Assembly (NCBI GenBank): GCA_003151115.1
Contig: PLWS01000003.1
Span: 187,350 to 251,349 of the forward strand
DNA from: Vulcanimicrobiota bacterium
GTDB taxonomy: Bacteria > Vulcanimicrobiota > Vulcanimicrobiia > Vulcanimicrobiales > Vulcanimicrobiaceae
Direction of reading: 5' to 3'
Length of the DNA stretch: 64,000 nucleotides
The notes under the pieces are model-generated. The model had not been told where the DNA came from. It searched no databases and worked only from the letters and a program-made list of their open reading frames with translations. Positions 1 through 64,000 of this stretch are shown piece after piece. The stretch's first letter is position 1, and each line of letters begins with the position of its first letter. Position numbers and translations under genes: made by a program.

Positions 1-1
1 C

Positions 2-232
2 AGCGGCATCCGATTCGCGTCCGGCGTGGGCGGCGTCGAGCGCGAAGAATGCGGGCGAGTCGACTCGATCAGCGTAGGGCCGATCGTGTATCAGAATGCT
101 CCCGCTTGCAAATCCCGCAGTATGAGCGGCAACGACGCAATCGTCGGATTCGATTTCATTAAGAATTTCAACATCATCTTCGACTACCCGCAGGCGAAAA
201 TGCTATTGCTTCCACGTGTCCAAAACGGGTAG
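2..232 (+). CDS. Retropepsin-like aspartyl protease, C-terminal fragment (cut by window edge)
   Basis: The reading frame is open from the window edge to a TAG at 230-232, so only about the last 76 residues are visible. They carry the ending typical of clan AA retropepsin-like proteases: a G-F-D-F-I-K-N-F-N segment followed by I-F-D-Y and a short hydrophobic strand. The catalytic DTG loop must lie upstream of the window. A second, broken copy of the same family follows at 272-1838 with a parallel ending (G-N-D-F-L-R-H-F then I-D-Y-P-D), so the two look like tandem paralogues. The family is often exported in bacteria. Substrate unknown. Confidence 0.6.
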   Translation, partial: SGIRFASGVGGVEREECGRVDSISVGPIVYQNAPACKSRSMSGNDAIVGFDFIKNFNIIFDYPQAKMLLLPRVQNG

Positions 233-271
233 GAGCGAAGGTCCCATTTCCTTCGCCTACGGGAGGCTCGG

Positions 272-1838
272 ATGAGTCTATTGGCTGCATTGTTGGGAGC
301 CACGCTCATTTTCGTTTCCGGAAATGACGCTTCCGGATTACTCGCAAAACATACACAATTCGCCGGGTGGCAGGCAGGCGACCCAAGCGTGCCGGGCTGG
401 AACGCTTCGGGGACCCGCACCAACGGCCACGCTGCCGATACGTTCGCCGAAAAGCGCACCGGGATCGTTTACCGCGATACGTTAACAACCGCGGGCGGGC
501 GCGTCAGCATTCAGATGGGCTTCACCGGGACGATGTTCTGGTAATCTAATCCGAACGGTTACGTCGTCAAACAAACCGGAATTCCCGCGCAGGTCGCCTA
601 CGATCTCAATCTCATTCGCAGCGAGACGCTCTCTTCTGTTCGCGACGTCGCAGTAACCGGCTCGGCAAACGTGCGAGGTACGTCAACGGCCGTCATTCGC
701 GTTAAACCCACCGGCGCGCCGCCGATGGACGTGTACGAAGATCCGAACTCCGGTGCATTTCTGCAAGCTATCGTGGACCCGGAAGGCCCGGCCAGAACCG
801 TGGTCTCAGTCGATGCGTATGCGGATGTCGCCCCGGGAAAGAAAATTGTCAGCCAGTGGACCGTCGGCAGTTTGCAGTATGTGCTGACGACAATGACCTC
901 GCAGCGCATCGCCGACGCGGATCTGCTGCCGCCTCAGCCTACCGCGACGTGGAGTTTCGGCGGTGGGACGATTCCTATCGATCTCTTCGACCTGTCCACG
1001 CAAGCCTACGAGCCGCGCGTCGAGCTCACGGTCAACGGGATTACCGGCGTTTTCGTCCTGGACACAGGCACGCAATCGATCGTGCTGTTCGACAATTTTG
1101 CTCGCAGAGTCGGAGTAGTCGCTATCGATGGCGCGGATTTCTCTTCATTCGTCAACCAGCCGCGCTATCAAGGCTACGGCCTCGTAAACACGCTTCGCAG
1201 GTAATAGCACGCTGCACAACGTCATGATCGAGCGAATCAGCGATCCCGACGTTCGAATCGCTGGTCTGATTGGCTGTGATTTTTTTGCCGGGGCAATCGT
1301 TGAAGCAGACCTCTCAAGCCGCACGATGCAGGTTTTTAATCCGGCGAGCGTGCAGCCCGCTGTCACGGCCGGCGCGTACGCCTTTCCCATCGATCTTACC
1401 TCGCGGCGTCCCGTCATCGGGATGCGCCTGTCGGACAACGCCTACGGCTTTCCTTATTTTTCCACCGGCGAACCGTTCTTCATGTATCTTTCGCAGCGGC
1501 TGCGGGAAAATGGCGCAGTGTTAGCCAGCGATCTCTCGACCGAGCACCTCAATCCTACACATGGAACGAGCGGCTTCTTCGGCACCATGATCGAGTCCGA
1601 TCCGGTGCAGATCGCGTACTCAAACTATACAGGTGCCTACGGTTCGGGAAACTGTGTGCTGCTGAACCAGGTTCTCATCGGTCCGTACAAATATCAGAGT
1701 CCGCCGCTTTGTTTTGTCGGATCGGGAGTCTTCGGCGAAGACGGCGGCGAGATCGGCAATGACTTTTTGCGGCATTTTGATTGGACGATCGATTATCCCG
1801 ATGGAAAGTTCGTGTTAACTCCAAACAATTTGCCGTAG
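272..1838 (+). pseudogene. Broken retropepsin-like aspartyl protease (in-frame stop plus frameshift)
   Basis: Three consecutive pieces read as one protein. The first starts at ATG 272 with a short hydrophobic leader and runs into TAA at 542-544. The same frame then stays open to 1204 and contains the protease active-site loop F-V-L-D-T-G-T-Q-S near 1053-1079. It ends at TAA 1202-1204, but shifting frame around 1190-1202 continues directly (…T-L-A-G-N-S-T-L-H-N-V) into a third piece ending at 1838. That last piece carries the family ending G-N-D-F-L-R-H-F and I-D-Y-P-D-G. Rejoined it would be about 520 residues, a normal size for exported clan AA proteases with an N-terminal extension. One nonsense change and one indel separate it from a complete gene, so it is either a young pseudogene or two assembly errors. 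Confidence 0.7.
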
Positions 1839-1859
1839 GCGCCGGGGCCCATGGCGCCT
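1837..1859 (+). terminator. Weak hairpin after the protease remnant
   Basis: Arms AGGCGCC (1837-1843) and GGCGCCT (1853-1859) form a 7-bp G+C-rich stem that overlaps the last stop codon. No T-run follows, so termination activity is doubtful. Confidence 0.3.
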
Positions 1860-1907
1860 CCGCCAGCAGGGTGAAATCAACGCAGCGCTAAGGTCTTGGG
1901 CGCTACG

Positions 1908-1935
1908 TATAATGCGGATGGTTCTTTAGAACCAT
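1908..1935 (+). promoter_or_regulatory. Promoter -10 with perfect palindrome at the start site
   Basis: TATAAT lies at 1908-1913. Immediately after it is a perfect 8-bp inverted repeat, ATGGTTCT (1918-1925) and AGAACCAT (1928-1935), with a 2-bp centre. It covers the expected transcription start near 1920, a classic repressor-operator position. The palindrome could also act as a 5'-end RNA hairpin. No good -35 hexamer is seen 17 bp upstream. The gene served would be the exported protein at 1976. Confidence 0.5.
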
Positions 1936-1975
1936 TCGCTCTGTTTCTCATACTCGTGCTTTGGAGCTTTAGCAC

Positions 1976-3700
1976 ATGAAATTGTCGATCGGCATTAGAC
2001 GCGCGTTTTGTCTAACGGCTTTGATAGTTTTGCAGCTCGTGTGCGCTCGGCCGTCTGCAGCCCAAACTACGTCGCCGCCGTATCAAAGCGTGCGCATTCA
2101 AGTATACGTCTTCGACGCCTCAAACGGAACGGCCGTGCCCGGCGAAAACGTCTACTATGAAGAGTCCGGCGGTCAATACTGTAAGGGCGTGCGGCCGCTG
2201 GGTTCACAATATATCGGCGGCGGCGCCACCGGCGGCGATGGTGTGGCCGATTTCTCTGTTGAGGCGTGCCCGGGCGAAGCGGTGCTTTGGGTAAACGGCG
2301 GATCGCTATTCGACACGAAGCGAATCGCAATAGTCATCAGCCCCGGGCAACGATCGTATGAAGCGCGGATTGGCTTAACGACAAAGAATCGGACCCGTCA
2401 GCCGTCGGACAAATATGACAATCAGAATGAACGGACGCTGCATATCCAGGTTCGCGGTCGCTTGGCAAACGGCACGCTCGTACCTGTGCACTTTGCAGGC
2501 GTATACGATAGAAATGGCCGGCACATCCTCACAACTGACTACAACGGCAACGCCACCGCGAAGGTGCTCGAAGTGATGGGAGAAACGGTAACGCTGCATG
2601 CGGACGGCTCGCATTGGCGTGAAGGAACGGGCTCTTTCATCGTGGGCGCTTCCGAAGGCGTACGGATTACGCGCAACGACGACTATGTGCAGATCGTGCT
2701 CAACGGCGAGGGCGACAACCTCACCGAGGAAGCCACGCTCGACTTTTCGGTGCGCGGCAAGACCGCCAAGAGTCCCACGGCTGTCCATTTTGCGACCATC
2801 TACGATGCAGAGGGCCGTCATATCGCAACGACCGACTATAATGGCCGCGCGACCGCGCACGTCACGGCGAAGCTCGGCGAATCTTACATCGTAAAAGTAG
2901 ATGCCGGAAGCCGCTGGAAACCCGCCAGCAAAGACGTCCTCATCGGAGCGGCGGCCGGAGCCGGCTCTACGGTCGCCTATAATCACATCGCGTTCTTGCT
3001 CGATCCCGCACAAGCGGCAAAAGAACTCGCCGTTGAAGTTCTCAATCACGACACCGACAAGCCTGTTCCGGCAGCATCCGTAACAATTTACAAGCCCGAT
3101 CACTTTCCCGGGACTGCGGTAGCTCGTGCGACCACGGACGCGCATGGGCTAGCCAAGTTCGATGCCGAAGAAGTCGGCAGCGCGCTCTTGAACGGCGAAG
3201 CGCGAGTCGGCGCGGCGCACGGGGGTTCGAAGTCGGAAGTACAAACGCTGGCGGCTTCGTTACTGCAAGGCGAGGCGCCAAAGTATGTGCTTTACATAAA
3301 AGAAAAGCAAGAAACGACGAAGTGGAGCGGCACGTGGTATAGCGGGCCTTACACAATACAGATTTCGGGTGGCACGGGTTCGCTGGGCTATCAGTTCCTA
3401 CGCTCGGACGGTGCAGGCGGGTGCTGCCCGCTGATCGATCAGGGCGGCGGCAGCTGCACGGTCCGTGGGAATGTGGCGACGTGTACGGAGAATGCGCGCT
3501 ACCACGACAGCGCTAAGGACGTACAGCGTTCGAGCGATGTGAAGCTGACGTTGTCTGGCGAAACTATCTCGTCGTTGGCAAAAGTGAAAACAGCCAGCAT
3601 AACTCTGTCGAGCGGGCAACCGTGTCCCGATATCGCCCAATGCACCGGCATGCACCCGGGAGCAGAATTCGACGGGGTCTGGACGCGCAAGAAACCATAA
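1976..3700 (+). CDS. Exported repeat protein with tandem Ig/CarboxypepD-reg-like domains
   Basis: 574 residues. ATG 1976 is preceded by GGAG at 1963-1966. Residues 1-30 form a Sec signal peptide (basic start, hydrophobic core, P-S-A-A-Q cleavage site). After it come β-rich domains. Two tandem copies of about 95 residues (roughly 145-240 and 245-335) share H-F-A-x-x-Y-D and R-H-I-x-T-T-D-Y-N-G. These resemble extracellular transthyretin-like or carboxypeptidase-regulatory-like folds. A further such domain (about 345-435) precedes a Cys-containing C-terminal domain (about 445-574) starting W-S-G-T-W-Y. Function not recognised; an envelope or secreted structural or binding role is the reasonable inference. 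It shares a 17-bp string at its 3' end with the DNA just downstream of the next gene. Confidence 0.6.
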   Translation: MKLSIGIRRAFCLTALIVLQLVCARPSAAQTTSPPYQSVRIQVYVFDASNGTAVPGENVYYEESGGQYCKGVRPLGSQYIGGGATGGDGVADFSVEACPGEAVLWVNGGSLFDTKRIAIVISPGQRSYEARIGLTTKNRTRQPSDKYDNQNERTLHIQVRGRLANGTLVPVHFAGVYDRNGRHILTTDYNGNATAKVLEVMGETVTLHADGSHWREGTGSFIVGASEGVRITRNDDYVQIVLNGEGDNLTEEATLDFSVRGKTAKSPTAVHFATIYDAEGRHIATTDYNGRATAHVTAKLGESYIVKVDAGSRWKPASKDVLIGAAAGAGSTVAYNHIAFLLDPAQAAKELAVEVLNHDTDKPVPAASVTIYKPDHFPGTAVARATTDAHGLAKFDAEEVGSALLNGEARVGAAHGGSKSEVQTLAASLLQGEAPKYVLYIKEKQETTKWSGTWYSGPYTIQISGGTGSLGYQFLRSDGAGGCCPLIDQGGGSCTVRGNVATCTENARYHDSAKDVQRSSDVKLTLSGETISSLAKVKTASITLSSGQPCPDIAQCTGMHPGAEFDGVWTRKKP

Positions 3701-3729
3701 ATGGGCCAATAAAACGGAGAGCATCGACT

Positions 3730-4338
3730 ATGAAGGGCATACGCATCTCACTCGCGGCCGCTGTGCTGACGTTTGTTTCATATGCGCCGGCGGCGGCCGG
3801 CCCATACATGTCTTGGGGACAGTGGACGTCGGATCCAGGCGTTGCATTCCGCCAATGCTGGGATCGCGGCGCGCAAGCGTTGCGTTCCGTCGGCCTATCC
3901 GCGGTGCAAGACGGCCGTTTCTTCCACGGCTCGGACGACGTTTTTACCGCATCACTGGTTTGCTACGATCTCGGAAACCGCTTTATCGTCACGATCACGG
4001 TCGCAGCGCAGGTCGGCGGCGTCAGTTCAATGACTACGGACCAAGTGCGCGACCGGATGCAGGCTGTGATTTTTGGAACGCAAGCGGCAAGCTGCGCATC
4101 GATGTCACCCGTCGGCAACTGGAACTGGTGGAACGGCGGAGTCGCGACGTTCTACGCTAACGGCACCGCGCGGCATTCGAGCGGGTCTCCTGGGGAGTGG
4201 CTGCAACTTTCGGACGGGAGTTACCGCGTTCATTGGGACGCGTATAACTCCGACGATTATTTTAGGATTTCACCCGACGGCATGCATATGCCGGGAAACT
4301 ACAACGGTACAGCCGGCACCGGTACCCGAGCATGCTAA
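3730..4338 (+). CDS. Exported protein of unknown function (202 aa)
   Basis: ATG 3730 has a ribosome site (GGAGA, 3716-3720) and opens a clear signal peptide ending near A-P-A-A-A-G (about residue 23). The frame is open further upstream to 3622 but that part overlaps the previous gene and lacks a start with a ribosome site. The mature part has several Cys and a Trp-rich segment (N-W-N-W-W-N-G-G near residue 138) followed by a β-strand-rich tail with H-W-D-A-Y-N-S-D-D-Y, reminiscent of small lipocalin/META-like domains, though I cannot assign a family. It sits 29 bp after the previous exported protein and is probably co-transcribed, with the terminator at 4371-4400 ending the unit. Confidence 0.55.
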   Translation: MKGIRISLAAAVLTFVSYAPAAAGPYMSWGQWTSDPGVAFRQCWDRGAQALRSVGLSAVQDGRFFHGSDDVFTASLVCYDLGNRFIVTITVAAQVGGVSSMTTDQVRDRMQAVIFGTQAASCASMSPVGNWNWWNGGVATFYANGTARHSSGSPGEWLQLSDGSYRVHWDAYNSDDYFRISPDGMHMPGNYNGTAGTGTRAC

Positions 4339-4370
4339 AACGCTGGACGCGCAAGAAACGGTAACACAAG

Positions 4371-4400
4371 AAAAAAGCCCGATAAAATACCGGGCTTTTT
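4371..4400 (+). terminator. Bidirectional intrinsic terminator
   Basis: AAAAAAGCCCG, an A+T-rich loop, then CGGGCTTTTT. The 5-bp G+C stem is flanked by an A-run on the left and a T-run on the right, so it works in both directions. It ends the plus-strand exported-protein unit and also lies just past the 3' end of the minus-strand tRNA-Arg. Confidence 0.85.
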
Positions 4401-4407
4401 CTACAAT

Positions 4408-4481
4408 CGCGGTCGGAGGGACTCGAACCCCCAACCTACAAGTTCGTAGCCTGTTGCTCTATCCAATTGAGCTACGACCGC
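4408..4481 (-). tRNA. tRNA-Arg (anticodon ACG)
   Basis: Read on the minus strand it folds into a full cloverleaf. The 7-bp acceptor stem is GCGGTCG with CGACCGC. The D arm is GCTC…GAGC, and the anticodon loop is CTACGAA with anticodon ACG (read as ICG after deamination). The T arm GGGGG-TTCGAGT-CCCTC pairs with one G-T wobble. CCA is not encoded after the discriminator G. Length 74 nt. Confidence 0.95.
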
Positions 4482-4485
4482 ACAG

Positions 4486-4516
4486 CCCCGAGTGATACCT
4501 CGGGGTTTATTTTTTC
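4486..4516 (+). terminator. Hairpin with T-rich tail between the tRNA genes
   Basis: CCCCGAG (4486-4492) pairs with CTCGGGG (4499-4505) and is followed by TTTATTTTTT, a good intrinsic terminator on the plus strand. The tRNAs are on the minus strand, so this one would stop transcription entering from the left rather than end the tRNAs. Confidence 0.6.
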
Positions 4517-4537
4517 CCTTTCATTCGCGCGAAAACT

Positions 4538-4625
4538 CGGAGAGGGAGGGATTCGAACCCTCGGACAGTTTTTAGCCGTCGGTCATTTAGCAAACGACTG
4601 GTTTCAGCCACTCACCCACCTCTCC
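4538..4625 (-). tRNA. tRNA-Ser (anticodon GCT)
   Basis: Minus-strand class II tRNA. The acceptor stem is GGAGAGG with CCTCTCC. The anticodon stem GTCGT/ATGAC holds loop TTGCTAA with anticodon GCT, for AGC/AGU serine codons. A long variable arm follows, and then the T arm GAGGG-TTCGAAT-CCCTC. CCA is not encoded. Length 88 nt, normal for tRNA-Ser. Confidence 0.95.
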
Positions 4626-4664
4626 CGAGCGCCACCCACTATACCATAAGCGCCGCGCAGCTCC

Positions 4665-5195
4665 CTAGTCCGGCGGCGCGCGGGGCGCCGCGATCGGCTC
4701 GTCAACGAACTCGGCTTTCACGGCGCGCGTATTCGGCCGGCGCACGAGCAGCGCGTCGACGCCGGCAAACCGCCCGACCGGCAGAACGATACAAAAGAAC
4801 GATAGCGCGAGCGCTACGCCGTTGAGCGTACCGACTCCAGACCAGTGGAACTCGCCCGCTGCCGCCAGATAGTTCAGCGCCAAGAAACAGCCCACGAGTC
4901 CGCCAAGCGGCGTAAGGAACCCAAGCAAGAGACTGATGCCTGTGAGAACTTCTCCCAGACGCACGAGCTCCGCAAACAGGCCGACGTTCGGCGTAACCGT
5001 GTTTATCAGAAAGTCATGATAGAAGCCCGTACTGGTTTGCGTCGCGTGGGCGAGCATTTGACCCATGTAACCGTTGGGCGGCATGAACATCGCCGGATTC
5101 AAAAACTTCGGAATGCCGCGTACGAGCCAAAACGCTCCCGCGTAGAGCCGGAAAATTAGCAACCAGCCTGAAACCGCCGGACGCGCAACGATCAT
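4665..5195 (-). CDS. DoxX family membrane protein
   Basis: 176 residues with four hydrophobic segments and the DoxX/SURF4-like pattern: an N-terminal R-L-Y-x-G-x-F-W-L-x-x-G segment, G-E-x-x-x-G-x-x-L-L-L-G-F-L-T-P in the middle, and a last helix near residues 120-145. DoxX proteins are small integral membrane proteins linked to redox and quinone-related functions in several bacteria; the precise role here is unknown. ATG 5195 overlaps the stop of the upstream glycosyltransferase (ATGA), which fixes the start and argues for coupled translation. The longer open frame upstream is antisense-like overlap with that gene. It is the last gene of a long minus-strand operon, followed by the tRNA-Ser. 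Confidence 0.85.
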   Translation of the reverse strand: MIVARPAVSGWLLIFRLYAGAFWLVRGIPKFLNPAMFMPPNGYMGQMLAHATQTSTGFYHDFLINTVTPNVGLFAELVRLGEVLTGISLLLGFLTPLGGLVGCFLALNYLAAAGEFHWSGVGTLNGVALALSFFCIVLPVGRFAGVDALLVRRPNTRAVKAEFVDEPIAAPRAPPD

Positions 5196-6331
5196 GCGAT
5201 GGCCTCCTGCGGACCTTCTGCGGCGAGCGCCCGAATGGCGCCTGCCACCTCGCGCGCCGCGTCGGGTTTTGCGAGCGCGCGCATCGCGGATCGCATATCG
5301 CTGCGCACGGATTCCGAAGACAACAACCCCGAGATGGCGCGTGGCAGATCGTGCGCGCGCTTCACGCGGATCGCCGCCCGCCCGTCGACGAGATAGCGCG
5401 TATTGCGTTCTTCTTGCCCGGGCAGCGGCTTGAACAACACCATCGGAACCTCCGCCGCGAGCGCCTCGGCCGACGTCAGGCCGCCGGGTTTGGTGATCAG
5501 CAGATCGGCAGCGTGCATATACTCGTCGACGTTTCCGACAAAACCCATTACGCGCACGGGATAGCGCACGCCATGCGCGGCCTCGAGCACGCGGTCGCCG
5601 GAGCGGCTGCTGCGTCCGACGATCGCCACGGCGCAAATCGGCAGCTCCAGCGCGTCGAGTTCCCGCATCATCGTCGAAAGCGGGCCGATGCCAAGCCCGC
5701 CGCCCATCATCAGCACGATCGATCGGTCACGGGGCAGATCGAGTTTCCCGCGCAGCGCCGGAACGTCGGGCGGGAGCTTTCCGAACGACGCGCCCACCGG
5801 AATGCCCGAAACGATCACGCGCTCCGGACGAATGCCGCGGGCGATCATCGTCGCCCGCATCTCCGGTGTGGCGACGGCATAACGCTCGATGTTCTCGTGC
5901 ATCCAAAAACTGTGCACGGCAAAGTCCGTCACGACGCCCAGGACGGGCGGAGCGTCGGCGAATTGTTTTTTATATTCCGCCATAACGCCGCAAGGAAATG
6001 CGTGCGTGCAGATGACGACGTCCGGCTTGTACTCATGCATCATGCCGCGCAGATTTCCCGCCGTAAATTGGTGGATCCATGTGCGGAACGGACCGACTTC
6101 AGTGGCCTGCTCGGCCCGATGGTAAAGGAAACGGTACATTTGCGGAAGCGTTTTGACCATCCCGATGTAGCCGTCGGAGACGACGCGTGAAACGACCGAT
6201 GCCGCGTACTTGTACGAGTCGACGACCGCCGACTCGAACGCGGGATCCTCGCGCTCCAGTTCGGCGCGCAGCGCCGAAGCCGCGGCCATATGGCCGACGC
6301 CGACGTTAGCCGACAGAAAGAGCGCGCGGAT
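5192..6331 (-). CDS. MGDG synthase / MurG-like glycosyltransferase, apparent ATC start
   Basis: A GT28-type glycosyltransferase related to MGDG synthase and diacylglycerol glucosyltransferase (UgtP). These transfer a sugar from UDP-sugar to diacylglycerol at the membrane. Seen: the N-terminal loop V-G-V-G-H, a middle segment P-D-V-V-I-C-T-H-A-F-P, the C-terminal sugar-nucleotide region L-I-T-K-P-G-G-L-T-S-A-E-A-L-A and P-x-P-G-Q-E-E-R-N. Oddity: the first ATG (6289) lies directly after V-G-V-G-H. No ATG, GTG or TTG exists between it and the in-frame TGA at 6362-6364. Starting at ATC 6331 gives a family-like N-terminus (M)-R-A-L-F-L-S-A-N-V-G-V-G-H. AAGGAG lies 10 nt upstream, and the ATC forms a TAATC junction with the preceding stop, the same geometry as TAATG junctions elsewhere. 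379 aa from ATC. Confidence 0.85.
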   Translation of the reverse strand: MRALFLSANVGVGHMAAASALRAELEREDPAFESAVVDSYKYAASVVSRVVSDGYIGMVKTLPQMYRFLYHRAEQATEVGPFRTWIHQFTAGNLRGMMHEYKPDVVICTHAFPCGVMAEYKKQFADAPPVLGVVTDFAVHSFWMHENIERYAVATPEMRATMIARGIRPERVIVSGIPVGASFGKLPPDVPALRGKLDLPRDRSIVLMMGGGLGIGPLSTMMRELDALELPICAVAIVGRSSRSGDRVLEAAHGVRYPVRVMGFVGNVDEYMHAADLLITKPGGLTSAEALAAEVPMVLFKPLPGQEERNTRYLVDGRAAIRVKRAHDLPRAISGLLSSESVRSDMRSAMRALAKPDAAREVAGAIRALAAEGPQEAIA

Positions 6332-6618
6332 TACTCGGCGGCTCCTTGGCCGCCCGATTCTTCAGCGAGCACGAAGAAGTCATCTAGAATCTCTTGAGCG
6401 AGCGCTTCGTCTTTTAGCAGATTTCCCTGCGCGTCGGTAACGACGAACTCGTCCTGCGTCTCGCAGTACAGCACGGCAAACGCGTTATGCTCTTCATCTT
6501 CCACCAGGCCGACGACTTCGAACTCGAGCTCCTTATCCTCGCCGGTCGTCTTAATGACGAGAACGTCTTTCAGTTCGAGATCGCGTTGCGCTTGGCCGGA
6601 TTCGCCGTCGGTTGACAT
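6331..6618 (-). CDS. DUF1292 family protein (YrzB-like)
   Basis: 95 residues, acidic. The core E-L-E-F-E-V-V-G-L-V-E-D-E-E-H-N-A-F-A and the segment Y-C-E-T-Q-D-E match DUF1292 (UPF0473), a small conserved protein of unknown biochemical role. In monoderm genomes it is usually next to ruvX/yrrK and mltG, which is the case here: it lies 9 bp after mltG. AGGAG precedes the ATG. Its TAA stop overlaps by one base with the putative ATC start of the next gene. Confidence 0.85.
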   Translation of the reverse strand: MSTDGESGQAQRDLELKDVLVIKTTGEDKELEFEVVGLVEDEEHNAFAVLYCETQDEFVVTDAQGNLLKDEALAQEILDDFFVLAEESGGQGAAE

Positions 6619-6627
6619 AGCGGTCTC

Positions 6628-7617
6628 CTATTTCAAGTATTTGGCGACGTTCGCATTTTGCTCGGCTAAAGTCTTTGCAAACGCGTGATGTCCGTGGCCC
6701 TTGTAAACGTAGTACAGAAACTCCGAGGGTCGCGGATTGAGTGCGGCGACCAGGGAAGGGCGTCCCGGATTGGCGATGGGTGTCGGCGGCAACCCTTGGT
6801 GCAGGTAGCTATTATACGGCGAATCGATACGTAAATCACTGTACGTGATGACGGTTTGGTGCGTGGGCAGCGCATATTCGATCGTCGCGTCCACCTCCAG
6901 CGGCATACCCAACCGCAGGCGGTTGTAATAGACGCCGGCCATGAGCGGGCGCTCGTCATCGGCCTTCGCCTCGCGTTCGATCAGCGAAGCCAGCGTCACG
7001 ACCTGCGGCACGGTCAATCCGCGCGCACGCGCTTTTCGGGCGGCATCCGCCGGCAGCTCTTTGCGGAATTGCGCGCTCATGATCGCTTCGACCGTAGCGG
7101 GCGAAGCCCCAAGCGGCATGAGGTACGTGTCGGGAAAGAGATAGCCTTCCATGTTGGCTGTGCGAAAGCCGTCGACGACGATGGTGTCGCGCAAGAAGGC
7201 CGCCGCGTATGATTGCGCGTCGCCGAAGCCTTCGGTCTCCAATTGCGCGGCGATTTGCTTGGCAGTATATCCTTCGGGGATCGTGATCCATTTGGCGATC
7301 TGCGCGCCGCCGGTTTGCAAACGGCGCAGAATCTCGGCTTCGGTTTGGTGCGGGGTGAAACGGAACTCTCCGGCGCGAGCCTGGGTGTCGGCGTGCATCG
7401 CCTTGGCATACAAGCGAAAGATCTGCGTGTTGCCGATGATCCCTGTGGCGTGCAGCTGGGCGGCGATATCCGAAAACGTAGAGCCTTGCGGAATCACCAC
7501 GCCTGTGGTCGAGGCCGGCCGCGAACGATCGCCGTAAATTCCGTAACCAATCCACGCCGCGACCACAAGAATAGCGAGCACGGCCAACAGCGTGAGAGAC
7601 CGGATGGCGCGCATCAT
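6628..7617 (-). CDS. mltG: Endolytic murein transglycosylase MltG (YceG-like)
   Basis: 329 residues, usual length. One N-terminal membrane anchor (about residues 6-26), a LysM-like stretch (V-I-P-Q-G-S-T-F-S-D-I-A-A-Q-L, about 41-55), then the YceG catalytic domain. The motif A-S-L-I-E-R-E-A with Glu near 214, followed by V-Y-Y-N-R-L-R-L-G-M-P-L, matches the active site that cuts nascent glycan strands and releases them from the membrane. ATG 7617 overlaps the ruvX stop (ATGA). The pairing with ruvX and DUF1292 is a conserved arrangement. Confidence 0.95.
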   Translation of the reverse strand: MMRAIRSLTLLAVLAILVVAAWIGYGIYGDRSRPASTTGVVIPQGSTFSDIAAQLHATGIIGNTQIFRLYAKAMHADTQARAGEFRFTPHQTEAEILRRLQTGGAQIAKWITIPEGYTAKQIAAQLETEGFGDAQSYAAAFLRDTIVVDGFRTANMEGYLFPDTYLMPLGASPATVEAIMSAQFRKELPADAARKARARGLTVPQVVTLASLIEREAKADDERPLMAGVYYNRLRLGMPLEVDATIEYALPTHQTVITYSDLRIDSPYNSYLHQGLPPTPIANPGRPSLVAALNPRPSEFLYYVYKGHGHHAFAKTLAEQNANVAKYLK

Positions 7618-8042
7618 GAGCGGGGCGCCGTTCCGCGCCGGCGCGCGAGAAACGTTTCCAAGATCAAAGCGGCGGCCATCTTATCGACGACCGTCTTTCG
7701 TTTGGCCCGCCGCACGTCGGCGGCGATCAGCGTCTTCTGTGCCTGCGCCGTGGTCAACCGCTCGTCCACGCGGTGAATCGGGCCGGTGAACTGCTTTGCG
7801 AGTTGCTCCACAAAGCGATCGGTCTGTTCGGCGGCAGGTCCGCGCTCGCCCGAGAGCCGCAGCGGATCGCCGACGACGAGCTCACCGGCTTCATACTCGC
7901 GCGCCAGATCGGCGATCCGTACCAAATCCGCGCGCAAGTTCGTGCGCTCTAAAACCGCAACCGGCAGCGCGAAGCTTTCGCCCGGATCGCTCACGGCAAC
8001 GCCGATGCGTTTGCTTCCAACGTCGAGCGCCATCACCGGCAT
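7614..8042 (-). CDS. ruvX: RuvX / YqgF family RNase H-like nuclease
   Basis: 142 residues. The fold opens with A-L-D-V-G-S-K-R-I-G-V-A-V-S-D, which carries the first catalytic Asp of the RNase H fold, and V-D-E-R-L-T-T carries a second conserved acid. The family acts in 16S rRNA 5'-end processing or as a Holliday-junction resolvase homologue. Start ATG 8042 is chosen because the family begins a few residues before A-L-D-V-G; a longer open frame runs back through recO but is only overlap. It is 2 bp after the recO stop and overlaps mltG by ATGA. Confidence 0.92.
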   Translation of the reverse strand: MPVMALDVGSKRIGVAVSDPGESFALPVAVLERTNLRADLVRIADLAREYEAGELVVGDPLRLSGERGPAAEQTDRFVEQLAKQFTGPIHRVDERLTTAQAQKTLIAADVRRAKRKTVVDKMAAALILETFLARRRGTAPRS

Positions 8043-8044
8043 CT

Positions 8045-8785
8045 TCAGCTCTTCGCGAACTCCGCCGCGTGCACGCCGGCCTTCGGTCGGCGTCCTAAAT
8101 GATGATTGACGAGCGCCTCGATCGCGCGCGTTACGGCGGGTGTGGCGTGCAATGTAGCCGACGACGTTCCTCGCGGCGCTGCCAGCGCGCGCAGATTCTC
8201 CATATCGGCCGCGCTCAACGCGAGCGGATCGCGCCAGGCGGGCCGGCATTCCTCGCCCGCAAAACCGCCTTGCTCTTGATCGAGCCAGGCGTTCTTTCCC
8301 AGCAAAGACGCGCCGCACAGCACGCATGAGTCCAGCGGCGGCGCCAAACCCAGCGCTCCCAGCAGCAGCAGCGAGAAACGCGGCACCAGACCCAGTGACG
8401 CTTCGCTGCGGCCGATCGCGCGCAACGCCCCGGTGAGGAGCGCATAAATCTCCGGCATGGCTAAATCGGGCTCGCAAAACGCGTCGACGAGCTCGATGAT
8501 GAGATTGGCAGCGGCATAGCGCTCCGGCGCGACCAGATTTTGCCAGTACGCATTTTCGATGTCGGCCGAGACGACGACGTCGAGATTTCTGCCGCGATGC
8601 ATCGTCAGCGCCACTTCGTTCCCGAGTTCCAACCGGCCGGCGAGGTGGCTTTTCGTGCGTCGCGACCCTTTAGCGATCGCATCCATCTTTCCGCGTTCGG
8701 TCGAAAAGAGCGTGAGAATGCGATCGGCTTCTCCGTACGTCCGTCCGCGCAAGACGACGGCGGTCGTCTTGTAAGCGCGGTTCAT
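8045..8785 (-). CDS. recO: DNA repair protein RecO
   Basis: 246 residues. The N-terminal OB-fold opens Y-K-T-T-A-V-V-L-R-G-R-x-Y-G-E-A-D-R-I-L-T-L-F-S, the RecO signature, followed by the helical domain and a C-terminal zinc region. Of the usual four Cys, C-V-L-C is present; the second pair is reduced to a single E-E-C, so zinc binding may be incomplete. RecO works with RecR to load RecA onto SSB-covered gaps. ATG 8785 overlaps the cytidine deaminase stop (ATGA). Confidence 0.93.
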   Translation of the reverse strand: MNRAYKTTAVVLRGRTYGEADRILTLFSTERGKMDAIAKGSRRTKSHLAGRLELGNEVALTMHRGRNLDVVVSADIENAYWQNLVAPERYAAANLIIELVDAFCEPDLAMPEIYALLTGALRAIGRSEASLGLVPRFSLLLLGALGLAPPLDSCVLCGASLLGKNAWLDQEQGGFAGEECRPAWRDPLALSAADMENLRALAAPRGTSSATLHATPAVTRAIEALVNHHLGRRPKAGVHAAEFAKS

Positions 8786-9258
8786 CGTTCGGCGCTAAAT
8801 GAAGCAGGTCCGAAAGCGTCGGGCAGCAGCTGATCGACGGCGGTGACAACATAGCCGTCGCCGGTTGCGTACACCACGGGCAGCTGAGCGTTGAACTCGC
8901 TGAGAAACTGCCTGCACGTGCCGCAGGGAGCCGTCCCGACTCCGTCCGCGCCGACAATTGCGATCGCCTTGAAGCCGCGGCTCCCGTGCGAAACGGCAGC
9001 GGTGGCCGCGCTGCGCTCCGCGCAGATCGCAAGTCCGTAACTGGCGTTCTCGACGTTTGCTCCGCAAAAGATCTTGCCGCCCTCGACGAGCAGCGCGGCG
9101 CCGACCCGGAAGCCGGAATACGGCGCATAGGCTTCGTCGCGAACTTCGCGCGCTTTGGGAAGTGCCAATGCCAAAAACTCCGGAACGTCCATTCCGGTGC
9201 GGCTGCGAAACTCTTGCGCTGAAATACCTTCGAAACGAACCCGGTCCTTAGACTGCAT
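8782..9258 (-). CDS. cdd: Cytidine deaminase
   Basis: 158 residues. Zinc-site motifs C-A-E (Cys79, Glu81) and P-C-G-T-C-R-Q (Cys112, Cys115) are those of the homotetrameric cytidine deaminases of pyrimidine salvage. Substrate-binding F-R-V-G-A-A-L and G-A-N-V-E-N-A-S-Y-G precede them. Start ATG 9258 is preferred over 9276, which would overlap the upstream gene more deeply. The N-terminus is about 25 residues longer than in typical Cdd. It sits between the CorC-like gene and recO, as in many Gram-positives where cdd, era and recO cluster; era is not in this window. Confidence 0.93.
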   Translation of the reverse strand: MQSKDRVRFEGISAQEFRSRTGMDVPEFLALALPKAREVRDEAYAPYSGFRVGAALLVEGGKIFCGANVENASYGLAICAERSAATAAVSHGSRGFKAIAIVGADGVGTAPCGTCRQFLSEFNAQLPVVYATGDGYVVTAVDQLLPDAFGPASFSAER

Positions 9259-10570
9259 CTTCCTCCGCGCGTGCACGCTCTTGGGCTTGCTGGGTTAAAC
9301 CGTTAGAATAGATGCGCAGCGCCAAGATCCGCCGGCCGCGCATGCGATCGATCTTCAACTTCGTGTGATCGTCGGCCTGGATTTCCTCGCCCTCGCCCGG
9401 CAGGCGGCCAAAAAGGCCGACCGCATACCCGCCGATCGTCTCGAATTCTTCATGCGGCAGGTTGGTTCCGAGCTTCGCGTTGACGTCTTCGATGTTCATA
9501 CCCGCGTCCACCACGGCTTCGCGGTCGTTGAGGATCCGCAAAGGTTCCTGCTCGTCTTCGTCGTGCTCGTCGCGTATCTCACCGACGATCTCTTCGAGCA
9601 GATCCTCCATGGTCACTAGGCCGGCCGTGCCGCCGTATTCGTCGACGACGATCGCCATCGAGAATTTGTCGCGCTGCATTTCGCGCAGCAATTCGGCAAG
9701 TTTCTTGTTCTCGGGCACGTGCGCGATCGGGCGCATCAGCGAGCGGATCGGAAGGGAACTGATCGTTCCGTTCGCCAGACTGATAAGCAGCTCGCGATCG
9801 TGGACCACGCCGATGATGTCATCCTTCGATTCTTCGTAGACCGGCAGCTTCGAGTAGCCCTCGGAGATGACGATGTCGAGCGCGCGGCGCGGCGAGTCGT
9901 CAACCGAAACGGCCACGACATTCGGCCGCGGCGTCATCACTTCGCGCACGATCGTGTCGCCGAACTCGATCACGGAATGAATCATCTCGCGCTCTTGTTC
10001 CTCGAGCACGTTCTGCTCGGCGGCAACGGTCGCAATCGTGCGGATGTCTTCATCGGTGACGAAGATCTGGCGCGTCGGTTTGATGCCGAACGGGCGGACA
10101 ACGATGGTCGAAAGCGCCTGGAACGTGTACACCAGCGGATTGAGCGCCCCCGCTATGCGACGCATCGCCGGCGCGAGGCGCAGCGCCCAGCGTTCGCTGT
10201 CGGAAACGGCGATCGTTTTCGGAATGATTTCCCCGAAGAGCAGCAAGATGAACGCCATGACGATCGTCGAGATCACGGCGGCATCGGGAACTCCCATCCG
10301 TATGAAGATGTAGGTCGCCAGCGAGTCGGCCGCCAGCAGGACGCACGTGTTGGCGATCAGGATCGACGTCAGGAACCGGTTGCGGTCTTCCGTCAGGGCC
10401 AGGACGGCCCGCGCGCGCTTGAGCCCGCGCTCGACCATCGTCCGGGCGCGCAGGCGGGAAACGGCGACCAGGGCGGCCTCGGAGGCCGCAAAGAAGGCGG
10501 CCAGCAGCACCAGGATGACGAGCGCCGCGATCTCGTACGCCGAGACGTGGAGGGCACCTACCGGGGTCAT
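9248..10570 (-). CDS. CorC/CNNM-type membrane protein with CBS pair (hemolysin C-like)
   Basis: 440 residues. A DUF21 (CNNM) membrane domain (about 10-190) has three or four hydrophobic segments and a conserved E-I-I-P-K-T motif. It is followed by two CBS motifs (about 215-330, including P-N-V-V-A-V-S and A-I-V-V-D-E-Y-G-G-T-A-G-L-V-T) and a CorC_HlyC/transporter-associated domain (about 350-425). Relatives are Mg2+/Co2+ efflux or resistance proteins; the old hemolysin label is not meaningful. First gene of a transcript: an extended -10 promoter lies at 10631-10639, and ATG 10570 follows a leader of about 54 nt. Confidence 0.9.
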   Translation of the reverse strand: MTPVGALHVSAYEIAALVILVLLAAFFAASEAALVAVSRLRARTMVERGLKRARAVLALTEDRNRFLTSILIANTCVLLAADSLATYIFIRMGVPDAAVISTIVMAFILLLFGEIIPKTIAVSDSERWALRLAPAMRRIAGALNPLVYTFQALSTIVVRPFGIKPTRQIFVTDEDIRTIATVAAEQNVLEEQEREMIHSVIEFGDTIVREVMTPRPNVVAVSVDDSPRRALDIVISEGYSKLPVYEESKDDIIGVVHDRELLISLANGTISSLPIRSLMRPIAHVPENKKLAELLREMQRDKFSMAIVVDEYGGTAGLVTMEDLLEEIVGEIRDEHDEDEQEPLRILNDREAVVDAGMNIEDVNAKLGTNLPHEEFETIGGYAVGLFGRLPGEGEEIQADDHTKLKIDRMRGRRILALRIYSNGLTQQAQERARAEEDAV

Positions 10571-10630
10571 TTAAATCCGGGCTTATCGGGGGCCCGGGCG
10601 GGTTCGTCGAGGGGTGTCCAATGCGCGGCC

Positions 10631-10639
10631 ATTATAGCA
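10631..10639 (-). promoter_or_regulatory. Extended -10 promoter (TGCTATAAT)
   Basis: On the minus strand the sequence reads TGTGCTATAATGG, a consensus TATAAT with an upstream TGTG extension; no -35 hexamer is evident. The -10 overlaps the TAA stop of the DgkA-PAP2 gene, so a new transcript for the CorC-like-cdd-recO-ruvX-mltG run would start at about 10624. Confidence 0.6.
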
Positions 10640-11402
10640 CACCGCCCGGCTTGGCCAGCAGGAAGACGGCAAGCGCCAGCAGGCTGCCCAAAACGGCTCC
10701 CCACGAGACCTCGAAGACGTTGTGAATACGCGCCTCGACCCGGCTCTGCGCCACCAAAAACGCAATGAAATAAGCGAGTAACGCGACGAGCGGGCGCTGC
10801 AGAATGAGCGCCAGCCCGGTTGCGGCTGCGAAGGCGAGCGCCGTGTGCCCGGAGAGCGCTCCGCCCTGAAAGACCGTGCCGCGCCCCGTGAACGCCTTCG
10901 CGAGGATCGCTCCGATCAGCACCACCGCGAACATGATCAGCACCACGTTGGCCGGCACGGCCGCAACAGCCGTATAGACGCGCGGACCGCCGCGCTGGAT
11001 GCCCTGATAGAACACGAGGTAGCCGACCAGCACCGCGCCGACGCTCGCGATGAAGACCGCGCCGGCGGCCGCGTCTTTCGCCGTCTTCGCAAGCGGATGG
11101 TGAGCGACGGTCAACAGATCGACGATCGCCTCGATCGCCGTATTGAAGAGCTCGAGTGAAAGCACGATCACGATCATGACGATGATCGCGATCACGTAGA
11201 GGCGGTCCAGGCGCAGCAGCATCGTCGCGATCAGGACCAGCGCGGCGATGATCAGATGTACGCGCATGTTGGGCTGCGTGCGCGTTGCATACATGATGCC
11301 CGAAAACGCGTAGTGAAACGAGCTCCAGAATTTCGACTCGGTGATGCGTGCGTACTCCGGCTGCGGATGCTCGCGCGAGGGCGGCGGCAGATTCTCAGTC
11401 AT
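10632..11402 (-). CDS. Fusion of DgkA-type lipid kinase and PAP2 phosphatase
   Basis: 256 residues in two halves. Residues about 22-130 are a prokaryotic diacylglycerol/undecaprenol kinase (F-x-x-A-x-x-G-I-x-Y-A early, E-L-F-N-T-A-I-E-A-I-V-D-L at about 83-95), with three membrane helices. Residues about 135-256 are a PAP2-type phosphatase with L-S-G-H-T-A-L-A-F and S-R-V-E-A-R-I-H. The last PAP2 motif normally ends in Asp four residues after the His but has Glu here, and the first motif (K-x6-R-P) is degraded, so phosphatase activity is uncertain. Such fusions occur in other bacteria and place opposite reactions of undecaprenyl-phosphate recycling in one chain. ATG 11402 overlaps ybeY by 8 bp. 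Confidence 0.88.
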   Translation of the reverse strand: MTENLPPPSREHPQPEYARITESKFWSSFHYAFSGIMYATRTQPNMRVHLIIAALVLIATMLLRLDRLYVIAIIVMIVIVLSLELFNTAIEAIVDLLTVAHHPLAKTAKDAAAGAVFIASVGAVLVGYLVFYQGIQRGGPRVYTAVAAVPANVVLIMFAVVLIGAILAKAFTGRGTVFQGGALSGHTALAFAAATGLALILQRPLVALLAYFIAFLVAQSRVEARIHNVFEVSWGAVLGSLLALAVFLLAKPGGVL

Positions 11403-11844
11403 ACGGCCACGGCATGGAAATGACGCCGGCGAGCCGGCGCTCTTCAGCCTCCATCACGGCACGTTCGACGGCTTCATGATGATCGTGGCCGAGCAGATGG
11501 AGCAGCCCGTGAATCAGCAGGCGGTTAACCTCGCTCTGCAGCGGCGCGTCGTATGCGGCGGCCTGGCGCCGCGCAGTATCGAGACTGATCGCGATATCGC
11601 CCAAGAACTGTTCTTCCTCAGCCTGCCCTGAGCCGGCTCGAAGGGCCGGGAAGCTCAAAACGTCGGTCGCTTTGTCTTTTCCACGGTGCGTCCGGTTGAG
11701 CTTGCGGACGTGCGCGTCGTCGGTTAAAAGCAGTGAAAGCCCGCTCGCGGGCCGCGCCGTCGCGCGCACGAGTTTCTGCGCCGTGCTTTTCAAGCGGCGC
11801 AGATCGATGTCAGGATCGCGGACGCCGGCGCGCAGATCGATCAC
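11395..11844 (-). CDS. ybeY: Endoribonuclease YbeY
   Basis: 149 residues. The zinc motif H-G-L-L-H-L-L-G-H-D-H (His112, His116, His122) and T-D-V-L-S-F-P are diagnostic. YbeY acts in 16S rRNA 3'-end maturation and ribosome quality control. GTG 11844 overlaps the phoH stop (GTGA), and phoH-ybeY-dgkA is a widely conserved order. Oddity: the loop between S-F-P and L-G-D-I is expanded by a segment (about residues 67-75) encoded by a copy of a dispersed 25-26 bp repeat that is also intergenic at 16374-16399. Confidence 0.95.
   Translation of the reverse strand: MIDLRAGVRDPDIDLRRLKSTAQKLVRATARPASGLSLLLTDDAHVRKLNRTHRGKDKATDVLSFPALRAGSGQAEEEQFLGDIAISLDTARRQAAAYDAPLQSEVNRLLIHGLLHLLGHDHHEAVERAVMEAEERRLAGVISMPWPYD
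11620..11645 (-). repeat. REP-like repeat copy inside ybeY
   Basis: On the minus strand this reads CCCTTCGA, a 5-nt spacer GCCGG, then CTCAGGGCAGGCT. The copy at 16374-16398 has the same outer blocks with a 4-nt spacer CAAG. It is read through in frame as part of a YbeY surface loop. Confidence 0.6.
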
Positions 11845-12797
11845 CGCGGTCCGCGATCGGCCGCATACGCACGGATGATCTCGACAACCAGCGGATGGCG
11901 CACGACGTCGGATTCCCCGAGCTCGACGATGCCGATATCCGGCACGCCGGCGAAACGCCGGGGTGCTTCGAGTAGCCCGCTCTGCGCGCCGCCCGGCAGA
12001 TCGATCTGCGTCACGTCTCCGTTGACGATCATCTTCGATCCCGCTCCCAGACGCGTCAAAAACATTTTGAGTTGGTCGCGCGTTGCGTTCTGCGCTTCGT
12101 CGAGGATGACGAATGCTTCGGAGAGCGTCCGGCCGCGCATATACGCCAGCGGCGCGACTTCAATGACGCCGCGCTCGATATAGCGCGAGACCAGCGGGTC
12201 GTCCATCAATTCCGCGAGCGAGTCGTAAAGCGGACGCAAGTATGGATCCACCTTCTCTTTCAAGTCGCCGGGCAGAAATCCGAGCTTCTCGCCGGCTTCA
12301 ACTGCCGGGCGCGAAAGAATCACGCGCGCGACCTGGCGCGCGCGCAACGCGCGCACGGCCATCACGACGGCCAAAAATGTTTTTCCCGTTCCGGCCGGAC
12401 CGATGCCGAACGTCAAGGTGTTGCGCTCGATTGAATCGACGAATGCGCGCTGGCCGCCCGTCTTGGGTCTGATCTCGCGTCCGCGGTGCGAACGAAATAA
12501 TGTTTCGGGGAGTGCCGTCGTTTCGCCGCCGCGACGGACGTCCGACGTTGCGAGCGCAACGTCGTCGGGCGTGAGGTGCACGCCGCGCACCGCCGCATCG
12601 AGCATCCGCTTTACGACGTCGTAAGCTTGCTCGACGGCGGTCTTTTCGCCGTGAACAACTAGGCTATGGCCGTCGACCCGCAGCGAAACCGCGAGTGCGT
12701 CCTCCAAGGCCGAGAGATTCTGATCGAATTTTCCGAACAACCGGAATTGATCGGTGAGTTCGCTTAGGTCGACGGTTCGTTCGGTCGTTGACTCCAG
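11841..12797 (-). CDS. phoH: PhoH-like ATPase, probable CTG start
   Basis: A PhoH/YbeZ-type P-loop ATPase with Walker A G-P-A-G-T-G-K-T, Walker B region V-I-L-D-E-A-Q-N and an N-terminal KH-like region (V-D-G-H-S-L-V-V-H-G). It partners YbeY in RNA processing. The only ATG/GTG/TTG candidate near the family start is TTG 12740, but the frame upstream keeps the conserved N-terminus (T-V-D-L-S-E-L-T-D-Q-F-R-L-F-G-K-F). A CTG at 12795-12797 has AGGGAG 8 nt upstream. From CTG the protein is 318 aa, the family's usual length; from TTG 299 aa. It overlaps the small ORF before it by 34 bp and ybeY by GTGA. Confidence 0.9.
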   Translation of the reverse strand: MESTTERTVDLSELTDQFRLFGKFDQNLSALEDALAVSLRVDGHSLVVHGEKTAVEQAYDVVKRMLDAAVRGVHLTPDDVALATSDVRRGGETTALPETLFRSHRGREIRPKTGGQRAFVDSIERNTLTFGIGPAGTGKTFLAVVMAVRALRARQVARVILSRPAVEAGEKLGFLPGDLKEKVDPYLRPLYDSLAELMDDPLVSRYIERGVIEVAPLAYMRGRTLSEAFVILDEAQNATRDQLKMFLTRLGAGSKMIVNGDVTQIDLPGGAQSGLLEAPRRFAGVPDIGIVELGESDVVRHPLVVEIIRAYAADRGPR

Positions 12798-12967
12798 AGT
12801 TCGTGCTCCCTCAGCGCCCGGGGTGGTCCGAGTACTTCAGCGGCTATGACTGCCCGCAATAGACTCTTCCCATCTTCGAAGAGCCCGCCCAAAGACCCGG
12901 TGCTCCAGGCGGCCTGCGGCGGCGCAGGACGTGCGCCGGCAGGCTGCCTTGACGATAGCCTCGGCAT
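12764..12967 (-). CDS. Small hypothetical protein between floA and phoH
   Basis: 67 residues starting at an ATG that directly abuts the floA TAA (TAAATG) and ending just inside phoH, so it fits the coupled-operon pattern. The first 25 residues are Pro/Arg-rich; the rest is more protein-like, with F-E-D-G-K-S-L-L-R-A-V-I-A-A-E-V-L-G-P-P (about 31-50). I do not recognise a family. Support comes from position, spacing and the amphipathic middle segment. It could be overlap-free noise, since G+C-rich DNA leaves long frames open. Confidence 0.45.
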   Translation of the reverse strand: MPRLSSRQPAGARPAPPQAAWSTGSLGGLFEDGKSLLRAVIAAEVLGPPRALREHELWSQRPNEPST

Positions 12968-13984
12968 TTATTTTGCCGGGGGCGGCGGCGGAGCGGTCGG
13001 GGGCGGACCTTGGTCGCTCTGAGAAACGCTGCCGGAAATCGCGCCGCGCATCTCGGAATCGGCTTGAATGTTCTTCATCCGGTAATAGTCCATGATCCCG
13101 AGGTTGCCGCTGCGGAACGACTCCGCGATCGCCTGCGGCACCGACGCTTCAGCGTCAACCACCTTAGCCCGCATGCGCTGCGTCTCGGCCTTCATCTCTT
13201 GCTCCGCGGCTTGTGCGGCGTATTGCCGCTCGGAAGCTTTGGCTTGTGCGATGCGCCGGTCGGCTTCGGCCTGCGACATCTGCAGCTCCGCGCCGATGTT
13301 CTTGCCTACATCCACGTCGGCGATGTCGATCGAAACGATTTCGAACGCGGTGCCTGCATCCAAACCTTTCGCGAGCACGGCTTTACTGATGCGATCCGGA
13401 TATTCCAGCACTTGTTTGTGATCGAGCGCCGCGCCGACAGCGGAAACAACGCCTTCACCCACGCGTGCCACGATAGTCGGCTCGCCCGCGCCGCCGACGT
13501 AACGGTCGAGATTGCTTCTCACGGTGATCCGGGCTTTGACGTTGAGCTGAATACCGTTCTGCGCGACGCCTTGGAAGATCGGCGTTTCGATCACCTTCGG
13601 GTTCACCGACGTCTGGAGCGCCTCAAGCACGTTGCGACCCGCGAGGTCGATTGCGGCTGCACGCTGCCATTCCAGCGGAATCTGGGCGCGTTGCGCCGCG
13701 ATCATCGCGAGCACGCAGTTTTCGATGTTGCCACCGGCGAGGTAATGCGATTGCAACTGGTCCACGTTCAATGGAAGCCCCGCTTTACGCGCGCGGACCA
13801 AGTTCGTTACGATAACGCTGGGCGGAATCCCGATGATGCGCATCCGGATGAGCGATCCGATCGAGAGCGGCACGCCTGCCGCAACCGTTCTGAACCACAT
13901 GCCGATGGGGAAATAGTAGAGGAACGTAAAGAACAGAATGATCGCGACGAAGAAGACGATTGTCGCGCCGATTGTAACGCCCAA
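12968..13984 (-). CDS. floA: Flotillin-like protein FloA (YqfA)
   Basis: 338 residues. One N-terminal membrane segment (about 5-27), then an SPFH-like domain with the FloA features I-R-M-R-x-I-G-I-P-P and D-L-x-x-H-Y-L-A-G-G-N-type stretches, a coiled Ala/Glu/Gln-rich region (about 225-285), and a Pro-rich tail. FloA organises functional membrane microdomains. It follows nfeD, the usual partner, by 3 bp. TTG 13984 is preceded by AAGGAG at a 6-nt spacing, the AAGGAG overlapping the nfeD 3' end. Confidence 0.95.
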
Positions 13985-13987
13985 GAT

Positions 13988-15307
13988 TTACTCCTTGTAA
14001 CTCGGCATGTCGATGGGTTCGACGAAAACGCGCGCGCCTTCGACGCGGGTCACGCGCACGGGGGTACCGGCTGGAATGAATTCGCCCTGGGTTAGCACGT
14101 CGATACGGCGGCCGTCGACGGTCGCCACGCCTGCAGGACGAAGATACGAACTCGCTGTTCCGCTGAGTCCGCGGAGGTGCGTGTTATCGCGGCTGGTGAC
14201 GTAATCGGGTCCTTGCGCGCTTGCAAAGGTCAGTTTTGCCATCCACGCGTTCTGCGGAAACGCGCGCGTTGCGAGGTAGAACAAAATCACGGTCATCACG
14301 ATTGCCGTCGCGATCGTCTGCATCGCGATGAAAAACAGCGGGATACCGAACGCCAGCAAGATCGCAGCTAAGAGCGCGATGCCGCCGAGTATTCCCGGCG
14401 CACCGTGTCCCGGCACGATGTGCAGTTCGTAGAGGATGCCGACGACGCCGGCGATTGCCAGCACGACCACCCAGCCGTTGCTGAAGCCGGCGTAGATGTG
14501 CGAACCGAAGAACAGCGCGAGCGAAGCCACGCCAATCACGCCGGCGATGCCGTGCAGGGTTTGCATCTCGATGAGCAGTCCCAGGAAGCCGAGCGTCAGC
14601 AGCAATCCGCTCACGGCCGGGTTGGTCGCGAAGCGGGCCACCTGTTCGGCAAATGTGTACTGCGGGATTTCTTGCGGTCCGCTCAAGTGATTGGCCGCCA
14701 GCATCGCGCCGAGCGAATCCGCTTCTCCGTCGGCGATCTTCGTTTTGAGCGCCGCCTGCGTGTCGAGCGTCAAATTTTGACCGGGCTGCTTGTACTTAGG
14801 AAGATCGATGCTCTTGTCGACCATTGCCGCGGCGATGAGCGGATCGCGGTGATTTCGCTCGGCCGTCGATTTGAACTCGGCCTTCACCGCCGAGACAAGT
14901 TTTGAGGAAACCGGATACGGCTCGGCCTCACCGATCGATGCGCCGGGCGCCATGTAGATATGTTGCGCCGCCAGCGTGATGAGCGCGGCCGACGAATAGG
15001 CGCGGCCGTCTACGAATGCATAGGTCGGAATCGTGGAATCGAGGACCGCGTCTTTGATGTCGAACGCGGCTTCGAGCACGCCGCCCGGCGAGTTGACGTC
15101 CAGCACGATGGCCGACGCGCCTTCGCTCTGCGCCTTGGCAATCGAACGCGTGACCAAGTGATCCATGCCGTCGTCAACGGTCCCGGTTATCGGGATAACG
15201 ACCACCGTTCCGCCGCTTTTTGCCGGCTGCTGTCCGACGGACGCGGTAAAGAGCCCGGCTGCAATAAGCCCGGCGGCAGCAAGCAATCCCATCTTGAACC
15301 CAAGCAT
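13988..15307 (-). CDS. nfeD: NfeD-family membrane serine protease (ClpP-class)
   Basis: 439 residues. A signal/anchor segment (about 5-25), then a ClpP-like protease domain with V-N-S-P-G-G-V-L-E-A and the Ser site D-G-R-A-Y-S-S-A-A-L-I-T-L-A-A (about 102-116). Four or five membrane helices (about 225-345) and a C-terminal OB-fold NfeD domain (about 365-435) with G-E-F-I-P-A-G-T-P-V-R-V follow. This is the long NfeD form that pairs with FloA/stomatin partners. Family members cleave hydrophobic segments of partner proteins. Downstream neighbour is floA. Confidence 0.93.
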   Translation of the reverse strand: MLGFKMGLLAAAGLIAAGLFTASVGQQPAKSGGTVVVIPITGTVDDGMDHLVTRSIAKAQSEGASAIVLDVNSPGGVLEAAFDIKDAVLDSTIPTYAFVDGRAYSSAALITLAAQHIYMAPGASIGEAEPYPVSSKLVSAVKAEFKSTAERNHRDPLIAAAMVDKSIDLPKYKQPGQNLTLDTQAALKTKIADGEADSLGAMLAANHLSGPQEIPQYTFAEQVARFATNPAVSGLLLTLGFLGLLIEMQTLHGIAGVIGVASLALFFGSHIYAGFSNGWVVVLAIAGVVGILYELHIVPGHGAPGILGGIALLAAILLAFGIPLFFIAMQTIATAIVMTVILFYLATRAFPQNAWMAKLTFASAQGPDYVTSRDNTHLRGLSGTASSYLRPAGVATVDGRRIDVLTQGEFIPAGTPVRVTRVEGARVFVEPIDMPSYKE

Positions 15308-15355
15308 GATTTTAGCTACCCGGGCCCTTCGCGAAGGTTACGTGGCTCTCTTCGT

Positions 15356-15799
15356 TCAGGCGAGCTCTTCGGTGACGATCCGGCGCACGAGGTTGCCGTC
15401 GGCTTGCCCTTTGAGCTGCGGCATGGCGACCTTCATCACCGCACCCTGGTTGCGGGTGCCCTGCGGCAGTTCCGCGATGATCGCGCGCACGATCGACCGG
15501 ACCTCGTCCTCGGATTTTTGCGCCGGCAGGTACGCCGTCAAGATTTCGCGCTCGCGCAGCTCTTTTTGGGCGAGCTCGTTGCGGCCCGCTTTTTCGAATT
15601 CCGTGGCCGCATCGGTGCGCTGTTTGACCTGCTTGCGCACGACGTCGGACTCGTCGGCCTCGGTCAGCTCGACCCCGGCCTCGGTGCGCTTATAGGTGAA
15701 CCCGGAAAGGACCGAGCGGAGCGTGTCGAGCCGCAGCTGGTCGCGAGCCCTCATCGCCTCCTTGAGATCGGCGGCGATGCGGTCTTTCAAACTGGCCAT
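15356..15799 (-). CDS. yqeY: GatB/YqeY domain protein
   Basis: 147 residues, the normal size of stand-alone YqeY. It starts S-L-K-D-R-I-A-A-D-L-K-E-A-M-R-A-R-D and continues L-D-T-L-R-S-V-L-S, with Y-L-P-A-Q-K-S-E-D-E near 90-100. The fold is shared with the tail of GatB, which binds tRNA in the amidotransferase; YqeY's own function is unproven. It lies 6 bp after rpsU, a conserved pairing, and is followed by nfeD-floA. Confidence 0.93.
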   Translation of the reverse strand: MASLKDRIAADLKEAMRARDQLRLDTLRSVLSGFTYKRTEAGVELTEADESDVVRKQVKQRTDAATEFEKAGRNELAQKELREREILTAYLPAQKSEDEVRSIVRAIIAELPQGTRNQGAVMKVAMPQLKGQADGNLVRRIVTEELA

Positions 15800-15805
15800 G
15801 CGGGA

Positions 15806-15976
15806 CTAGGCGCGGCGCTTGCGCGCGGCCGCGGACTTTTTCTTGCGGCGAACGCTGGGCTTTTCGTAATGCTCGTGCTTGCGCGCTTCGGCCAAGACTC
15901 CGGCTTTCTGGGTGGCTTTTTTGAAACGGCGCAGCGCGCTCTCGATAGACTCCCCTGGAGCTACGCGTACTTCCAT
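15806..15976 (-). CDS. rpsU: 30S ribosomal protein S21
   Basis: 56 residues. The translation begins [20 protein letters not shown] and ends in a Lys/Arg-rich tail with K-P-S-V-R-R-K-K-K, as bacterial S21 does. ATG 15976 has a strong ribosome site (AGGGGGG, about 8 nt upstream). It is the first gene of the unit that continues into yqeY, nfeD, floA and phoH. S21 helps initiation on the 30S subunit. Confidence 0.95.
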
Positions 15977-16033
15977 TAAATCAACCCCCCTTTCGATCCA
16001 AAATCTCTACCGGGCCAGGCGGCCCAATAGGTG

Positions 16034-16062
16034 ACTTTATCACAGGGCTGCCCGCGCGTCAA
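16034..16062 (-). promoter_or_regulatory. Promoter for rpsU operon
   Basis: On the minus strand TTGACG (16062-16057) is followed by a 17-bp spacer and TAAAGT (16039-16034). Transcription would begin at about 16027, giving a leader of about 50 nt before the rpsU ATG. Confidence 0.6.
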
Positions 16063-16077
16063 AGCACGAGAAATAGC

Positions 16078-16108
16078 AAGGCCCGTTGCCGTGAGGCCTC
16101 GGGCCTTG
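16078..16108 (-). terminator. Strong hairpin upstream of the rpsU promoter
   Basis: CAAGGCCCG (16078-16086) and CGGGCCTTG (16100-16108) form a perfect 9-bp stem. The minus-strand side is followed by TATTTCT and the plus side by TTGT, so it could end the HIT-gene transcript or an unrecognised RNA in the gap to its right. Confidence 0.6.
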
Positions 16109-16413
16109 TTGTATCTCCGGCTCCGTTCGCGCGTCTGAGTCCGTTTCCGAACCCCTACTCACGCCCGACTCCGGTTCGACCTTCGCACTCCGGCGCCGCA
16201 CTTGCAACGCCCTCAGCATACTCGATCGCGGTTTGTTACGTTCCGCACTCCGTCGTTACTCGAAGTGATTGCATGGTATCAATTTCACATATCGATTGCA
16301 ATAACGTTTTGATGCAACTCACAGCCATTCCACAAGAAACTGCGGTTACTCACATCTACTCACACGTTATGCACCCTTCGACAAGCTCAGGGCAGGCTGC
16401 GTAACATTGATCA
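16109..16413. other. Non-coding gap, no recognised gene
   Basis: About 300 bp with no credible reading frame. The left part is ordinary G+C-rich sequence; the right part (about 16250-16340) is locally A+T-rich with repeated short words such as GATTGCA and CTACTCAC. A REP-like repeat occupies 16374-16399. I looked for tmRNA, RNase P RNA, SRP RNA and 6S features on both strands and found none. An unknown small RNA ending at the hairpin 16078-16108 is possible. Confidence 0.5.
16374..16399 (+). repeat. REP-like repeat copy, intergenic
   Basis: CCCTTCGA-CAAG-CTCAGGGCAGGCT. The blocks match the copy in ybeY (11620-11645, opposite strand) except for a 1-nt spacer difference. It has the look of dispersed palindromic repeats seen in many genomes. 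Confidence 0.6.
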
Positions 16414-16758
16414 TTATCCGGGAGGCCACGACATATGTCTTCCGGCAAGCACATGCACGTGCAAGTGGTCGACGGTTTGTCCGCTGTCAGCGCCGGTGTT
16501 TACGACGAGCCGAAAGCCGCCGGCATTTTTCGCCCCGAGTTCCGCGGCGATTTCCATCAGGCACGCTATTTCGTCGGCAGAGCCTCTAAACGTATGCTCG
16601 GCGATGTTGGCGACATGACGCTCCGGAAACACGAGCAGATGGACCGGAGCCTGCGGGTTGACGTCTTCGATCGCCATGATCCCGTTATCGCGATGCACGA
16701 TTTTCGCGGGAATCTCGCCGGCGATGATTTTGCAGAAAATGCAATTTGTACTGCTCAC
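16414..16758 (-). CDS. HIT family nucleotide-binding protein (HINT-like)
   Basis: 114 residues. Starts with a zinc-type C-I-F-C (Cys6, Cys9), then I-x-A-G-E-I-P-A-K-I-V, and ends with the histidine triad H-L-H-V-H-V-L (His98, His100, His102). HINT hydrolases remove groups from the alpha phosphate of nucleotides such as AMP-lysine or aminoacyl-AMP. It is the last gene before the 437-bp gap; the solute-binding lipoprotein gene lies 81 bp upstream on the same strand. Confidence 0.93.
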   Translation of the reverse strand: MSSTNCIFCKIIAGEIPAKIVHRDNGIMAIEDVNPQAPVHLLVFPERHVANIAEHTFRGSADEIACLMEIAAELGAKNAGGFRLVVNTGADSGQTVDHLHVHVLAGRHMSWPPG

Positions 16759-16761
16759 GCG

Positions 16762-16811
16762 GCCCTCGACTGCGCTCGGGCGTGGTTCGACCAGGGCGCC
16801 AAATGGCGCCC
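16762..16811. repeat. Palindromic elements downstream of the binding-protein gene
   Basis: A REP-like string CCCTCGACTGCGCTCGGG (about 16763-16780) is followed by a perfect stem GGGCGCC (16794-16800), loop AAAT, GGCGCCC (16805-16811). No T-run is present. It may stabilise mRNA 3' ends or act as a weak terminator for the gene ending at 16840. Confidence 0.45.
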
Positions 16812-16839
16812 GCTCACCATGACATCCCGATTACGCCGG

Positions 16840-18420
16840 TCACCTGGGATGCAAGTATTCGAAAGCGATGTGCGTGTCGGGGCTCGGCACGAATCCCGCA
16901 ATGGACGATTTCACGATGACCGGAACGGTCGTGTGCACCATGGGCAGCGCCGGCACCTGATCGTGCACCATGTCGTTGGCCTGCCGGTAGACGATCCCGC
17001 GCGCGGCCTCGTCGAGCGTCGTCTGCCCCTTGACGATCAAACGGTGGAACGCTTCGTCTTCCCAAAACGAGTAGTTCTGGCCGTTGGGTTTTGCAAGCGC
17101 GCTGTCTTTATCTAAGAGCGGATAAAAGAAATTGTCCGGGTCGCCGTTATCGCCGCTCCAGCCGATCAGGCACATCTGGTGTTCGCCGTTACGCACCTTA
17201 TCAAGGAAGACGCCGAACTCGAATGGCTCCAGCGTCACTTTGATTCCCACTTTTTGCAAATCGGCTTGAATCGCTTCCGCGATGCGCTCCGGTTCGGGCA
17301 TGTAAGGCCGTGGAGTCGTCGGGTAGTAGAGATCGGTGCTGAACCCGTTGGGTAATCCGGCCTGCGCCAAGAGCTGCTTGGCCTTCGCCGGGTCGTATGG
17401 ATAGGGCCGGAGTGACGTATCCTCGCCGAGCATTCCGGGCGGCGTCCAGTTCGTGGCCACGATTGCGCCGGCCGAGTAAAACGCTTTGACGATTGCGCGA
17501 ACGTCGATCGCATAGGCGATGGCCCGTCGAACCGCGAGATTTCCGAACGGCGTCTTTTGCACGTTGAGCGCGAGATAGGAATTATTGTTCGAGGGCTGAT
17601 CGTAAACCGTAACGCCCGATTGCTTGGCGAGCTGCGTCGCATCATCGGGCCGTGGATCGGTCAGAAAATCGATGCCGCCACGCTGCATCTCGAGCACGCT
17701 GGTCGCTTGATCCGGAATATCGCGCACGATGACCGTCGCGTACGCCGGCTTGACGCCTCGCCACGCCGGATTAGCGATCAGCGTGATGTGGTCGTCCTTC
17801 ACCCACTCTTTGAGCATGTACGGTCCGTAGCCGGCGGGCTGGTTGCCGAATCCGGCGAGGTTCTTGCGGATGGCCGCCGGTGACGCGATCGCGAAAGACG
17901 GCATCGCGAGGTCGCGCAAGAACGGACCGAGCGGACGCGAGAGTGTGAACGTCACCGTCTGCGGATTGGGCGTGTCTACCGCCGTAATCAAACCCGGAAA
18001 GCCGCCGAACATGTCGGCGTAGTAGCCGTAGGGATAGTTTTGATGGTAGGGATTGTTCGTCAAGCGCCACCGGTCGAAGTTGAACTTGACGGCGGCCGCG
18101 TCGATGGTCGTGCCGTCGGAAAACTTCAAGCCCTTCTTCAACTGGAACGTCCAGTGCAATCCGTCGCCCGTCATCTTCCAGCTCTGCGCGATCGAGGGTG
18201 TCACGTCGAACGTCCCCAGTTTGAACTCGACCAAGCCTTTCATCATCTCTTGGGTCAGGTTGAGCGACATGCCGTCGGTGGCTTGAGCCGGATCGAGAAT
18301 GACGGCGTCTTTGACGCGCGCGATCACCAGCGGCGCGGCGGCGCCTCCGGGCGCGTTTTGGTTCCCGGCGCACGACGCGAGCAGCACCGTCAGCGCGGCG
18401 CACGCGGTCAATCTGTTCAT
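16840..18420 (-). CDS. ABC transporter solute-binding lipoprotein (peptide/nickel family 5)
   Basis: 526 residues. ATG 18420 opens a lipoprotein signal with lipobox L-L-A-S-C (Cys17). The body is an SBP_bac_5 (DppA/OppA) domain with the typical L-K-K-G-L-K-F-S-D-G-T, A-V-R-R-A-I-A-Y-A-I-D, and P-Y-P-Y-D-P-A-K-A-K-Q-L-L. These proteins bind oligopeptides or related solutes and deliver them to an ABC permease. No permease or ATPase gene lies next to it, so the partner must be elsewhere. It starts 4 bp after the stalk-domain gene, suggesting co-transcription. Confidence 0.92.
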   Translation of the reverse strand: MNRLTACAALTVLLASCAGNQNAPGGAAAPLVIARVKDAVILDPAQATDGMSLNLTQEMMKGLVEFKLGTFDVTPSIAQSWKMTGDGLHWTFQLKKGLKFSDGTTIDAAAVKFNFDRWRLTNNPYHQNYPYGYYADMFGGFPGLITAVDTPNPQTVTFTLSRPLGPFLRDLAMPSFAIASPAAIRKNLAGFGNQPAGYGPYMLKEWVKDDHITLIANPAWRGVKPAYATVIVRDIPDQATSVLEMQRGGIDFLTDPRPDDATQLAKQSGVTVYDQPSNNNSYLALNVQKTPFGNLAVRRAIAYAIDVRAIVKAFYSAGAIVATNWTPPGMLGEDTSLRPYPYDPAKAKQLLAQAGLPNGFSTDLYYPTTPRPYMPEPERIAEAIQADLQKVGIKVTLEPFEFGVFLDKVRNGEHQMCLIGWSGDNGDPDNFFYPLLDKDSALAKPNGQNYSFWEDEAFHRLIVKGQTTLDEAARGIVYRQANDMVHDQVPALPMVHTTVPVIVKSSIAGFVPSPDTHIAFEYLHPR

Positions 18421-18424
18421 ATCC

Positions 18425-19930
18425 CTACCTCGATTTGATGTAGAACGTCCAGCTCTTCGTAGCCGTATTCCCGGCTTCATCCGAAACCCGCACGATCACA
18501 CGCACGGGCCCATTGCCGTAATCGACCTGCGGCATGTAGTCGATGAACCGGTCGCTGCGGGTCGCCGATGACGTCACGTCGTGACCGTTCACTTCTATCT
18601 TCGCGCTCGAAGGGTTGACGGGCACGACGCCGCTTACGAACGTGGCGTAAATGCTCGGCCGGCTGTTGTTCACCGTCATGCCGTTGCCGGGCGCGAAATC
18701 GTTGATGCCCGGCGGTTCGGTCGAAATCGAAACGAACGCCGCCGATTCGCCCGAGGTTGGTTCGGCACCGTTCACGCTGACATGACCGAATACCGGCGCG
18801 TCGGCGAAGTTCACGCCCGCACCGATTTTATAGCTGCCCGAGTACGTGCCCGGCGCACTTTCGCGCAAGGGCAAATTCGTAACGTACGGTCCTAAATCGT
18901 AGCTTGCCAGCCCGCCCGGCGTAGCGTGCATGACCACGTACAGCGTATCGCCCTTTCGCAGCGCGTGGTTCGGCGAAACGGAGATCGCGGTCACCGCTAC
19001 CGGTCCGGCCGTGGGGGACACTGCGCCCTTGCGGGTGGCGATGATTTGGCGCGGTTCGGACGTGTCGATGTTGTAGCGCACGCTGACGGCATCGCCGACC
19101 TGCAAGCGATCGATGGTGACGGTGTTGCCGTTGAGCGTGATCGCAGTCGCACGGCTCGGGCTGATGACGCGTCCGTCGCCTAAGACGATAACGCCCGACG
19201 CGGCCGCGGCAATCGTTCCCGTATGCGAACCGTAAGCGTCTACGACGTGCTTGACGCGACTGTTTTTGTCGAGCATGACTTCGGCCCAGTCGCCGGCCGC
19301 AATATCGCTCAGTTCGCCCGAATTCGACGTGCCGGTGTTAACGTCTTGAACGATGACCTGCGCGCTGGGATCGATCGGAAGCGTGCGGATCGAAGCGTTG
19401 TACGTCAGCGTGATCGTCGCGGGCGAAGAATCGAGGTCGACGGCCGTAACCGTACCGCGCGTCTTCGTTCCCGCTCCCGTCGTTCCGGGACCGCTGCGCC
19501 CGATCAGACTCGAGACGATCTCGACGCTGTTGGTTTGGCGGTCGAAATTCGCTTGCGCGTCGAGGGCCGCGGTGAAAAAGCGCAGCGGCGCGTACAGTGT
19601 GTTGCGGATCTCGACGGGCGCCGCATCCAAGTACACCGGATTGCCGTCAACCAAAGCGCGCGTGCTTCCGAGCGTCAGCGTGATCTGCTTCGCGCCGACG
19701 TACGTCGTCACGTCACGCCCGTTTCGCTGGAATTGGAGTCCGAGCGCCTCGATGATCCGGCGCACGGGAACAAGCAGGTGGTAGCGATAGAATTGCGGGC
19801 CCGGATTGACCCTGAGATGCGTTCCGTTCAGAATGACGGCGATTGGCCGGATCGTTTTGCCCGGGCGCTTTGGCGCGTGAACGGCAGCCGTCAGCATCAC
19901 GGCGGCAAGGACGCAGGCCAGCTTTTTCAC
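18425..19930 (-). CDS. Exported stalk-domain (copper amine oxidase N-like) protein
   Basis: 501 residues from GTG 19930, which overlaps the upstream glycosyltransferase stop (GTGA). Signal peptide V-K-K-L-A-C-V-L-A-A-V-M-L-T-A-A, then a Cu-amine-oxidase N1-like 'stalk' domain (about 25-125; L-V-P-V-R-R-I-I-E-A-L-G and Y-A-P-L-R-F-F are the marks). Long β-rich segments follow, and a C-terminal Ig/BACON-like part with V-R-V-S-D-E-A-G-N-T-A. Despite the domain name no oxidase is implied; these domains are probably cell-wall binding. Function unknown; likely surface-exposed. Confidence 0.8.
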   Translation of the reverse strand: MKKLACVLAAVMLTAAVHAPKRPGKTIRPIAVILNGTHLRVNPGPQFYRYHLLVPVRRIIEALGLQFQRNGRDVTTYVGAKQITLTLGSTRALVDGNPVYLDAAPVEIRNTLYAPLRFFTAALDAQANFDRQTNSVEIVSSLIGRSGPGTTGAGTKTRGTVTAVDLDSSPATITLTYNASIRTLPIDPSAQVIVQDVNTGTSNSGELSDIAAGDWAEVMLDKNSRVKHVVDAYGSHTGTIAAAASGVIVLGDGRVISPSRATAITLNGNTVTIDRLQVGDAVSVRYNIDTSEPRQIIATRKGAVSPTAGPVAVTAISVSPNHALRKGDTLYVVMHATPGGLASYDLGPYVTNLPLRESAPGTYSGSYKIGAGVNFADAPVFGHVSVNGAEPTSGESAAFVSISTEPPGINDFAPGNGMTVNNSRPSIYATFVSGVVPVNPSSAKIEVNGHDVTSSATRSDRFIDYMPQVDYGNGPVRVIVRVSDEAGNTATKSWTFYIKSR

Positions 19931-20939
19931 CCGGTCGATTCCTCCAGTACTTCTCGATAGACGTTTGCGGTTTCGCGCGCGCAGCGATCCCATGTGAATT
20001 GCGCCGCGCGAGCTCGGCCTTCATTAACGAGTTTCATGCGCTGCCCCTGGTCGGAGAGCACCCGCTGCATCGCGCGGGACGCTTCGCCGGCATCGCGGGC
20101 CAGAAACGTCAGGGCCGCTCCTTGCAGCACGGATGGCAGTGCCGCGTCGCACGCGATGACCGGGCAGCCGGCCGCCATCGCCTCGAGCATCGGCAAGCCG
20201 AAGCCCTCCCGCAGCGCCGGATGCACCAACGCCACGGCGCCCGCGTAGTATCCGGCGAGTTCGCTCGCCGGAATATCCCCGAGCATCACGAGCTTGCGGT
20301 TGTGCGTGGCAAATCGCGCCGCGCCGATATCGTCAATCCCGGTGATCAGCAGATCCACCGCATCAGATTCGGGAAGGGCCGTCCACGCAGCGATAAGGGT
20401 CGCGAGATCCTTGTGCTCGCGATGATTGCCCGAATACAAAAAGTACGGACGCGCGCCGCGGTGCGGGACGGCCGGTTTCAAGAATATGTCGGCAACGCCC
20501 AGTGGAACGACCCGGACCTTTTCCGGCGCGACTGCGAGAAATCGCTGCAGGTCCACCACCGTGCGCGCGTCATCGGTAATCACGCGCGCCGCGCGCGCGG
20601 CAACGCTGCGCACGAGGGTCCGGTAATACGGCCCGACCTTCCGCTTGAAGTTTTCCGGAAAAGTCAAGTGGATCAGATCGTGGATCGTTACGACGTAAGG
20701 ACGCGGCATGAACAGCGGCGTGTACTGCGACATATAGTGCGTCAGCGCCGGCTTGGCTGCGCGGATGGCTAAAGGCAGCCGCACGTGCTCCGCCCACCCA
20801 AAGTTTCCACCATCGTTAAAAAGAACGAACTCCAGATCGGGCGCAGCCAAGGGAAGCCGCGCGGCCAGCTCGCGCACGTATGTCTGCATTCCTGCCGAAA
20901 GCTGGCGCGTAATGCGCGCGTCAAGCGCGATGCGCGCGC

Positions 20940-20943
<4 letters not shown>
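19927..20943 (-). CDS. GT4-family glycosyltransferase
   Basis: 338 residues from GTG 20943, which overlaps the stop of the GT2 gene (GTGA). GT-B fold with the family motif H-P-A-L-R-E-G-F-G-L-P-M-L-E-A-M-A-A-G-C-P-V-style region (EX7E, about residues 245-265) and an N-terminal V-T-I-H-D-L-I-H-L. Such enzymes use nucleotide sugars (for example GDP-mannose) to extend cell-surface glycans. It is coupled to a GT2 enzyme before it and a surface stalk protein after it. Acceptor and sugar unknown. Confidence 0.88.
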
Positions 20944-23323
<2,380 letters not shown>

Positions 23324-23354
23324 CTATCTTATTCCGTTGGGCCGGAGTCTTTAC

Positions 23355-24008
23355 CTACGCAGCCACGCGCACGTAGCGCTCCAAGCCCGCGTAATCACGG
23401 TGCACGGTGATTGCCGCCTGCGGAAACGCCTCGTTAGCAAGCGCGCGCAGCCCCGGCATCGTCGGAGGCGCCGCTTCCATTAAGACCAGCGCCCCGGCGC
23501 AAGCGAGGCGCGGGGCCACCGCGAGCAACTTGCGGTACAGTTCCAAGCCGTCGGCGCCCCCATCGGTAGCGACGCGCGGCTCGAACCCGACGGGGTCGGG
23601 TTTTTGCGGGACGTCCGCGCTCGGGATGTAGGGCAGATTGGCCACAATCACGTCGTAGCGCTCGTTGTCCGCGGGCGCAATGTCGGCTAGCGCGAACGTG
23701 CAGCGGCCGCCGACACCCAGGCGCGCTGCATTCTTGGCCGCGACGGCCAGCGCCCGGATACTGACGTCGGTTGCGGTGACGATCGCATCGAAGAGCTCGC
23801 TCGCAATCGTGCACGCAATCGCCCCGCTTCCGGTGCCTACGTCCAGGACGCGGCGGCGCGCCGTCGCGTGCATGAATTCGAGCGCGTCTTCAATTAAATG
23901 CTCCGTCTCCGGACGCGGAACCAGCACGTGTTCGTTGACGGCGAACTCGCGCCGGTAGAAGCCCTTCCAGCCGCTGACATAGGCTTGCGGCATTCCGAGC
24001 GTGGTCAC
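23355..24008 (-). CDS. prmC: PrmC-like release-factor glutamine methyltransferase, lacking the N-terminal domain
   Basis: 217 residues against about 280 in typical PrmC. The SAM-binding region V-L-D-V-G-T-G-S-G-A-I-A and the substrate motif N-L-P-Y-I-P (a variant of N-P-P-Y) are intact, as is the loop P-R-P-E-T-E-H-L-I-E before them. The missing part is most of the N-terminal helical bundle that docks on release factors. GTG 24008 overlaps the prfA stop (GTGA), so the short form looks genuine. The adjacent prfA is its expected substrate (Gln of GGQ). Confidence 0.9.
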   Translation of the reverse strand: MTTLGMPQAYVSGWKGFYRREFAVNEHVLVPRPETEHLIEDALEFMHATARRRVLDVGTGSGAIACTIASELFDAIVTATDVSIRALAVAAKNAARLGVGGRCTFALADIAPADNERYDVIVANLPYIPSADVPQKPDPVGFEPRVATDGGADGLELYRKLLAVAPRLACAGALVLMEAAPPTMPGLRALANEAFPQAAITVHRDYAGLERYVRVAA

Positions 24009-25090
24009 CCGGCGGCTCCCTCGCCCGCGAGCAGTTTCATGCGCTCGTCTTTGAGCAGTTCGTCCACAATATGTCCGAGCGCTCCGTCCATAACGCCGCG
24101 CAGGTTGCCGAAGTTTTGGTTGATGCGGTGATCGGTGATGCGATCTTGCGGATAGTTATACGTGCGGATTTTCTCCGAGCGGTCGCCCGTTCCGACTTGG
24201 CTGCGCCGCATCGACCCCGCGGCCTCTTCGGCTTCGCGGCGTTTGCCCTCGTAAATCTTCGAACGCAACATCTGCATGGCTTTTTCGCGGTTTTGAATCT
24301 GTGAGCGTTCTTGCTGCGAGGCCACGATGATCCCCGTCGGTATATGCGTGATACGGATCGCAGACTCGGTCTTATTGACGTATTGTCCGCCCGCCCCGCT
24401 GGATTTGTACGTGTCGATCTGCAGATCCGACGGCCGAATCTCGACGGAAAAATCGTCCTCAACCTGAGGCAGAACGGCCACCGTGGCTGTGCTTGTGTGC
24501 ACGCGCCCTTGGGCTTCGGTCAGCGGAACGCGCTGGACTCGGTGCACGCCCGACTCGTGTTTGAAAAAACGGTACGGCGTTCCGCCTCGCACGGCAAAGA
24601 CGATCTCCTTATAACCGCCGGCTTCGCTCTCGTTCTGCGACACCGGTTCGACGCGCATCCCCTGCGACTCGGCGTACCGCATGTACATGCGCGCGAGATC
24701 GCCCGCGAAAATCGCCGCTTCATCGCCTCCGGCGCCGGCGCGAATTTCGATGAAGACGTCTTTGTCGTCGTCGGGATCTTTGGGAATGAGCAGCGCCTGT
24801 AAGCGGTCCTCGAGCTCTTTGCGTTTTTCGCGCAAGCCCTTGACCTCATCTTCGGCGAGCTGCGACAACTCCGGATCGCTGCGATCGGCGAGCAATTCTT
24901 CGTTGGCCGCAATATCCGCAACGATCTTTGAATAGGCGCGATACGCCTCGACGGTTTCTTCGAGTGCGGCGCGTTCTTTGACGAGTGCGGTAAAGCGGAC
25001 TTGATCGAACGTTTCAGACGGATGCGCGAGCTCGCCTTCGATCTCATCGAAGCGCTTGGCGATGACGTCGAGGCGGTCTGAAAGGTTCAG
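24005..25090 (-). CDS. prfA: Peptide chain release factor 1, apparent CTG start
   Basis: Reads UAA/UAG stops on the ribosome. The GGQ motif sits in S-S-G-A-G-G-Q-Y-V-N-K-T-E-S-A-I-R, with the R-A-G-A-G-G-D-E-A domain upstream. The first ATG/GTG/TTG in frame is TTG 24895, which would leave only 296 residues. The conserved N-terminal helices continue upstream (L-D-V-I-A-K-R-F-D-E-I-E-G-E-L) to a CTG at 25088-25090 that directly abuts the in-frame rpmE TAA. From CTG the protein is 361 residues, the standard RF1 length. No canonical start codon exists in between; I checked each of the 65 codons. Confidence 0.95.
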   Translation of the reverse strand: MNLSDRLDVIAKRFDEIEGELAHPSETFDQVRFTALVKERAALEETVEAYRAYSKIVADIAANEELLADRSDPELSQLAEDEVKGLREKRKELEDRLQALLIPKDPDDDKDVFIEIRAGAGGDEAAIFAGDLARMYMRYAESQGMRVEPVSQNESEAGGYKEIVFAVRGGTPYRFFKHESGVHRVQRVPLTEAQGRVHTSTATVAVLPQVEDDFSVEIRPSDLQIDTYKSSGAGGQYVNKTESAIRITHIPTGIIVASQQERSQIQNREKAMQMLRSKIYEGKRREAEEAAGSMRRSQVGTGDRSEKIRTYNYPQDRITDHRINQNFGNLRGVMDGALGHIVDELLKDERMKLLAGEGAAG

Positions 25091-25363
25091 TTAAGCTTCG
25101 GCTGCGGCTTTTTCGGCCTCGCGCTTGGCTTTGCGCGCAGCGGCCTCTTCTTGCTTGCGCTTGGCGATCTGTTCGCGTTGACGGAACTTATCGACGCGGC
25201 CGGCCGTGTCGACGAACTTCTGCTGGCCCGTGAAGAGCGGATGGCAAGCCGAACAGATCTCGACCGCGATCTCCGGGATGGTCGATCCGGTCGTGAACGT
25301 GCTGCCGCAGGCGCAGTGCACCCGGGCCTCGGGGTACCATTTGGGGTGGATCTTCTCTTTCAC
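25091..25363 (-). CDS. rpmE: 50S ribosomal protein L31 with basic C-terminal extension
   Basis: The zinc-type L31 core has C-A-C-G and [12 protein letters not shown]. From GTG 25363 the protein starts K-E-K-I-H-P-K-W-Y, as family members do; a TTG at 25369 would add two residues. The C-terminal third (about 62-90) is an Ala/Lys/Glu-rich helix not found in short L31. An extended -10 promoter (25373-25381) predicts transcription starting around 25366, so the message would be nearly leaderless from the GTG. Heads the operon rpmE-prfA-prmC-pyrG; its TAA abuts the prfA CTG. Confidence 0.93.
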
Positions 25364-25372
25364 AGCCAAAAC

Positions 25373-25381
25373 ATTATATCA
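25373..25381 (-). promoter_or_regulatory. Extended -10 promoter for rpmE (TGATATAAT)
   Basis: Minus strand: TGA followed directly by consensus TATAAT (25378-25373). No -35-like hexamer stands at 17 bp. Start near 25366 lies only about 3 nt before GTG 25363. Confidence 0.65.
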
Positions 25382-25444
25382 GCCGCGGCAAGGCCTCCCT
25401 CCCCTCCCCGGGAACCGAACGGTCTCCGCAGTAGTTAAGGAGCC

Positions 25445-25987
25445 ATGAACCGTTCGATTCTCCCCGGCGCCGCCTTGGCGCTGGCCCTGGCCGCGCAAGC
25501 CGCCGCGGCCGCGCAAACCTACCCCTCCCCGGTACCGGCGGCGGCTCTGTCAACGCCGGCCCCGGCCGCTTCGGCCACGATCAAGATTCCCGCGGCAAAA
25601 GCGACCCCTGCACCGCCCAAGGATACGCCCATCACGCGGGTCGGCATATCCGGCGTCTGGGAGATCCAAATCCAACGCATGACCGGGGTGACGTACACGC
25701 ACTTCAAGATCGACCAAAAAGACAACGTGCTGACCGGGCAATACCTCGATCAAGACGGCAAGAAATATCCACTCTTCGGTTCGGTCGACGGGAAAAACGT
25801 GCGGTTGGTGGTTTCGCTTCCCAACGGTTCCACACTTACGTTCAGCGGAACGCAGGAAGCGTTCAGCGACATGATTGGAATGCTGGCGCTCAGCAGCGAA
25901 AGCATTCCGTTTACGGCAACGTACCGGCCGAAATACAACTGGCTCGACAATCTCTCGCCGGGCACCGGCGGACTCGGCCAGCCCTAA
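25445..25987 (+). CDS. Exported β-rich protein of unknown function
   Basis: 180 residues. Strong signal peptide (residues 1-23, Ala-rich core ending A-A-A-A-A-Q), then a low-complexity Pro/Ala linker to about residue 58. A compact domain follows (about 65-165), beginning G-V-W-E-I-Q-I-Q-R and containing D-Q-K-D-N-V-L-T-G-Q-Y-L-D-x-D-G-K-K-Y. This W-x-I…D-x-x-x-L-x-G-x-Y pattern resembles small β-barrel lipocalin-like/DUF domains, but I cannot name one. AAGGAG stands unusually close (2 nt) to ATG 25445. It is divergent from rpmE and its last 4 bp overlap leuD convergently. Confidence 0.7.
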   Translation: MNRSILPGAALALALAAQAAAAAQTYPSPVPAAALSTPAPAASATIKIPAAKATPAPPKDTPITRVGISGVWEIQIQRMTGVTYTHFKIDQKDNVLTGQYLDQDGKKYPLFGSVDGKNVRLVVSLPNGSTLTFSGTQEAFSDMIGMLALSSESIPFTATYRPKYNWLDNLSPGTGGLGQP

Positions 25988-26490
25988 GCCTTCTCGGCTA
26001 GGCGCTTCTCGACATACGGCTGCAAACCGCCGGCGTCGATCAGCGACTGCATAAACGGCGGAAAAGCCGCCGCCGTATACGTTTGGTTTTTTGTCAGGTT
26101 GCGAATGACGCCGCCCGCCGGCTCGATTTCGAGTTCGTCGCCGCTGTCGATCGCATCGACGGCTTCGGGCGATTCGAAGATCGGCAGACCGATGTTGAGT
26201 GCGTTGCGGTAAAAGATGCGCGCGAAACTCTTGGCGATCACAGCCGACGTACCGGAACCTTTGATCGCGATCGGTGCGACTTCGCGGCTGGACCCGCAGC
26301 CGAAATTCGAGTCGGCGACGATCAGATCGCCCGGCTTCATCTTCGCCGTATACTCCGGGTCTAAGCCCTCCATCGCGTGCTTGCCGAGTTCGGCGATGTC
26401 GATGATGTTGCAGTACTTGCCCGGGATGATCACGTCGGTGTCGACGTTTTTTCCATACTTGTGCGCGCGACCGCGAAGCGAAGCTTGCAT
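25984..26490 (-). CDS. leuD: 3-isopropylmalate dehydratase small subunit
   Basis: 168 residues, the short archaeal/thermophile-type LeuD. Y-G-K-N-V-D-T-D-V-I-I-P-G-K-Y at the start and N-F-G-C-G-S-S-R-E near residue 63 are the swivelling-domain signatures. With LeuC it isomerises 2-isopropylmalate to 3-isopropylmalate in leucine synthesis. ATG 26490 overlaps the leuC stop (TGATG), which fixes the start; the longer open frame is leuC overlap. Confidence 0.95.
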   Translation of the reverse strand: MQASLRGRAHKYGKNVDTDVIIPGKYCNIIDIAELGKHAMEGLDPEYTAKMKPGDLIVADSNFGCGSSREVAPIAIKGSGTSAVIAKSFARIFYRNALNIGLPIFESPEAVDAIDSGDELEIEPAGGVIRNLTKNQTYTAAAFPPFMQSLIDAGGLQPYVEKRLAEKA

Positions 26491-27773
26491 CAGGCCGTCA
26501 CCGCAGCCGCGACGCGCGGATCCGTGATGCGGCCGGTCAGCGCCGATGCCGCGCACGTTGCCGGCGAGGCCAAGTAGACTTCCGCCTTCGGTGAGCCCAT
26601 GCGGCCGACGTAATTGCGATTTGTAGTGGAGATGCAGCGCTCGCCGTCTCCGAGCGTCCCCATGTGGCCGCCGAAGCATGCGCCGCATCCGGGCGTATTG
26701 ACCACGCAGCCCGCGCCGGCCAGTTTTCCGAGAATGCCTTCCTCGGCCGCTTGCATCCAGACTTTCTGCGAACCCGGATTGACGATCACGCGCAGGCGCG
26801 GGTCGATCTTCTTTCCGTCCAAAATCTCCGCGACGACGCGCAGGTCCTCGATGTAACCGTTGGTGCACGATCCGATAAAGACTTGGTCGACCAAAATCTC
26901 GTCCCGCGTCACTTCGGAAATCGGATGCACGTTGTCGGGCGTGTGCGGACAGGCCACCTGCGGCTCCAGCGAGGAGATATCGATCTCGATCACGCGCTCG
27001 TAGTGCGCGTCTGCATCGGCTTTCTCGACCAAGAAGTCGCGATCGGTACGTTCTTTGACGTAGGCGATCGTTTTTGCGTCCGCGTGAAAAATGCCGTTCT
27101 TGGCGCCGGCTTCGATTGCCATGTTCGCCATCGTGATGCGTCCGGTAATAGAAAGTTCGTCGACGGTCGTTCCGTGATATTCGATCGCGCGGTAGGTTGC
27201 GCCGTCGATGCCGAGCGTTCCAACCGTTTTCAGCATGATGTCTTTGGCAAAGACCATCTCGCCCGGCTTGCCGTTATAGACGAGTTTGATGCTCGAGGGA
27301 ACCTTCAGCCAAACTTCACCCAGTACGAACGCCGCGGCAATGTCGGTCGATCCCATGCCCGTTGCGAACGCACCGAACGCGCCGTACGTGCACGTGTGCG
27401 AGTCGCCGCCGACGATCAGCTCGCCCGGCGCGACGAGGCCTTCCTCCGGTAAAACGACATGCTCGATGCCGCCGCGGCCAACGTCGAAGAAGTGTTTGAT
27501 CTTCTGCTCGACCGCGAAATCTTTCATGAGTTTGGCGATCTTGGCAGACTGCGCGTCCTTAGCCGGAACGAAATGATCTTCGACCAGGGCAATTTTCTCT
27601 CGGTCGAAGACACGATCCGCGCCCTTCATCTGGCGCATGACACCGATCGCGACGGCCGCGGACAGCTCGTTGGCCAGCACCAAATCCACTTTTGCGTTGA
27701 TGATCTGTCCGGGTTCAACCGCATCGAGCCCAGCGTGCCGGGCGAGGATCTTTTCCGTCAACGTCATTGGCAT
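26490..27773 (-). CDS. leuC: 3-isopropylmalate dehydratase large subunit
   Basis: 427 residues, the shorter archaeal/homoaconitase-related LeuC type. Cys ligands of the [4Fe-4S] cluster sit in I-G-S-C-T-N-G (about residue 300) and P-G-C-G-A-C (about 361). G-G-D-S-H-T-C-T-Y-G-A-F-G-A-F-A is the substrate region. Homologues of this type can also be homoaconitases, so the substrate is not proven from sequence. AGGAGAG precedes ATG 27773. No leuA or leuB is in the window. Divergent from the plus-strand operon at 27830. Confidence 0.94.
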   Translation of the reverse strand: MPMTLTEKILARHAGLDAVEPGQIINAKVDLVLANELSAAVAIGVMRQMKGADRVFDREKIALVEDHFVPAKDAQSAKIAKLMKDFAVEQKIKHFFDVGRGGIEHVVLPEEGLVAPGELIVGGDSHTCTYGAFGAFATGMGSTDIAAAFVLGEVWLKVPSSIKLVYNGKPGEMVFAKDIMLKTVGTLGIDGATYRAIEYHGTTVDELSITGRITMANMAIEAGAKNGIFHADAKTIAYVKERTDRDFLVEKADADAHYERVIEIDISSLEPQVACPHTPDNVHPISEVTRDEILVDQVFIGSCTNGYIEDLRVVAEILDGKKIDPRLRVIVNPGSQKVWMQAAEEGILGKLAGAGCVVNTPGCGACFGGHMGTLGDGERCISTTNRNYVGRMGSPKAEVYLASPATCAASALTGRITDPRVAAAVTA

Positions 27774-27829
27774 GAATTCGCTCTCCTACTCTCGGGCTGG
27801 GGTACGGTGAGGTTCGGGTCGAAGCACGA

Positions 27830-29143
27830 GTGACCATGCAAGATCGCCGGTTCGGCTTTGCGACGCGCGCCATTCACGCGGGTACGCCACCCGACCCCGT
27901 AACCGGGTCGCGGGTGATGCCTCTGTACCAAACCGCGGCCTATGTCTTCGGTTCCACGGAGCAGGCGGCCGAACTCTTTCAACTGCGCAGTTACGGGCAT
28001 ATCTACAGCCGCATCAGCAACCCCACGGTCGCTGCATTCGAAGAGCGCATGGCAAGCTTGGAGGGCGGACTCGGCGCGGTGGCATTTTCCAGCGGACTGG
28101 CCGCGCAGCTGGGCGTCGTACTCGCGCTGGCGCAAAACGGCGACCATTTGGTCTGCTCGCAAAACATTTACGGCGGCACGGTCACGCAGTTCACCGTACT
28201 CCTGAAGCGTTTAGGAATCGAAACGACGTTCGTTCCCGCCGACGATCATGCAGCCATCGCGGCGGCGATCAAGCCGCAAACCAAACTGCTCTTTGCCGAA
28301 ACGATCGGCAATCCCGGCGGCACGGTGGCCGATCTCGACGCGTTGAGCGCCATCGCGCACACCGCCGGAATCCCGCTCGTCGTGGACAACACGTTTGCTT
28401 CGCCGTATCTCTGCCGGCCGATGGAACACGGCGCGGACATCGTCACGCACTCCGCAACGAAATTCATTTCCGGGCACGGAACGGTTATCGGCGGCGTCGC
28501 GATCGAGTCGGGCACGTTTCCGTGGGAGGGCGGGCGCTTTCCACTGCTCTCGCAGCCCAGCCCGGGCTATCACGATAAAGTTTTCACCGAGACGTTCGGC
28601 GAGTACGCGTTCCTGATGCGTTTGCGCGCGGAAGTGTTGCGCGACGTCGGCGCGCAGATGTCGCCGATGGATGCGTGGCTGCTGCTCCTGGGATTGGAAA
28701 CGCTTCCGATTCGCATGGACGGACACGTGCGCAACGCGCGCGCCGTCGCGGAGTTCTTAGCCAAGCGTCCGGAAGTCGAGTGGGTGAGCTATCCCGGCTT
28801 TGCATCGCATCCGCAGCACGAGCTCGCCCAGAAGTATCTGCCGCGCGGCGCCGGATCGATTTTTACCTTCGGCATCCGCGGCGGACGTGAGGCCGGCCGT
28901 GCGTTCATCGACGCGCTCGAGCTGTGGAGTCATCTCGCCAACGTCGGCGACATGAAAAGTTTGGTCATTCATCCCGCGTCCACAACGCACTCGCAACTCG
29001 GCGACGACGAAATGCGCAAAGCCGGCGTCGCCCCCGAAAGCATCCGCCTCTCCGTCGGTTTGGAAGACGTCGAAGATCTCACATGGGATTTGGACAACGC
29101 TTTGAAGGCGGCCGTGCCGGCGCCCGAAAAAGCTCCGGCATGA
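27830..29143 (+). CDS. O-acetylhomoserine sulfhydrylase-like PLP enzyme
   Basis: 437 residues (GTG 27830; an in-frame ATG at 27836 is an equal choice). Cys/Met-metabolism PLP family: PLP lysine in H-S-A-T-K-F-I-S-G-H-G, early T-x-A-I-H-A-G, Y-S-R-I-S-N-P-T and the long MetY-type insert around P-G-Y-H. MetY forms homocysteine from O-acetylhomoserine and sulfide. It is the first gene of six that overlap end to end, which is unusual for a plain methionine gene and suggests either a dual role or use of a shared promoter by the downstream pathway. The gap to leuC is only 56 bp, too short for a SAM riboswitch. Confidence 0.9.
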   Translation: MTMQDRRFGFATRAIHAGTPPDPVTGSRVMPLYQTAAYVFGSTEQAAELFQLRSYGHIYSRISNPTVAAFEERMASLEGGLGAVAFSSGLAAQLGVVLALAQNGDHLVCSQNIYGGTVTQFTVLLKRLGIETTFVPADDHAAIAAAIKPQTKLLFAETIGNPGGTVADLDALSAIAHTAGIPLVVDNTFASPYLCRPMEHGADIVTHSATKFISGHGTVIGGVAIESGTFPWEGGRFPLLSQPSPGYHDKVFTETFGEYAFLMRLRAEVLRDVGAQMSPMDAWLLLLGLETLPIRMDGHVRNARAVAEFLAKRPEVEWVSYPGFASHPQHELAQKYLPRGAGSIFTFGIRGGREAGRAFIDALELWSHLANVGDMKSLVIHPASTTHSQLGDDEMRKAGVAPESIRLSVGLEDVEDLTWDLDNALKAAVPAPEKAPA

Positions 29144-29616
29144 TCTTAAGAACGCCCTCGGAGCGGAATGCCTTGCTCGAACGCAGCAAGACGGTCGCCA
29201 TGGTCGGCGCGTCGGCGAATCCGCTGCGCCCCAGCTACACCGTCTTCAGTTATTTGCGCACGCAAGGGCGCTTCGAAGTTACGCCGGTCAATCCGACCAT
29301 CGCATCCATCGACGGCGTGCGCGCGTATCCGTCCTTGGGCGCGTACGCGGCGGAGCGCGGAGCTCCCGACATCGTCGACGTCTTCCGCCGGCCGAGCGAA
29401 GTCGTCGAACTCACCCGCGAAGCGATCGCCGCCGGCGCGAAAGCGATCTGGTTCCAATACGGCGTCATCAATCAGGAAGCGACCGAGCTCGCCGATAAGG
29501 CCGGGCTCGACGTCGTCGTCGATCGCTGCATCAAAGTCGAGTCGGCACGCTTCAATGGAGGCTTGGCAACCAACGGGCTGAATAGCGGGCTGATCTCGAG
29601 CCGGCGCCGCACTTGA
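29140..29616 (+). CDS. CoA-binding (Rossmann) domain protein
   Basis: 158 residues. CoA_binding_2 (YccU-type) domain: S-K-T-V-A-M-V-G-A-S-A-N-P-L-R-P-S-Y at residues 15-32, V-N-P-T, then I-V-D-V-F-R-R-P and A-I-W-F-Q-Y-G-V-I-N. The fold matches the CoA-binding part of succinyl-CoA synthetase alpha. Enzymatic activity is not known. ATG 29140 overlaps the previous stop (ATGA) and the gene overlaps the LuxE-like gene by TTGA, so it is translated as part of the operon. It may bind the CoA ester that feeds or leaves the ligase/reductase pair. Confidence 0.88.
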   Translation: MILRTPSERNALLERSKTVAMVGASANPLRPSYTVFSYLRTQGRFEVTPVNPTIASIDGVRAYPSLGAYAAERGAPDIVDVFRRPSEVVELTREAIAAGAKAIWFQYGVINQEATELADKAGLDVVVDRCIKVESARFNGGLATNGLNSGLISSRRRT

Positions 29617-30692
29617 ACGAAGCTTACCGCGCCGAGGCCGACGCACTCGACGCGGAAATTCTGGCCGCGATCGCAACGCGGCTCGTCCCCGACTTCAACG
29701 ATCTCGCGCTGCGCATCTTCGCGCACCAGCTTCGCTACAACGAGCCGTACGCGCGCTACTGCACGAGCCTCGGCGTTTCGCTCGAAAGTATGCCGCGTTC
29801 GTGGGACATCATTCCGCCGATCCCGGCGGGCGCGTTCAAGGAAGCGGCCCTGTGCACGTTCGATCCCGCGCGCGCCGGGCTTACGTTCGAAACGAGCGGG
29901 ACCACTGCCGGGACCGGCGGCCGGCATTATATGGAAAGCTCGCTTCTGTACGATGCTGCGCTCTCGGCCGGTTTTTGCGACCGCTTCGGCGGCACAGGCT
30001 CGCATTTTCTTTTGCTGGTTCCCGATCCGGCGCTGCAGCCGGCTTCATCGCTGGGATATATGATGAAGCGGGCCGCCTCGCAGTTCGGCTGCGGCGAACC
30101 GCGCTGGTATATCCGCGAGCATGGAGTTGACGCCGATGCATTTGCGCGGGACGTTCGAGCACTTCCGGCCGGCGAACCGGCATTCGTAGCCGCGACGGCC
30201 TTTGCTCTTGTTGCGCTCCTCGATTCGGTAGATGGAGCCGGCCGCGACGTGCGACTGCCGCCCGGTTCCTGCGTGATGGAAACCGGCGGTTTTAAGGGCC
30301 GCGTGCGCGAGATCGAACCCGCGGATCTTTACCGGCGGTTGGAACGAACGTTCGCGATCGGCCGCGAATCGATCGTTTCCGAGTACGGCATGACCGAGCT
30401 CAGCAGCCAATACTATGACGTCTCCGAGATTGCGGGCAGGCGCATCAAGCGCGGGCCGAAGTGGCTGCGTTCCTATGCGGTCGACGAGAGCGGCGAACGG
30501 CTTCCGCCGGGCGTCGTGGGCGCGCTCGTGCACGTCGACCTCGCGAGCCGTTCGTCTTGCATTGCGATTCAAACCGAAGACCTGGGCGCGGTTCTTGCTG
30601 ACGGTGGCCTCGCGCTGATCGGACGCGAACGCGGCGCAGAGCTGCGCGGCTGTTCGCTCGACGCCGAACCGCTGCGCGCCGCCGTCTCGTGA
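29613..30692 (+). CDS. LuxE-like acyl-protein synthetase (adenylate-forming ligase)
   Basis: 359 residues, similar to LuxE (about 370). The phosphate-binding loop T-S-G-T-T-A-G-T-G-G (about 94-103) and S-E-Y-G-M-T-E-L-S-S-Q-Y-Y are the adenylate-forming hallmarks. The C-terminus has R-G-C-S-L-D, where the Cys (about 347) corresponds to the LuxE residue that carries the acyl group as a thioester. The expected chemistry is acid + ATP to acyl-AMP, then transfer to this Cys and on to the LuxC partner. TTG 29613 overlaps the previous stop, and the end overlaps luxC-like by GTGA. Substrate acid unknown. Confidence 0.88.
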   Translation: MNEAYRAEADALDAEILAAIATRLVPDFNDLALRIFAHQLRYNEPYARYCTSLGVSLESMPRSWDIIPPIPAGAFKEAALCTFDPARAGLTFETSGTTAGTGGRHYMESSLLYDAALSAGFCDRFGGTGSHFLLLVPDPALQPASSLGYMMKRAASQFGCGEPRWYIREHGVDADAFARDVRALPAGEPAFVAATAFALVALLDSVDGAGRDVRLPPGSCVMETGGFKGRVREIEPADLYRRLERTFAIGRESIVSEYGMTELSSQYYDVSEIAGRRIKRGPKWLRSYAVDESGERLPPGVVGALVHVDLASRSSCIAIQTEDLGAVLADGGLALIGRERGAELRGCSLDAEPLRAAVS

Positions 30693-31867
30693 CCGCGTTC
30701 AAACTGGTCCCCGCGCGCACGATCGCCGGCGCGATTGCCGACGCCGCCGAACGCTGGCGCGACGCCGACTTTCCAGCGCGCGTGCGCGCGACGCAGCGCA
30801 TAGCCGAGCGGACGGGGTATTCCATTCCGGTCGTCGAGTACGCGCTCGACCGTCTCTTCTTTTCGATCGATAACGCCGCGCTCGAAGCGGTCATTACCGG
30901 CGAGCTCGGGGACGCCGAGATACTCGATGGTTTTCGTCCGCGCGCGGGGCGCACGGACGCGTGGGCTCGCCCGATCGGAACCGTCGGCATCATCTCGAGC
31001 CGAACGACGATCGGCGTCGCCTTGCCAGCAGCTATCTTCGCGCTCTGCGCCAAATGCAACGTGCTCGTCAAAGATCGCGAGGATTCGCTGATCTCGTCTT
31101 TTTTTGAAACGCTGCGCGAAGAGCGGGGCGAATTTGAAGAAGCCGCTCGCGCCGAACTTTGGAGTTCGGACGACCAAAACGTGCCGTCCCTCGATTCGTT
31201 CGACGCAGTTGTCGCCTTCGGCCGGACTGAAACGCTCGCGGCGGTTCGAAACGCGCTGCGGCCCGAAGCGCGTTTCATCGGTTTCGGCTCGCGGGCCAGC
31301 GCCGGATACGTGTCGCGCGAATCGCTCTCCGGAACGGACGCGGCCTCGGAGATCGCGCGCGGCGCGGCGCGCGACATCGTTCTCTATGAAACGGAGGGTT
31401 GTCTTTCGCTGCACGTGCTCTTCGTCGAAGACGGAGGTGTTGTAAACGCAGCGGCATTCACCGAAATCCTGCAAAAAGAAATTGCGCGCGCGAATATCGA
31501 GTTTCCACGCGCGGCGGCTGCGCAAGACCGCGTGCAGCACGTTTCTCACGCGCGCGCGCTCGGCGACTTTCGCAAAGCTGCGGGCGGCAGCGCACTCGCC
31601 GAGCCGCCGCCGTTCTTGCCGCGGCTCGCACATGCGATTGGGGTCTCGAAGCCGGGCGATGCGTTGGACTATCTGCGCCGCCATGGTCTCGCGCTCGAAG
31701 GTTTCGCGACCTCGGGTAACCGGAGTGACATCATCGATTTCGCTGTCGCCGCGGGCGCCGCGCGGCTGACGCGATTTGGAGAGTTACAAGATCCGCCGCT
31801 CGCCGGCGAGCACGGCGGACGGCCGCGAATCGCCGAGTTCGTTCGCTGGGTCGACAAGACGTTCTGA
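30689..31867 (+). CDS. LuxC-like acyl reductase
   Basis: 392 residues (LuxC about 480, so a short form). An aldehyde-dehydrogenase-like fold with P-I-G-T-V-G-I-I-S-S (about 95-104) and the catalytic Cys in Y-E-T-E-G-C-L-S (Cys238), as in the LuxC family. The C-terminal P-R-I-A-E-F-V-R-W-V-D-K is also typical. LuxC reduces an enzyme- or CoA-bound acyl group to the aldehyde with NADPH. It is coupled to the LuxE-like ligase before it and by TGATG to an aminotransferase, so the aldehyde is probably the next substrate. No luciferase genes are present. Confidence 0.88.
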   Translation: MTAFKLVPARTIAGAIADAAERWRDADFPARVRATQRIAERTGYSIPVVEYALDRLFFSIDNAALEAVITGELGDAEILDGFRPRAGRTDAWARPIGTVGIISSRTTIGVALPAAIFALCAKCNVLVKDREDSLISSFFETLREERGEFEEAARAELWSSDDQNVPSLDSFDAVVAFGRTETLAAVRNALRPEARFIGFGSRASAGYVSRESLSGTDAASEIARGAARDIVLYETEGCLSLHVLFVEDGGVVNAAAFTEILQKEIARANIEFPRAAAAQDRVQHVSHARALGDFRKAAGGSALAEPPPFLPRLAHAIGVSKPGDALDYLRRHGLALEGFATSGNRSDIIDFAVAAGAARLTRFGELQDPPLAGEHGGRPRIAEFVRWVDKTF

Positions 31868-33117
31868 TGCCGAGGCCCCGCAACAAGTCGAACGAGCTTG
31901 CGCAACTGTTGCGCAACTACGAGTCGCGAAACGTAACATATGTGAGCGGCGAATCTCCGGTCTTTTGGGAATCGGCCAGCGATACCACCGTAACCGACGC
32001 GGACGGCAACACGTACCTCGATTTGACGGCCGCCTTCGGCGTCGCAAACTGCGGACATGCCAATCCGAATATCACGGCTGCGCTGCAACGGCAGGCGGCC
32101 CGGCTCTCGCACGCGATGGGCGACGTTCACCCGGCTGCGGTAAAGGTGCAGCTGCTCGAAAAGCTCGCCGCGATCGCTCCGGGCGATCTGACGAAGTCGT
32201 TTCTCGGATCGAGCGGATCGGACGCCATCGAGGCTGCGATGAAAACGGCGATGCTGGCGACCGGAAAACCGGCCTTCGCCGCATTTCGCGGTTCGTATCA
32301 CGGGTTGAGCATCGGAACGCTCGAGGTTGCGGGCATCAAGAAATTTCGCGAGCCGTTCTTGGCTTGGCTTCCCGAACGTACGCTGCTGCTCGATTACCCG
32401 CGCGGAAATGCCGCTCAGGCGCTGGAATACGCGCGGCGCGCGTTCTCGCGCCGGTACGATTTAGCCGCGGTTATCGTCGAGCCTATCCAGGGACGCGGAG
32501 GATGCGTCGTCCCGCCACCGGGTTATCTCGCCCAGTTGCGCGAGATCTGCCGCGAGCGCGGCATGCTGATGATCGCCGACGAGATCTATACGGGGTTCGG
32601 CCGGACCGGCACGATGTTCGCCTGCGAACAAGAATCGGTGGTGCCCGACATCCTGTGCCTCGGGAAAGCGATGGGTAACGGTTTTCCGATTTCGGCGGCT
32701 GTTGCATCGCCGGGTGTCATGGACGCATGGCCCGCCTCCGAAGGCGAAGCGCTCCACACATCCACACATTTGGGAAATCCCATGGGTTGCGCGGCCGCAC
32801 TGGCGAGCATCGCAGAGTTGGAAAGCCGCGAGCTTCCCAGGCGTGCGGCGACCCTCGGCAACCGGCTGGCAACGAAGCTGAATGCGCTGCACGCTTCGGG
32901 AAAAGTCGCGGGCGTGCGCGGACGCGGCCTCATGTGGGGTATCGAACTGCAGGATGCGGCGCAAGCGCGCGCCGCCGTTGAAAAAGCTCTGACGAAAGGC
33001 GTTCTTATTTTGCAAGCCGGTGAACAAGGCAACGTGCTCTCGATCACGCCGCCGCTGACCATCTCGGAGGCGGATCTCGATCGTGGGATCGACGTGGTAG
33101 AGTCGTGTATCGCGTAG
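31867..33117 (+). CDS. Class III PLP aminotransferase
   Basis: 416 residues, family of 4-aminobutyrate/acetylornithine/GSA aminotransferases. PLP lysine Lys267 in C-L-G-K-A-M-G-N-G-F-P; G-S-S-G-S-D-A-I-E-A-A (114-124) and D-E-I-Y-T-G-F-G-R-T-G (238-248) bind PLP. These enzymes interconvert an ω-aldehyde and an ω-amine. Following the LuxE/LuxC pair directly (TGATG), the natural inference is transamination of the aldehyde they make. GSA aminomutase activity seems less likely because the required partner genes are absent. Confidence 0.92.
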   Translation: MPRPRNKSNELAQLLRNYESRNVTYVSGESPVFWESASDTTVTDADGNTYLDLTAAFGVANCGHANPNITAALQRQAARLSHAMGDVHPAAVKVQLLEKLAAIAPGDLTKSFLGSSGSDAIEAAMKTAMLATGKPAFAAFRGSYHGLSIGTLEVAGIKKFREPFLAWLPERTLLLDYPRGNAAQALEYARRAFSRRYDLAAVIVEPIQGRGGCVVPPPGYLAQLREICRERGMLMIADEIYTGFGRTGTMFACEQESVVPDILCLGKAMGNGFPISAAVASPGVMDAWPASEGEALHTSTHLGNPMGCAAALASIAELESRELPRRAATLGNRLATKLNALHASGKVAGVRGRGLMWGIELQDAAQARAAVEKALTKGVLILQAGEQGNVLSITPPLTISEADLDRGIDVVESCIA

Positions 33118-34127
33118 GCATTTTGGGCGGCGGCTTTGGCGTGCGCGGACACCTGCCGGCTTTTGCCGCGCATGCAGAGTTTGAGGTCGTGGCGATCGCG
33201 TCGCCGCACAGCGCGAAAAAGGTCGCCCAGGAACGCAATATCCCCAACGCATTCGAAAGCTGCGAGGCGATGCTGCGCGGTTGCGACCTCGACGTCGTCT
33301 CGGTCGCCGGCCCGCCCTTCACGCACCATCCCGACGTGCTGGCGTCGATCGCCGCCGGGAAGCACGTCATCTGCGAGAAGCCGTTCGCCCTGTCCGTGCA
33401 GCAAGCGCAAGAGATGCTCGCGGCCGCGCAAAAGGCGAAAACGGCAACGGCGGTCATGCACGAGTTCCGCTGGGTGCCGCAACGCTTCGCACTCAAAGAG
33501 TTAATTGCGAACGGCCACGTCGCGCCGCTGCGCGAGATCGAAATCACCCACCTCGCGCGCATGCTCCGGCTGGAAAACAAACGCCCCAATACCTGGTGGT
33601 TCGACCGCAGCAAAGGCGGCGGAATCGCCGGCGCTCTTCTCTCGCACATCATCGACAGCGCCAATTGGATGGCGGCGCGCGCGCCGGTGCGCAGCACGGG
33701 CTATTTGCGGACGGCGAATCCGCAACGCGAAGGCCCCGAGGGACCGTTCACGATCTCGGTCGACGATGGCGCCTTCGGACTCATCGATTACGGCGGCGGG
33801 TTGATCGCCCGCGTTAGCGTGGACGGAACGACCGCGGTCGACTCGCTAACGGTAGCCGCGCACGGTGAAAATCGCAGCGCGGTGGCCAGCGGCAGCGGAC
33901 TGCACGCGATGCGTCTCTTCAGCGTAGACGAGGAAGAGACATCGGAACTGGAATGCAAGCCGTCCCCGAACGCGCGCTTTGGCGCAGTCGATCAGCACGT
34001 GCCGCCGATCATGGATCTGCTCGACGAGTTCGTGAAAGAAATCGAAACGGGCGAGAGCATCGTCCCGACGTTCGCCGAAGCCGTCCAAACCCAAAACGTA
34101 CTGGCGTCGATAGGGTTTGGTTCCTAA
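33105..34127 (+). CDS. Gfo/Idh/MocA family oxidoreductase
   Basis: 340 residues from GTG 33105, overlapping the aminotransferase by 13 bp. The NAD(P) fold opens Y-R-V-G-I-L-G-G-G-F-G-V-R-G (residues 2-15) and continues with H-V-I-C-E-K-P-F-A-L, the Gfo/Idh/MocA E-K-P signature. The family oxidises or reduces sugar-like and other small molecules. It is the last gene of the operon, and its stop overlaps the convergent blaI-like gene by 4 bp. Substrate unknown. Confidence 0.9.
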   Translation: MYRVGILGGGFGVRGHLPAFAAHAEFEVVAIASPHSAKKVAQERNIPNAFESCEAMLRGCDLDVVSVAGPPFTHHPDVLASIAAGKHVICEKPFALSVQQAQEMLAAAQKAKTATAVMHEFRWVPQRFALKELIANGHVAPLREIEITHLARMLRLENKRPNTWWFDRSKGGGIAGALLSHIIDSANWMAARAPVRSTGYLRTANPQREGPEGPFTISVDDGAFGLIDYGGGLIARVSVDGTTAVDSLTVAAHGENRSAVASGSGLHAMRLFSVDEEETSELECKPSPNARFGAVDQHVPPIMDLLDEFVKEIETGESIVPTFAEAVQTQNVLASIGFGS

Positions 34128-34510
34128 GTCCCCTTCTCCGCCTCAGCCAGCATGCGACGGAGATCGGCGAGCTCGTCGTCGCTCAGCCGTTCGTTCTGGA
34201 TGAGATTCATCGCCAGCGCGCCCGCGGATCCGTCGAAAAACCGGCGCACGACGGTCTGCAGCGCGGAGCGCGAGGCCTGCGTGCGGTCGATCTTCGGATA
34301 GTACCGGAACGCGCGCCCCTCTTCCACGTGGCGAACGTAGCCTTTTTGCTCGAGGATGCGCAGCGTCGTTTGCACGGTGTTAAATGCGGGCGCCTTCGAC
34401 GTTTTTATCGCGCCCAGGACCTCGGCGACGGTTCCGTTCCCGGCCGACCACAGCACTTCCATCAAGCGCTGCTCGACCTCGGTTAAATTAGGGGCTTTTT
34501 GACGCGGCAC
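34124..34510 (-). CDS. BlaI/MecI/CopY-family transcriptional repressor
   Basis: 128 residues: winged helix (L-T-E-V-E-Q-R-L-M-E-V-L-W; T-V-Q-T-T-L-R-I-L-E-Q-K-G-Y-V) followed by the dimerising helical tail. GTG 34510 is preceded by GGAGGG. A 22-bp palindrome sits 15 bp upstream (34525-34546), consistent with autoregulation. No BlaR1/MecR1-type sensor protease (M56) is next to it, although a subtilase lipoprotein lies directly upstream on the same strand. What it senses is unknown. Confidence 0.92.
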   Translation of the reverse strand: MPRQKAPNLTEVEQRLMEVLWSAGNGTVAEVLGAIKTSKAPAFNTVQTTLRILEQKGYVRHVEEGRAFRYYPKIDRTQASRSALQTVVRRFFDGSAGALAMNLIQNERLSDDELADLRRMLAEAEKGT

Positions 34511-34524
34511 ATTGCCCTCCGCAG

Positions 34525-34546
34525 TTCACCTAATGATTTAGGTGAA
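34525..34546. promoter_or_regulatory. Likely BlaI-family operator
   Basis: TTCACCTAA-TGAT-TTAGGTGAA, a perfect 9-bp inverted repeat with a 4-bp centre, located just upstream of the repressor's ribosome site. Length and spacing suit a homodimeric winged-helix repressor, though the half-sites differ from the TACA/TGTA core of classic bla/mec/cop operators. Confidence 0.7.
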
Positions 34547-34583
34547 TGCTACCACAAGCCATCCCCGGCCGTCTAGAGGTCGC

Positions 34584-36212
34584 TTACGGGTTGGGGTCAT
34601 TAAGCGCGCGCGCTACGGCGCGGTAAACGTCGAGGCGCCCGCAACCTTGTTTCATATTACTGATATTCCGCGCTGTCGTGCAGAGCGTGGACTTCACCAC
34701 GGCCGGAGTCAGCAAACCGTTCACGCTCAGCATCAGGGCCGCTGCACCACTGACGTGTGGTGTGGCTTGCGAAGTGCCCGCAATCAGGGTCCGGCAGTTG
34801 CCGGAGGAGCCCGCAAAGTCGATGCCGCAACTGCCTCCCGCCGTGCTGGAGTAAATGTTCTCGATCCAATGAAGATCGTCGGGGTCTTGGTTACCGGACG
34901 GATCTCCGCCGGGCGCAACGACGCCCCACGTCTGGTTGGTCGCATCGTAATTCGAATAACTTGCGATGGACTCGATGATCGACGCGGGACTGGCATCTTT
35001 GAGCGACGATGCGCCGACCGCAATCACGCCGGGATCGGCGGCGGGATAGTCCAGCGTCGACGTGCTTTCGTTTCCGGACGCCGCTACCACAACCACACCG
35101 TTTGCGATCGCCTGCGCGACCGCAGCTTCTTCGGCCGTATCCGGGCCGCTCGCGCCCAGGCTCAAATTGATAACGCGCGCGCCCTGTGCTACCGCATCGC
35201 TGATCGCCATGCCGACGTCGGCGCCGTTGGCGCTGCATCCGCCGCTTCCGCAGGGCGGATCGGGAAATACTTTTAGGATCAGCAGCGGGGCCGCGTACGC
35301 GACGCCGGCAAAGCCGAAGCTGTTGTTGCCGGTCGCTGCCGCAATACCGGCAACGTTGGTGCCGTGCCCGTCATTGTCGTGCATGCTCGAGACGCCGACT
35401 GTTCTCACGCCGTTGATAACGCTCTCCGCGAAGACGGTGCGTCCGGCCAGATCCGGGTGCGTTAAATCGGCGCCGGTATCGATGATCGCGAGTTTGACGT
35501 TCCCGCCTAATGCACCGGTGAACGTGGCGCCGGTCGTATTGGCGTTTCCGTAACCCCACGCATTGGCCGCGCAGATGACGTGCATGTCCCACTCGCCGGG
35601 GCTCGCTGCGGATTCGTAAAGCGGCGGGGTATTGCTTGGCGTAAATCCATTGTAATAGGGATCGTTGAGCGTCGCCGCGGTCGTCGATTGAAGACGGCGA
35701 ACGGCCGAACGCGTGGCCTTTTCGACGATCGAACTGGAACCGATCTGCCGGATTGCCGCATCTTCAGTTCCAGGCGCGACGGAAACGATTTGGATGCGAT
35801 CGGAAAGCGAATCGAACTCGGCACGGACGTCACCCTGCACGTGCTCGACTAATTCCGCCGCTTCCGCACGATGCGCGGCAAGCGCGGCCTGGCGATAAAC
35901 AATCTCGATGACGCCGGGCGCATAATCATTCTGACCGCCGCGCGTGATGTTGGGCATGCGCCGCGTTTCCGATTGTGGAACTGCCGCCTGTACGACCGAT
36001 TGGGGCGTCCCGGAATTGCGGCAGATGATGCTGGCGTTCGGGCTGTTCGTCGGTGAGGATGTCGGCGATGCGGGAACTCCGCCGCCGCCGCCGGTGCCGC
36101 CGCCCGGCGGAACCACGCCGCCTCCACCCGAGGCGCCGCTGCCGCCGCACGCAGCCAAAATAGACATCCCCAGGACGGACAAGCCGGCAGCTAGGCGGGC
36201 GGTTAGCTTCAC
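34584..36212 (-). CDS. Subtilase (S8) lipoprotein protease
   Basis: 542 residues from GTG 36212 (GAGAGGA in front). Lipobox I-L-A-A-C (Cys22), a Gly/Ser/Pro linker to about residue 70, a propeptide-like region, then the S8 domain. The catalytic residues appear as I-I-D-T-G-A-D-L-T-H (Asp), D-G-H-G-T-N-V-A-G-I (His) and G-T-S-Q-A-T-P-H-V-S-G (Ser). The catalytic domain is thus tethered to the outer face of the membrane. It is 34 bp from cinA and 73 bp before blaI-like, with the operator in between; it is not itself obviously under that operator. Confidence 0.92.
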   Translation of the reverse strand: MKLTARLAAGLSVLGMSILAACGGSGASGGGGVVPPGGGTGGGGGVPASPTSSPTNSPNASIICRNSGTPQSVVQAAVPQSETRRMPNITRGGQNDYAPGVIEIVYRQAALAAHRAEAAELVEHVQGDVRAEFDSLSDRIQIVSVAPGTEDAAIRQIGSSSIVEKATRSAVRRLQSTTAATLNDPYYNGFTPSNTPPLYESAASPGEWDMHVICAANAWGYGNANTTGATFTGALGGNVKLAIIDTGADLTHPDLAGRTVFAESVINGVRTVGVSSMHDNDGHGTNVAGIAAATGNNSFGFAGVAYAAPLLILKVFPDPPCGSGGCSANGADVGMAISDAVAQGARVINLSLGASGPDTAEEAAVAQAIANGVVVVAASGNESTSTLDYPAADPGVIAVGASSLKDASPASIIESIASYSNYDATNQTWGVVAPGGDPSGNQDPDDLHWIENIYSSTAGGSCGIDFAGSSGNCRTLIAGTSQATPHVSGAAALMLSVNGLLTPAVVKSTLCTTARNISNMKQGCGRLDVYRAVARALNDPNP

Positions 36213-36246
36213 GGTTCCTCTCTTACCCTTTACGAATCCGAAGGGG

Positions 36247-37497
36247 TCAGCGGTTCCGGCTGAGGGTCTCCCACAGGAACCCAAGGGCGGCGGTCGTGGC
36301 CCGCGATTGGATTCCCTCGCGGTCGCCGCTCAGTTGCAAACGTCTCGTGCGCAATCCGCTCGCTTCGGAGATTGCGAGCCACACTAACCCAACCGGCTTT
36401 TCATGAGTCCCGCCTGAAGGCCCGGCGATGCCGGTGATCGCCAGCCCGATCGTGGTTCTAATATTCTGCCGGACGCCATCCGCCATCTGCTTGGCTACTT
36501 CTTCGCTGACAGCACCGCAACGGTCGAGATCTTCACGCTTCACGCCAAGCTGCTTCATCTTTACAGCGTTGTCGTACGAAACAATTCCTCCGGCGAAACT
36601 TTTCGACGAGCCGGGCACACTCGTCAGCGCCGCGGCGACCGATCCGCCCGTGCACGATTCCGCGACGGCGAGCGTGCGCCGCGATTGCTGCAGCAGCACG
36701 TGCATCGCAAACGGCAGCGTTTCCTCGTCGACGCCGAAAACGTGCCCGTCCAAGCGGCGCAGCACTTCGTGTTCCACCGGCGCGATCAGCGCGATCGCCG
36801 CATCCACCGATGTGGCCTTCGCCATGATTTTGACGTCGCACCTAAACTGATGCGCGAGCACCGCAATTTTCGGATTTTCGAGCGACGCGAAGAGATCGGT
36901 GATGCGGTGATCGATCTCCGATTCGGCCAGGCCGATCGTGTGCAACGTGCGCGTGCGTATGTGCTCGCTCAGCCAGAAATTCTGTTGCAGCCAGGGCAGC
37001 ACGCCCTCGGTCAGCATCGGCTTCATCTCGCGCGGAACGCCCGGCATGCTGGCGACGAATTTTCCCTGTGCCGTCGTCGCAACGAATCCGGGCGCGGTGC
37101 CTTCGCGGTTAGCCAGCGCCAGCGAGCCGCGCGGAATCAGCGCCTGTTTGCGATTGTTTTCGCGCATGTGGCGGCCGCTTTTGACGAAGACTTCTTCCAT
37201 CGAGCGCAGCGATGGCTCGTGCGTCTCGGTATCGATCCCGAGCGCATCGCAGACCGCTTCCTTCGTGAGGTCATCGACCGTTGGCCCAAGGCCACCCGTG
37301 GTGATGACGCCGTCGGCTCGTTGCAACGCTGCTCGGATCATATCCGCGATGCGCTCCCGGTTATCGCCGACGGCGTGCATAGCAAAGACGTCGACGCCGT
37401 TCTCCGCGAGTTTGCCGGCGATGAACGGTGTGTTGGTGTCGACGAGCTGTCCCAGCAGCAACTCGGTGCCGACCGCGACGATCTCAACCGAGGGCAT
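36247..37497 (-). CDS. cinA: CinA family protein (competence/damage-inducible, NMN deamidase type)
   Basis: 416 residues, full-length two-domain CinA: an N-terminal MoCF_biosynth (COG1058, ADP-ribose pyrophosphatase) domain starting V-E-I-V-A-V-G-T-E-L-L-L-G-Q and a C-terminal PncC-type nicotinamide-nucleotide amidase with A-V-A-E-S-C-T-G-G and S-V-P-G-S-S-K-S-F. It recycles NMN into NAD synthesis, which fits the NAD synthetase pair three genes upstream. ATG 37497 overlaps the previous stop (TAATG). Confidence 0.95.
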   Translation of the reverse strand: MPSVEIVAVGTELLLGQLVDTNTPFIAGKLAENGVDVFAMHAVGDNRERIADMIRAALQRADGVITTGGLGPTVDDLTKEAVCDALGIDTETHEPSLRSMEEVFVKSGRHMRENNRKQALIPRGSLALANREGTAPGFVATTAQGKFVASMPGVPREMKPMLTEGVLPWLQQNFWLSEHIRTRTLHTIGLAESEIDHRITDLFASLENPKIAVLAHQFRCDVKIMAKATSVDAAIALIAPVEHEVLRRLDGHVFGVDEETLPFAMHVLLQQSRRTLAVAESCTGGSVAAALTSVPGSSKSFAGGIVSYDNAVKMKQLGVKREDLDRCGAVSEEVAKQMADGVRQNIRTTIGLAITGIAGPSGGTHEKPVGLVWLAISEASGLRTRRLQLSGDREGIQSRATTAALGFLWETLSRNR

Positions 37498-38063
37498 TAC
37501 CGCTCTTCGAACCAGCCCGGATAGCGGAACGAGACGTCGGCTTCAAAGCCGCTGGCCGCTTCTATCATCGCGGCGCGCCGAACGGCCAACTCTTCGGCCG
37601 CGGGATGTTTCTCTTTAACGTCCTCGCGGCGCGCGGCGATTTCTTCTGCGAAGCGCGCGAAGCGGCCGTCCATCGCGCGCTGCAGGCCTTCCTTTATAAG
37701 CTTGCCGATCCGCGGCGCCAGCCCGGCGGTCGAGATCGCAATCCGCACCGGACCGGCCTTCGCAATGGCCAGCATCGCGACGAATCCGTGCTTGGGCTGG
37801 TCGATGCAGCACAGCAAGAAACGCTCTCGATCCGCCAGCGCGCGCAGCCGCGCCGACAGCTGCTCGTCTTGCGGCGTCGATATCACGAGAAACGCCCCGT
37901 CCAGGTCCTCGTCCCCAAGCCCCGCCGCATCCTCGATGCGGCGGACGTTCGCATCGCACTCGCGGAGCGCGGCGCTTTTCTCTTCGGCTTCGCGATCGTT
38001 TCCGATCACGACGCACGTGCGCCCCGCGAGATTCAGTCCAACGGGAAAATACGGGTTACGCAA
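37497..38063 (-). CDS. Precorrin-2 dehydrogenase / sirohydrochlorin ferrochelatase N-terminal-like protein
   Basis: 188 residues from TTG 38063, 2 bp after nadE. The start N-P-Y-F-P-V-G-L-N-L-A-G-R-T-C-V-V-I-G and the later A-I-S-T-A-G-L-A-P-R-I-G-K-L-I match the CysG N-terminal / Met8 family. The normally Gly-rich NAD loop (G-G-G-x-V-A) is replaced by G-N-D-R-E-A, so cofactor binding may be altered. No uroporphyrinogen methyltransferase or other siroheme gene is next to it. It sits in a NAD-related operon; a siroheme role is family-based only. Confidence 0.8.
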   Translation of the reverse strand: MRNPYFPVGLNLAGRTCVVIGNDREAEEKSAALRECDANVRRIEDAAGLGDEDLDGAFLVISTPQDEQLSARLRALADRERFLLCCIDQPKHGFVAMLAIAKAGPVRIAISTAGLAPRIGKLIKEGLQRAMDGRFARFAEEIAARREDVKEKHPAAEELAVRRAAMIEAASGFEADVSFRYPGWFEER

Positions 38064-38065
38064 TC

Positions 38066-38920
38066 CTAGAAGTCCACCGGGCGCAAGTAAAACTCGTTGA
38101 TCGCCGTGTTCGAAAGCATGGCGGTGGTCGGCAAGTGGCGCTTCCAGTGTGTGCTGTCCAAGCGCTTGCGCACGATCTCGACTTCCGCGCGGTCGAAGCC
38201 GCGGGCGACGAGCTGATCGTTGGTGTAGCCTTCGAGAATGCGCGCGAGCACGGCGTCGGCTTTCGCATAGGTGATGCCCAGGTCGCCTTCGTCGGTTTGA
38301 TTGGCTTCCAGATCCGCGCTGGGAGCTTTGTCGATAAGCGGTTTGGGGACGCCGAGGTACTCCGCGAGCTTCCAGACTTGGGATTTGTAAAGATCGCCGA
38401 TCGGGTTGACGGGCGGCGAATCGTCGGCGTGCCAAGTAAAGTACCCCAGCAGCCGTTCGGTCTTATTTCCGGTTCCGACCGGCAGCGCACCGAGTTTCGC
38501 GGACTGATCGAAAAGTACGAGCATGCGCACACGCGCCAGCACGTTCCCGCGCCGTCGCGCGTCCGCGTCGGGCTCGAATTGCAAATAGCCGTCGGCCGCG
38601 GCGGTGATTTCGATCGTGCACTCGTTGATGCCGAGCGCTTCGGTTACCAGGTACGCGTCGGTCAAACTCGACGGGCTCGACTGTTTGTACGGCATGCGAA
38701 CGCCGTAGACGTTCTTTGGTCCGAGCGCGCGGGCGCACAAGTATGCCGTAACGGCCGAATCGACGCCGCCGGAAAGTCCGACGACGGCGCGCTCTATGCT
38801 GCGCCCCGCAACGAGCTCGTCGCGCAAAAACGCTTCAAGCCATTGGGCTGTGAGTTCGGGATTTATTGCCGGCGCTTGCGTGAAGTCGCCGCGGTGCGGT
38901 TCGATGACGGGCAGCTTCAT
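38066..38920 (-). CDS. nadE: NAD synthetase, synthetase domain
   Basis: 284 residues. The ATP pyrophosphatase loop G-L-S-G-G-V-D-S-A-V (about 48-57) and T-G-N-K-T-E-R-L-L-G-Y are those of NadE. It adenylates deamido-NAD and amidates it. This form lacks the N-terminal glutaminase domain of glutamine-dependent NadE. A nitrilase-fold protein overlaps its start (ATGA at 38917-38920) and carries the glutaminase signature, so the two together probably form a split glutamine-dependent enzyme. Confidence 0.95.
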   Translation of the reverse strand: MKLPVIEPHRGDFTQAPAINPELTAQWLEAFLRDELVAGRSIERAVVGLSGGVDSAVTAYLCARALGPKNVYGVRMPYKQSSPSSLTDAYLVTEALGINECTIEITAAADGYLQFEPDADARRRGNVLARVRMLVLFDQSAKLGALPVGTGNKTERLLGYFTWHADDSPPVNPIGDLYKSQVWKLAEYLGVPKPLIDKAPSADLEANQTDEGDLGITYAKADAVLARILEGYTNDQLVARGFDRAEVEIVRKRLDSTHWKRHLPTTAMLSNTAINEFYLRPVDF

Positions 38921-39789
38921 CGCAGCGGCAACTCGTCGTCGGCGAGTAAATCGGGCAGGACCGCGTGCAGGTCGCCGAGCAGCGGAAGGATCGCGCGCGC
39001 GCGATCTATTTCGCGCAAGTCGATGGGCGCGCGAATGATGTGCGCGCCGAGCGGCGGCGCTTCGACGATCGTGTGGCCGTGCGGATCGACGATCCGCGAC
39101 GAGCCGGTCATGCCTTTGCCGCCTTCAAAACCGGCCAGTCCCGCATAGAGCAGATAGACGCCGTGCTCGGCGGCGATCGCTTCGAGGATTCCGCGCCAGC
39201 GTGTGATGCTGGTTAGCTCGCCGCCGTCGTCGATTCCGCGGCCCGGCGCCGCGCTCGGAACGATCAATATGCGCGCGCCTTTTACGGCCGCCAGGGTCGG
39301 CACGATTGCGTGCCAGCAATCCTCGCAGATGAGCATGGCCATGCGGCCGAACCGTGTCTCAAACGTTTGCAGGCGGCGCCCGCGCGAAAGAAAGCGCTCT
39401 TCGTCGAACACGCCGTAAGTCGGCAGGAACATTTTGCGGTGAACGTGCTTGACGTGCGGCTTCCCGCCGGCAATCTCGAGATAGATCGCGGAGTTGTAGT
39501 ACGTTCCTTCGCAGTTTTCATAGAATCCGCAGACGACGTCTACGTCTTTGCCGGGGTTGGTTTCGAGCCACGCCGTCGCGAGATCGCCGGCGAAGGCGTC
39601 AGAATCCATCGCGAGCTCGTAGACCGCGCCTTCGAGAAAGTATCCGGTGAGCGCCGCTTCCGGCAAGACGATCAGATCCACCGGGTCGGCGCCGGCTTGC
39701 GAAAAGACGTCGCGCAGATCGCGCAGATTTTCACGATACTTGCCTTTGCGCGGTTTGGTTTGGACGATCGCGACGTTCACCACGTCCAT
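38917..39789 (-). CDS. Nitrilase-superfamily amidase, probable glutaminase subunit for NadE
   Basis: 290 residues. Catalytic triad visible: Glu44 in L-P-E-A-A-L-T-G-Y, Lys119 in H-R-K-M-F-L-P-T-Y-G-V-F-D-E, Cys155 in L-I-C-E-D-C-W-H. The string L-P-x-Y-G-V-F-D-E-x-R-F and I-C-E-D-x-W are features of the glutaminase domain of glutamine-dependent NAD synthetase rather than of generic nitrilases. ATG 39789 overlaps the upstream stop (TAATG), and its stop overlaps nadE. It likely supplies NH3 from glutamine to NadE. An independent amidase remains possible. Confidence 0.88.
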   Translation of the reverse strand: MDVVNVAIVQTKPRKGKYRENLRDLRDVFSQAGADPVDLIVLPEAALTGYFLEGAVYELAMDSDAFAGDLATAWLETNPGKDVDVVCGFYENCEGTYYNSAIYLEIAGGKPHVKHVHRKMFLPTYGVFDEERFLSRGRRLQTFETRFGRMAMLICEDCWHAIVPTLAAVKGARILIVPSAAPGRGIDDGGELTSITRWRGILEAIAAEHGVYLLYAGLAGFEGGKGMTGSSRIVDPHGHTIVEAPPLGAHIIRAPIDLREIDRARAILPLLGDLHAVLPDLLADDELPLR

Positions 39790-41216
39790 TAGAGCGCGAT
39801 CTCCGGATCGATTTGGCCGGGGCCGGCCATCTTCAATTTAGCTGCACATTCCTCGGCCGGATACGTCCAGATCTCCGCCAGCGTCGGATGGAGGTGTGGA
39901 ATACACATGAATTGCACGACCGTGGCATCATAGCGCATCGCGACGATCATTTCGTGGATCAGATCCGAACCGTGCGGACCGAGAATCGCGGCACCGAGAA
40001 TTTTTCCGCCATCGGTAGCGGCGAGAATCTTCACAAACCCCTTGGTCTTTCCGATACACTGCGCTTTGCCGTGCTCGGCAAAGTCGTAAGCGCCTTTGAC
40101 GTACGCGACGCCCTTGGCTTGCAATTCCCGTTCCGTCTTGCCGACCACGGCTACTTGTGGATCGCTGAAGACCGTGTGCGCGGCCGTAATCGTGTAGTCT
40201 GCCTTTTCCGGAGGGTCCTTCGTTTTGCTCAGCGCGTTTCGGGCTGCGACTTCTCCTTCGTAGATCGCCACGTGCACGAGCATATGTTTTCCCGCAACGT
40301 CGCCGATAGCGTAAAAGTCCGGATTGCAGGTGCGCATGGTCTCGTCGGTTTCGATCCCGGTGATGTTGTGACAGGGAACGCCGGCCGCAGCGAGATTCAG
40401 GCCTTCGAAGTTCGGCACGCGGCCGAGGCAGTACAAGAGCTCGTCCGCTTCGATTTCGCCTTCGACCCCGTTGTGAACGACGTACGCGAGCTTCTTCTCG
40501 CCGCGCCGGCCGGCGCGCACGATCTGCGTCTCGGTATGCACGTCGATGCCCTCGGCGCGAAAATACTCGGTTAGCCCTTCGCCGACGTCGTGATCTTCGC
40601 CCGAGAGGAGATGCGGACTGCGCAGAACGATCGACGTCTTCACGCCCATGCGCGAGAAGAATTGCCCGAGCTCGCACGCAACGTACCCGCCGCCCAAAAC
40701 GGTCAGCGATCGCGGCAGTTCTTGAAGCTCGAGCGCAGCGTCGCTGTCGATGAACCCGGTTTCGGTCAGGCCCGGCACCGCAGCCGGAGCTACGACGCTG
40801 CCCGTTGCGATGATGAATTTGTCCGCTTCCAGGATGGCGCCCGCGGCTTCCACTTCGCGCGAAGACAAAAACCGTGCCGGACCCTCATACAGCGGAAACT
40901 GACGCAGACCCTCGATGCGGTAATCGGCGAAACTGCGAATGAGTTCGGCCTTGCGCCGCATGATGTACGAAAAATCAAACGTGATATCGCCGGCATGAAT
41001 CCCGAGTTCTACCGCGTCGCGCATGTCGGCGATCGCGTCGCTCGATGCTAACAGCGTTTTGCTCGGCATGCAGCCGCGCAGAATGCAGAGACCGCCCAGC
41101 GGGCCGTGATCGACGAGCGCGACCGTAGCTCCAAGATCGCGAGCGGTGCGCGCTGCCGCGAAACCGCCGGAACCCGCTCCGACGACGACGAGATCGTACC
41201 GCTCGCGCGTTTTCAA
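39789..41216 (-). CDS. FAD disulfide oxidoreductase (dihydrolipoamide dehydrogenase/mercuric reductase-like)
   Basis: 475 residues from TTG 41216, which overlaps the glpX stop (TTGA); the longer open frame is glpX overlap. FAD loop V-V-V-G-A-G-S-G-G-F-A-A-A (about 10-22), redox pair C-I-L-R-G-C (Cys44, Cys49), NAD loop L-G-G-G-Y-V-A-C-E-L, and C-terminal H-L-H-P-T-L-A-E-I with the His-Glu pair. Fits lipoamide dehydrogenase or a related class I reductase; no 2-oxoacid dehydrogenase genes adjoin, so the substrate is open. Confidence 0.9.
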   Translation of the reverse strand: MKTRERYDLVVVGAGSGGFAAARTARDLGATVALVDHGPLGGLCILRGCMPSKTLLASSDAIADMRDAVELGIHAGDITFDFSYIMRRKAELIRSFADYRIEGLRQFPLYEGPARFLSSREVEAAGAILEADKFIIATGSVVAPAAVPGLTETGFIDSDAALELQELPRSLTVLGGGYVACELGQFFSRMGVKTSIVLRSPHLLSGEDHDVGEGLTEYFRAEGIDVHTETQIVRAGRRGEKKLAYVVHNGVEGEIEADELLYCLGRVPNFEGLNLAAAGVPCHNITGIETDETMRTCNPDFYAIGDVAGKHMLVHVAIYEGEVAARNALSKTKDPPEKADYTITAAHTVFSDPQVAVVGKTERELQAKGVAYVKGAYDFAEHGKAQCIGKTKGFVKILAATDGGKILGAAILGPHGSDLIHEMIVAMRYDATVVQFMCIPHLHPTLAEIWTYPAEECAAKLKMAGPGQIDPEIAL

Positions 41217-42196
41217 GGGTTGTGCTGCGGGCGCGCTCCCAAACGATGAACCGATTCGATGAAGCGCAGCGTCCCGCCCGAATGCATGACGATCGAATGC
41301 GTGCGCGCGTTGTTCCCAAAAAACCGCACGCCGCGCGCCAGATCGCCGTCGGTGATGCCGGTCGCGCAGAACACCAAGTGCTCGCCTTTGACCAAATCGT
41401 CCATCGTGAGGACCGCCGAGAGATCGGTAATGCCCATTTCGCGCGCACGCCGCGCTTCGTCGTCGTTGCGCGGCTCGAGTCTGCCCATGAACATTCCGCC
41501 CAGGCATTTGAGTGCCGCGGCGGCCAGCACGCCTTCGGGTGCGCCGCCGGTTCCAAGCGCGACGTGTATGCCCGTTCCCGGCACCGCGGTCGCAATGCAC
41601 GCGTCAACGTCGCCGTCGGAGATCAGTTTGATCCGAGCGCCCGCTTCGCGTACTTCCCGGATGAGATCGGCATGGCGTGGACGATCGAGAATGACGACCG
41701 TCACGTCGCTGACCGGCTTCTCCATCGCGTTAGCGACGGCTTCGATGTTGTCGCGTACGGGCGCGTCGAGATGCACGAAGGGCGCGGCCTTCGGTCCCAC
41801 CGCAAGTTTTTTCATATACGTGTCCGGCGCGTTCAGCAAACAGCCGCGCTCGCCGATCGCCATCACGGCGATCGAGTTCGGAAGTCCGTTGGCGACAAGG
41901 TTGGTGCCTTCGACGGGATCGACCGCGATGTCGACCTCGAAGCCGCCGCGCCCCAGCTCTTCGCCGATGTACAGCATCGGCGCTTCGTCGCGTTCGCCCT
42001 CGCCGATCACGATGCGGCCGGAAATCTCCATCTCGCCGAGCGCTTCTCGCATGCGCTCGACCGCGGCGCCATCGGCTTTGTCGCGCTCTCCGCGCCCCAT
42101 CCAACGCGACGCCGCCAGTGCAGCGCTTTCGGTCACTTTTACGAAATCGAGCGTGTTGACGGGGCTTGTGGACGTACGCGCAATCATTGTTGCCAT
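41213..42196 (-). CDS. glpX: Class II fructose-1,6-bisphosphatase
   Basis: 327 residues, the GlpX family. A-A-L-A-A-S-R-W-M-G-R-G, R-I-V-I-G-E-G-E-R-D-E-A-P-M-L-Y-I-G and the metal-site D-P-V-E-G-T-N are diagnostic. Hydrolyses fructose-1,6-bisphosphate in gluconeogenesis. ATG 42196 is the head of the minus-strand run glpX, flavin reductase, amidase, nadE, Met8-like, cinA, all overlapping or within a few bp. The 55-bp gap to the divergent plus-strand operon must hold both promoters. Confidence 0.95.
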   Translation of the reverse strand: MATMIARTSTSPVNTLDFVKVTESAALAASRWMGRGERDKADGAAVERMREALGEMEISGRIVIGEGERDEAPMLYIGEELGRGGFEVDIAVDPVEGTNLVANGLPNSIAVMAIGERGCLLNAPDTYMKKLAVGPKAAPFVHLDAPVRDNIEAVANAMEKPVSDVTVVILDRPRHADLIREVREAGARIKLISDGDVDACIATAVPGTGIHVALGTGGAPEGVLAAAALKCLGGMFMGRLEPRNDDEARRAREMGITDLSAVLTMDDLVKGEHLVFCATGITDGDLARGVRFFGNNARTHSIVMHSGGTLRFIESVHRLGARPQHNP

Positions 42197-42241
42197 ACTT
42201 ATTTGAGGCTACAAGGGAAGCGGGGCGATTCCTTTAGAAGT

Positions 42242-42256
42242 TGCACGTTCCGTGCA
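42242..42256. promoter_or_regulatory. Short palindrome at the glycosyltransferase operon start
   Basis: TGCACG-TTC-CGTGCA, a perfect 6-bp inverted repeat that overlaps the GTG start at 42252. It could be an operator for the divergent promoters or a chance palindrome. Confidence 0.3.
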
Positions 42257-43772
42257 TCTGGACGAATCGCAACGCACTTTTCCAATCCGATCTAACGCGC
42301 TGCAAGGCTTGCTCGCGGCGGGATGGGGACCGCTCGCCGCCGTCGCCGCCGCCGGCCTGACGCTGGGATTTTTTCTTTGGTACGGTTTGGTTGTGCCCGC
42401 GCAAGACCCGACGCTGAGTGCGGCGGGATTACCGCTTTTGCTCGTGATCACGCTGGTGGCCGTCGTGTGGGCTTGGCAAGCCTACAGCGACTATTTTGCA
42501 TCCCGCACGGGCATTAAATTTCAGCGTTCGCTGCAGTACGACGCGGTGTCTTGGTCGATCTTCATCCTGCTCTGGCTTTCGTTCGTGCTGCCGCTGTGGC
42601 TAACACACGGAGGCCTGCGTCTTTTCGTCTATTGCGCCGCGCTGTTCTGTATCGGAAAGCTCGCGGTCGCAGCGCGGTTCAACGAAACCGTGCGCGATGT
42701 CTCGATCGATTTTCTCGTCACCCGGTTCGCCATTATCGTCATCGCGGAGCTCGCCGCGGTGATCATCGGCCAGCGCGCTGGCACGCACGTGCAAGAGTCG
42801 CGTACGCTGCTGCTCGCGGTCTGGGGACGTTGGGACGCCGTGCACTATCTCGACATCGCGACCAGCGGCTACCACGGAACGGACATGGCCTTCTTCCCGC
42901 TCTTGCCCTTGCTGATCGGCATTCTCGGCCGGGGCATCGGAAATCACTTGGTCGCGGGGCTGGTTATTTCCAACGTTGCGCTCTTCTTCGCGCTGCTCTT
43001 CCTTTATAAGCTGGTCGAGCACGAGTTCGACCGCGCGGTGGCGCGGCGCGCGATTTTCTACATCTCGATCTTCCCCACGGCGGTCTTTTTTTCGGCCGTC
43101 TATACCGAGTCGCTGTTCCTGATGCTGACCGTCGCCTCGTTCTATTACATGCGTGAACGACGGTGGTGGCTGGCCGGCGCCATCGGTCTACTCGCTTCGC
43201 TCACACGTGTCGAAGGCGTCTTGCTCGCCGTACCGTTTGCGATCGAATGGTGGAGCGCGTACCGCGAAAACATGGTGGCCGGCGCGAAGAATCTCGTGCC
43301 CATCGTCTTGATCCCGCTCGGCCTCGTACTGTTCATGGCCTACCTGTGGGTGCTCAACGGCGATCCGCTCTACTTCTCGCACGTCCAGTCGAATTGGAAC
43401 CGCCAGCTCGCGGCACCGTGGACCTCGATCGCGAATTCGTTCCACAAGATCGCGACGTCCGTGGGTCCGCAGACCGTCGCGCAGCAAATCCTCGAGCTGG
43501 TCTTCACGGGCCTGATGATCGGCGTGCTGATCGGGGGCTGGCGAAGACTCAAACCCTCATATGTCGCCTACATGGGCCTCTCGATCCTCATGCCGCTCTG
43601 CACGTCGAGCCTGATGAGCATGCCGCGTTTCGCGCTCGTGCTCTTCCCGATGTTCGCGATCTTGGCGCTGTGGGGCGGGCGGCCGAGAATCAACAACGCG
43701 ATCGTGGCTCTCTCACTGCCGCTGCTGGGTCTCTTCACCGTCCTTTTTGCCGACTGGTACTGGGTTGCATAG
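42252..43772 (+). CDS. PIG-V/Gpi18-like mannosyltransferase (multi-pass)
   Basis: 506 residues with about 10-12 membrane helices. The loop W-D-A-V-H-Y-L-D-I-A-T-S-G-Y (about 196-209) carries acidic residues like the catalytic loop of the PIG-V (GT76) family, and F-F-P-L-L-P-L-L follows, also typical. Such enzymes use polyprenyl-phosphate-mannose to add sugar on the outer face. First gene of a three-gene operon with GtrA and another GT-C enzyme. GTG 42252 is the family-consistent start. Confidence 0.85.
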   Translation: MHLDESQRTFPIRSNALQGLLAAGWGPLAAVAAAGLTLGFFLWYGLVVPAQDPTLSAAGLPLLLVITLVAVVWAWQAYSDYFASRTGIKFQRSLQYDAVSWSIFILLWLSFVLPLWLTHGGLRLFVYCAALFCIGKLAVAARFNETVRDVSIDFLVTRFAIIVIAELAAVIIGQRAGTHVQESRTLLLAVWGRWDAVHYLDIATSGYHGTDMAFFPLLPLLIGILGRGIGNHLVAGLVISNVALFFALLFLYKLVEHEFDRAVARRAIFYISIFPTAVFFSAVYTESLFLMLTVASFYYMRERRWWLAGAIGLLASLTRVEGVLLAVPFAIEWWSAYRENMVAGAKNLVPIVLIPLGLVLFMAYLWVLNGDPLYFSHVQSNWNRQLAAPWTSIANSFHKIATSVGPQTVAQQILELVFTGLMIGVLIGGWRRLKPSYVAYMGLSILMPLCTSSLMSMPRFALVLFPMFAILALWGGRPRINNAIVALSLPLLGLFTVLFADWYWVA

Positions 43773-44178
43773 CGTCACGCAGCGTCGCGGCGTGCGTCAA
43801 TTCGTAAAGTTCGGTATCGTCGGCGCCTCTGGTTTCTTGGTCAACCTTATCGTCTTTCACGGCCTGCAGCGCCTGGTGCCGCATCACGACCAGCCAGCCC
43901 AATATAATGTGATCTACTCCATTGCGTTTCTCACCGGCGGCGTTTCGAACTACTATTTCAACCGCATCTGGACGTTTCGTTCGACGGGCCATGCTTTTCG
44001 GGAGGGTAGCAAATTTTTGACGGTCTCGGCGATTGCGCTAACGGTCGGCCTCATCGTCTCCGCGTTCGTCTCCCCGTTTTTAGGTCACGGGACCAAAACT
44101 TGGTTCATCGCTACGCTCGCCGGCATCGTGGTGAACTTCTTCCTCAATAAGTATTGGACGTTCAAGCACGTAACCTGA
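43765..44178 (+). CDS. GtrA family membrane protein
   Basis: 137 residues from TTG 43765 (TTG 43747 is also possible), four membrane helices. R-Q-F-V-K-F-G-I-V-G-A-S-G-F-L-V-N, S-N-Y-Y-F-N-R-I-W-T-F and the final N-F-F-L-N-K-Y-W-T-F are the GtrA signature. GtrA proteins are thought to flip polyprenyl-phosphate sugars across the membrane, which fits the flanking GT-C enzymes that need such donors on the outside. It overlaps the previous gene by 8 bp. Confidence 0.92.
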   Translation: MHSVTQRRGVRQFVKFGIVGASGFLVNLIVFHGLQRLVPHHDQPAQYNVIYSIAFLTGGVSNYYFNRIWTFRSTGHAFREGSKFLTVSAIALTVGLIVSAFVSPFLGHGTKTWFIATLAGIVVNFFLNKYWTFKHVT

Positions 44179-45782
44179 CCGCCGATCAAACGCGGCGCGC
44201 GCTCTGGATGCTCGGCGTTTTGGCCGCCGTCGCGCTCGGTTTCGTCTTACGTCTCAAAGGCATTCACAATCCGTTGCTCGATCACCCCGGCTGGCGTCAG
44301 GGCGACGAGGCCTCTATCGCGCGAAATTTTGCGGCGCTGCGCTACAACATTTTCTACCCGCAGACCAACTACAACGGTCCGCCGCCCAACTACGTCGAGC
44401 TGGAACTCCAGATCGTTCCGTTCCTCGTCGCAACCTTCTACAAGATCTTCGGGGTGCACGAAATCGCCGGGCGCATCGTCACCATGCTCTTCAGCCTCGG
44501 AACGATAGCCGTACTCGCGTTTTTCGCGCGCTGGCTTTTTGCCAGTGCGACCGCCGGATTGCTGGCCGCACTCTTCTATGCCATCATGCCGGGCAGCGTC
44601 TACTACGGACGTACGTTCACGCCGGATACGGCGATGGTTTTCTTTATGACCGCAGCGCTGTATGCAACGGCGCGCTTGGTGATCGACCGCGAGGGTTGGC
44701 GCATGCGAGACGTGCTGTGGTGCGCGGCGCTGATCGCCATGGCGCTCCTGGCCAAACCGGTCGCCGCGGTCGCGGTCGTTCCCATTTTGGTCTTACTCGT
44801 CGAGCGCGCATACTCGGGCCGTACGTTTCGTCCGCTCTCCGCTCTCGCGCTCGTCGCAGCGCCGCTCGTTATTCTGCTGCTCTACGATCGCATCGTCGGG
44901 TCGCATGCCGAGTGGCACTGGGCCAGCGGAATTCTCGCGCTGCACGTGTTGCCAGCATTGCGGGCTTCGCTGCAAAGCGCCGGCGCTTTCGGCGCGAAGG
45001 CGGCGCAGTTTCGCGTCATGCTCGGCGTGCTGGCCTACGGCATGATCGGACCGGCGATTTCGGCAGCGGCGCTGCTCGGGTTCTTTCTTACGCCCGCGAC
45101 GATTCGTTCGCGATCGCTCTTATGGTCTTGGCTGGCTGCCGGGCTCGCATACATATTCGTCGTCGTAACGGTCGAACGCGTGGACTATTACACATTCCCG
45201 CTTCTGCCGCTGGCTGCGTTAGCCGCCGCGGGGTTCATGCAGCGCCTTATCGGCGCAATCGAACGCAGCGCTATTCCAGCCGCCGGAAAATACGCGTGCG
45301 CGGCGCTCGCGCTTGCGGCGTTTGCGGCGGCCGTCTACCAGAACCACGAGATCGTCAAGCCATACTATGCCTATTCGAAAGCCGTTTATCGCAACGCGAT
45401 CGCCCTCGACCGGGTTCTTCCGCAGGCGGCCCTCGTGGTCATGGGACATTACGATCCGTCGGTGCTCTATTACATCGGACGATACGGCTGGGAAGAGGAC
45501 CCCTATCTCTGGACGCCACTCGACGAGCAGAGCGCGATGCGCAAAGGCGCGCGCTATTTCATTGCCATCGAGCGCAACCGTTTTTATCGCAACGTCGAGC
45601 TCTGCGCGTGGATGCAGCGCTTTCCGCTGTTGCCGGCCGGCGCGCAGTGGCCCGTCTACGTGACCGATCCAAAACTGGTCAAGCCTCATGCGGACGAACA
45701 GTGGCGCGCTTTCCGGAACGCCGAGAAACGCGGACAAGCGCGCGATTGGCTCACCGCGCGTGGCCTCTGTACGAACTCTTAG
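44154..45782 (+). CDS. GT-C membrane glycosyltransferase (ArnT/GT83-like)
   Basis: 542 residues, about 11 helices. The first loop W-R-Q-G-D-E-A-S-I-A-R-N has the Asp/Glu pair of the ArnT/PMT (GT39/83) fold. Y-Y-G-R-T-F-T-P-D-T follows, matching the family's periplasmic region. A soluble C-terminal tail (about 395-542) is present. It should transfer sugar from a lipid carrier, supplied by the GtrA upstream, to a surface lipid or glycan. TTG 44154 is the called start, but a CTG at 44175 would give the same 4-bp overlap (CTGA) that this genome uses widely. Confidence 0.85.
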   Translation: MDVQARNLTADQTRRALWMLGVLAAVALGFVLRLKGIHNPLLDHPGWRQGDEASIARNFAALRYNIFYPQTNYNGPPPNYVELELQIVPFLVATFYKIFGVHEIAGRIVTMLFSLGTIAVLAFFARWLFASATAGLLAALFYAIMPGSVYYGRTFTPDTAMVFFMTAALYATARLVIDREGWRMRDVLWCAALIAMALLAKPVAAVAVVPILVLLVERAYSGRTFRPLSALALVAAPLVILLLYDRIVGSHAEWHWASGILALHVLPALRASLQSAGAFGAKAAQFRVMLGVLAYGMIGPAISAAALLGFFLTPATIRSRSLLWSWLAAGLAYIFVVVTVERVDYYTFPLLPLAALAAAGFMQRLIGAIERSAIPAAGKYACAALALAAFAAAVYQNHEIVKPYYAYSKAVYRNAIALDRVLPQAALVVMGHYDPSVLYYIGRYGWEEDPYLWTPLDEQSAMRKGARYFIAIERNRFYRNVELCAWMQRFPLLPAGAQWPVYVTDPKLVKPHADEQWRAFRNAEKRGQARDWLTARGLCTNS

Positions 45783-47755
45783 GGCGACGAAACGGCGTCG
45801 TCGAACGCGGCGATCGCAGCGTTAGAGCCCTTCGAAGCCGCGTGCAGACGCAGTTGGATCTGCGCTCCGCGTGCATACCCTGAAAATGCGTAATGTTTTT
45901 CGAGAGGCTGCAAGCCCGAACACAATCCCGACGCTTGCTGAATTGCAGGCGCGACGAACGTGTCGAGAATCTTCTCGGTTCCAATCCCCGTCCCGACCGG
46001 AAAGACGACGCCGATTCGTACCGTTACGGGATCGACAACGCCCCATGCGCGCAACGTGATTCGCGTTGGGGTGCCGCGATAACGGAACGTTTGCGCGAGA
46101 TAGGCGCTCGCGCCGCCGGGAACGTCGACGGCCGCATACGGATTCCCGGCGATGGAAGGCGGCAGACATGCTCCGGCAGCCTCGATCCGGAACTGCGGGA
46201 AGCCGTCCAGATTGCCGCGCATCGTCGCAACCTGCGCCCAGCAGCTAAAGCCGAACGTGAAATCGCCGTTCGTTATCGCCCCGGCATTGCAAGCGCCCGG
46301 TAATCTCGTGGCGTTCACTCTCGGCAGAATTCGATAAAGCGACCACGTGCCCGACGCGTCCGAGTAGCTCAGCCCATAGCGCGCGCGCTTATCACCCGGC
46401 GCCTCGAGATCCGCTCGCTTTCCTCCGTATTCATAGAGTAGACCTCGCGTAGAAATACCATCGGGGCCGCTGTCGTCGTAATCGATCCAATCGAACGTCT
46501 TTGGAACGGTTATCGTCGAACCGTCGGGTACTTTTTTCAGAAGACCGTTCGCGACGGCGCTTTCGAACGCGGCTCTTGCCGTGCGCGCCGGTTGCTGCGC
46601 GCGCGCGAGCTGCACGTTCGACGCGTACGCGCCCGCCCCGAGTACGCCAAGTAGGAAAGCAGCCGCAATCCTGGCGCCGCTTCCGCGGCTGCGCACCGCG
46701 GCAGCTAACGCCAACGCGAGTAGCAGCGCCACGCCGAAGGTCTGAAAGAAAACCGGCAGATAGCCGATGCCGAGCCGCAGCTCGTGCTGGTATTTTACGA
46801 GCACTGCAACCGGCAGAGCCGGCAATATCGCCACCAACACTCCCGTTCCGAGCGGGAACCGCTTGGGATCCGCGCGTTCCACCGCGCGCAGCGCGAACCA
46901 ACCAATGACTGCGAATCCGATAAAAGCGTCGATCGCAAGCACCGGAAACGATCGCAACGGATCGGCGATCCAATACGCGAACGGCAGCGCCGCCGTTACT
47001 TGATAGAATGCCGTTTTGAGAAAAAAAACCGGATTGAGGTAGACGGCATACAGCGCGCCGGGCGGGAGCCTCACCCAGCCGTGAAGCCCCAGCTCGAAAA
47101 GCGCGAGCGCCGCGGCAACGGCGATATATGGAACCGATGCGCGGACGGCGGCGCGCCAATTTCCGGTCAGTGGACGCGCGAGCAACGGATAGATGACGCA
47201 TAACAGGTAGACGTCTTCGTATGTCAGCGCCGCCAGCACGTAAAGCATCACCGCAGTCACAGCCATCGCCCGGCTCCGCCCGGCGAGCGCGGCGCGAAAG
47301 GCCAGAAATGACCCGAACATGCTCACGGCAACCAGTTGCGGCATCGCGTTGTAAGCGATGAGGGCGTCTTGATACCCGTGTATGAGAAACAGCGCAGCCG
47401 CCGTCAACGCACAGAGCGCGGCAAATGCCGGCGTCGTATAGGCCTGCACGCAGCGCCTGAACATCTCTAGTGCCGCCAGCGTTGCCGCGGTCAAGAAAAT
47501 CTTATACGCAACGAGATTCGTGAAGAGATCGAAGACGAGGTATTTTTCTACTATGAGGCCCGGATAGAACCGTCCGTTCCCGAAAAACCACATATGGAAC
47601 GAGTGCGCCATCGCCTGCCATAGCGTGATGCGATCGGCGCCCAGGATGCCGGGCAGCGCCGAATAGAACGCATCGTCAGCTAGCCATCCGGTGGCGGCGG
47701 CGGGCAATATGACGAATAGCGCCAGCGCCAAAATGGCGGGCGGCAGCCACCGCAT
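45779..47755 (-). CDS. Large membrane protein with C-terminal carbohydrate-binding-like domain
   Basis: 658 residues. Residues 1 to about 400 hold 10 or so membrane helices in a GT-C-like arrangement (a first extracytoplasmic loop with L-A-D-D-A-F-Y at residues 25-31 has the acidic pair of this fold). Residues about 495-655 form a soluble β-rich domain beginning I-T-N-G-D-F-T-F-G-F-S-C-W, the standard opening of CBM-like jellyrolls. A membrane glycosyltransferase is likely; family not assigned. Convergent 4-bp overlap with the plus-strand operon. Confidence 0.7.
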   Translation of the reverse strand: MRWLPPAILALALFVILPAAATGWLADDAFYSALPGILGADRITLWQAMAHSFHMWFFGNGRFYPGLIVEKYLVFDLFTNLVAYKIFLTAATLAALEMFRRCVQAYTTPAFAALCALTAAALFLIHGYQDALIAYNAMPQLVAVSMFGSFLAFRAALAGRSRAMAVTAVMLYVLAALTYEDVYLLCVIYPLLARPLTGNWRAAVRASVPYIAVAAALALFELGLHGWVRLPPGALYAVYLNPVFFLKTAFYQVTAALPFAYWIADPLRSFPVLAIDAFIGFAVIGWFALRAVERADPKRFPLGTGVLVAILPALPVAVLVKYQHELRLGIGYLPVFFQTFGVALLLALALAAAVRSRGSGARIAAAFLLGVLGAGAYASNVQLARAQQPARTARAAFESAVANGLLKKVPDGSTITVPKTFDWIDYDDSGPDGISTRGLLYEYGGKRADLEAPGDKRARYGLSYSDASGTWSLYRILPRVNATRLPGACNAGAITNGDFTFGFSCWAQVATMRGNLDGFPQFRIEAAGACLPPSIAGNPYAAVDVPGGASAYLAQTFRYRGTPTRITLRAWGVVDPVTVRIGVVFPVGTGIGTEKILDTFVAPAIQQASGLCSGLQPLEKHYAFSGYARGAQIQLRLHAASKGSNAAIAAFDDAVSSP

Positions 47756-47760
47756 CCCTT

Positions 47761-48423
47761 TTACGGTAACGGCAGCAGCGAACCGGAGACGGCGGTCGCG
47801 GCTGCCTTCTCGGTCGCCGGAACGCCCGACTGCACCAGCTGCCGGTAGATGATGAGCCGGTTGGTGTCGCGCGCGATCTGCCGCTGCAGCTCGTACGAGT
47901 CCTCAATCGCGCGCGTCAGGTCTTGCGTATCGTACGTGTAAGCAAAGCGGTGCAGGCTATGCACGATCAACGTGTTCTGCGCGCGCAGCGCATTAAACGC
48001 TGTCTGAATTTCCGCCGCCGCCGCGCGGTAAGTCGGATAATTCGATACGACGATCGCGCGTTTGAGCCGCGCATCGTCGATCTGCGAGCGCAGCGCCTGA
48101 AGGCGCACGTTTGTGGGATCGTATTTCTGAGCGGCGGTTATGGTCGCCAGCGCGTCATCATAGTTCCCGGTCCGAAAATCCGCATCGGCGATGCTGCCCG
48201 AGGCGTTCAAAAATCCGGCGCGCGCGCGCGGATCGGTCGGGCTGACGTGCAGGGCCAGACGGTACGCCGTAGCCGCGTCGTGCAGACTGCCGCGCGCCAG
48301 TGCGCTATCCCCTTGATGGACGCGTGTGTCGACGATCCAGCGCTCGACGGGTCCGGCACACCCGGTTAAGCCGATCGCGAGCGCGGCCGCGCAGAGGGCC
48401 GCACGCATAGGAATCTTACTCAT
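47761..48423 (-). CDS. TPR-like lipoprotein
   Basis: 220 residues. Lipobox I-G-L-T-G-C (Cys22). Residues about 37-110 form two or three tetratricopeptide-like repeats (A-A-T-A-Y-R-L-A-L-H-V-S-P-T-D; D-D-A-L-A-T-I-T-A-A-Q-K-Y-D-P-T-N). The rest is α-helical and probably coiled. TPR lipoproteins scaffold envelope complexes; the partner is not known. It starts 16 bp after the Amj-like gene and ends 5 bp before the large membrane protein, suggesting one transcript. Confidence 0.75.
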   Translation of the reverse strand: MSKIPMRAALCAAALAIGLTGCAGPVERWIVDTRVHQGDSALARGSLHDAATAYRLALHVSPTDPRARAGFLNASGSIADADFRTGNYDDALATITAAQKYDPTNVRLQALRSQIDDARLKRAIVVSNYPTYRAAAAEIQTAFNALRAQNTLIVHSLHRFAYTYDTQDLTRAIEDSYELQRQIARDTNRLIIYRQLVQSGVPATEKAAATAVSGSLLPLP

Positions 48424-48439
48424 ACGAATGCATCGCCGG

Positions 48440-49324
48440 TTATCGTCCGTGATTGACGAGGTGCGCGACGGCTGCGATGATCCAAGCCGCCGGAAACAGC
48501 AAGAGCTGCGAGAGCACCCAGCCGGCGATCGCCGTAAGCGCCAAATAGAAAACCATCGATTTGACTTCTGCCTGCGGGCGCTCTCCCTTGACGGCCTCGT
48601 CGACGATGATCGAAGACGTCGGGTCGACGAAAAAGGTAAACGCCACCGTCCCGATGCCGTTGATGATCCCCGAGATGCCGATGGCCGTCCGTGCGACGTT
48701 TACGTCGAGTACGCTCGCATAATACGCCGCAACCACACCGATGGCATAGACCGCCGTTACCACCACGTTGAAGATCAAGAGCCGCGCCGGAATGTTGCGC
48801 GTCGAAAACCCGAAAATCTCGCGGTAATGCGGCACGCGCATTTGCCGGATCACTTCCAGCATCACGCTCGGGTAGAACAGGCGCGCCAAAGAATGGGGCA
48901 AGGACTTCGTGCGCTCGAACGACCGGACGCCGCGAACGTACATGAAGGTAAACATCGGCAGCAAGAGCGATCCGACGACCGTTCCCACCATGCCCGCTAT
49001 AATAATAAGGCGCAGCTGCAGCTCGAACACGTGCTGAATCTCCCAGATGCGCGGCCAGGCGAACGCGGCGCCGCCGCGAGCTTGGCCGATCAGCGTACGC
49101 ACCGCGTTTCCGGCGCGATCCGAAAGCGGGCCGAGCATCAGCGTGTAGACCAGCGTCGCCAAACGGCTGGCGGTCATGAAGAGGTTGAAGAGCGAAATCG
49201 ACGTTGCGATCCGGCCGGTTCTCACGCCGGCCAGACGGGCGGCGTATGCCCCCATCGTCATCGCCTGTACTGCGACGTTGACCAGGAGCGCGATGACGAG
49301 CTGCCAGGACCAAAACGGTATCAG
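48440..49324 (-). CDS. amj: Amj-like lipid II flippase (DUF2837), apparent CTG start
   Basis: Membrane protein of the Amj/YdaH family, the alternate lipid II flippase that can replace MurJ. Family marks: A-A-R-L-A-G-V-R-T-G-R-I-A near the N-terminus, S-L-F-N-L-F-M-T-A-S-R-L, then six or so helices. The first ATG (49261) falls inside the first helix; the frame upstream encodes the rest of it (F-W-S-W-Q-L-V-I-A-L-L-V-N-V) and contains no ATG, GTG or TTG. CTG 49324 gives 294 residues and a complete helix. No clear ribosome site precedes it. Upstream neighbour is the M16 peptidase. Confidence 0.82.
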   Translation of the reverse strand: MIPFWSWQLVIALLVNVAVQAMTMGAYAARLAGVRTGRIATSISLFNLFMTASRLATLVYTLMLGPLSDRAGNAVRTLIGQARGGAAFAWPRIWEIQHVFELQLRLIIIAGMVGTVVGSLLLPMFTFMYVRGVRSFERTKSLPHSLARLFYPSVMLEVIRQMRVPHYREIFGFSTRNIPARLLIFNVVVTAVYAIGVVAAYYASVLDVNVARTAIGISGIINGIGTVAFTFFVDPTSSIIVDEAVKGERPQAEVKSMVFYLALTAIAGWVLSQLLLFPAAWIIAAVAHLVNHGR

Positions 49325-49340
49325 CGCCGGAGCGGCGTGA

Positions 49341-50597
49341 TTAAGCAGCGCTGCGATTCCACGCGACGGACGACTCGTCGACGGGGCCCAGCACGCACAG
49401 GCCGAGATGTTCTTCGCGCAGCAGCTCTTGCGCTAGCTCTTGGATCTCGGCGGCGGTGACCGCCTCGACCTTGGCTACGATCTCGTCGATCGGCAAATCG
49501 CGGCCCAGCGAAAACTCGCTGCGCCCCAGCCGGATCATCCGGCCCGACGTGCTCTCCAGCGAAAGCGAAAGACTTCCTTTAATATGTTCCTTCGCAAGCC
49601 GCAGCTCGGCGTCGCCGACCGGCGTCTGTTTGATCTGCGCGAATTGATCGCCGATAACCGCGACGCATTCGCCGACGCTTTGCGGCGAGGTGCCGGCGTA
49701 CACCGCAAAGAGCCCGGCTCCGCGGTAGGCGGCCTGGAAAGAATAGACCGTGTAAACCAGCCCGCGTTTTTCGCGAATCTCTTGAAACAGGCGGCTCGAC
49801 ATGCCGCCGCCGAGAATCGTATCCAACACCGAGAGCACGTAACGGCGTTCGTCGCGCACGGAGAGTCCGGTCGTGCCGAGCACGACGTAGGCCTGCTCAC
49901 TGTCTTTCGGCCGGAAAAGCGATGCCGGGGTCGGGGGCGGGTTCTCCGGCACCGGCAGGCTGCAGGTTCCCGTGAACGGCGCCAGCGCGCGCTCGAGCAT
50001 CTCTACGAGCGCGTCGTGGTCGACGTTACCCGCCGCCGCAACGACGACCGAGTTGGGCGCGTAATGCCGCTTCATGTGCCGGCGCAAGTCGTCTTGCGTC
50101 AGCTTCGTCACCGTGTCCGCGAAGCCGATCGTCGGCGAGCCGAGGTTGCTCCCGCGCCACATCGTTTGAATGAAGAGATCGTGGATCAGCTCGTCGGGCG
50201 AGTCGTCGTACATCTTGATCTCTTCCAGGACGACCTTCTGCTCTTTGGTGAGCTCGGCCGGATCGAACTGTGAGTTCAAGAACATGTCGGAGAGCACGTC
50301 GACCGCGAGCGGCAAGTGCACGTCCATGACCTTGGCATAATAACAGGTCGCTTCTTTGTCGGTGAACGCGTTGAGATTTCCGCCGACGCCGTCCATCTCT
50401 TCGGCGATCTGCCTTGCGGTGCGCCGCTGCGTTCCTTTAAAGAGCATGTGCTCGACCAGATGCGAAACTCCGCGCAACTCGGGCTGCTCGACGGCGGAGC
50501 CGACGTCGGCCCAGATGCCGATCGAAGCCGAACGAAAGCCCGGCATCGATTCGCTGATGACCCGGACGCCGTTGGAGAGAACGCTCTTGCGGTACAC
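49341..50597 (-). CDS. M16 family zinc peptidase (PqqL/YmxG-like)
   Basis: 418 residues. Inverted zinc motif H-L-V-E-H (His46, Glu49, His50) with the downstream Glu in L-E-E-I-K-M-Y-D-D. C-terminal half-domain has R-E-K-R-G-L-V-Y-T-V-Y. This is the processing-peptidase-like bacterial protein usually found near dut/dapG or pnp in Gram-positives. GTG 50597. It lies 10 bp after the small exported protein gene. The physiological substrate is unknown. Confidence 0.93.
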   Translation of the reverse strand: MYRKSVLSNGVRVISESMPGFRSASIGIWADVGSAVEQPELRGVSHLVEHMLFKGTQRRTARQIAEEMDGVGGNLNAFTDKEATCYYAKVMDVHLPLAVDVLSDMFLNSQFDPAELTKEQKVVLEEIKMYDDSPDELIHDLFIQTMWRGSNLGSPTIGFADTVTKLTQDDLRRHMKRHYAPNSVVVAAAGNVDHDALVEMLERALAPFTGTCSLPVPENPPPTPASLFRPKDSEQAYVVLGTTGLSVRDERRYVLSVLDTILGGGMSSRLFQEIREKRGLVYTVYSFQAAYRGAGLFAVYAGTSPQSVGECVAVIGDQFAQIKQTPVGDAELRLAKEHIKGSLSLSLESTSGRMIRLGRSEFSLGRDLPIDEIVAKVEAVTAAEIQELAQELLREEHLGLCVLGPVDESSVAWNRSAA

Positions 50598-50607
50598 TAG
50601 AGCCTCC

Positions 50608-51123
50608 TCACTTTAAAGTTGTACGGGCCCACTCCTGGTCCCAGTAGACGCCGCGGTCGGCTCGCACGCGCCTGACGAATGCATCCAAGCGTTCTCCGCG
50701 CCGAACGCTTACCGTAAAGACCGCGCGCGAACTGGGCTGTGCGAGGTCGCCTGCGACGATGACGTCCTTGCCCACCCGCAGCGGAACGCTCGCCCAAACG
50801 TCCACTTCGTCGACCGGAGCCGCCGCAAAGGCCTCGCGTACCAGATCGGCAATTTCGCCGACGAATTGATCGCGCGTAAGCGCGTGGTGAAAGTGTTCGC
50901 CCGAAACGCGCAAACCGGCGATGTCGTGTTCGGCGAAGCCGTCCGCGTACACGTTGAGCACCTGAGCCGGCCAGCGCGTGCGAAACAGCGCGCGCCCGAT
51001 TCCGACCGCCATATCCTTGCGGTTGCCCGCTGCGCGCGCGTTGGCGTCGAGGCGATCCACTCCGGGCGGAGCCGTCGGAAAGAGCTGCGCGAGCAGCACG
51101 ATCGCGCTAATAACTTTGAGCAA
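50608..51123 (-). CDS. Exported or membrane-anchored protein of unknown function
   Basis: 171 residues from TTG 51123, overlapping proS by 17 bp; a GTG at 51105 would keep only half the leader. The N-terminus is hydrophobic (V-I-S-A-I-V-L-L-A-Q-L-F) and probably a signal peptide. The body contains acidic and Arg-rich segments with L-N-V-Y-A-D-G-F-A-E-H and V-W-A-S-V-P-L-R-V-G-K-D but no family I know. Placed between proS and the M16 peptidase on one transcript. Confidence 0.6.
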   Translation of the reverse strand: MLKVISAIVLLAQLFPTAPPGVDRLDANARAAGNRKDMAVGIGRALFRTRWPAQVLNVYADGFAEHDIAGLRVSGEHFHHALTRDQFVGEIADLVREAFAAAPVDEVDVWASVPLRVGKDVIVAGDLAQPSSRAVFTVSVRRGERLDAFVRRVRADRGVYWDQEWARTTLK

Positions 51124-52570
51124 AATAGGCGTTGACCACGGCAGGCTCGCCGCACGCGACGCAACGCGCGCCCGGCTGCTGTAATTCGCGCATCACGCGC
51201 GTCGTCGCCGACGTTTGATTTTTCACGTCCGTTTCACATGCCGGCCGGTTGCACCAAGGGATGTCGATCATGCCGGCGCGATTTTTGCATTGTTCGAAAA
51301 ACGTCGCGCGATCGGCCGGCGCGAACGTGTGGCTTTCGAGAAACGCCTTGGCTCGCGCATAGAGCGAATCTTGCACCGCGTCCAGCTGTTCGCGCAGCGT
51401 CGCAGCAACCGCATCGAATCCCGCGGTCACTCGCGACCCATCCTCGCCTTTTTGCTTGTCGCGGCGCACCAGCGACACGGACCCGGCCGCCAAATCGCGC
51501 GGACCGATTTCGATTCGCACGGGGACACCGCGCATCTCCCAGTCGCTATACTTGAATCCGGGAGACCGGTCGCGCTCATCGACGCGTATGCGAAAACCTA
51601 CAGCACGCAAAGTCTTGGCCAATTCGCGCGCCTTTTCTAACGGCGCAGTCTCGGCGCCTTTAACGATCGGCACGATCACAGCTTCGATCGGTGCAAGCTT
51701 CGGCGGTATCTGCAGCCCGCGGTCGTCGCCGTGCACCATGATCACCGCCCCAAGCATACGCCACGACATACCCCAGGACGTTGTATACGCGAGCTTGATC
51801 TGTTGATCGACATCCGTGAACTTGATGCCGTACGTCCGGCTGAAATTCTGGCCCAGGTCGTGTGACGTGGCGGACTGCAGCGCTTTGCCGTCAGGCATCA
51901 ACGCTTCGATCGAGTAGGTCTCGAGCGCGCCCGGAAACCGCTCGCTCGCGCTCTTTAGCCCCGCGTACACCGGCACCGCCGCGACGTTTTCGGCAAAATC
52001 GCGGTAGACCCCGAGCATTTGCTCGGTTTCCGTGCGCGCTTCTTCCGCCGTGGCATGCGCCGTGTGTCCTTCCTGCCAGAGAAATTCCATCGTGCGTAAA
52101 AACGGACGCGTGGCCTTTTCCCAGCGCACGATATTCGCCCATTGATTGATCAGGACCGGCAGGTCGCGATGCGATTGTATCCACTTTGCATACATGACGC
52201 CGATAATCACTTCGGAAGTCGGGCGGATAGCCAAGCGCTCTTCGAGCTTCTCTTGTCCGCCTTGCGTCACCCAAGCGACTTCGGGCGCGAACCCTTCGAC
52301 GTGTTCCGCTTCGCGGTTGAGCAGCGACTCAGGGATAAGCAAGGGAAAATACGCGTTCTCGTGACCCGTCGCTTTGATGCGGGCATCGAGTTCCTTTTGC
52401 AGATTTTCCCATAGCCCGAAACCGTGCGGACGCAGCACGATGCAGCCGCGCACGGGCGCGTACGAAACGAGCTCCGCTTTCAAGCAGACCGCCGTGTACC
52501 ATGCAGAAAGATCCGCGCCTTTGGGCGGGATCTCTTTGACCAGCGGCTCCTGGGCGGGAAGTTCAGACAT
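51107..52570 (-). CDS. proS: Prolyl-tRNA synthetase (archaeal/eukaryotic type)
   Basis: 487 residues from ATG 52570. Class II motifs: R-P-T-S-E as motif 2 anchor, R-W-E-K-A-T-R-P-F-L-R-T-x-E-F, and W-G-M-S-W-R-M-L-G. The short length without the roughly 180-residue editing insert, plus a Cys-rich C-terminal zinc-type tail (C…C-N-R-P-A-C-E…C-V-A-C-G), is the ProS3 archaeal/eukaryotic type rather than the E. coli type. Attaches proline to tRNA-Pro. Overlaps the GH79-like gene stop (TGATG). Confidence 0.95.
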   Translation of the reverse strand: MSELPAQEPLVKEIPPKGADLSAWYTAVCLKAELVSYAPVRGCIVLRPHGFGLWENLQKELDARIKATGHENAYFPLLIPESLLNREAEHVEGFAPEVAWVTQGGQEKLEERLAIRPTSEVIIGVMYAKWIQSHRDLPVLINQWANIVRWEKATRPFLRTMEFLWQEGHTAHATAEEARTETEQMLGVYRDFAENVAAVPVYAGLKSASERFPGALETYSIEALMPDGKALQSATSHDLGQNFSRTYGIKFTDVDQQIKLAYTTSWGMSWRMLGAVIMVHGDDRGLQIPPKLAPIEAVIVPIVKGAETAPLEKARELAKTLRAVGFRIRVDERDRSPGFKYSDWEMRGVPVRIEIGPRDLAAGSVSLVRRDKQKGEDGSRVTAGFDAVAATLREQLDAVQDSLYARAKAFLESHTFAPADRATFFEQCKNRAGMIDIPWCNRPACETDVKNQTSATTRVMRELQQPGARCVACGEPAVVNAYFAQSY

Positions 52571-53760
52571 CAGAGCGTGAGAACGGCCGCCGATGCGGGC
52601 GGCACGTCGAGCGCCGCGGGATCGGCGGTCTGCCAATCCACGACGTTGACTTGGTTCGTGTCCATGCTCAATGCCGTCAGCCGGCGAACGCGCGGATTAC
52701 GCGCAGGACGCCCAGGGTTCAGATTTACTGTTACGCCGACGTTCGCATCGCGGTTGATGAACGTAACGACCCGCGTTCCGCCGTCGCGTTCCAGCGCATA
52801 AACCGTGAAATTGTTGTTCGTCGTTTGCAGATTACGCGTGACGAAGCGGGCGTCCAGCGACTCTTTGAGCAGCAGAAGCGCCTGATAGAGCGGCCCGCGC
52901 TGTCCGTCAGCGTCATCATGGAAGTTGGCGCCGTCGGCGCCGCTGGCCGCAAGTTCCAACCCGAAGTCGAGCGCCCACAGGGCGTTTGCCATGTTGTTTC
53001 CGGTGGATACGATCTGCTCGATGCGGTACGGCAGATCGACCACCGCCGCCGTCTTCGGCAGATCGCGCACGCCGATGCGCAGCGCCGCTTCGGCGCCGGT
53101 GTGCCGATACTGTTGCGTGAGCATGACCAGCTGCGGACGCTCGTCTTGCCCAAAGCGCGCCATCCAATCGAGGTGCGACGCCGTCGCCGGCCCCGCGTAC
53201 ATGGCCGCCGGATCGTTTGCGCTGATCGAAGAGACCCGCGCGCGGAACGCGGCCAGGAATGAACCGTAGTCTTTGAAGCGCAGATCGGGCGCGCTTCCCA
53301 ATTCGAAGGCCAGCAGCCGTTCGCCTAAAGCTTGACTCGCTTTGGAAGCTTGGTCGGCAACGCCGAAGATCGGCGACGCTAAACTCAAGCCGAGGATCGC
53401 GCGCCAGCCGACCGCGCCAAGGAATTGCGCCAGATTCGTAAGATCTCCCGCGGCGTAGGTCGTCGTATCGACATTGGGGCCGCCGAATTGCACGATCCCG
53501 CGGCTGCCCAAGCCGCGGACGTAATCGATCAGCGCGCGGTTTCCGCCGTTAAAGAACGCGCCGCCCGGTACGAGCGATGCTTCAAAACTCAAACCCATGA
53601 ACTCGGCGAGCATGCGCCGGCTCGAAGCTCCTGCCTCGAGCGCAATGTTGGCGGGCACGAACCCGGCTTGCTGTCCGTACGCGATCCCGCTCATGGAGGC
53701 CGTCGCGGTAACTGCCGCGCAAGCTGCGAGAAATTCGCGGCGTTCTATCCTTTTGCTCAT
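52570..53760 (-). CDS. Tat-exported glycoside hydrolase-like protein (GH79-like)
   Basis: 396 residues. The N-terminus S-K-R-I-E-R-R-E-F-L-A-A-C-A-A-V is a Tat-type signal. The mature part begins G-L-S-F-E-A-S-L and continues with a V-Q-F-G-G-P-N-V-D pattern like the R-I-G-G-N-S-x-D segment of GH79 (heparanase/β-glucuronidase) barrels. The catalytic Glu pair cannot be placed confidently, so it may be an inactive relative. It is coupled to proS, an odd partner, and divergent from the cobalamin gene. Confidence 0.65.
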   Translation of the reverse strand: MSKRIERREFLAACAAVTATASMSGIAYGQQAGFVPANIALEAGASSRRMLAEFMGLSFEASLVPGGAFFNGGNRALIDYVRGLGSRGIVQFGGPNVDTTTYAAGDLTNLAQFLGAVGWRAILGLSLASPIFGVADQASKASQALGERLLAFELGSAPDLRFKDYGSFLAAFRARVSSISANDPAAMYAGPATASHLDWMARFGQDERPQLVMLTQQYRHTGAEAALRIGVRDLPKTAAVVDLPYRIEQIVSTGNNMANALWALDFGLELAASGADGANFHDDADGQRGPLYQALLLLKESLDARFVTRNLQTTNNNFTVYALERDGGTRVVTFINRDANVGVTVNLNPGRPARNPRVRRLTALSMDTNQVNVVDWQTADPAALDVPPASAAVLTL

Positions 53761-53841
53761 ACCATGGCATACGTTCGCCATCGGCGGCCGGTTCCGTTCC
53801 TCGAAAAGGCCTGGGGCGCGCGAGCGTTGCAAGGAAGCACC

Positions 53842-54447
53842 ATGCCCAAGCGTACGCGCATCTACACCCGGGCCGGTGACGCGGGCAGCACCGGACTCGT
53901 CGGGGGTGCGCGCGTCTCCAAAAATAACGGGCGCATCGAAACGTACGGCACGCTCGACGAACTTTCGAGCGCGATCGGCATCGCACGCGCGCAGATTGCG
54001 GTTTCGAGCTTCGCGCCGCGTGCATCCCGGCTCGACGGCTGGCTTGCGTGGACGCAAAACCTGCTCTTCGACCTCGGCGCGGAGCTGGCAACGCCGGCCG
54101 GAAAACGCTGGAACGCAATGGCGCTCGCCGGAGACGATCAGGTTGCGGCGCTGGAACGCGCGATCGATGAAGCCGACGCGGACCTTGAGCCGCTCGACAC
54201 ATTTATTCTTCCGGGCGGCAGTCAAGCCGGAGCGGCTTTGCACTTCGCCCGCACCGTCTGCCGCCGCGCCGAACGCCTGCTGGTCACGCTGCGCGAACAG
54301 GAACCGGAGATTTCCGAGGCGACCATTCGAGTCTTGAACCGTCTTTCCGACGCGCTCTTCGTGTGGGCACGCTGGATCAATAAGCTCACCGATACGCCCG
54401 AACACCCGTGGAGCGCCAAGGCATCGCCACCGGAGGATAACCGATGA
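53842..54447 (+). CDS. Cob(I)alamin adenosyltransferase (PduO type)
   Basis: 201 residues from ATG 53842 (AAGGAAG in front); upstream in-frame sequence is not protein-like. I-Y-T-R-A-G-D-A-G-S-T-G-L-V-G-G near the start is the ATP loop of PduO, and F-I-L-P-G-G-S-Q-A-G-A-A-L-H-F-A-R-T-V-C-R-R-A-E-R is its second signature. Adenosylates cob(I)alamin to coenzyme B12. Its stop overlaps the permease start (ATGA). No B12-dependent enzyme is adjacent. Confidence 0.95.
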   Translation: MPKRTRIYTRAGDAGSTGLVGGARVSKNNGRIETYGTLDELSSAIGIARAQIAVSSFAPRASRLDGWLAWTQNLLFDLGAELATPAGKRWNAMALAGDDQVAALERAIDEADADLEPLDTFILPGGSQAGAALHFARTVCRRAERLLVTLREQEPEISEATIRVLNRLSDALFVWARWINKLTDTPEHPWSAKASPPEDNR

Positions 54448-55970
54448 GCACGTTCGTCTCACGCCTGTTCCAAACGACGAACGTCGACAAGCTGCGCGAA
54501 CTGGGATCGCGCAGGATCTTACGGCGCGCGCTTACCGCGAAAGACCTCGTAGCGATCGGCCTGGGCACGATGATCGGCGGCGGTATCTTCACGACGATCG
54601 GCACGGGCGTCAAGGGCGCCGGACCGGCCGTCATCGTTTCCTATCTGCTGGCTGGGCTAACGTCGTTTTTTGCCGCGTTGTGCTACGCCGAACTCGGCGC
54701 GATGGTGCCCGTCGCGGGAAGCGCCTATACGTACGCTTACGCGACGATGGGAAAGCTCTTCGCCTGGATCATCGGATTCGCGCTCATCTTCGAATACGGC
54801 ATCTCGGCGGCTCCCGTCGCGCAGCAGTTTTCCGCCGCAGTGCAAGACGTGCTTAAGACCTTGGGCGTTTCGCTGCCGGCTTGGGCGCAACAGTCGGCTC
54901 TCGTGATCCACGGTTCGTGGTGGCTTCCGCAGAATTGGGATATCGCGCACTCGCAGGTCGACATTCTGAGCGCGGTCTTCGTGCTCTTGCTGAGCGTGCT
55001 GCTCGCCATCGGCATTCGCGAAACCGCGACGACGAACAACATCTTCGTCGTGCTGAAGATTTCGGCGCTGATCGTCTTCATTTTTGCCGGTCTGAGCTTA
55101 GTCCATCTCTCCAACTTCCACAACTTCAGTCCGCACGGCTGGGGCGCGCTCAAGCCGTTCGGCGGCATGATGGATTACTCGTCGTCGGCTCAGCCGTACG
55201 GTATCATTGCGATATCGGCGTACGTGTTCTTCAGTTACATCGGATTCGATACCGCGACGACGACTGCCGAGGAGTGCAAGAATCCGCAGCGCGACGTGCC
55301 GATGGGTGTCATCGGCGCGCTGGCGATCGGCACGGTCATCTACTGTGCGACCGCACTCGTGCTCGTCGGCGCGGTGCCGTGGAACAAGGTGCCGATTAAG
55401 AATCCGCTGGTCTACGCGCTCGCGCCGCTGCACATGCCGATACTGAATTGGGTCATCACCATGGGCGTGCTGGCCGGCACGACGAGCGTTGCACTCAGCT
55501 CGCTGCTCGGCCAATCGCGTATCTTCTACGTCATGGCGCGCGACAAGATGCTGCCGCCGGTCGTCGCCAAGGTTCACCCCAGATTTAAGACGCCCGCCAT
55601 CACGACCATGATCACGGGCGTTGCCGTGGCAATGCTCGCACTCATCGTTCCGCTGAACCAGCTCTTGAATCTGGTCAACATCGGGACGCTCATCGCATTC
55701 ACCGTTGTCTGCGCCGGCGTGCTCTACCTGAGGCACCGCAAACCCGACATGCCGCGCAGTTTCCGGGTTCCGTTCGTGCCGCTCTTTCCGATTTTGGGTA
55801 TCGTCTGCTCGCTGTTCTTAGCTGTCTTCGGCTTGTCGCGTGCGACGTGGACCTGGTTTGCAATCGCGCTCGTTGTCGGGCTGATCTTCTTCTTTGCCTA
55901 CGGTTTCAGAAAATCGGATCCCGAAGACGTCGTGCCGGTTCTCGAACCAGAGGGACTACAAGAGGTTTAA
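54444..55970 (+). CDS. APC-family amino acid permease (cationic type)
   Basis: 508 residues, 12-14 helices. L-T-A-K-D-L-V-A-I-G-L-G-T-M-I-G-G-G-I-F (about 30-49) is the substrate-binding unwound helix of the APC superfamily, and the S-Y-I-G-F-D segment is helix 6. The length and the last-helix pattern fit bacterial cationic amino-acid transporter (YfnA/CAT-like) members. It follows the cobalamin gene by ATGA and overlaps the convergent stalk-protein gene by 4 bp. Exact substrate unknown. Confidence 0.92.
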   Translation: MSTFVSRLFQTTNVDKLRELGSRRILRRALTAKDLVAIGLGTMIGGGIFTTIGTGVKGAGPAVIVSYLLAGLTSFFAALCYAELGAMVPVAGSAYTYAYATMGKLFAWIIGFALIFEYGISAAPVAQQFSAAVQDVLKTLGVSLPAWAQQSALVIHGSWWLPQNWDIAHSQVDILSAVFVLLLSVLLAIGIRETATTNNIFVVLKISALIVFIFAGLSLVHLSNFHNFSPHGWGALKPFGGMMDYSSSAQPYGIIAISAYVFFSYIGFDTATTTAEECKNPQRDVPMGVIGALAIGTVIYCATALVLVGAVPWNKVPIKNPLVYALAPLHMPILNWVITMGVLAGTTSVALSSLLGQSRIFYVMARDKMLPPVVAKVHPRFKTPAITTMITGVAVAMLALIVPLNQLLNLVNIGTLIAFTVVCAGVLYLRHRKPDMPRSFRVPFVPLFPILGIVCSLFLAVFGLSRATWTWFAIALVVGLIFFFAYGFRKSDPEDVVPVLEPEGLQEV

Positions 55971-56422
55971 GGAGCGGTCGCGGATCCGGGCGTGTCCACG
56001 TCGACTCGTGACGTTGCTTTGTCGAACTTCACGCGAACACCGAAAGCTCTTTGGACGACGTGCAAGCCGATCATCGCGCGTCCGCGTACGCGGAAAGGCG
56101 CGTGTTTCAGCGTCATCGGCATACCGTTGAGAGTGGCGTGCACGTCGCCGATTTTCAAGTGCAGCGACTGATCGCCGCGCGTCATGAAGATCTCGCCGGA
56201 CTTTGCATCGTAGCGCGTTTCGGCGCCAAGCGCGTCGCTGAGTGGACGCAGCGGCACATACACGGTCTCGGCGCCGGTCCGCACGGGTGCGACGTCGGTG
56301 AGCATCGGCTGCCCGTCGACGCGCACTTCCACCGGTTTGGCAACCGAAATCGCCAGCGAGACGGCGACCGCAATCGCCGCAGTAACGGCTACGGCGAGGA
56401 GGCCCGGCGGCTTATACCGCAT
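55967..56422 (-). CDS. Membrane-anchored stalk-domain protein
   Basis: 151 residues. One N-terminal membrane segment (about 8-28), then a single Cu-amine-oxidase N1-like 'stalk' domain (about 30-145; Y-V-P-L-R-P-L-S-D-A-L-G is the mark). It is a minimal relative of the 501-residue protein at 18425-19930. Overlaps the end of ispG by 11 bp, so it is the last gene of the isoprenoid operon. Probably wall-facing; function unknown. Confidence 0.82.
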   Translation of the reverse strand: MRYKPPGLLAVAVTAAIAVAVSLAISVAKPVEVRVDGQPMLTDVAPVRTGAETVYVPLRPLSDALGAETRYDAKSGEIFMTRGDQSLHLKIGDVHATLNGMPMTLKHAPFRVRGRAMIGLHVVQRAFGVRVKFDKATSRVDVDTPGSATAP

Positions 56423-57536
56423 GCTCCGGATACTTTTCGCGGATCACTTTTTCGATCTCCGCTCGCAATGCATTGAGCAGCTGAGCCTCGGGGAAGGTTC
56501 CGACCAGCTCGCCCGCGCGATAGATCGCGCCCTTGCCTTTTCCTCCGGCCACGCCGACGTCGGCCATCTTCGATTCACCTGGACCGTTCACGACGCAGCC
56601 CATCACCGCAACTTTTACGGGAGCGGTATACTCTTTGGCGATCTTCTCGACGCTCTCGCCAAGTTCCAGGACGCTGATCTCTGCGCGTCCGCATGACGGA
56701 CAAGCGGTTATTTCAAAACCTTTCTCGCGCAGGCCGAGCGCTTTGAGCAGACTCCAGCAGGCCGGCACTTCTTCGATCGGATCGGCTGCCAGCGAGATGC
56801 GGATCGTATCGCCGATGCCCTCGAACAGCAATATGCCTAATCCGACCGACGACTTGATCGTGCCGTCGCGCAGCAATCCGGCTTCGGTGATTCCCAAGTG
56901 CAGCGCGTAGGGCGTATCGCGCTCGCGCAGGCGCTTATCCATTAAGCGATAGGCGGCGACGGTGCTCGTCACGTCGTGGGCTTTGAGCGAGATGACGATC
57001 TCCGTGTGCTGCAAGTCTTCCAGAATTTGGACGTGCCGCATCGCCGATTCAACCATCGCTTCCGGCGTATGGCCGAGCGTCTTCTCGAGATCGGGCGCGA
57101 GCGAGCCCATGTTGACGCCGATGCGGATCGGAATTCCGCGGGCCTTGGCGGCCTCGACGACTTCCTTCGTCTTATTGTAGTCGCGAATATTGCCCGGATT
57201 GAGGCGCAGCTTGGCGACGCCGGCTTCGATGGCGGCCAGCGCCATGCGATGATCGAAGTGAATGTCCGCGACGATCGGCACCGGCGAGCGGTGAACGATC
57301 GCGGGCATCGCGGCGGCGTCCGGCGCATCTTTGACGGTGACGCGTACCACCTCGGCGCCTTCCATTGCCAAACCGTAAATCTGCGCGAGCGTCGCATCCG
57401 CGTCGCCCGTATCGGTGGTCGTCATCGTCTGCACGACAATGGGATGGTCGCCGCCGATCCAAACGGACTTGGCGTCGTCCTTCCCGGTCTTGTTCTGAAG
57501 AAAGACCGGCTTGCTTTTGCGGCGGAGCCTGATCAA
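56412..57536 (-). CDS. ispG: 4-hydroxy-3-methylbut-2-enyl diphosphate synthase (flavodoxin)
   Basis: 374 residues, the bacterial length. Starts V-W-I-G-G-D-H-P-I-V-V-Q-T-M-T-T-T-D-T; the [4Fe-4S] ligands lie in C-P-S-C-G-R and G-C-V-V-N-G-P-G-E. Performs the sixth step of the MEP pathway. TTG 57536 overlaps the RseP stop (TTGA). Upstream dxr in the same operon supplies an earlier MEP step. Confidence 0.96.
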   Translation of the reverse strand: MIRLRRKSKPVFLQNKTGKDDAKSVWIGGDHPIVVQTMTTTDTGDADATLAQIYGLAMEGAEVVRVTVKDAPDAAAMPAIVHRSPVPIVADIHFDHRMALAAIEAGVAKLRLNPGNIRDYNKTKEVVEAAKARGIPIRIGVNMGSLAPDLEKTLGHTPEAMVESAMRHVQILEDLQHTEIVISLKAHDVTSTVAAYRLMDKRLRERDTPYALHLGITEAGLLRDGTIKSSVGLGILLFEGIGDTIRISLAADPIEEVPACWSLLKALGLREKGFEITACPSCGRAEISVLELGESVEKIAKEYTAPVKVAVMGCVVNGPGESKMADVGVAGGKGKGAIYRAGELVGTFPEAQLLNALRAEIEKVIREKYPEHAV

Positions 57537-58666
57537 AACGGACCTTTTCCTTGATAGATTTGCACGACGTTATAGAAGTTGATGACGAGCATGAGAGCGA
57601 TCAGCACGGCGAACCCCGTGATGTGCACGATGGCTTCCTTCTCCGGATCGACGGGTTTTCCGCGTATCAGCTCCGCGACGATGAAAGCCGCCCTCCCGCC
57701 GTCCAGCGCCGGCAGCGGCAGCAGGTTAAAGAGCCCGAGCGCAAACGAGATGAGCGCGGCGAAAAAGAAGTACGGGCCCCAGCCGAAGTCCTGAATGGAC
57801 ATGGCCGCCCGGCCCATCCCCACCGCTCCGCTCAGTTGAGGGGCGTAGGTCTGCGGGTGGCTGACCAACAGCGCCAAGCTCCCGAACGTTTGCCGGCCGA
57901 TGAAAACAAAATTCTGAAGCGCCGCTTGCGTGGCCTGAGACAGCCCGACCCGTTCGAACACCGCAACCGGCTGGAAGCCGAGGCATCCCTGATTTTGCTG
58001 CGGAGCCGGACACCGAATGGGCTTCACTGCCACGGTGCGCTGTGCACCATTGTGGTCGAACGTCACGCGCAGCGTTTTGCCGAGCGACCCGTGGATCGTG
58101 TTGATGAGCGAATCGCCGCCCGACACGGCGGCGCCATTGACGGCGATGATACGATCGCCCGGGCGCATGCCAGCGCGCTGCGCCGGATAGTTGGGTGTGA
58201 GCGGACCGATGCGCGGCTGAACCTTGTCGCTCTGCACGCCGAAGGCAACGGCGCCGACGAATAGAATCACCAAGCACAAAATGAAATTCGAGATCGGTCC
58301 GGCTGCGATAATCGCCAGCCGCGTCCAAGGATTCTTGGCTTGAAAATTGTCCGCGTCGTAGACCGGCGCTTCTTGACGGAAGTCGCGCTGCAGCTCGGCT
58401 TCGGAAGTCTTGTTGTCCTCGCCGTGCATCGCACAGTATCCGCCGAGCGGTAACGCGCGAAACGAATATGCCGTGCCGCTGCGTTTGCCGGTCCAGCCGA
58501 AGAGCTTCGGCCCGAACCCGACTGAAAATTCCAGCACGCGCACGTTGCTCAAACGCGCGAGGATGAAGTGCCCGTACTCGTGCAGCACGACGAGCACCGA
58601 AAGCACGAACAAGAACAGCGCAATTTTTGCGACGCTCGTGAGCGTTATGACCGCTAGCATTATCAC
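57533..58666 (-). CDS. rseP: RseP-family site-2 zinc metalloprotease
   Basis: 377 residues. H-E-Y-G-H motif (His29, Glu30, His33) in the first membrane helix, one PDZ domain (about 145-215, with R-P-G-D-R-I-I-A-V-N-G), and a C-terminal L-L-P-L-P-A-L-D-G-G zinc ligand motif. Cleaves membrane proteins, typically anti-sigma factors or signal-peptide remnants. Called from GTG 58666; ATG at 58660 is 2 codons in. It sits between dxr and ispG as in many bacteria. Confidence 0.94.
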   Translation of the reverse strand: MIMLAVITLTSVAKIALFLFVLSVLVVLHEYGHFILARLSNVRVLEFSVGFGPKLFGWTGKRSGTAYSFRALPLGGYCAMHGEDNKTSEAELQRDFRQEAPVYDADNFQAKNPWTRLAIIAAGPISNFILCLVILFVGAVAFGVQSDKVQPRIGPLTPNYPAQRAGMRPGDRIIAVNGAAVSGGDSLINTIHGSLGKTLRVTFDHNGAQRTVAVKPIRCPAPQQNQGCLGFQPVAVFERVGLSQATQAALQNFVFIGRQTFGSLALLVSHPQTYAPQLSGAVGMGRAAMSIQDFGWGPYFFFAALISFALGLFNLLPLPALDGGRAAFIVAELIRGKPVDPEKEAIVHITGFAVLIALMLVINFYNVVQIYQGKGPF

Positions 58667-58671
58667 TCTCT

Positions 58672-59811
58672 CTACACCTTTACGCGGCGCGCCGCGCTGA
58701 CCGCCGCGCGCGCGTCGTCACGAGCTTGTGCGTCCGCCTGCCGCAGGGCGTCCAGATTCACCTCGCGCACCGTTGCCGACGAGAGCGCTTCGGCGATGAT
58801 CTCGGGGATCTGTCCGAAGCCGATCTCTCCCTCTACAAACGCGCGCACCGCGATTTCGTTTGCGGCCGAGAGCACGGCCGGCATGGTGCCGCCTTGCGCC
58901 AGCGCTTCGTACGCGAGGCCGACGCACGGAAAACGGTCGGGGTCGGGCCGCTCGAAATCGTAACGCAGGGCCGAGGATTCCGGATGCGCGCCGATGGCCC
59001 GCAGCGGATCTTGGGGGGCGGCGGGGCCGGCTAATCTCTCGGGGTAGGCCAAGGCATATCCGATAGGCAGCTTCATGTCGGGGGCGGCCGCTTGAATTTT
59101 GACGTTGCCGTCGCTGAAGATCACGATGCCGTGCGCGATCGACTGCGGATGGACCAGTATACCGATGCGCTCGCCCGGAAATCCAAAGAGGCGGCTCGCT
59201 TCGATGACCTCGAGGCCCTTGTTCATCATGCTCGCCGAGTCGACGGTATTCTTCACGCCCATCTGCCACGTCGGGTGAGCCAGCGCGGCGTCGAGCGAGG
59301 CGTTGCGGATCTCGTCCTTGGTTTTTCTCCAGAACGGACCGCCCGACGCCGTCAAGACGATCGAGTGCACGCGATCGCGACTCTCGCCGATCAGGCATTG
59401 GAAGATCGCCGAGTGCTCCGAGTCGACGGGGACGATCCGCGATCCCGATTTTGCCGCCGAAGCCATCAGCAGCTCGCCGGCGGCGACGATTAACTCTTTG
59501 TTGGCAACGGCGACATCGATCCCGCGCTCGACCGCGGCGAAGACGGCGTCGAAAGAAACGAAGCCGTCGGTCGCGGCCAACAAAACGTCCGGCTTCGACT
59601 CGACCGCGACGCGCAGCAAGCCGGCCGGACCGTCGTCCGCGTTTGCCGTGACCTTTACGCCGAAGCGTTCGGCCTGTTCGCGTAACTTGTCGACCTGTTT
59701 TCCGGCCGCAAGTCCGGCCACGGTGAAACGATCGGGGTTACGCGCGATGACGTCGAGCGCTTGCGTGCCAATGGATCCCGTACTTCCGAGAATTGCGACG
59801 CGCTTAGGCAA
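58672..59811 (-). CDS. dxr: 1-deoxy-D-xylulose 5-phosphate reductoisomerase
   Basis: 379 residues. NADPH loop L-G-S-T-G-S-I-G-T-Q at the start, P-V-D-S-E-H-S-A-I-F-Q metal region and W-Q-M-G-x-K-N-T-V-D-S-A-S-M-M-N-K-G-L-E substrate loop. Second step of the MEP isoprenoid pathway. TTG 59811 overlaps cdsA by 8 bp. Feeds the same pathway as ispG two genes downstream. Confidence 0.97.
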   Translation of the reverse strand: MPKRVAILGSTGSIGTQALDVIARNPDRFTVAGLAAGKQVDKLREQAERFGVKVTANADDGPAGLLRVAVESKPDVLLAATDGFVSFDAVFAAVERGIDVAVANKELIVAAGELLMASAAKSGSRIVPVDSEHSAIFQCLIGESRDRVHSIVLTASGGPFWRKTKDEIRNASLDAALAHPTWQMGVKNTVDSASMMNKGLEVIEASRLFGFPGERIGILVHPQSIAHGIVIFSDGNVKIQAAAPDMKLPIGYALAYPERLAGPAAPQDPLRAIGAHPESSALRYDFERPDPDRFPCVGLAYEALAQGGTMPAVLSAANEIAVRAFVEGEIGFGQIPEIIAEALSSATVREVNLDALRQADAQARDDARAAVSAARRVKV

Positions 59812-60649
59812 AGGGAAGCAGCCCTACGACGTGCAGTGTCGCGTAAAAAGCCATGCCTCCGAACAGATAAGAATCGAAGCGATCCAGTACGCCGCCGTGA
59901 CCTTGAATGACCGTTCCGCTGTCCTTAACGCCGGCGTCGCGTTTAAGCGCCGACTCGACCAAATCGCCGGCTTGCGCGGCAACGCACGTCACCGCTCCGA
60001 GCGCCGCGCCCTGCCACCACAGCATGCCGAGATAATGACTGGTGCCGAGCAGCGCACCGATCCCCGTCACCAACAGGAGCGCGCCGGCTGCGCCTTCGAC
60101 GGTTTTCTTCGGAGAGATCTTCGTGAGCGGCGTGCGGCCGATGAGCGATCCGACGGTCATCGCCAGGATGTCGGTCAGCGCGATCAAGACGATGACGAAC
60201 AGCGTCCAGTCTAGACCTACGCGCGGAACCTGGCGGATGAAAATAAAATAGGTCAGCAGCTTGCCGATGTAGAGCACTGCGAGCAGCGTGTAAGCGGTCC
60301 GCGCGAAGTAGCCCTTCTGCTCGCCGTACATGCCTAGCCAAAAAGCCACGAGCACGACCGATGCGAGCAGCGCGCCTTCCCAATGCTGCAGCAGCTTGAA
60401 AATGCTCAGGAGAATGTATGCGAGCACGCCCGGGATCGCGACTTGGTACTCCAGCGGCTGGCCTTTGATTTCACAGAGACGCGCAAGCTCGTAGACGCTG
60501 ATCGCGCCGACGGCCAAGATAACGATATAAAATGTGACCGGCTCGAAGACGGAGCCCAGCCCGATGACCGCGAGTGCGATTCCTACCAGCACGCGGCGCA
60601 TCGTCAGCGGATTGGCCGGCGCGGCAGTCACCGGCCGGACGGCGTTCAC
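59804..60649 (-). CDS. cdsA: Phosphatidate cytidylyltransferase
   Basis: 281 residues, about seven helices. The C-terminal CdsA signature is present as S-A-L-K-R-D-A-G-V-K-D, then G-H-G-G-V-L-D-R-F-D-S-Y. Makes CDP-diacylglycerol for phospholipids, using CTP. GTG 60649 overlaps the uppS stop (GTGA). A standard member of the uppS-cdsA-dxr-rseP cluster. Confidence 0.95.
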   Translation of the reverse strand: MNAVRPVTAAPANPLTMRRVLVGIALAVIGLGSVFEPVTFYIVILAVGAISVYELARLCEIKGQPLEYQVAIPGVLAYILLSIFKLLQHWEGALLASVVLVAFWLGMYGEQKGYFARTAYTLLAVLYIGKLLTYFIFIRQVPRVGLDWTLFVIVLIALTDILAMTVGSLIGRTPLTKISPKKTVEGAAGALLLVTGIGALLGTSHYLGMLWWQGAALGAVTCVAAQAGDLVESALKRDAGVKDSGTVIQGHGGVLDRFDSYLFGGMAFYATLHVVGLLPFA

Positions 60650-61386
60650 GTTCCCCCGAAGCGGCGTTGCCGCTTCTGAAACTCCAGCAGCGTCCGCACG
60701 AATTCTTCCCTTCCGAAATCGGGCCAGTAGACTTCGCTCATCACCAACTCGGTGTAGGCGACTTGGTAGAGCAGAAAATTGGAAAGCCGGTGCTCGCCGC
60801 CGGGGCGGATCAGCATATCCGGGTCCGGCTGGTCGGCCGTATACAGATAAGAAGAAATCTTGGCTTCGTCGATCTCTTCGGGTCGCAGCTTCCCGGCGGC
60901 CACGTCGCCCGCAATGTGCGCGACGGCTCGTTGCAATTCCGCACGCGCACTGTAATTAACGGCCAAATTCAGCAACAGCCCCGTATTTGAAGCGGTGCGC
61001 TCCATCAGCCGGTCCAGCGCTTCACGCGAAGCTTGGGGAAGCGCGCGATAGGCTCCGATGACATTGACGCGCACGTTATTGCGGCTGAGTTCGATCAGTT
61101 CGTTTTGCGCGAAATAGACGCACAGATCCAGCAGCAGTGAGATTTCGGTCGAGTCGCGCCGCCAGTTCTCCGTCGAAAAGCCGTAGACGGTCAATATCGG
61201 GATGCCGAAGTCGCTGCACGCGCGTGTGATTTCGCGCAGTGCCAGCATACCGCGACGGTGTCCTTCGATCGCCGGCATACCGCGACGCTTTGCCCAGCGG
61301 CGGTTTCCGTCCATGATGATCGCGACGTGCTTGGGGAGCTTCGCCAAATCGAGCTGGTCTTGCGCCGCGGGTAGAACGCGCGCCAT
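60646..61386 (-). CDS. uppS: Isoprenyl transferase (undecaprenyl diphosphate synthase)
   Basis: 246 residues. H-V-A-I-I-M-D-G-N-R-R-W-A-K-R-R-G (Asp in D-G-N), G-H-R-R-G and the C-terminal L-I-R-P-G-G-E-H-R-L-S-N-F-L-L region are those of cis-prenyltransferases (IPP adding). Provides the lipid carrier for wall synthesis. ATG 61386 overlaps the stop of the small gene upstream. Confidence 0.96.
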   Translation of the reverse strand: MARVLPAAQDQLDLAKLPKHVAIIMDGNRRWAKRRGMPAIEGHRRGMLALREITRACSDFGIPILTVYGFSTENWRRDSTEISLLLDLCVYFAQNELIELSRNNVRVNVIGAYRALPQASREALDRLMERTASNTGLLLNLAVNYSARAELQRAVAHIAGDVAAGKLRPEEIDEAKISSYLYTADQPDPDMLIRPGGEHRLSNFLLYQVAYTELVMSEVYWPDFGREEFVRTLLEFQKRQRRFGGT

Positions 61387-61574
61387 TACTTGGAGTCCCG
61401 AGCCTCGATGGGCGTATAGGATTCGTAGCCGCAGGTCAGCTCGACGCGCTCTTCATCACCGCGCACGCGCAAAACGCGCAGCGTGCCTTTCCCGGCGAAC
61501 GAACCGACGGGAGCCAAAACGGAAAACGCGCCCACGCGGCCGCGAAGCCGGCGCCGCGCTCCCACTTCAGGCAT
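61386..61574 (-). CDS. Small hypothetical protein between frr and uppS
   Basis: 62 residues from ATG 61574. It is well-behaved in the coupled operon: 24 bp after frr and overlapping uppS by 1 bp. The sequence is β-strand-like (G-A-F-S-V-L-A-P-V-G-S-F-A-G-K-G-T-L-R-V-L-R-V) with a basic N-terminus and one Cys. No family recognised. A CTG upstream would lengthen it by a few residues. Confidence is moderate because of its size. Confidence 0.5.
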   Translation of the reverse strand: MPEVGARRRLRGRVGAFSVLAPVGSFAGKGTLRVLRVRGDEERVELTCGYESYTPIEARDSK

Positions 61575-61598
61575 GAGGACCAGCTCGTCAAGCAGGAC

Positions 61599-62152
61599 CT
61601 ATACCTCCATGATTTCTTTTTCTTTGGCAGTCACCAACTGATCGATCTCCTTGATGAAGCGATCGGTCATTTTTTGCAGCTGGTCCTGCATGCGCTTGTT
61701 GTCGTCCTCGGTGATGTCGTGGTCTTTGAGCTGCGCGCGCAAGTCGTCGTGTACTTTATGGCGCACATTGCGAACGGCGATCTTCCCGTCTTCGCCCTTC
61801 TTCTTGACGATTTTCACGAGGTCTTTACGGCGCTCTTCGTTCAGCGGGGGAATCGAGAGGCGGATGGAGTTGCCGTCGATATTGGGCGTGAGCCCCAAAT
61901 CGCTCTTTTCGATCGCTTTGCGGATGTCGCCGACCGTGTTGCGATCGAAAGCGGCGATCGTCAGCGACCGCGGGTCGGGCGCCGCTACCGTCGCGACCTG
62001 TTTGAGCGGGACCGACGTGCCGTACGCCTCGACGTGGATGCGATCGAGCAGCGCGGGGGTAGCGCGGCCCGTGCGGATCGCCGCGAATTCACTGCGCGTC
62101 GCCTCGACGCACTTGTTCATCTTGCCTTCGGCTTCCTTAAAGCTGTCGGCCA

Positions 62153-62153
<1 letters not shown>
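61599..62153 (-). CDS. frr: Ribosome recycling factor
   Basis: 184 residues, standard length. R-T-G-R-A-T-P-A-L-L-D-R-I-H-V-E-A-Y-G and the C-terminal D-R-F-I-K-E-I-D-Q-L-V-T-A-K-E-K-E-I are RRF marks. With EF-G it splits post-termination ribosomes. ATG 62153 overlaps the pyrH stop (TAATG). Confidence 0.97.
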
Positions 62154-63511
<1,358 letters not shown>

Positions 63512-63515
<4 letters not shown>

Positions 63516-64000
63516 ACTGTCGCCTCCGCTTCGGCATCGGCCAGCGTTGCCACCGGCTCTTCGTACGCGGTGTAGTCGACGCTGGCTTCTCCGTCCTCGG
63601 CGACCTCGAGCGCGCTCTCCGTTTCCGTCTTGCCCTCGATAATCGCATCGGCGATCTTGGAGACCATGAGTTTGACGGCGCGAATCGCGTCGTCGTTACC
63701 CGGAATCGGGTAGTCGATCTCGTCGGGATCGCAGTTGGTGTCGATCACGGCGATAATCGGAATCTTGAGCTTGCGCGCTTCCAGAACGGCGATGCGTTCT
63801 TTCTTCGGATCGACGATGAAGATGGCGTCCGGCAGGCGGTGCATATCTTTGATGCCGCCCAGGAAGCGCTCGAGCTTCGACATCTCGTCTTGCAGCTTCG
63901 CAACTTCTTTTTTGGGAAGGCGCTCGAAGTCGCCCTGTTGCTTCATTCCCTCAAGCTCGCGCAGACGCGAGATACGCTTCTGAATCGTCGCGAAGTTTGT
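63512..64000 (-). CDS. rpsB: 30S ribosomal protein S2, C-terminal part (cut by window edge)
   Basis: About 162 residues are visible; the N-terminus lies beyond the right edge. K-M-E-K-like helices followed by [20 protein letters not shown] and [18 protein letters not shown] are S2 signatures. An acidic tail (about the last 40 residues) is longer than in E. coli. Leads the rpsB-tsf-pyrH-frr unit. Confidence 0.97.

Follow-up and report, generated by a model that had tools for sequence, protein, structure and literature searches.

The gene considered here raises a plain question: at which codon does its translation begin? It lies on the minus strand of the window, by which is meant the whole 64,000-nucleotide stretch of DNA analysed, and encodes a glycosyltransferase. 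The sequence-only reading had pointed out that no ATG, GTG or TTG occurs between an in-frame TGA and the first in-frame ATG, and had proposed a genuine ATC start that forms TAATC with the preceding stop codon. Direct reading of the glycosyltransferase frame agrees that the three codons are absent between TGA 6364-6362 and ATG 6289, at the coordinates it had given. The features around the junction are as follows:

5192 to 6331, minus strand: glycosyltransferase gene of the MGDG_synth/GT28 type, 379 amino acids from ATC 6331, stop codon TGA 5194-5192
6362 to 6364, minus strand: in-frame TGA that closes the glycosyltransferase frame upstream, read directly
6329 to 6331, minus strand: ATC, the putative start, which shares 1 nt with the stop codon before it (TAATC, 6333-6329)
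6332 to 6334, minus strand: rival start codon GTA, with a 4-nt overlap (GTAA)
6342 to 6347, minus strand: Shine-Dalgarno sequence AAGGAG, 10 nt before ATC and 7 nt before GTA, duplex energy -7.7 kcal/mol
6287 to 6289, minus strand: codon 15, the earliest ATG in frame, dismissed as a start and lying after the invariant G11, G13 and H14
6331 to 6618, minus strand: upstream gene, an open reading frame of 95 amino acids with an ATG start and stop codon TAA 6333-6331, belonging to a family of 37
6628 to 7617, minus strand: mltG (YceG-like; PF02618, E 4.2e-86), a member of the same gene row on its upstream side

Beyond the TGA the frame is open from 6361 to 5192, and its first codons are AGA ATC GGG CGG CCA AGG AGC CGC CGA GTA ATC CGC GCG CTC TTT CTG TCG GCT AAC GTC GGC GTC GGC CAT ATG(6289). 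The absence of a start codon over ten codons is not improbable by itself, and it is its conservation across relatives that lifts it above chance. The other marks noted earlier were also found in place: AAGGAG is read at 6347-6342, TAA 6333-6331 shares its A with ATC 6331-6329, and the TAATG junctions cited for comparison are present at 62153 (frr), 39789 (amidase) and 37497 (cinA). The 95-amino-acid gene precedes the glycosyltransferase gene in many relatives; its product has no Pfam match.

The nature of the product indicates how much of the N-terminus is needed. It belongs to PF06925 (MGDG_synth; E 4.8e-34, 118.3 bits against a gathering score of 25), and its PDB matches include a processive diacylglycerol glucosyltransferase (9wde, E 1.7e-43) and MGD1 (4wyi, E 3.9e-26). 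UgtP and MGD1 share with it the same fold, the G-x-G-H loop and the GT28 C-terminal domain. Unlike UgtP equivalogs, however, it falls below the NCBIfam equivalog cut-off for UgtP (diglucosyl diacylglycerol synthase), with 239.8 of 500 bits. The earlier description as an MGDG-synthase homologue is right as to family; the name is a family-level one and does not imply a substrate. In the AlphaFold2 model (mean pLDDT 88.8), beta strand 1 spans residues 2-7, and the helix that follows starts at residue 12. G11, G13 and H14 of the G-x-G-H loop are invariant among 26 relatives, down to 34% identity, and H14 aligns with the histidine of the GGGH stretch of MGD1 in the PDB match. Since H155 of plant MGD1 has been described as the catalytic base (PMC7419546), the alignment suggests that H14 is its counterpart.

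A start at ATG 6289 would give a protein lacking the first 14 residues. This is the first canonical codon and the one that a start-codon-limited gene finder would pick, but such a protein would lose strand 1 and the G-x-G-H loop, and with the loop the histidine that aligns with MGD1's catalytic base, and only 10 of 67 species carry ATG there. ATG 6289 was rejected on these grounds, low conservation and loss of strand 1 and the invariant loop, and we attach very little credence to it. As the earlier reading had observed of the glycine loop, the invariant G11, G13 and H14 precede codon 15; because they do, and because ATG 6289 is little conserved, the start must sit at the junction.

Three observations on homologues may be added. 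In distant class members (the family f3 homologues of G045, G047, G050, G051 and L087), the match is interrupted by a single in-frame TAG or TGA. In L082-L085 and L090, a CCTGAGC(T/C)TGTCGAAGG-like repeat lies directly 5' of the glycosyltransferase gene and may provide a TTG or ATG start. The homologue of Pelotomaculum propionicicum (L109) is without a nearby canonical start, and the ATA in ATAAGCAAGCTA is a candidate.

The start column was tabulated in 67 species, of which 41 form one clade. None of the six congeners has a canonical start in the glycosyltransferase gene; the column reads ATC, ATT or GTT, the last in two congeners that both have TAG as the stop codon (GTAGTT). Over all 67 species it is ATT, ATC or ATA (ATH) in 31 and ATG in five. 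Within the 41-species clade, 29 have ATH with no canonical start nearby, two have a canonical ATG or GTG one codon ahead of ATH, and five, in three separate lineages (L041/L046, L057, L067/L070), have ATG exactly at the column; the few others have GTT, GCC or CTG. A minimum of 14 changes among the three start classes is required on the glycosyltransferase gene tree. Outside this clade, GTG and TTG starts are found, together with further species lacking a canonical start. CTG occurs in CTGA in L044, L050 and L058, outside the clade, and ATA in ATAA in L048, inside it, and L077, outside it. In L073, TAATC lies six codons further upstream, having shifted together with the stop codon.

On comparative grounds, the position is confirmed by the conservation of AUH where more distant relatives carry AUG. 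The sequence-only reading had asked whether ATG in relatives would betray an assembly error, with C called for G at 6329. The congeners, from independent assemblies, never have ATG, GTG or TTG, and a canonical start is absent from most of the family as well, so that a sequencing or assembly error at 6329 was excluded by the congeners and merits practically no weight. The codon itself also departs from ordinary usage: ATT is over-represented at the start column, with ATT and ATC in a ratio of 19 : 12 compared with 105 : 326 for isoleucine codons elsewhere in these genes (Fisher p 3e-5, a value that ignores phylogeny).

In all 31 ATH species the upstream stop codon lies no more than 4 nt from ATH. 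Its position relative to ATH is -2 in 27 of them (TAATH or TGATH), -3 in two, -4 in one and +1 in one, and the minor junction forms are a stop codon followed directly by ATH (two species), TAAG-ATT (one) and ATAA (one). Since the phase to the upstream stop codon varies among these species, it is the junction that AUH follows, rather than the reading phase. The same variation bears on the idea that a programmed -1 frameshift or stop readthrough fuses the 95-amino-acid protein to the glycosyltransferase. As such a fusion would have it, no stop codon interrupts the frame across the junction and most species have the -1 phase, but with phases of -1, 0 and +1 several species would need readthrough rather than a shift. 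Moreover, no shared slippery run is seen, some relatives carry ATG in that column, and the peak in Shine-Dalgarno energy described below is typical of an initiation site. Fusion is disfavoured chiefly by the changing phase and is considered highly improbable.

A more serious competitor is the codon immediately before ATC. A start at GTA 6334, with ATC as the second codon, would make the junction a common NTGA overlap in which TGA has changed to TAA. Its 7-nt distance from AAGGAG speaks for it, as does the presence of GTA-ATC in a total of five ATH species, that of the window included; GTA, ATA or CTA precedes the start column in congeners, and at the same two columns L030 and L076 have GTG-ATC and L071 has ATG-ATT. 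The pth gene of the same genus, in addition, has GTA in GTAA without a nearby ATH. Against this, codon -1 is mixed in the 27 species with the stop codon at -2 (CTA 12, CTG 6, GTA 5, and one each of ATA, TTA, ATG and GTG), whereas in pth, where NTA at NTAA or NTAG seems to serve as the start, it is exclusively GTA or ATA. In L019, L040 and L068, the codon before ATH is the stop codon itself and ATH is the first codon. Given the mixed codon -1, the stop codon before ATH in three species and the limitation of NTA to GTA or ATA in pth, ATC is favoured, and a GTA start in the window seems unlikely. It may be that the two GTAGTT congeners have moved their start to GTA.

The ribosome binding site is consistent with initiation at the column. 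The mean Shine-Dalgarno duplex energy is -8.5 kcal/mol at the start column and about -4 to +0.5 at the other 10-nt steps within 90 nt on either side, and no shuffle of 200 was as strong as the peak. Species with ATG at the column have a mean of -4.9 (n=5) and the ATG-started genes of the window genome a mean of -3.6 (n=87), of which only eight reach the -7.7 kcal/mol of the window glycosyltransferase. A weak start codon is thus accompanied by a strong Shine-Dalgarno sequence, a pairing that has been reported in S. aureus too (PMC13009471). Part of the purine content is otherwise explained, because the stretch also encodes the Glu/Gly-rich end of the upstream 95-amino-acid protein.

Taken together, the sequence comparisons suggest, with a probability of about 0.74, that translation of the glycosyltransferase gene begins at a conserved non-canonical codon, AUC 6331, which shares its A with the upstream UAA. 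The locus combines the marks of an AUH start (no canonical start before the conserved N-terminus, AUH where relatives have AUG, a strong and well-spaced Shine-Dalgarno sequence) with that of termination-reinitiation, the overlap of stop and start codons (TAATC, 6333-6329). Two points sit less easily with it: the two GTAGTT congeners retain GTA without ATH, and six species have CTG-ATH, in which CTG may be the start.

How initiation at AUC might proceed can be sketched from what is established here, namely the sequence, its conservation and position, the peak in Shine-Dalgarno energy and the requirement for the N-terminal residues. A ribosome finishing the 95-amino-acid protein would terminate at UAA, pairing of AAGGAG with the 16S tail would retain it at the junction, and it would re-initiate with fMet-tRNA at AUC across the -1 nt overlap, giving a product that presumably begins fMet-Arg-Ala-Leu-Phe-Leu-Ser. 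The weak AUC probably holds enzyme output low and ties it to translation of the upstream gene, and by analogy with infC and ccpN the start may be sensitive to IF3. The literature describes coupling at -1 nt junctions, and also that coupling is inhibited when IF3 is overexpressed (PMC12548453, PMC6728339).

Other genes of the phylum to which the genome belongs, Candidatus Eremiobacterota, show the same habit, and so the ATC start proposed in the sequence-only reading, although supported, has GTA 6334 as a second candidate and is not isolated. One example lies in the window:

11841 to 12797, minus strand: phoH, proposed CTG start 12797-12795 (PF02562, E 7.6e-89)

This phoH has no ATG, GTG or TTG in its 13 open codons upstream and none before the conserved N-terminus, and GAGGGAG precedes CTG 12797 (Shine-Dalgarno energy -7.7), so that, as far as its sequence indicates, CTG 12797 is the likely start. 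A canonical start is lacking at 16 of the 40 phoH loci of relatives, and most of those flagged have CTG. For recO, the start column is ATC, ATT or CTG in L040, L053, L057, L062, L064 and L095 and ATG or GTG in others. All 27 full-length copies of infC seen (L123-L149) have ATA, ATC or ATT (ATA in the family, ATC in the order, ATT in the class) and no ATG, GTG or TTG nearby. In pth (peptidyl-tRNA hydrolase, L232-L261), ATG, GTG and TTG are missing in 22 of 29 Eremiobacterota, which have GTA or ATA overlapping the upstream stop codon, or CTG; the corresponding figure for controls is 1/31, made up of 0/12 from other phyla and 1/19 from Planctomycetota, where ATG lies two codons on. Neighbouring genes used as controls rarely lack a canonical start: CorC-like 0/54, ruvX 0/34, cdd 1/29 and mltG 4/60, the last apparently false.

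Two further cases are confined to the window's genus, where all members seen have ACG in lysS and ATT in leuB, while relatives outside the genus have ATG, GTG or TTG. In lysS (lysyl-tRNA synthetase) a conserved ACG, the apparent start, lies just after the greA stop codon (L303, L306, L308, L311, L312, L314, L318), and in leuB a conserved ATT AGC ACG overlaps the upstream stop codon in ATTAG (L264, L270, L271, L275, L280, L281, L284). No Shine-Dalgarno sequence was found for the leuB ATT, which makes leuB the least certain of the set. A partial genome comparison (G000, 1.07 Mb, with G018, 0.8 Mb) gave 189 comparable gene pairs, 24 of them flagged mechanically in G000; most of the 24 are boundary or shadow-frame artefacts, and 5-9 are perhaps real by eye. 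The balance tips slightly towards a lineage-wide relaxation of start choice in Candidatus Eremiobacterota, in which several percent of genes, housekeeping genes like pth and lysS among them, would start at AUU, AUC, AUA, CUG, GUA or ACG, in most cases on or close to the preceding stop codon, so that reinitiating ribosomes would need little of the start codon. 'Several percent' is an estimate only, coming as it does from a partial comparison in which few flagged pairs are real by eye.

One precedent is infC, which in bacteria encodes IF3, starts at AUU, AUC or AUA and is autoregulated. An infC gene with an AUH start is present in the same genomes, and the glycosyltransferase gene shares with it the conserved AUH start, the Shine-Dalgarno sequence and, probably, weak initiation. 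However, a glycosyltransferase is not an initiation factor, so autoregulation is inapplicable, and its proposed start overlaps a stop codon. Conserved AUU and AUA starts with long Shine-Dalgarno sequences have been shown experimentally in S. aureus, and cvfC1 (AUU) and ccpN (AUA) of that species, like pcnB (AUU) of E. coli, give about 10% of AUG output in reporters (PMC13009471). These three also combine a conserved non-canonical start with an extended Shine-Dalgarno sequence, but they are not described as stop-overlap junctions, they are single genes in contrast to the many in one phylum here, and their starts were shown by experiment where that of the glycosyltransferase is read from sequence. 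Termination-reinitiation at TAATG or TGATG (PMC6728339, PMC12548453) involves the same -1 nt overlap and a Shine-Dalgarno sequence inside the upstream gene, but the junctions described have canonical start codons in place of AUC.

In the literature searched, no study of Eremiobacterota start codons was found. Little has been documented of natural AUC starts, and well-studied non-canonical initiation concerns single genes. Such starts are known singly, in infC, pcnB, cvfC1 and ccpN; their breadth in one phylum and the stop-overlap context appear to be new. Dozens of species that keep AUU or AUC, switching to AUG and back at one column, with similar starts in pth, phoH, recO and infC, provide a natural experiment on the strictness of start selection, especially after termination. 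In this uncultured phylum, many N-termini are likely to be miscalled where only ATG, GTG and TTG are allowed as starts, and if start choice is indeed relaxed, standard gene finders would truncate or misplace such proteins.

The initiation machinery was inspected for a source of this tolerance. The 16S rRNA has a normal anti-Shine-Dalgarno tail and unchanged G1338 and A1339, IF3 shows no anomaly when aligned with solved IF3, and in the relative G018 the initiator tRNA has a CAU anticodon and G-C pairs in the anticodon stem; no alteration was found in any of the three, and no source of the phylum's start-codon tolerance is seen in these parts, which look ordinary. The 16S rRNA shows an A-to-C difference at position 1324, this number and those of G1338 and A1339 following the E. 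coli numbering as judged from a fragment of that sequence. Among the tRNAs, ARAGORN placed a selenocysteine tRNA (tca) at C1:57430-57523 of G000 (L114).
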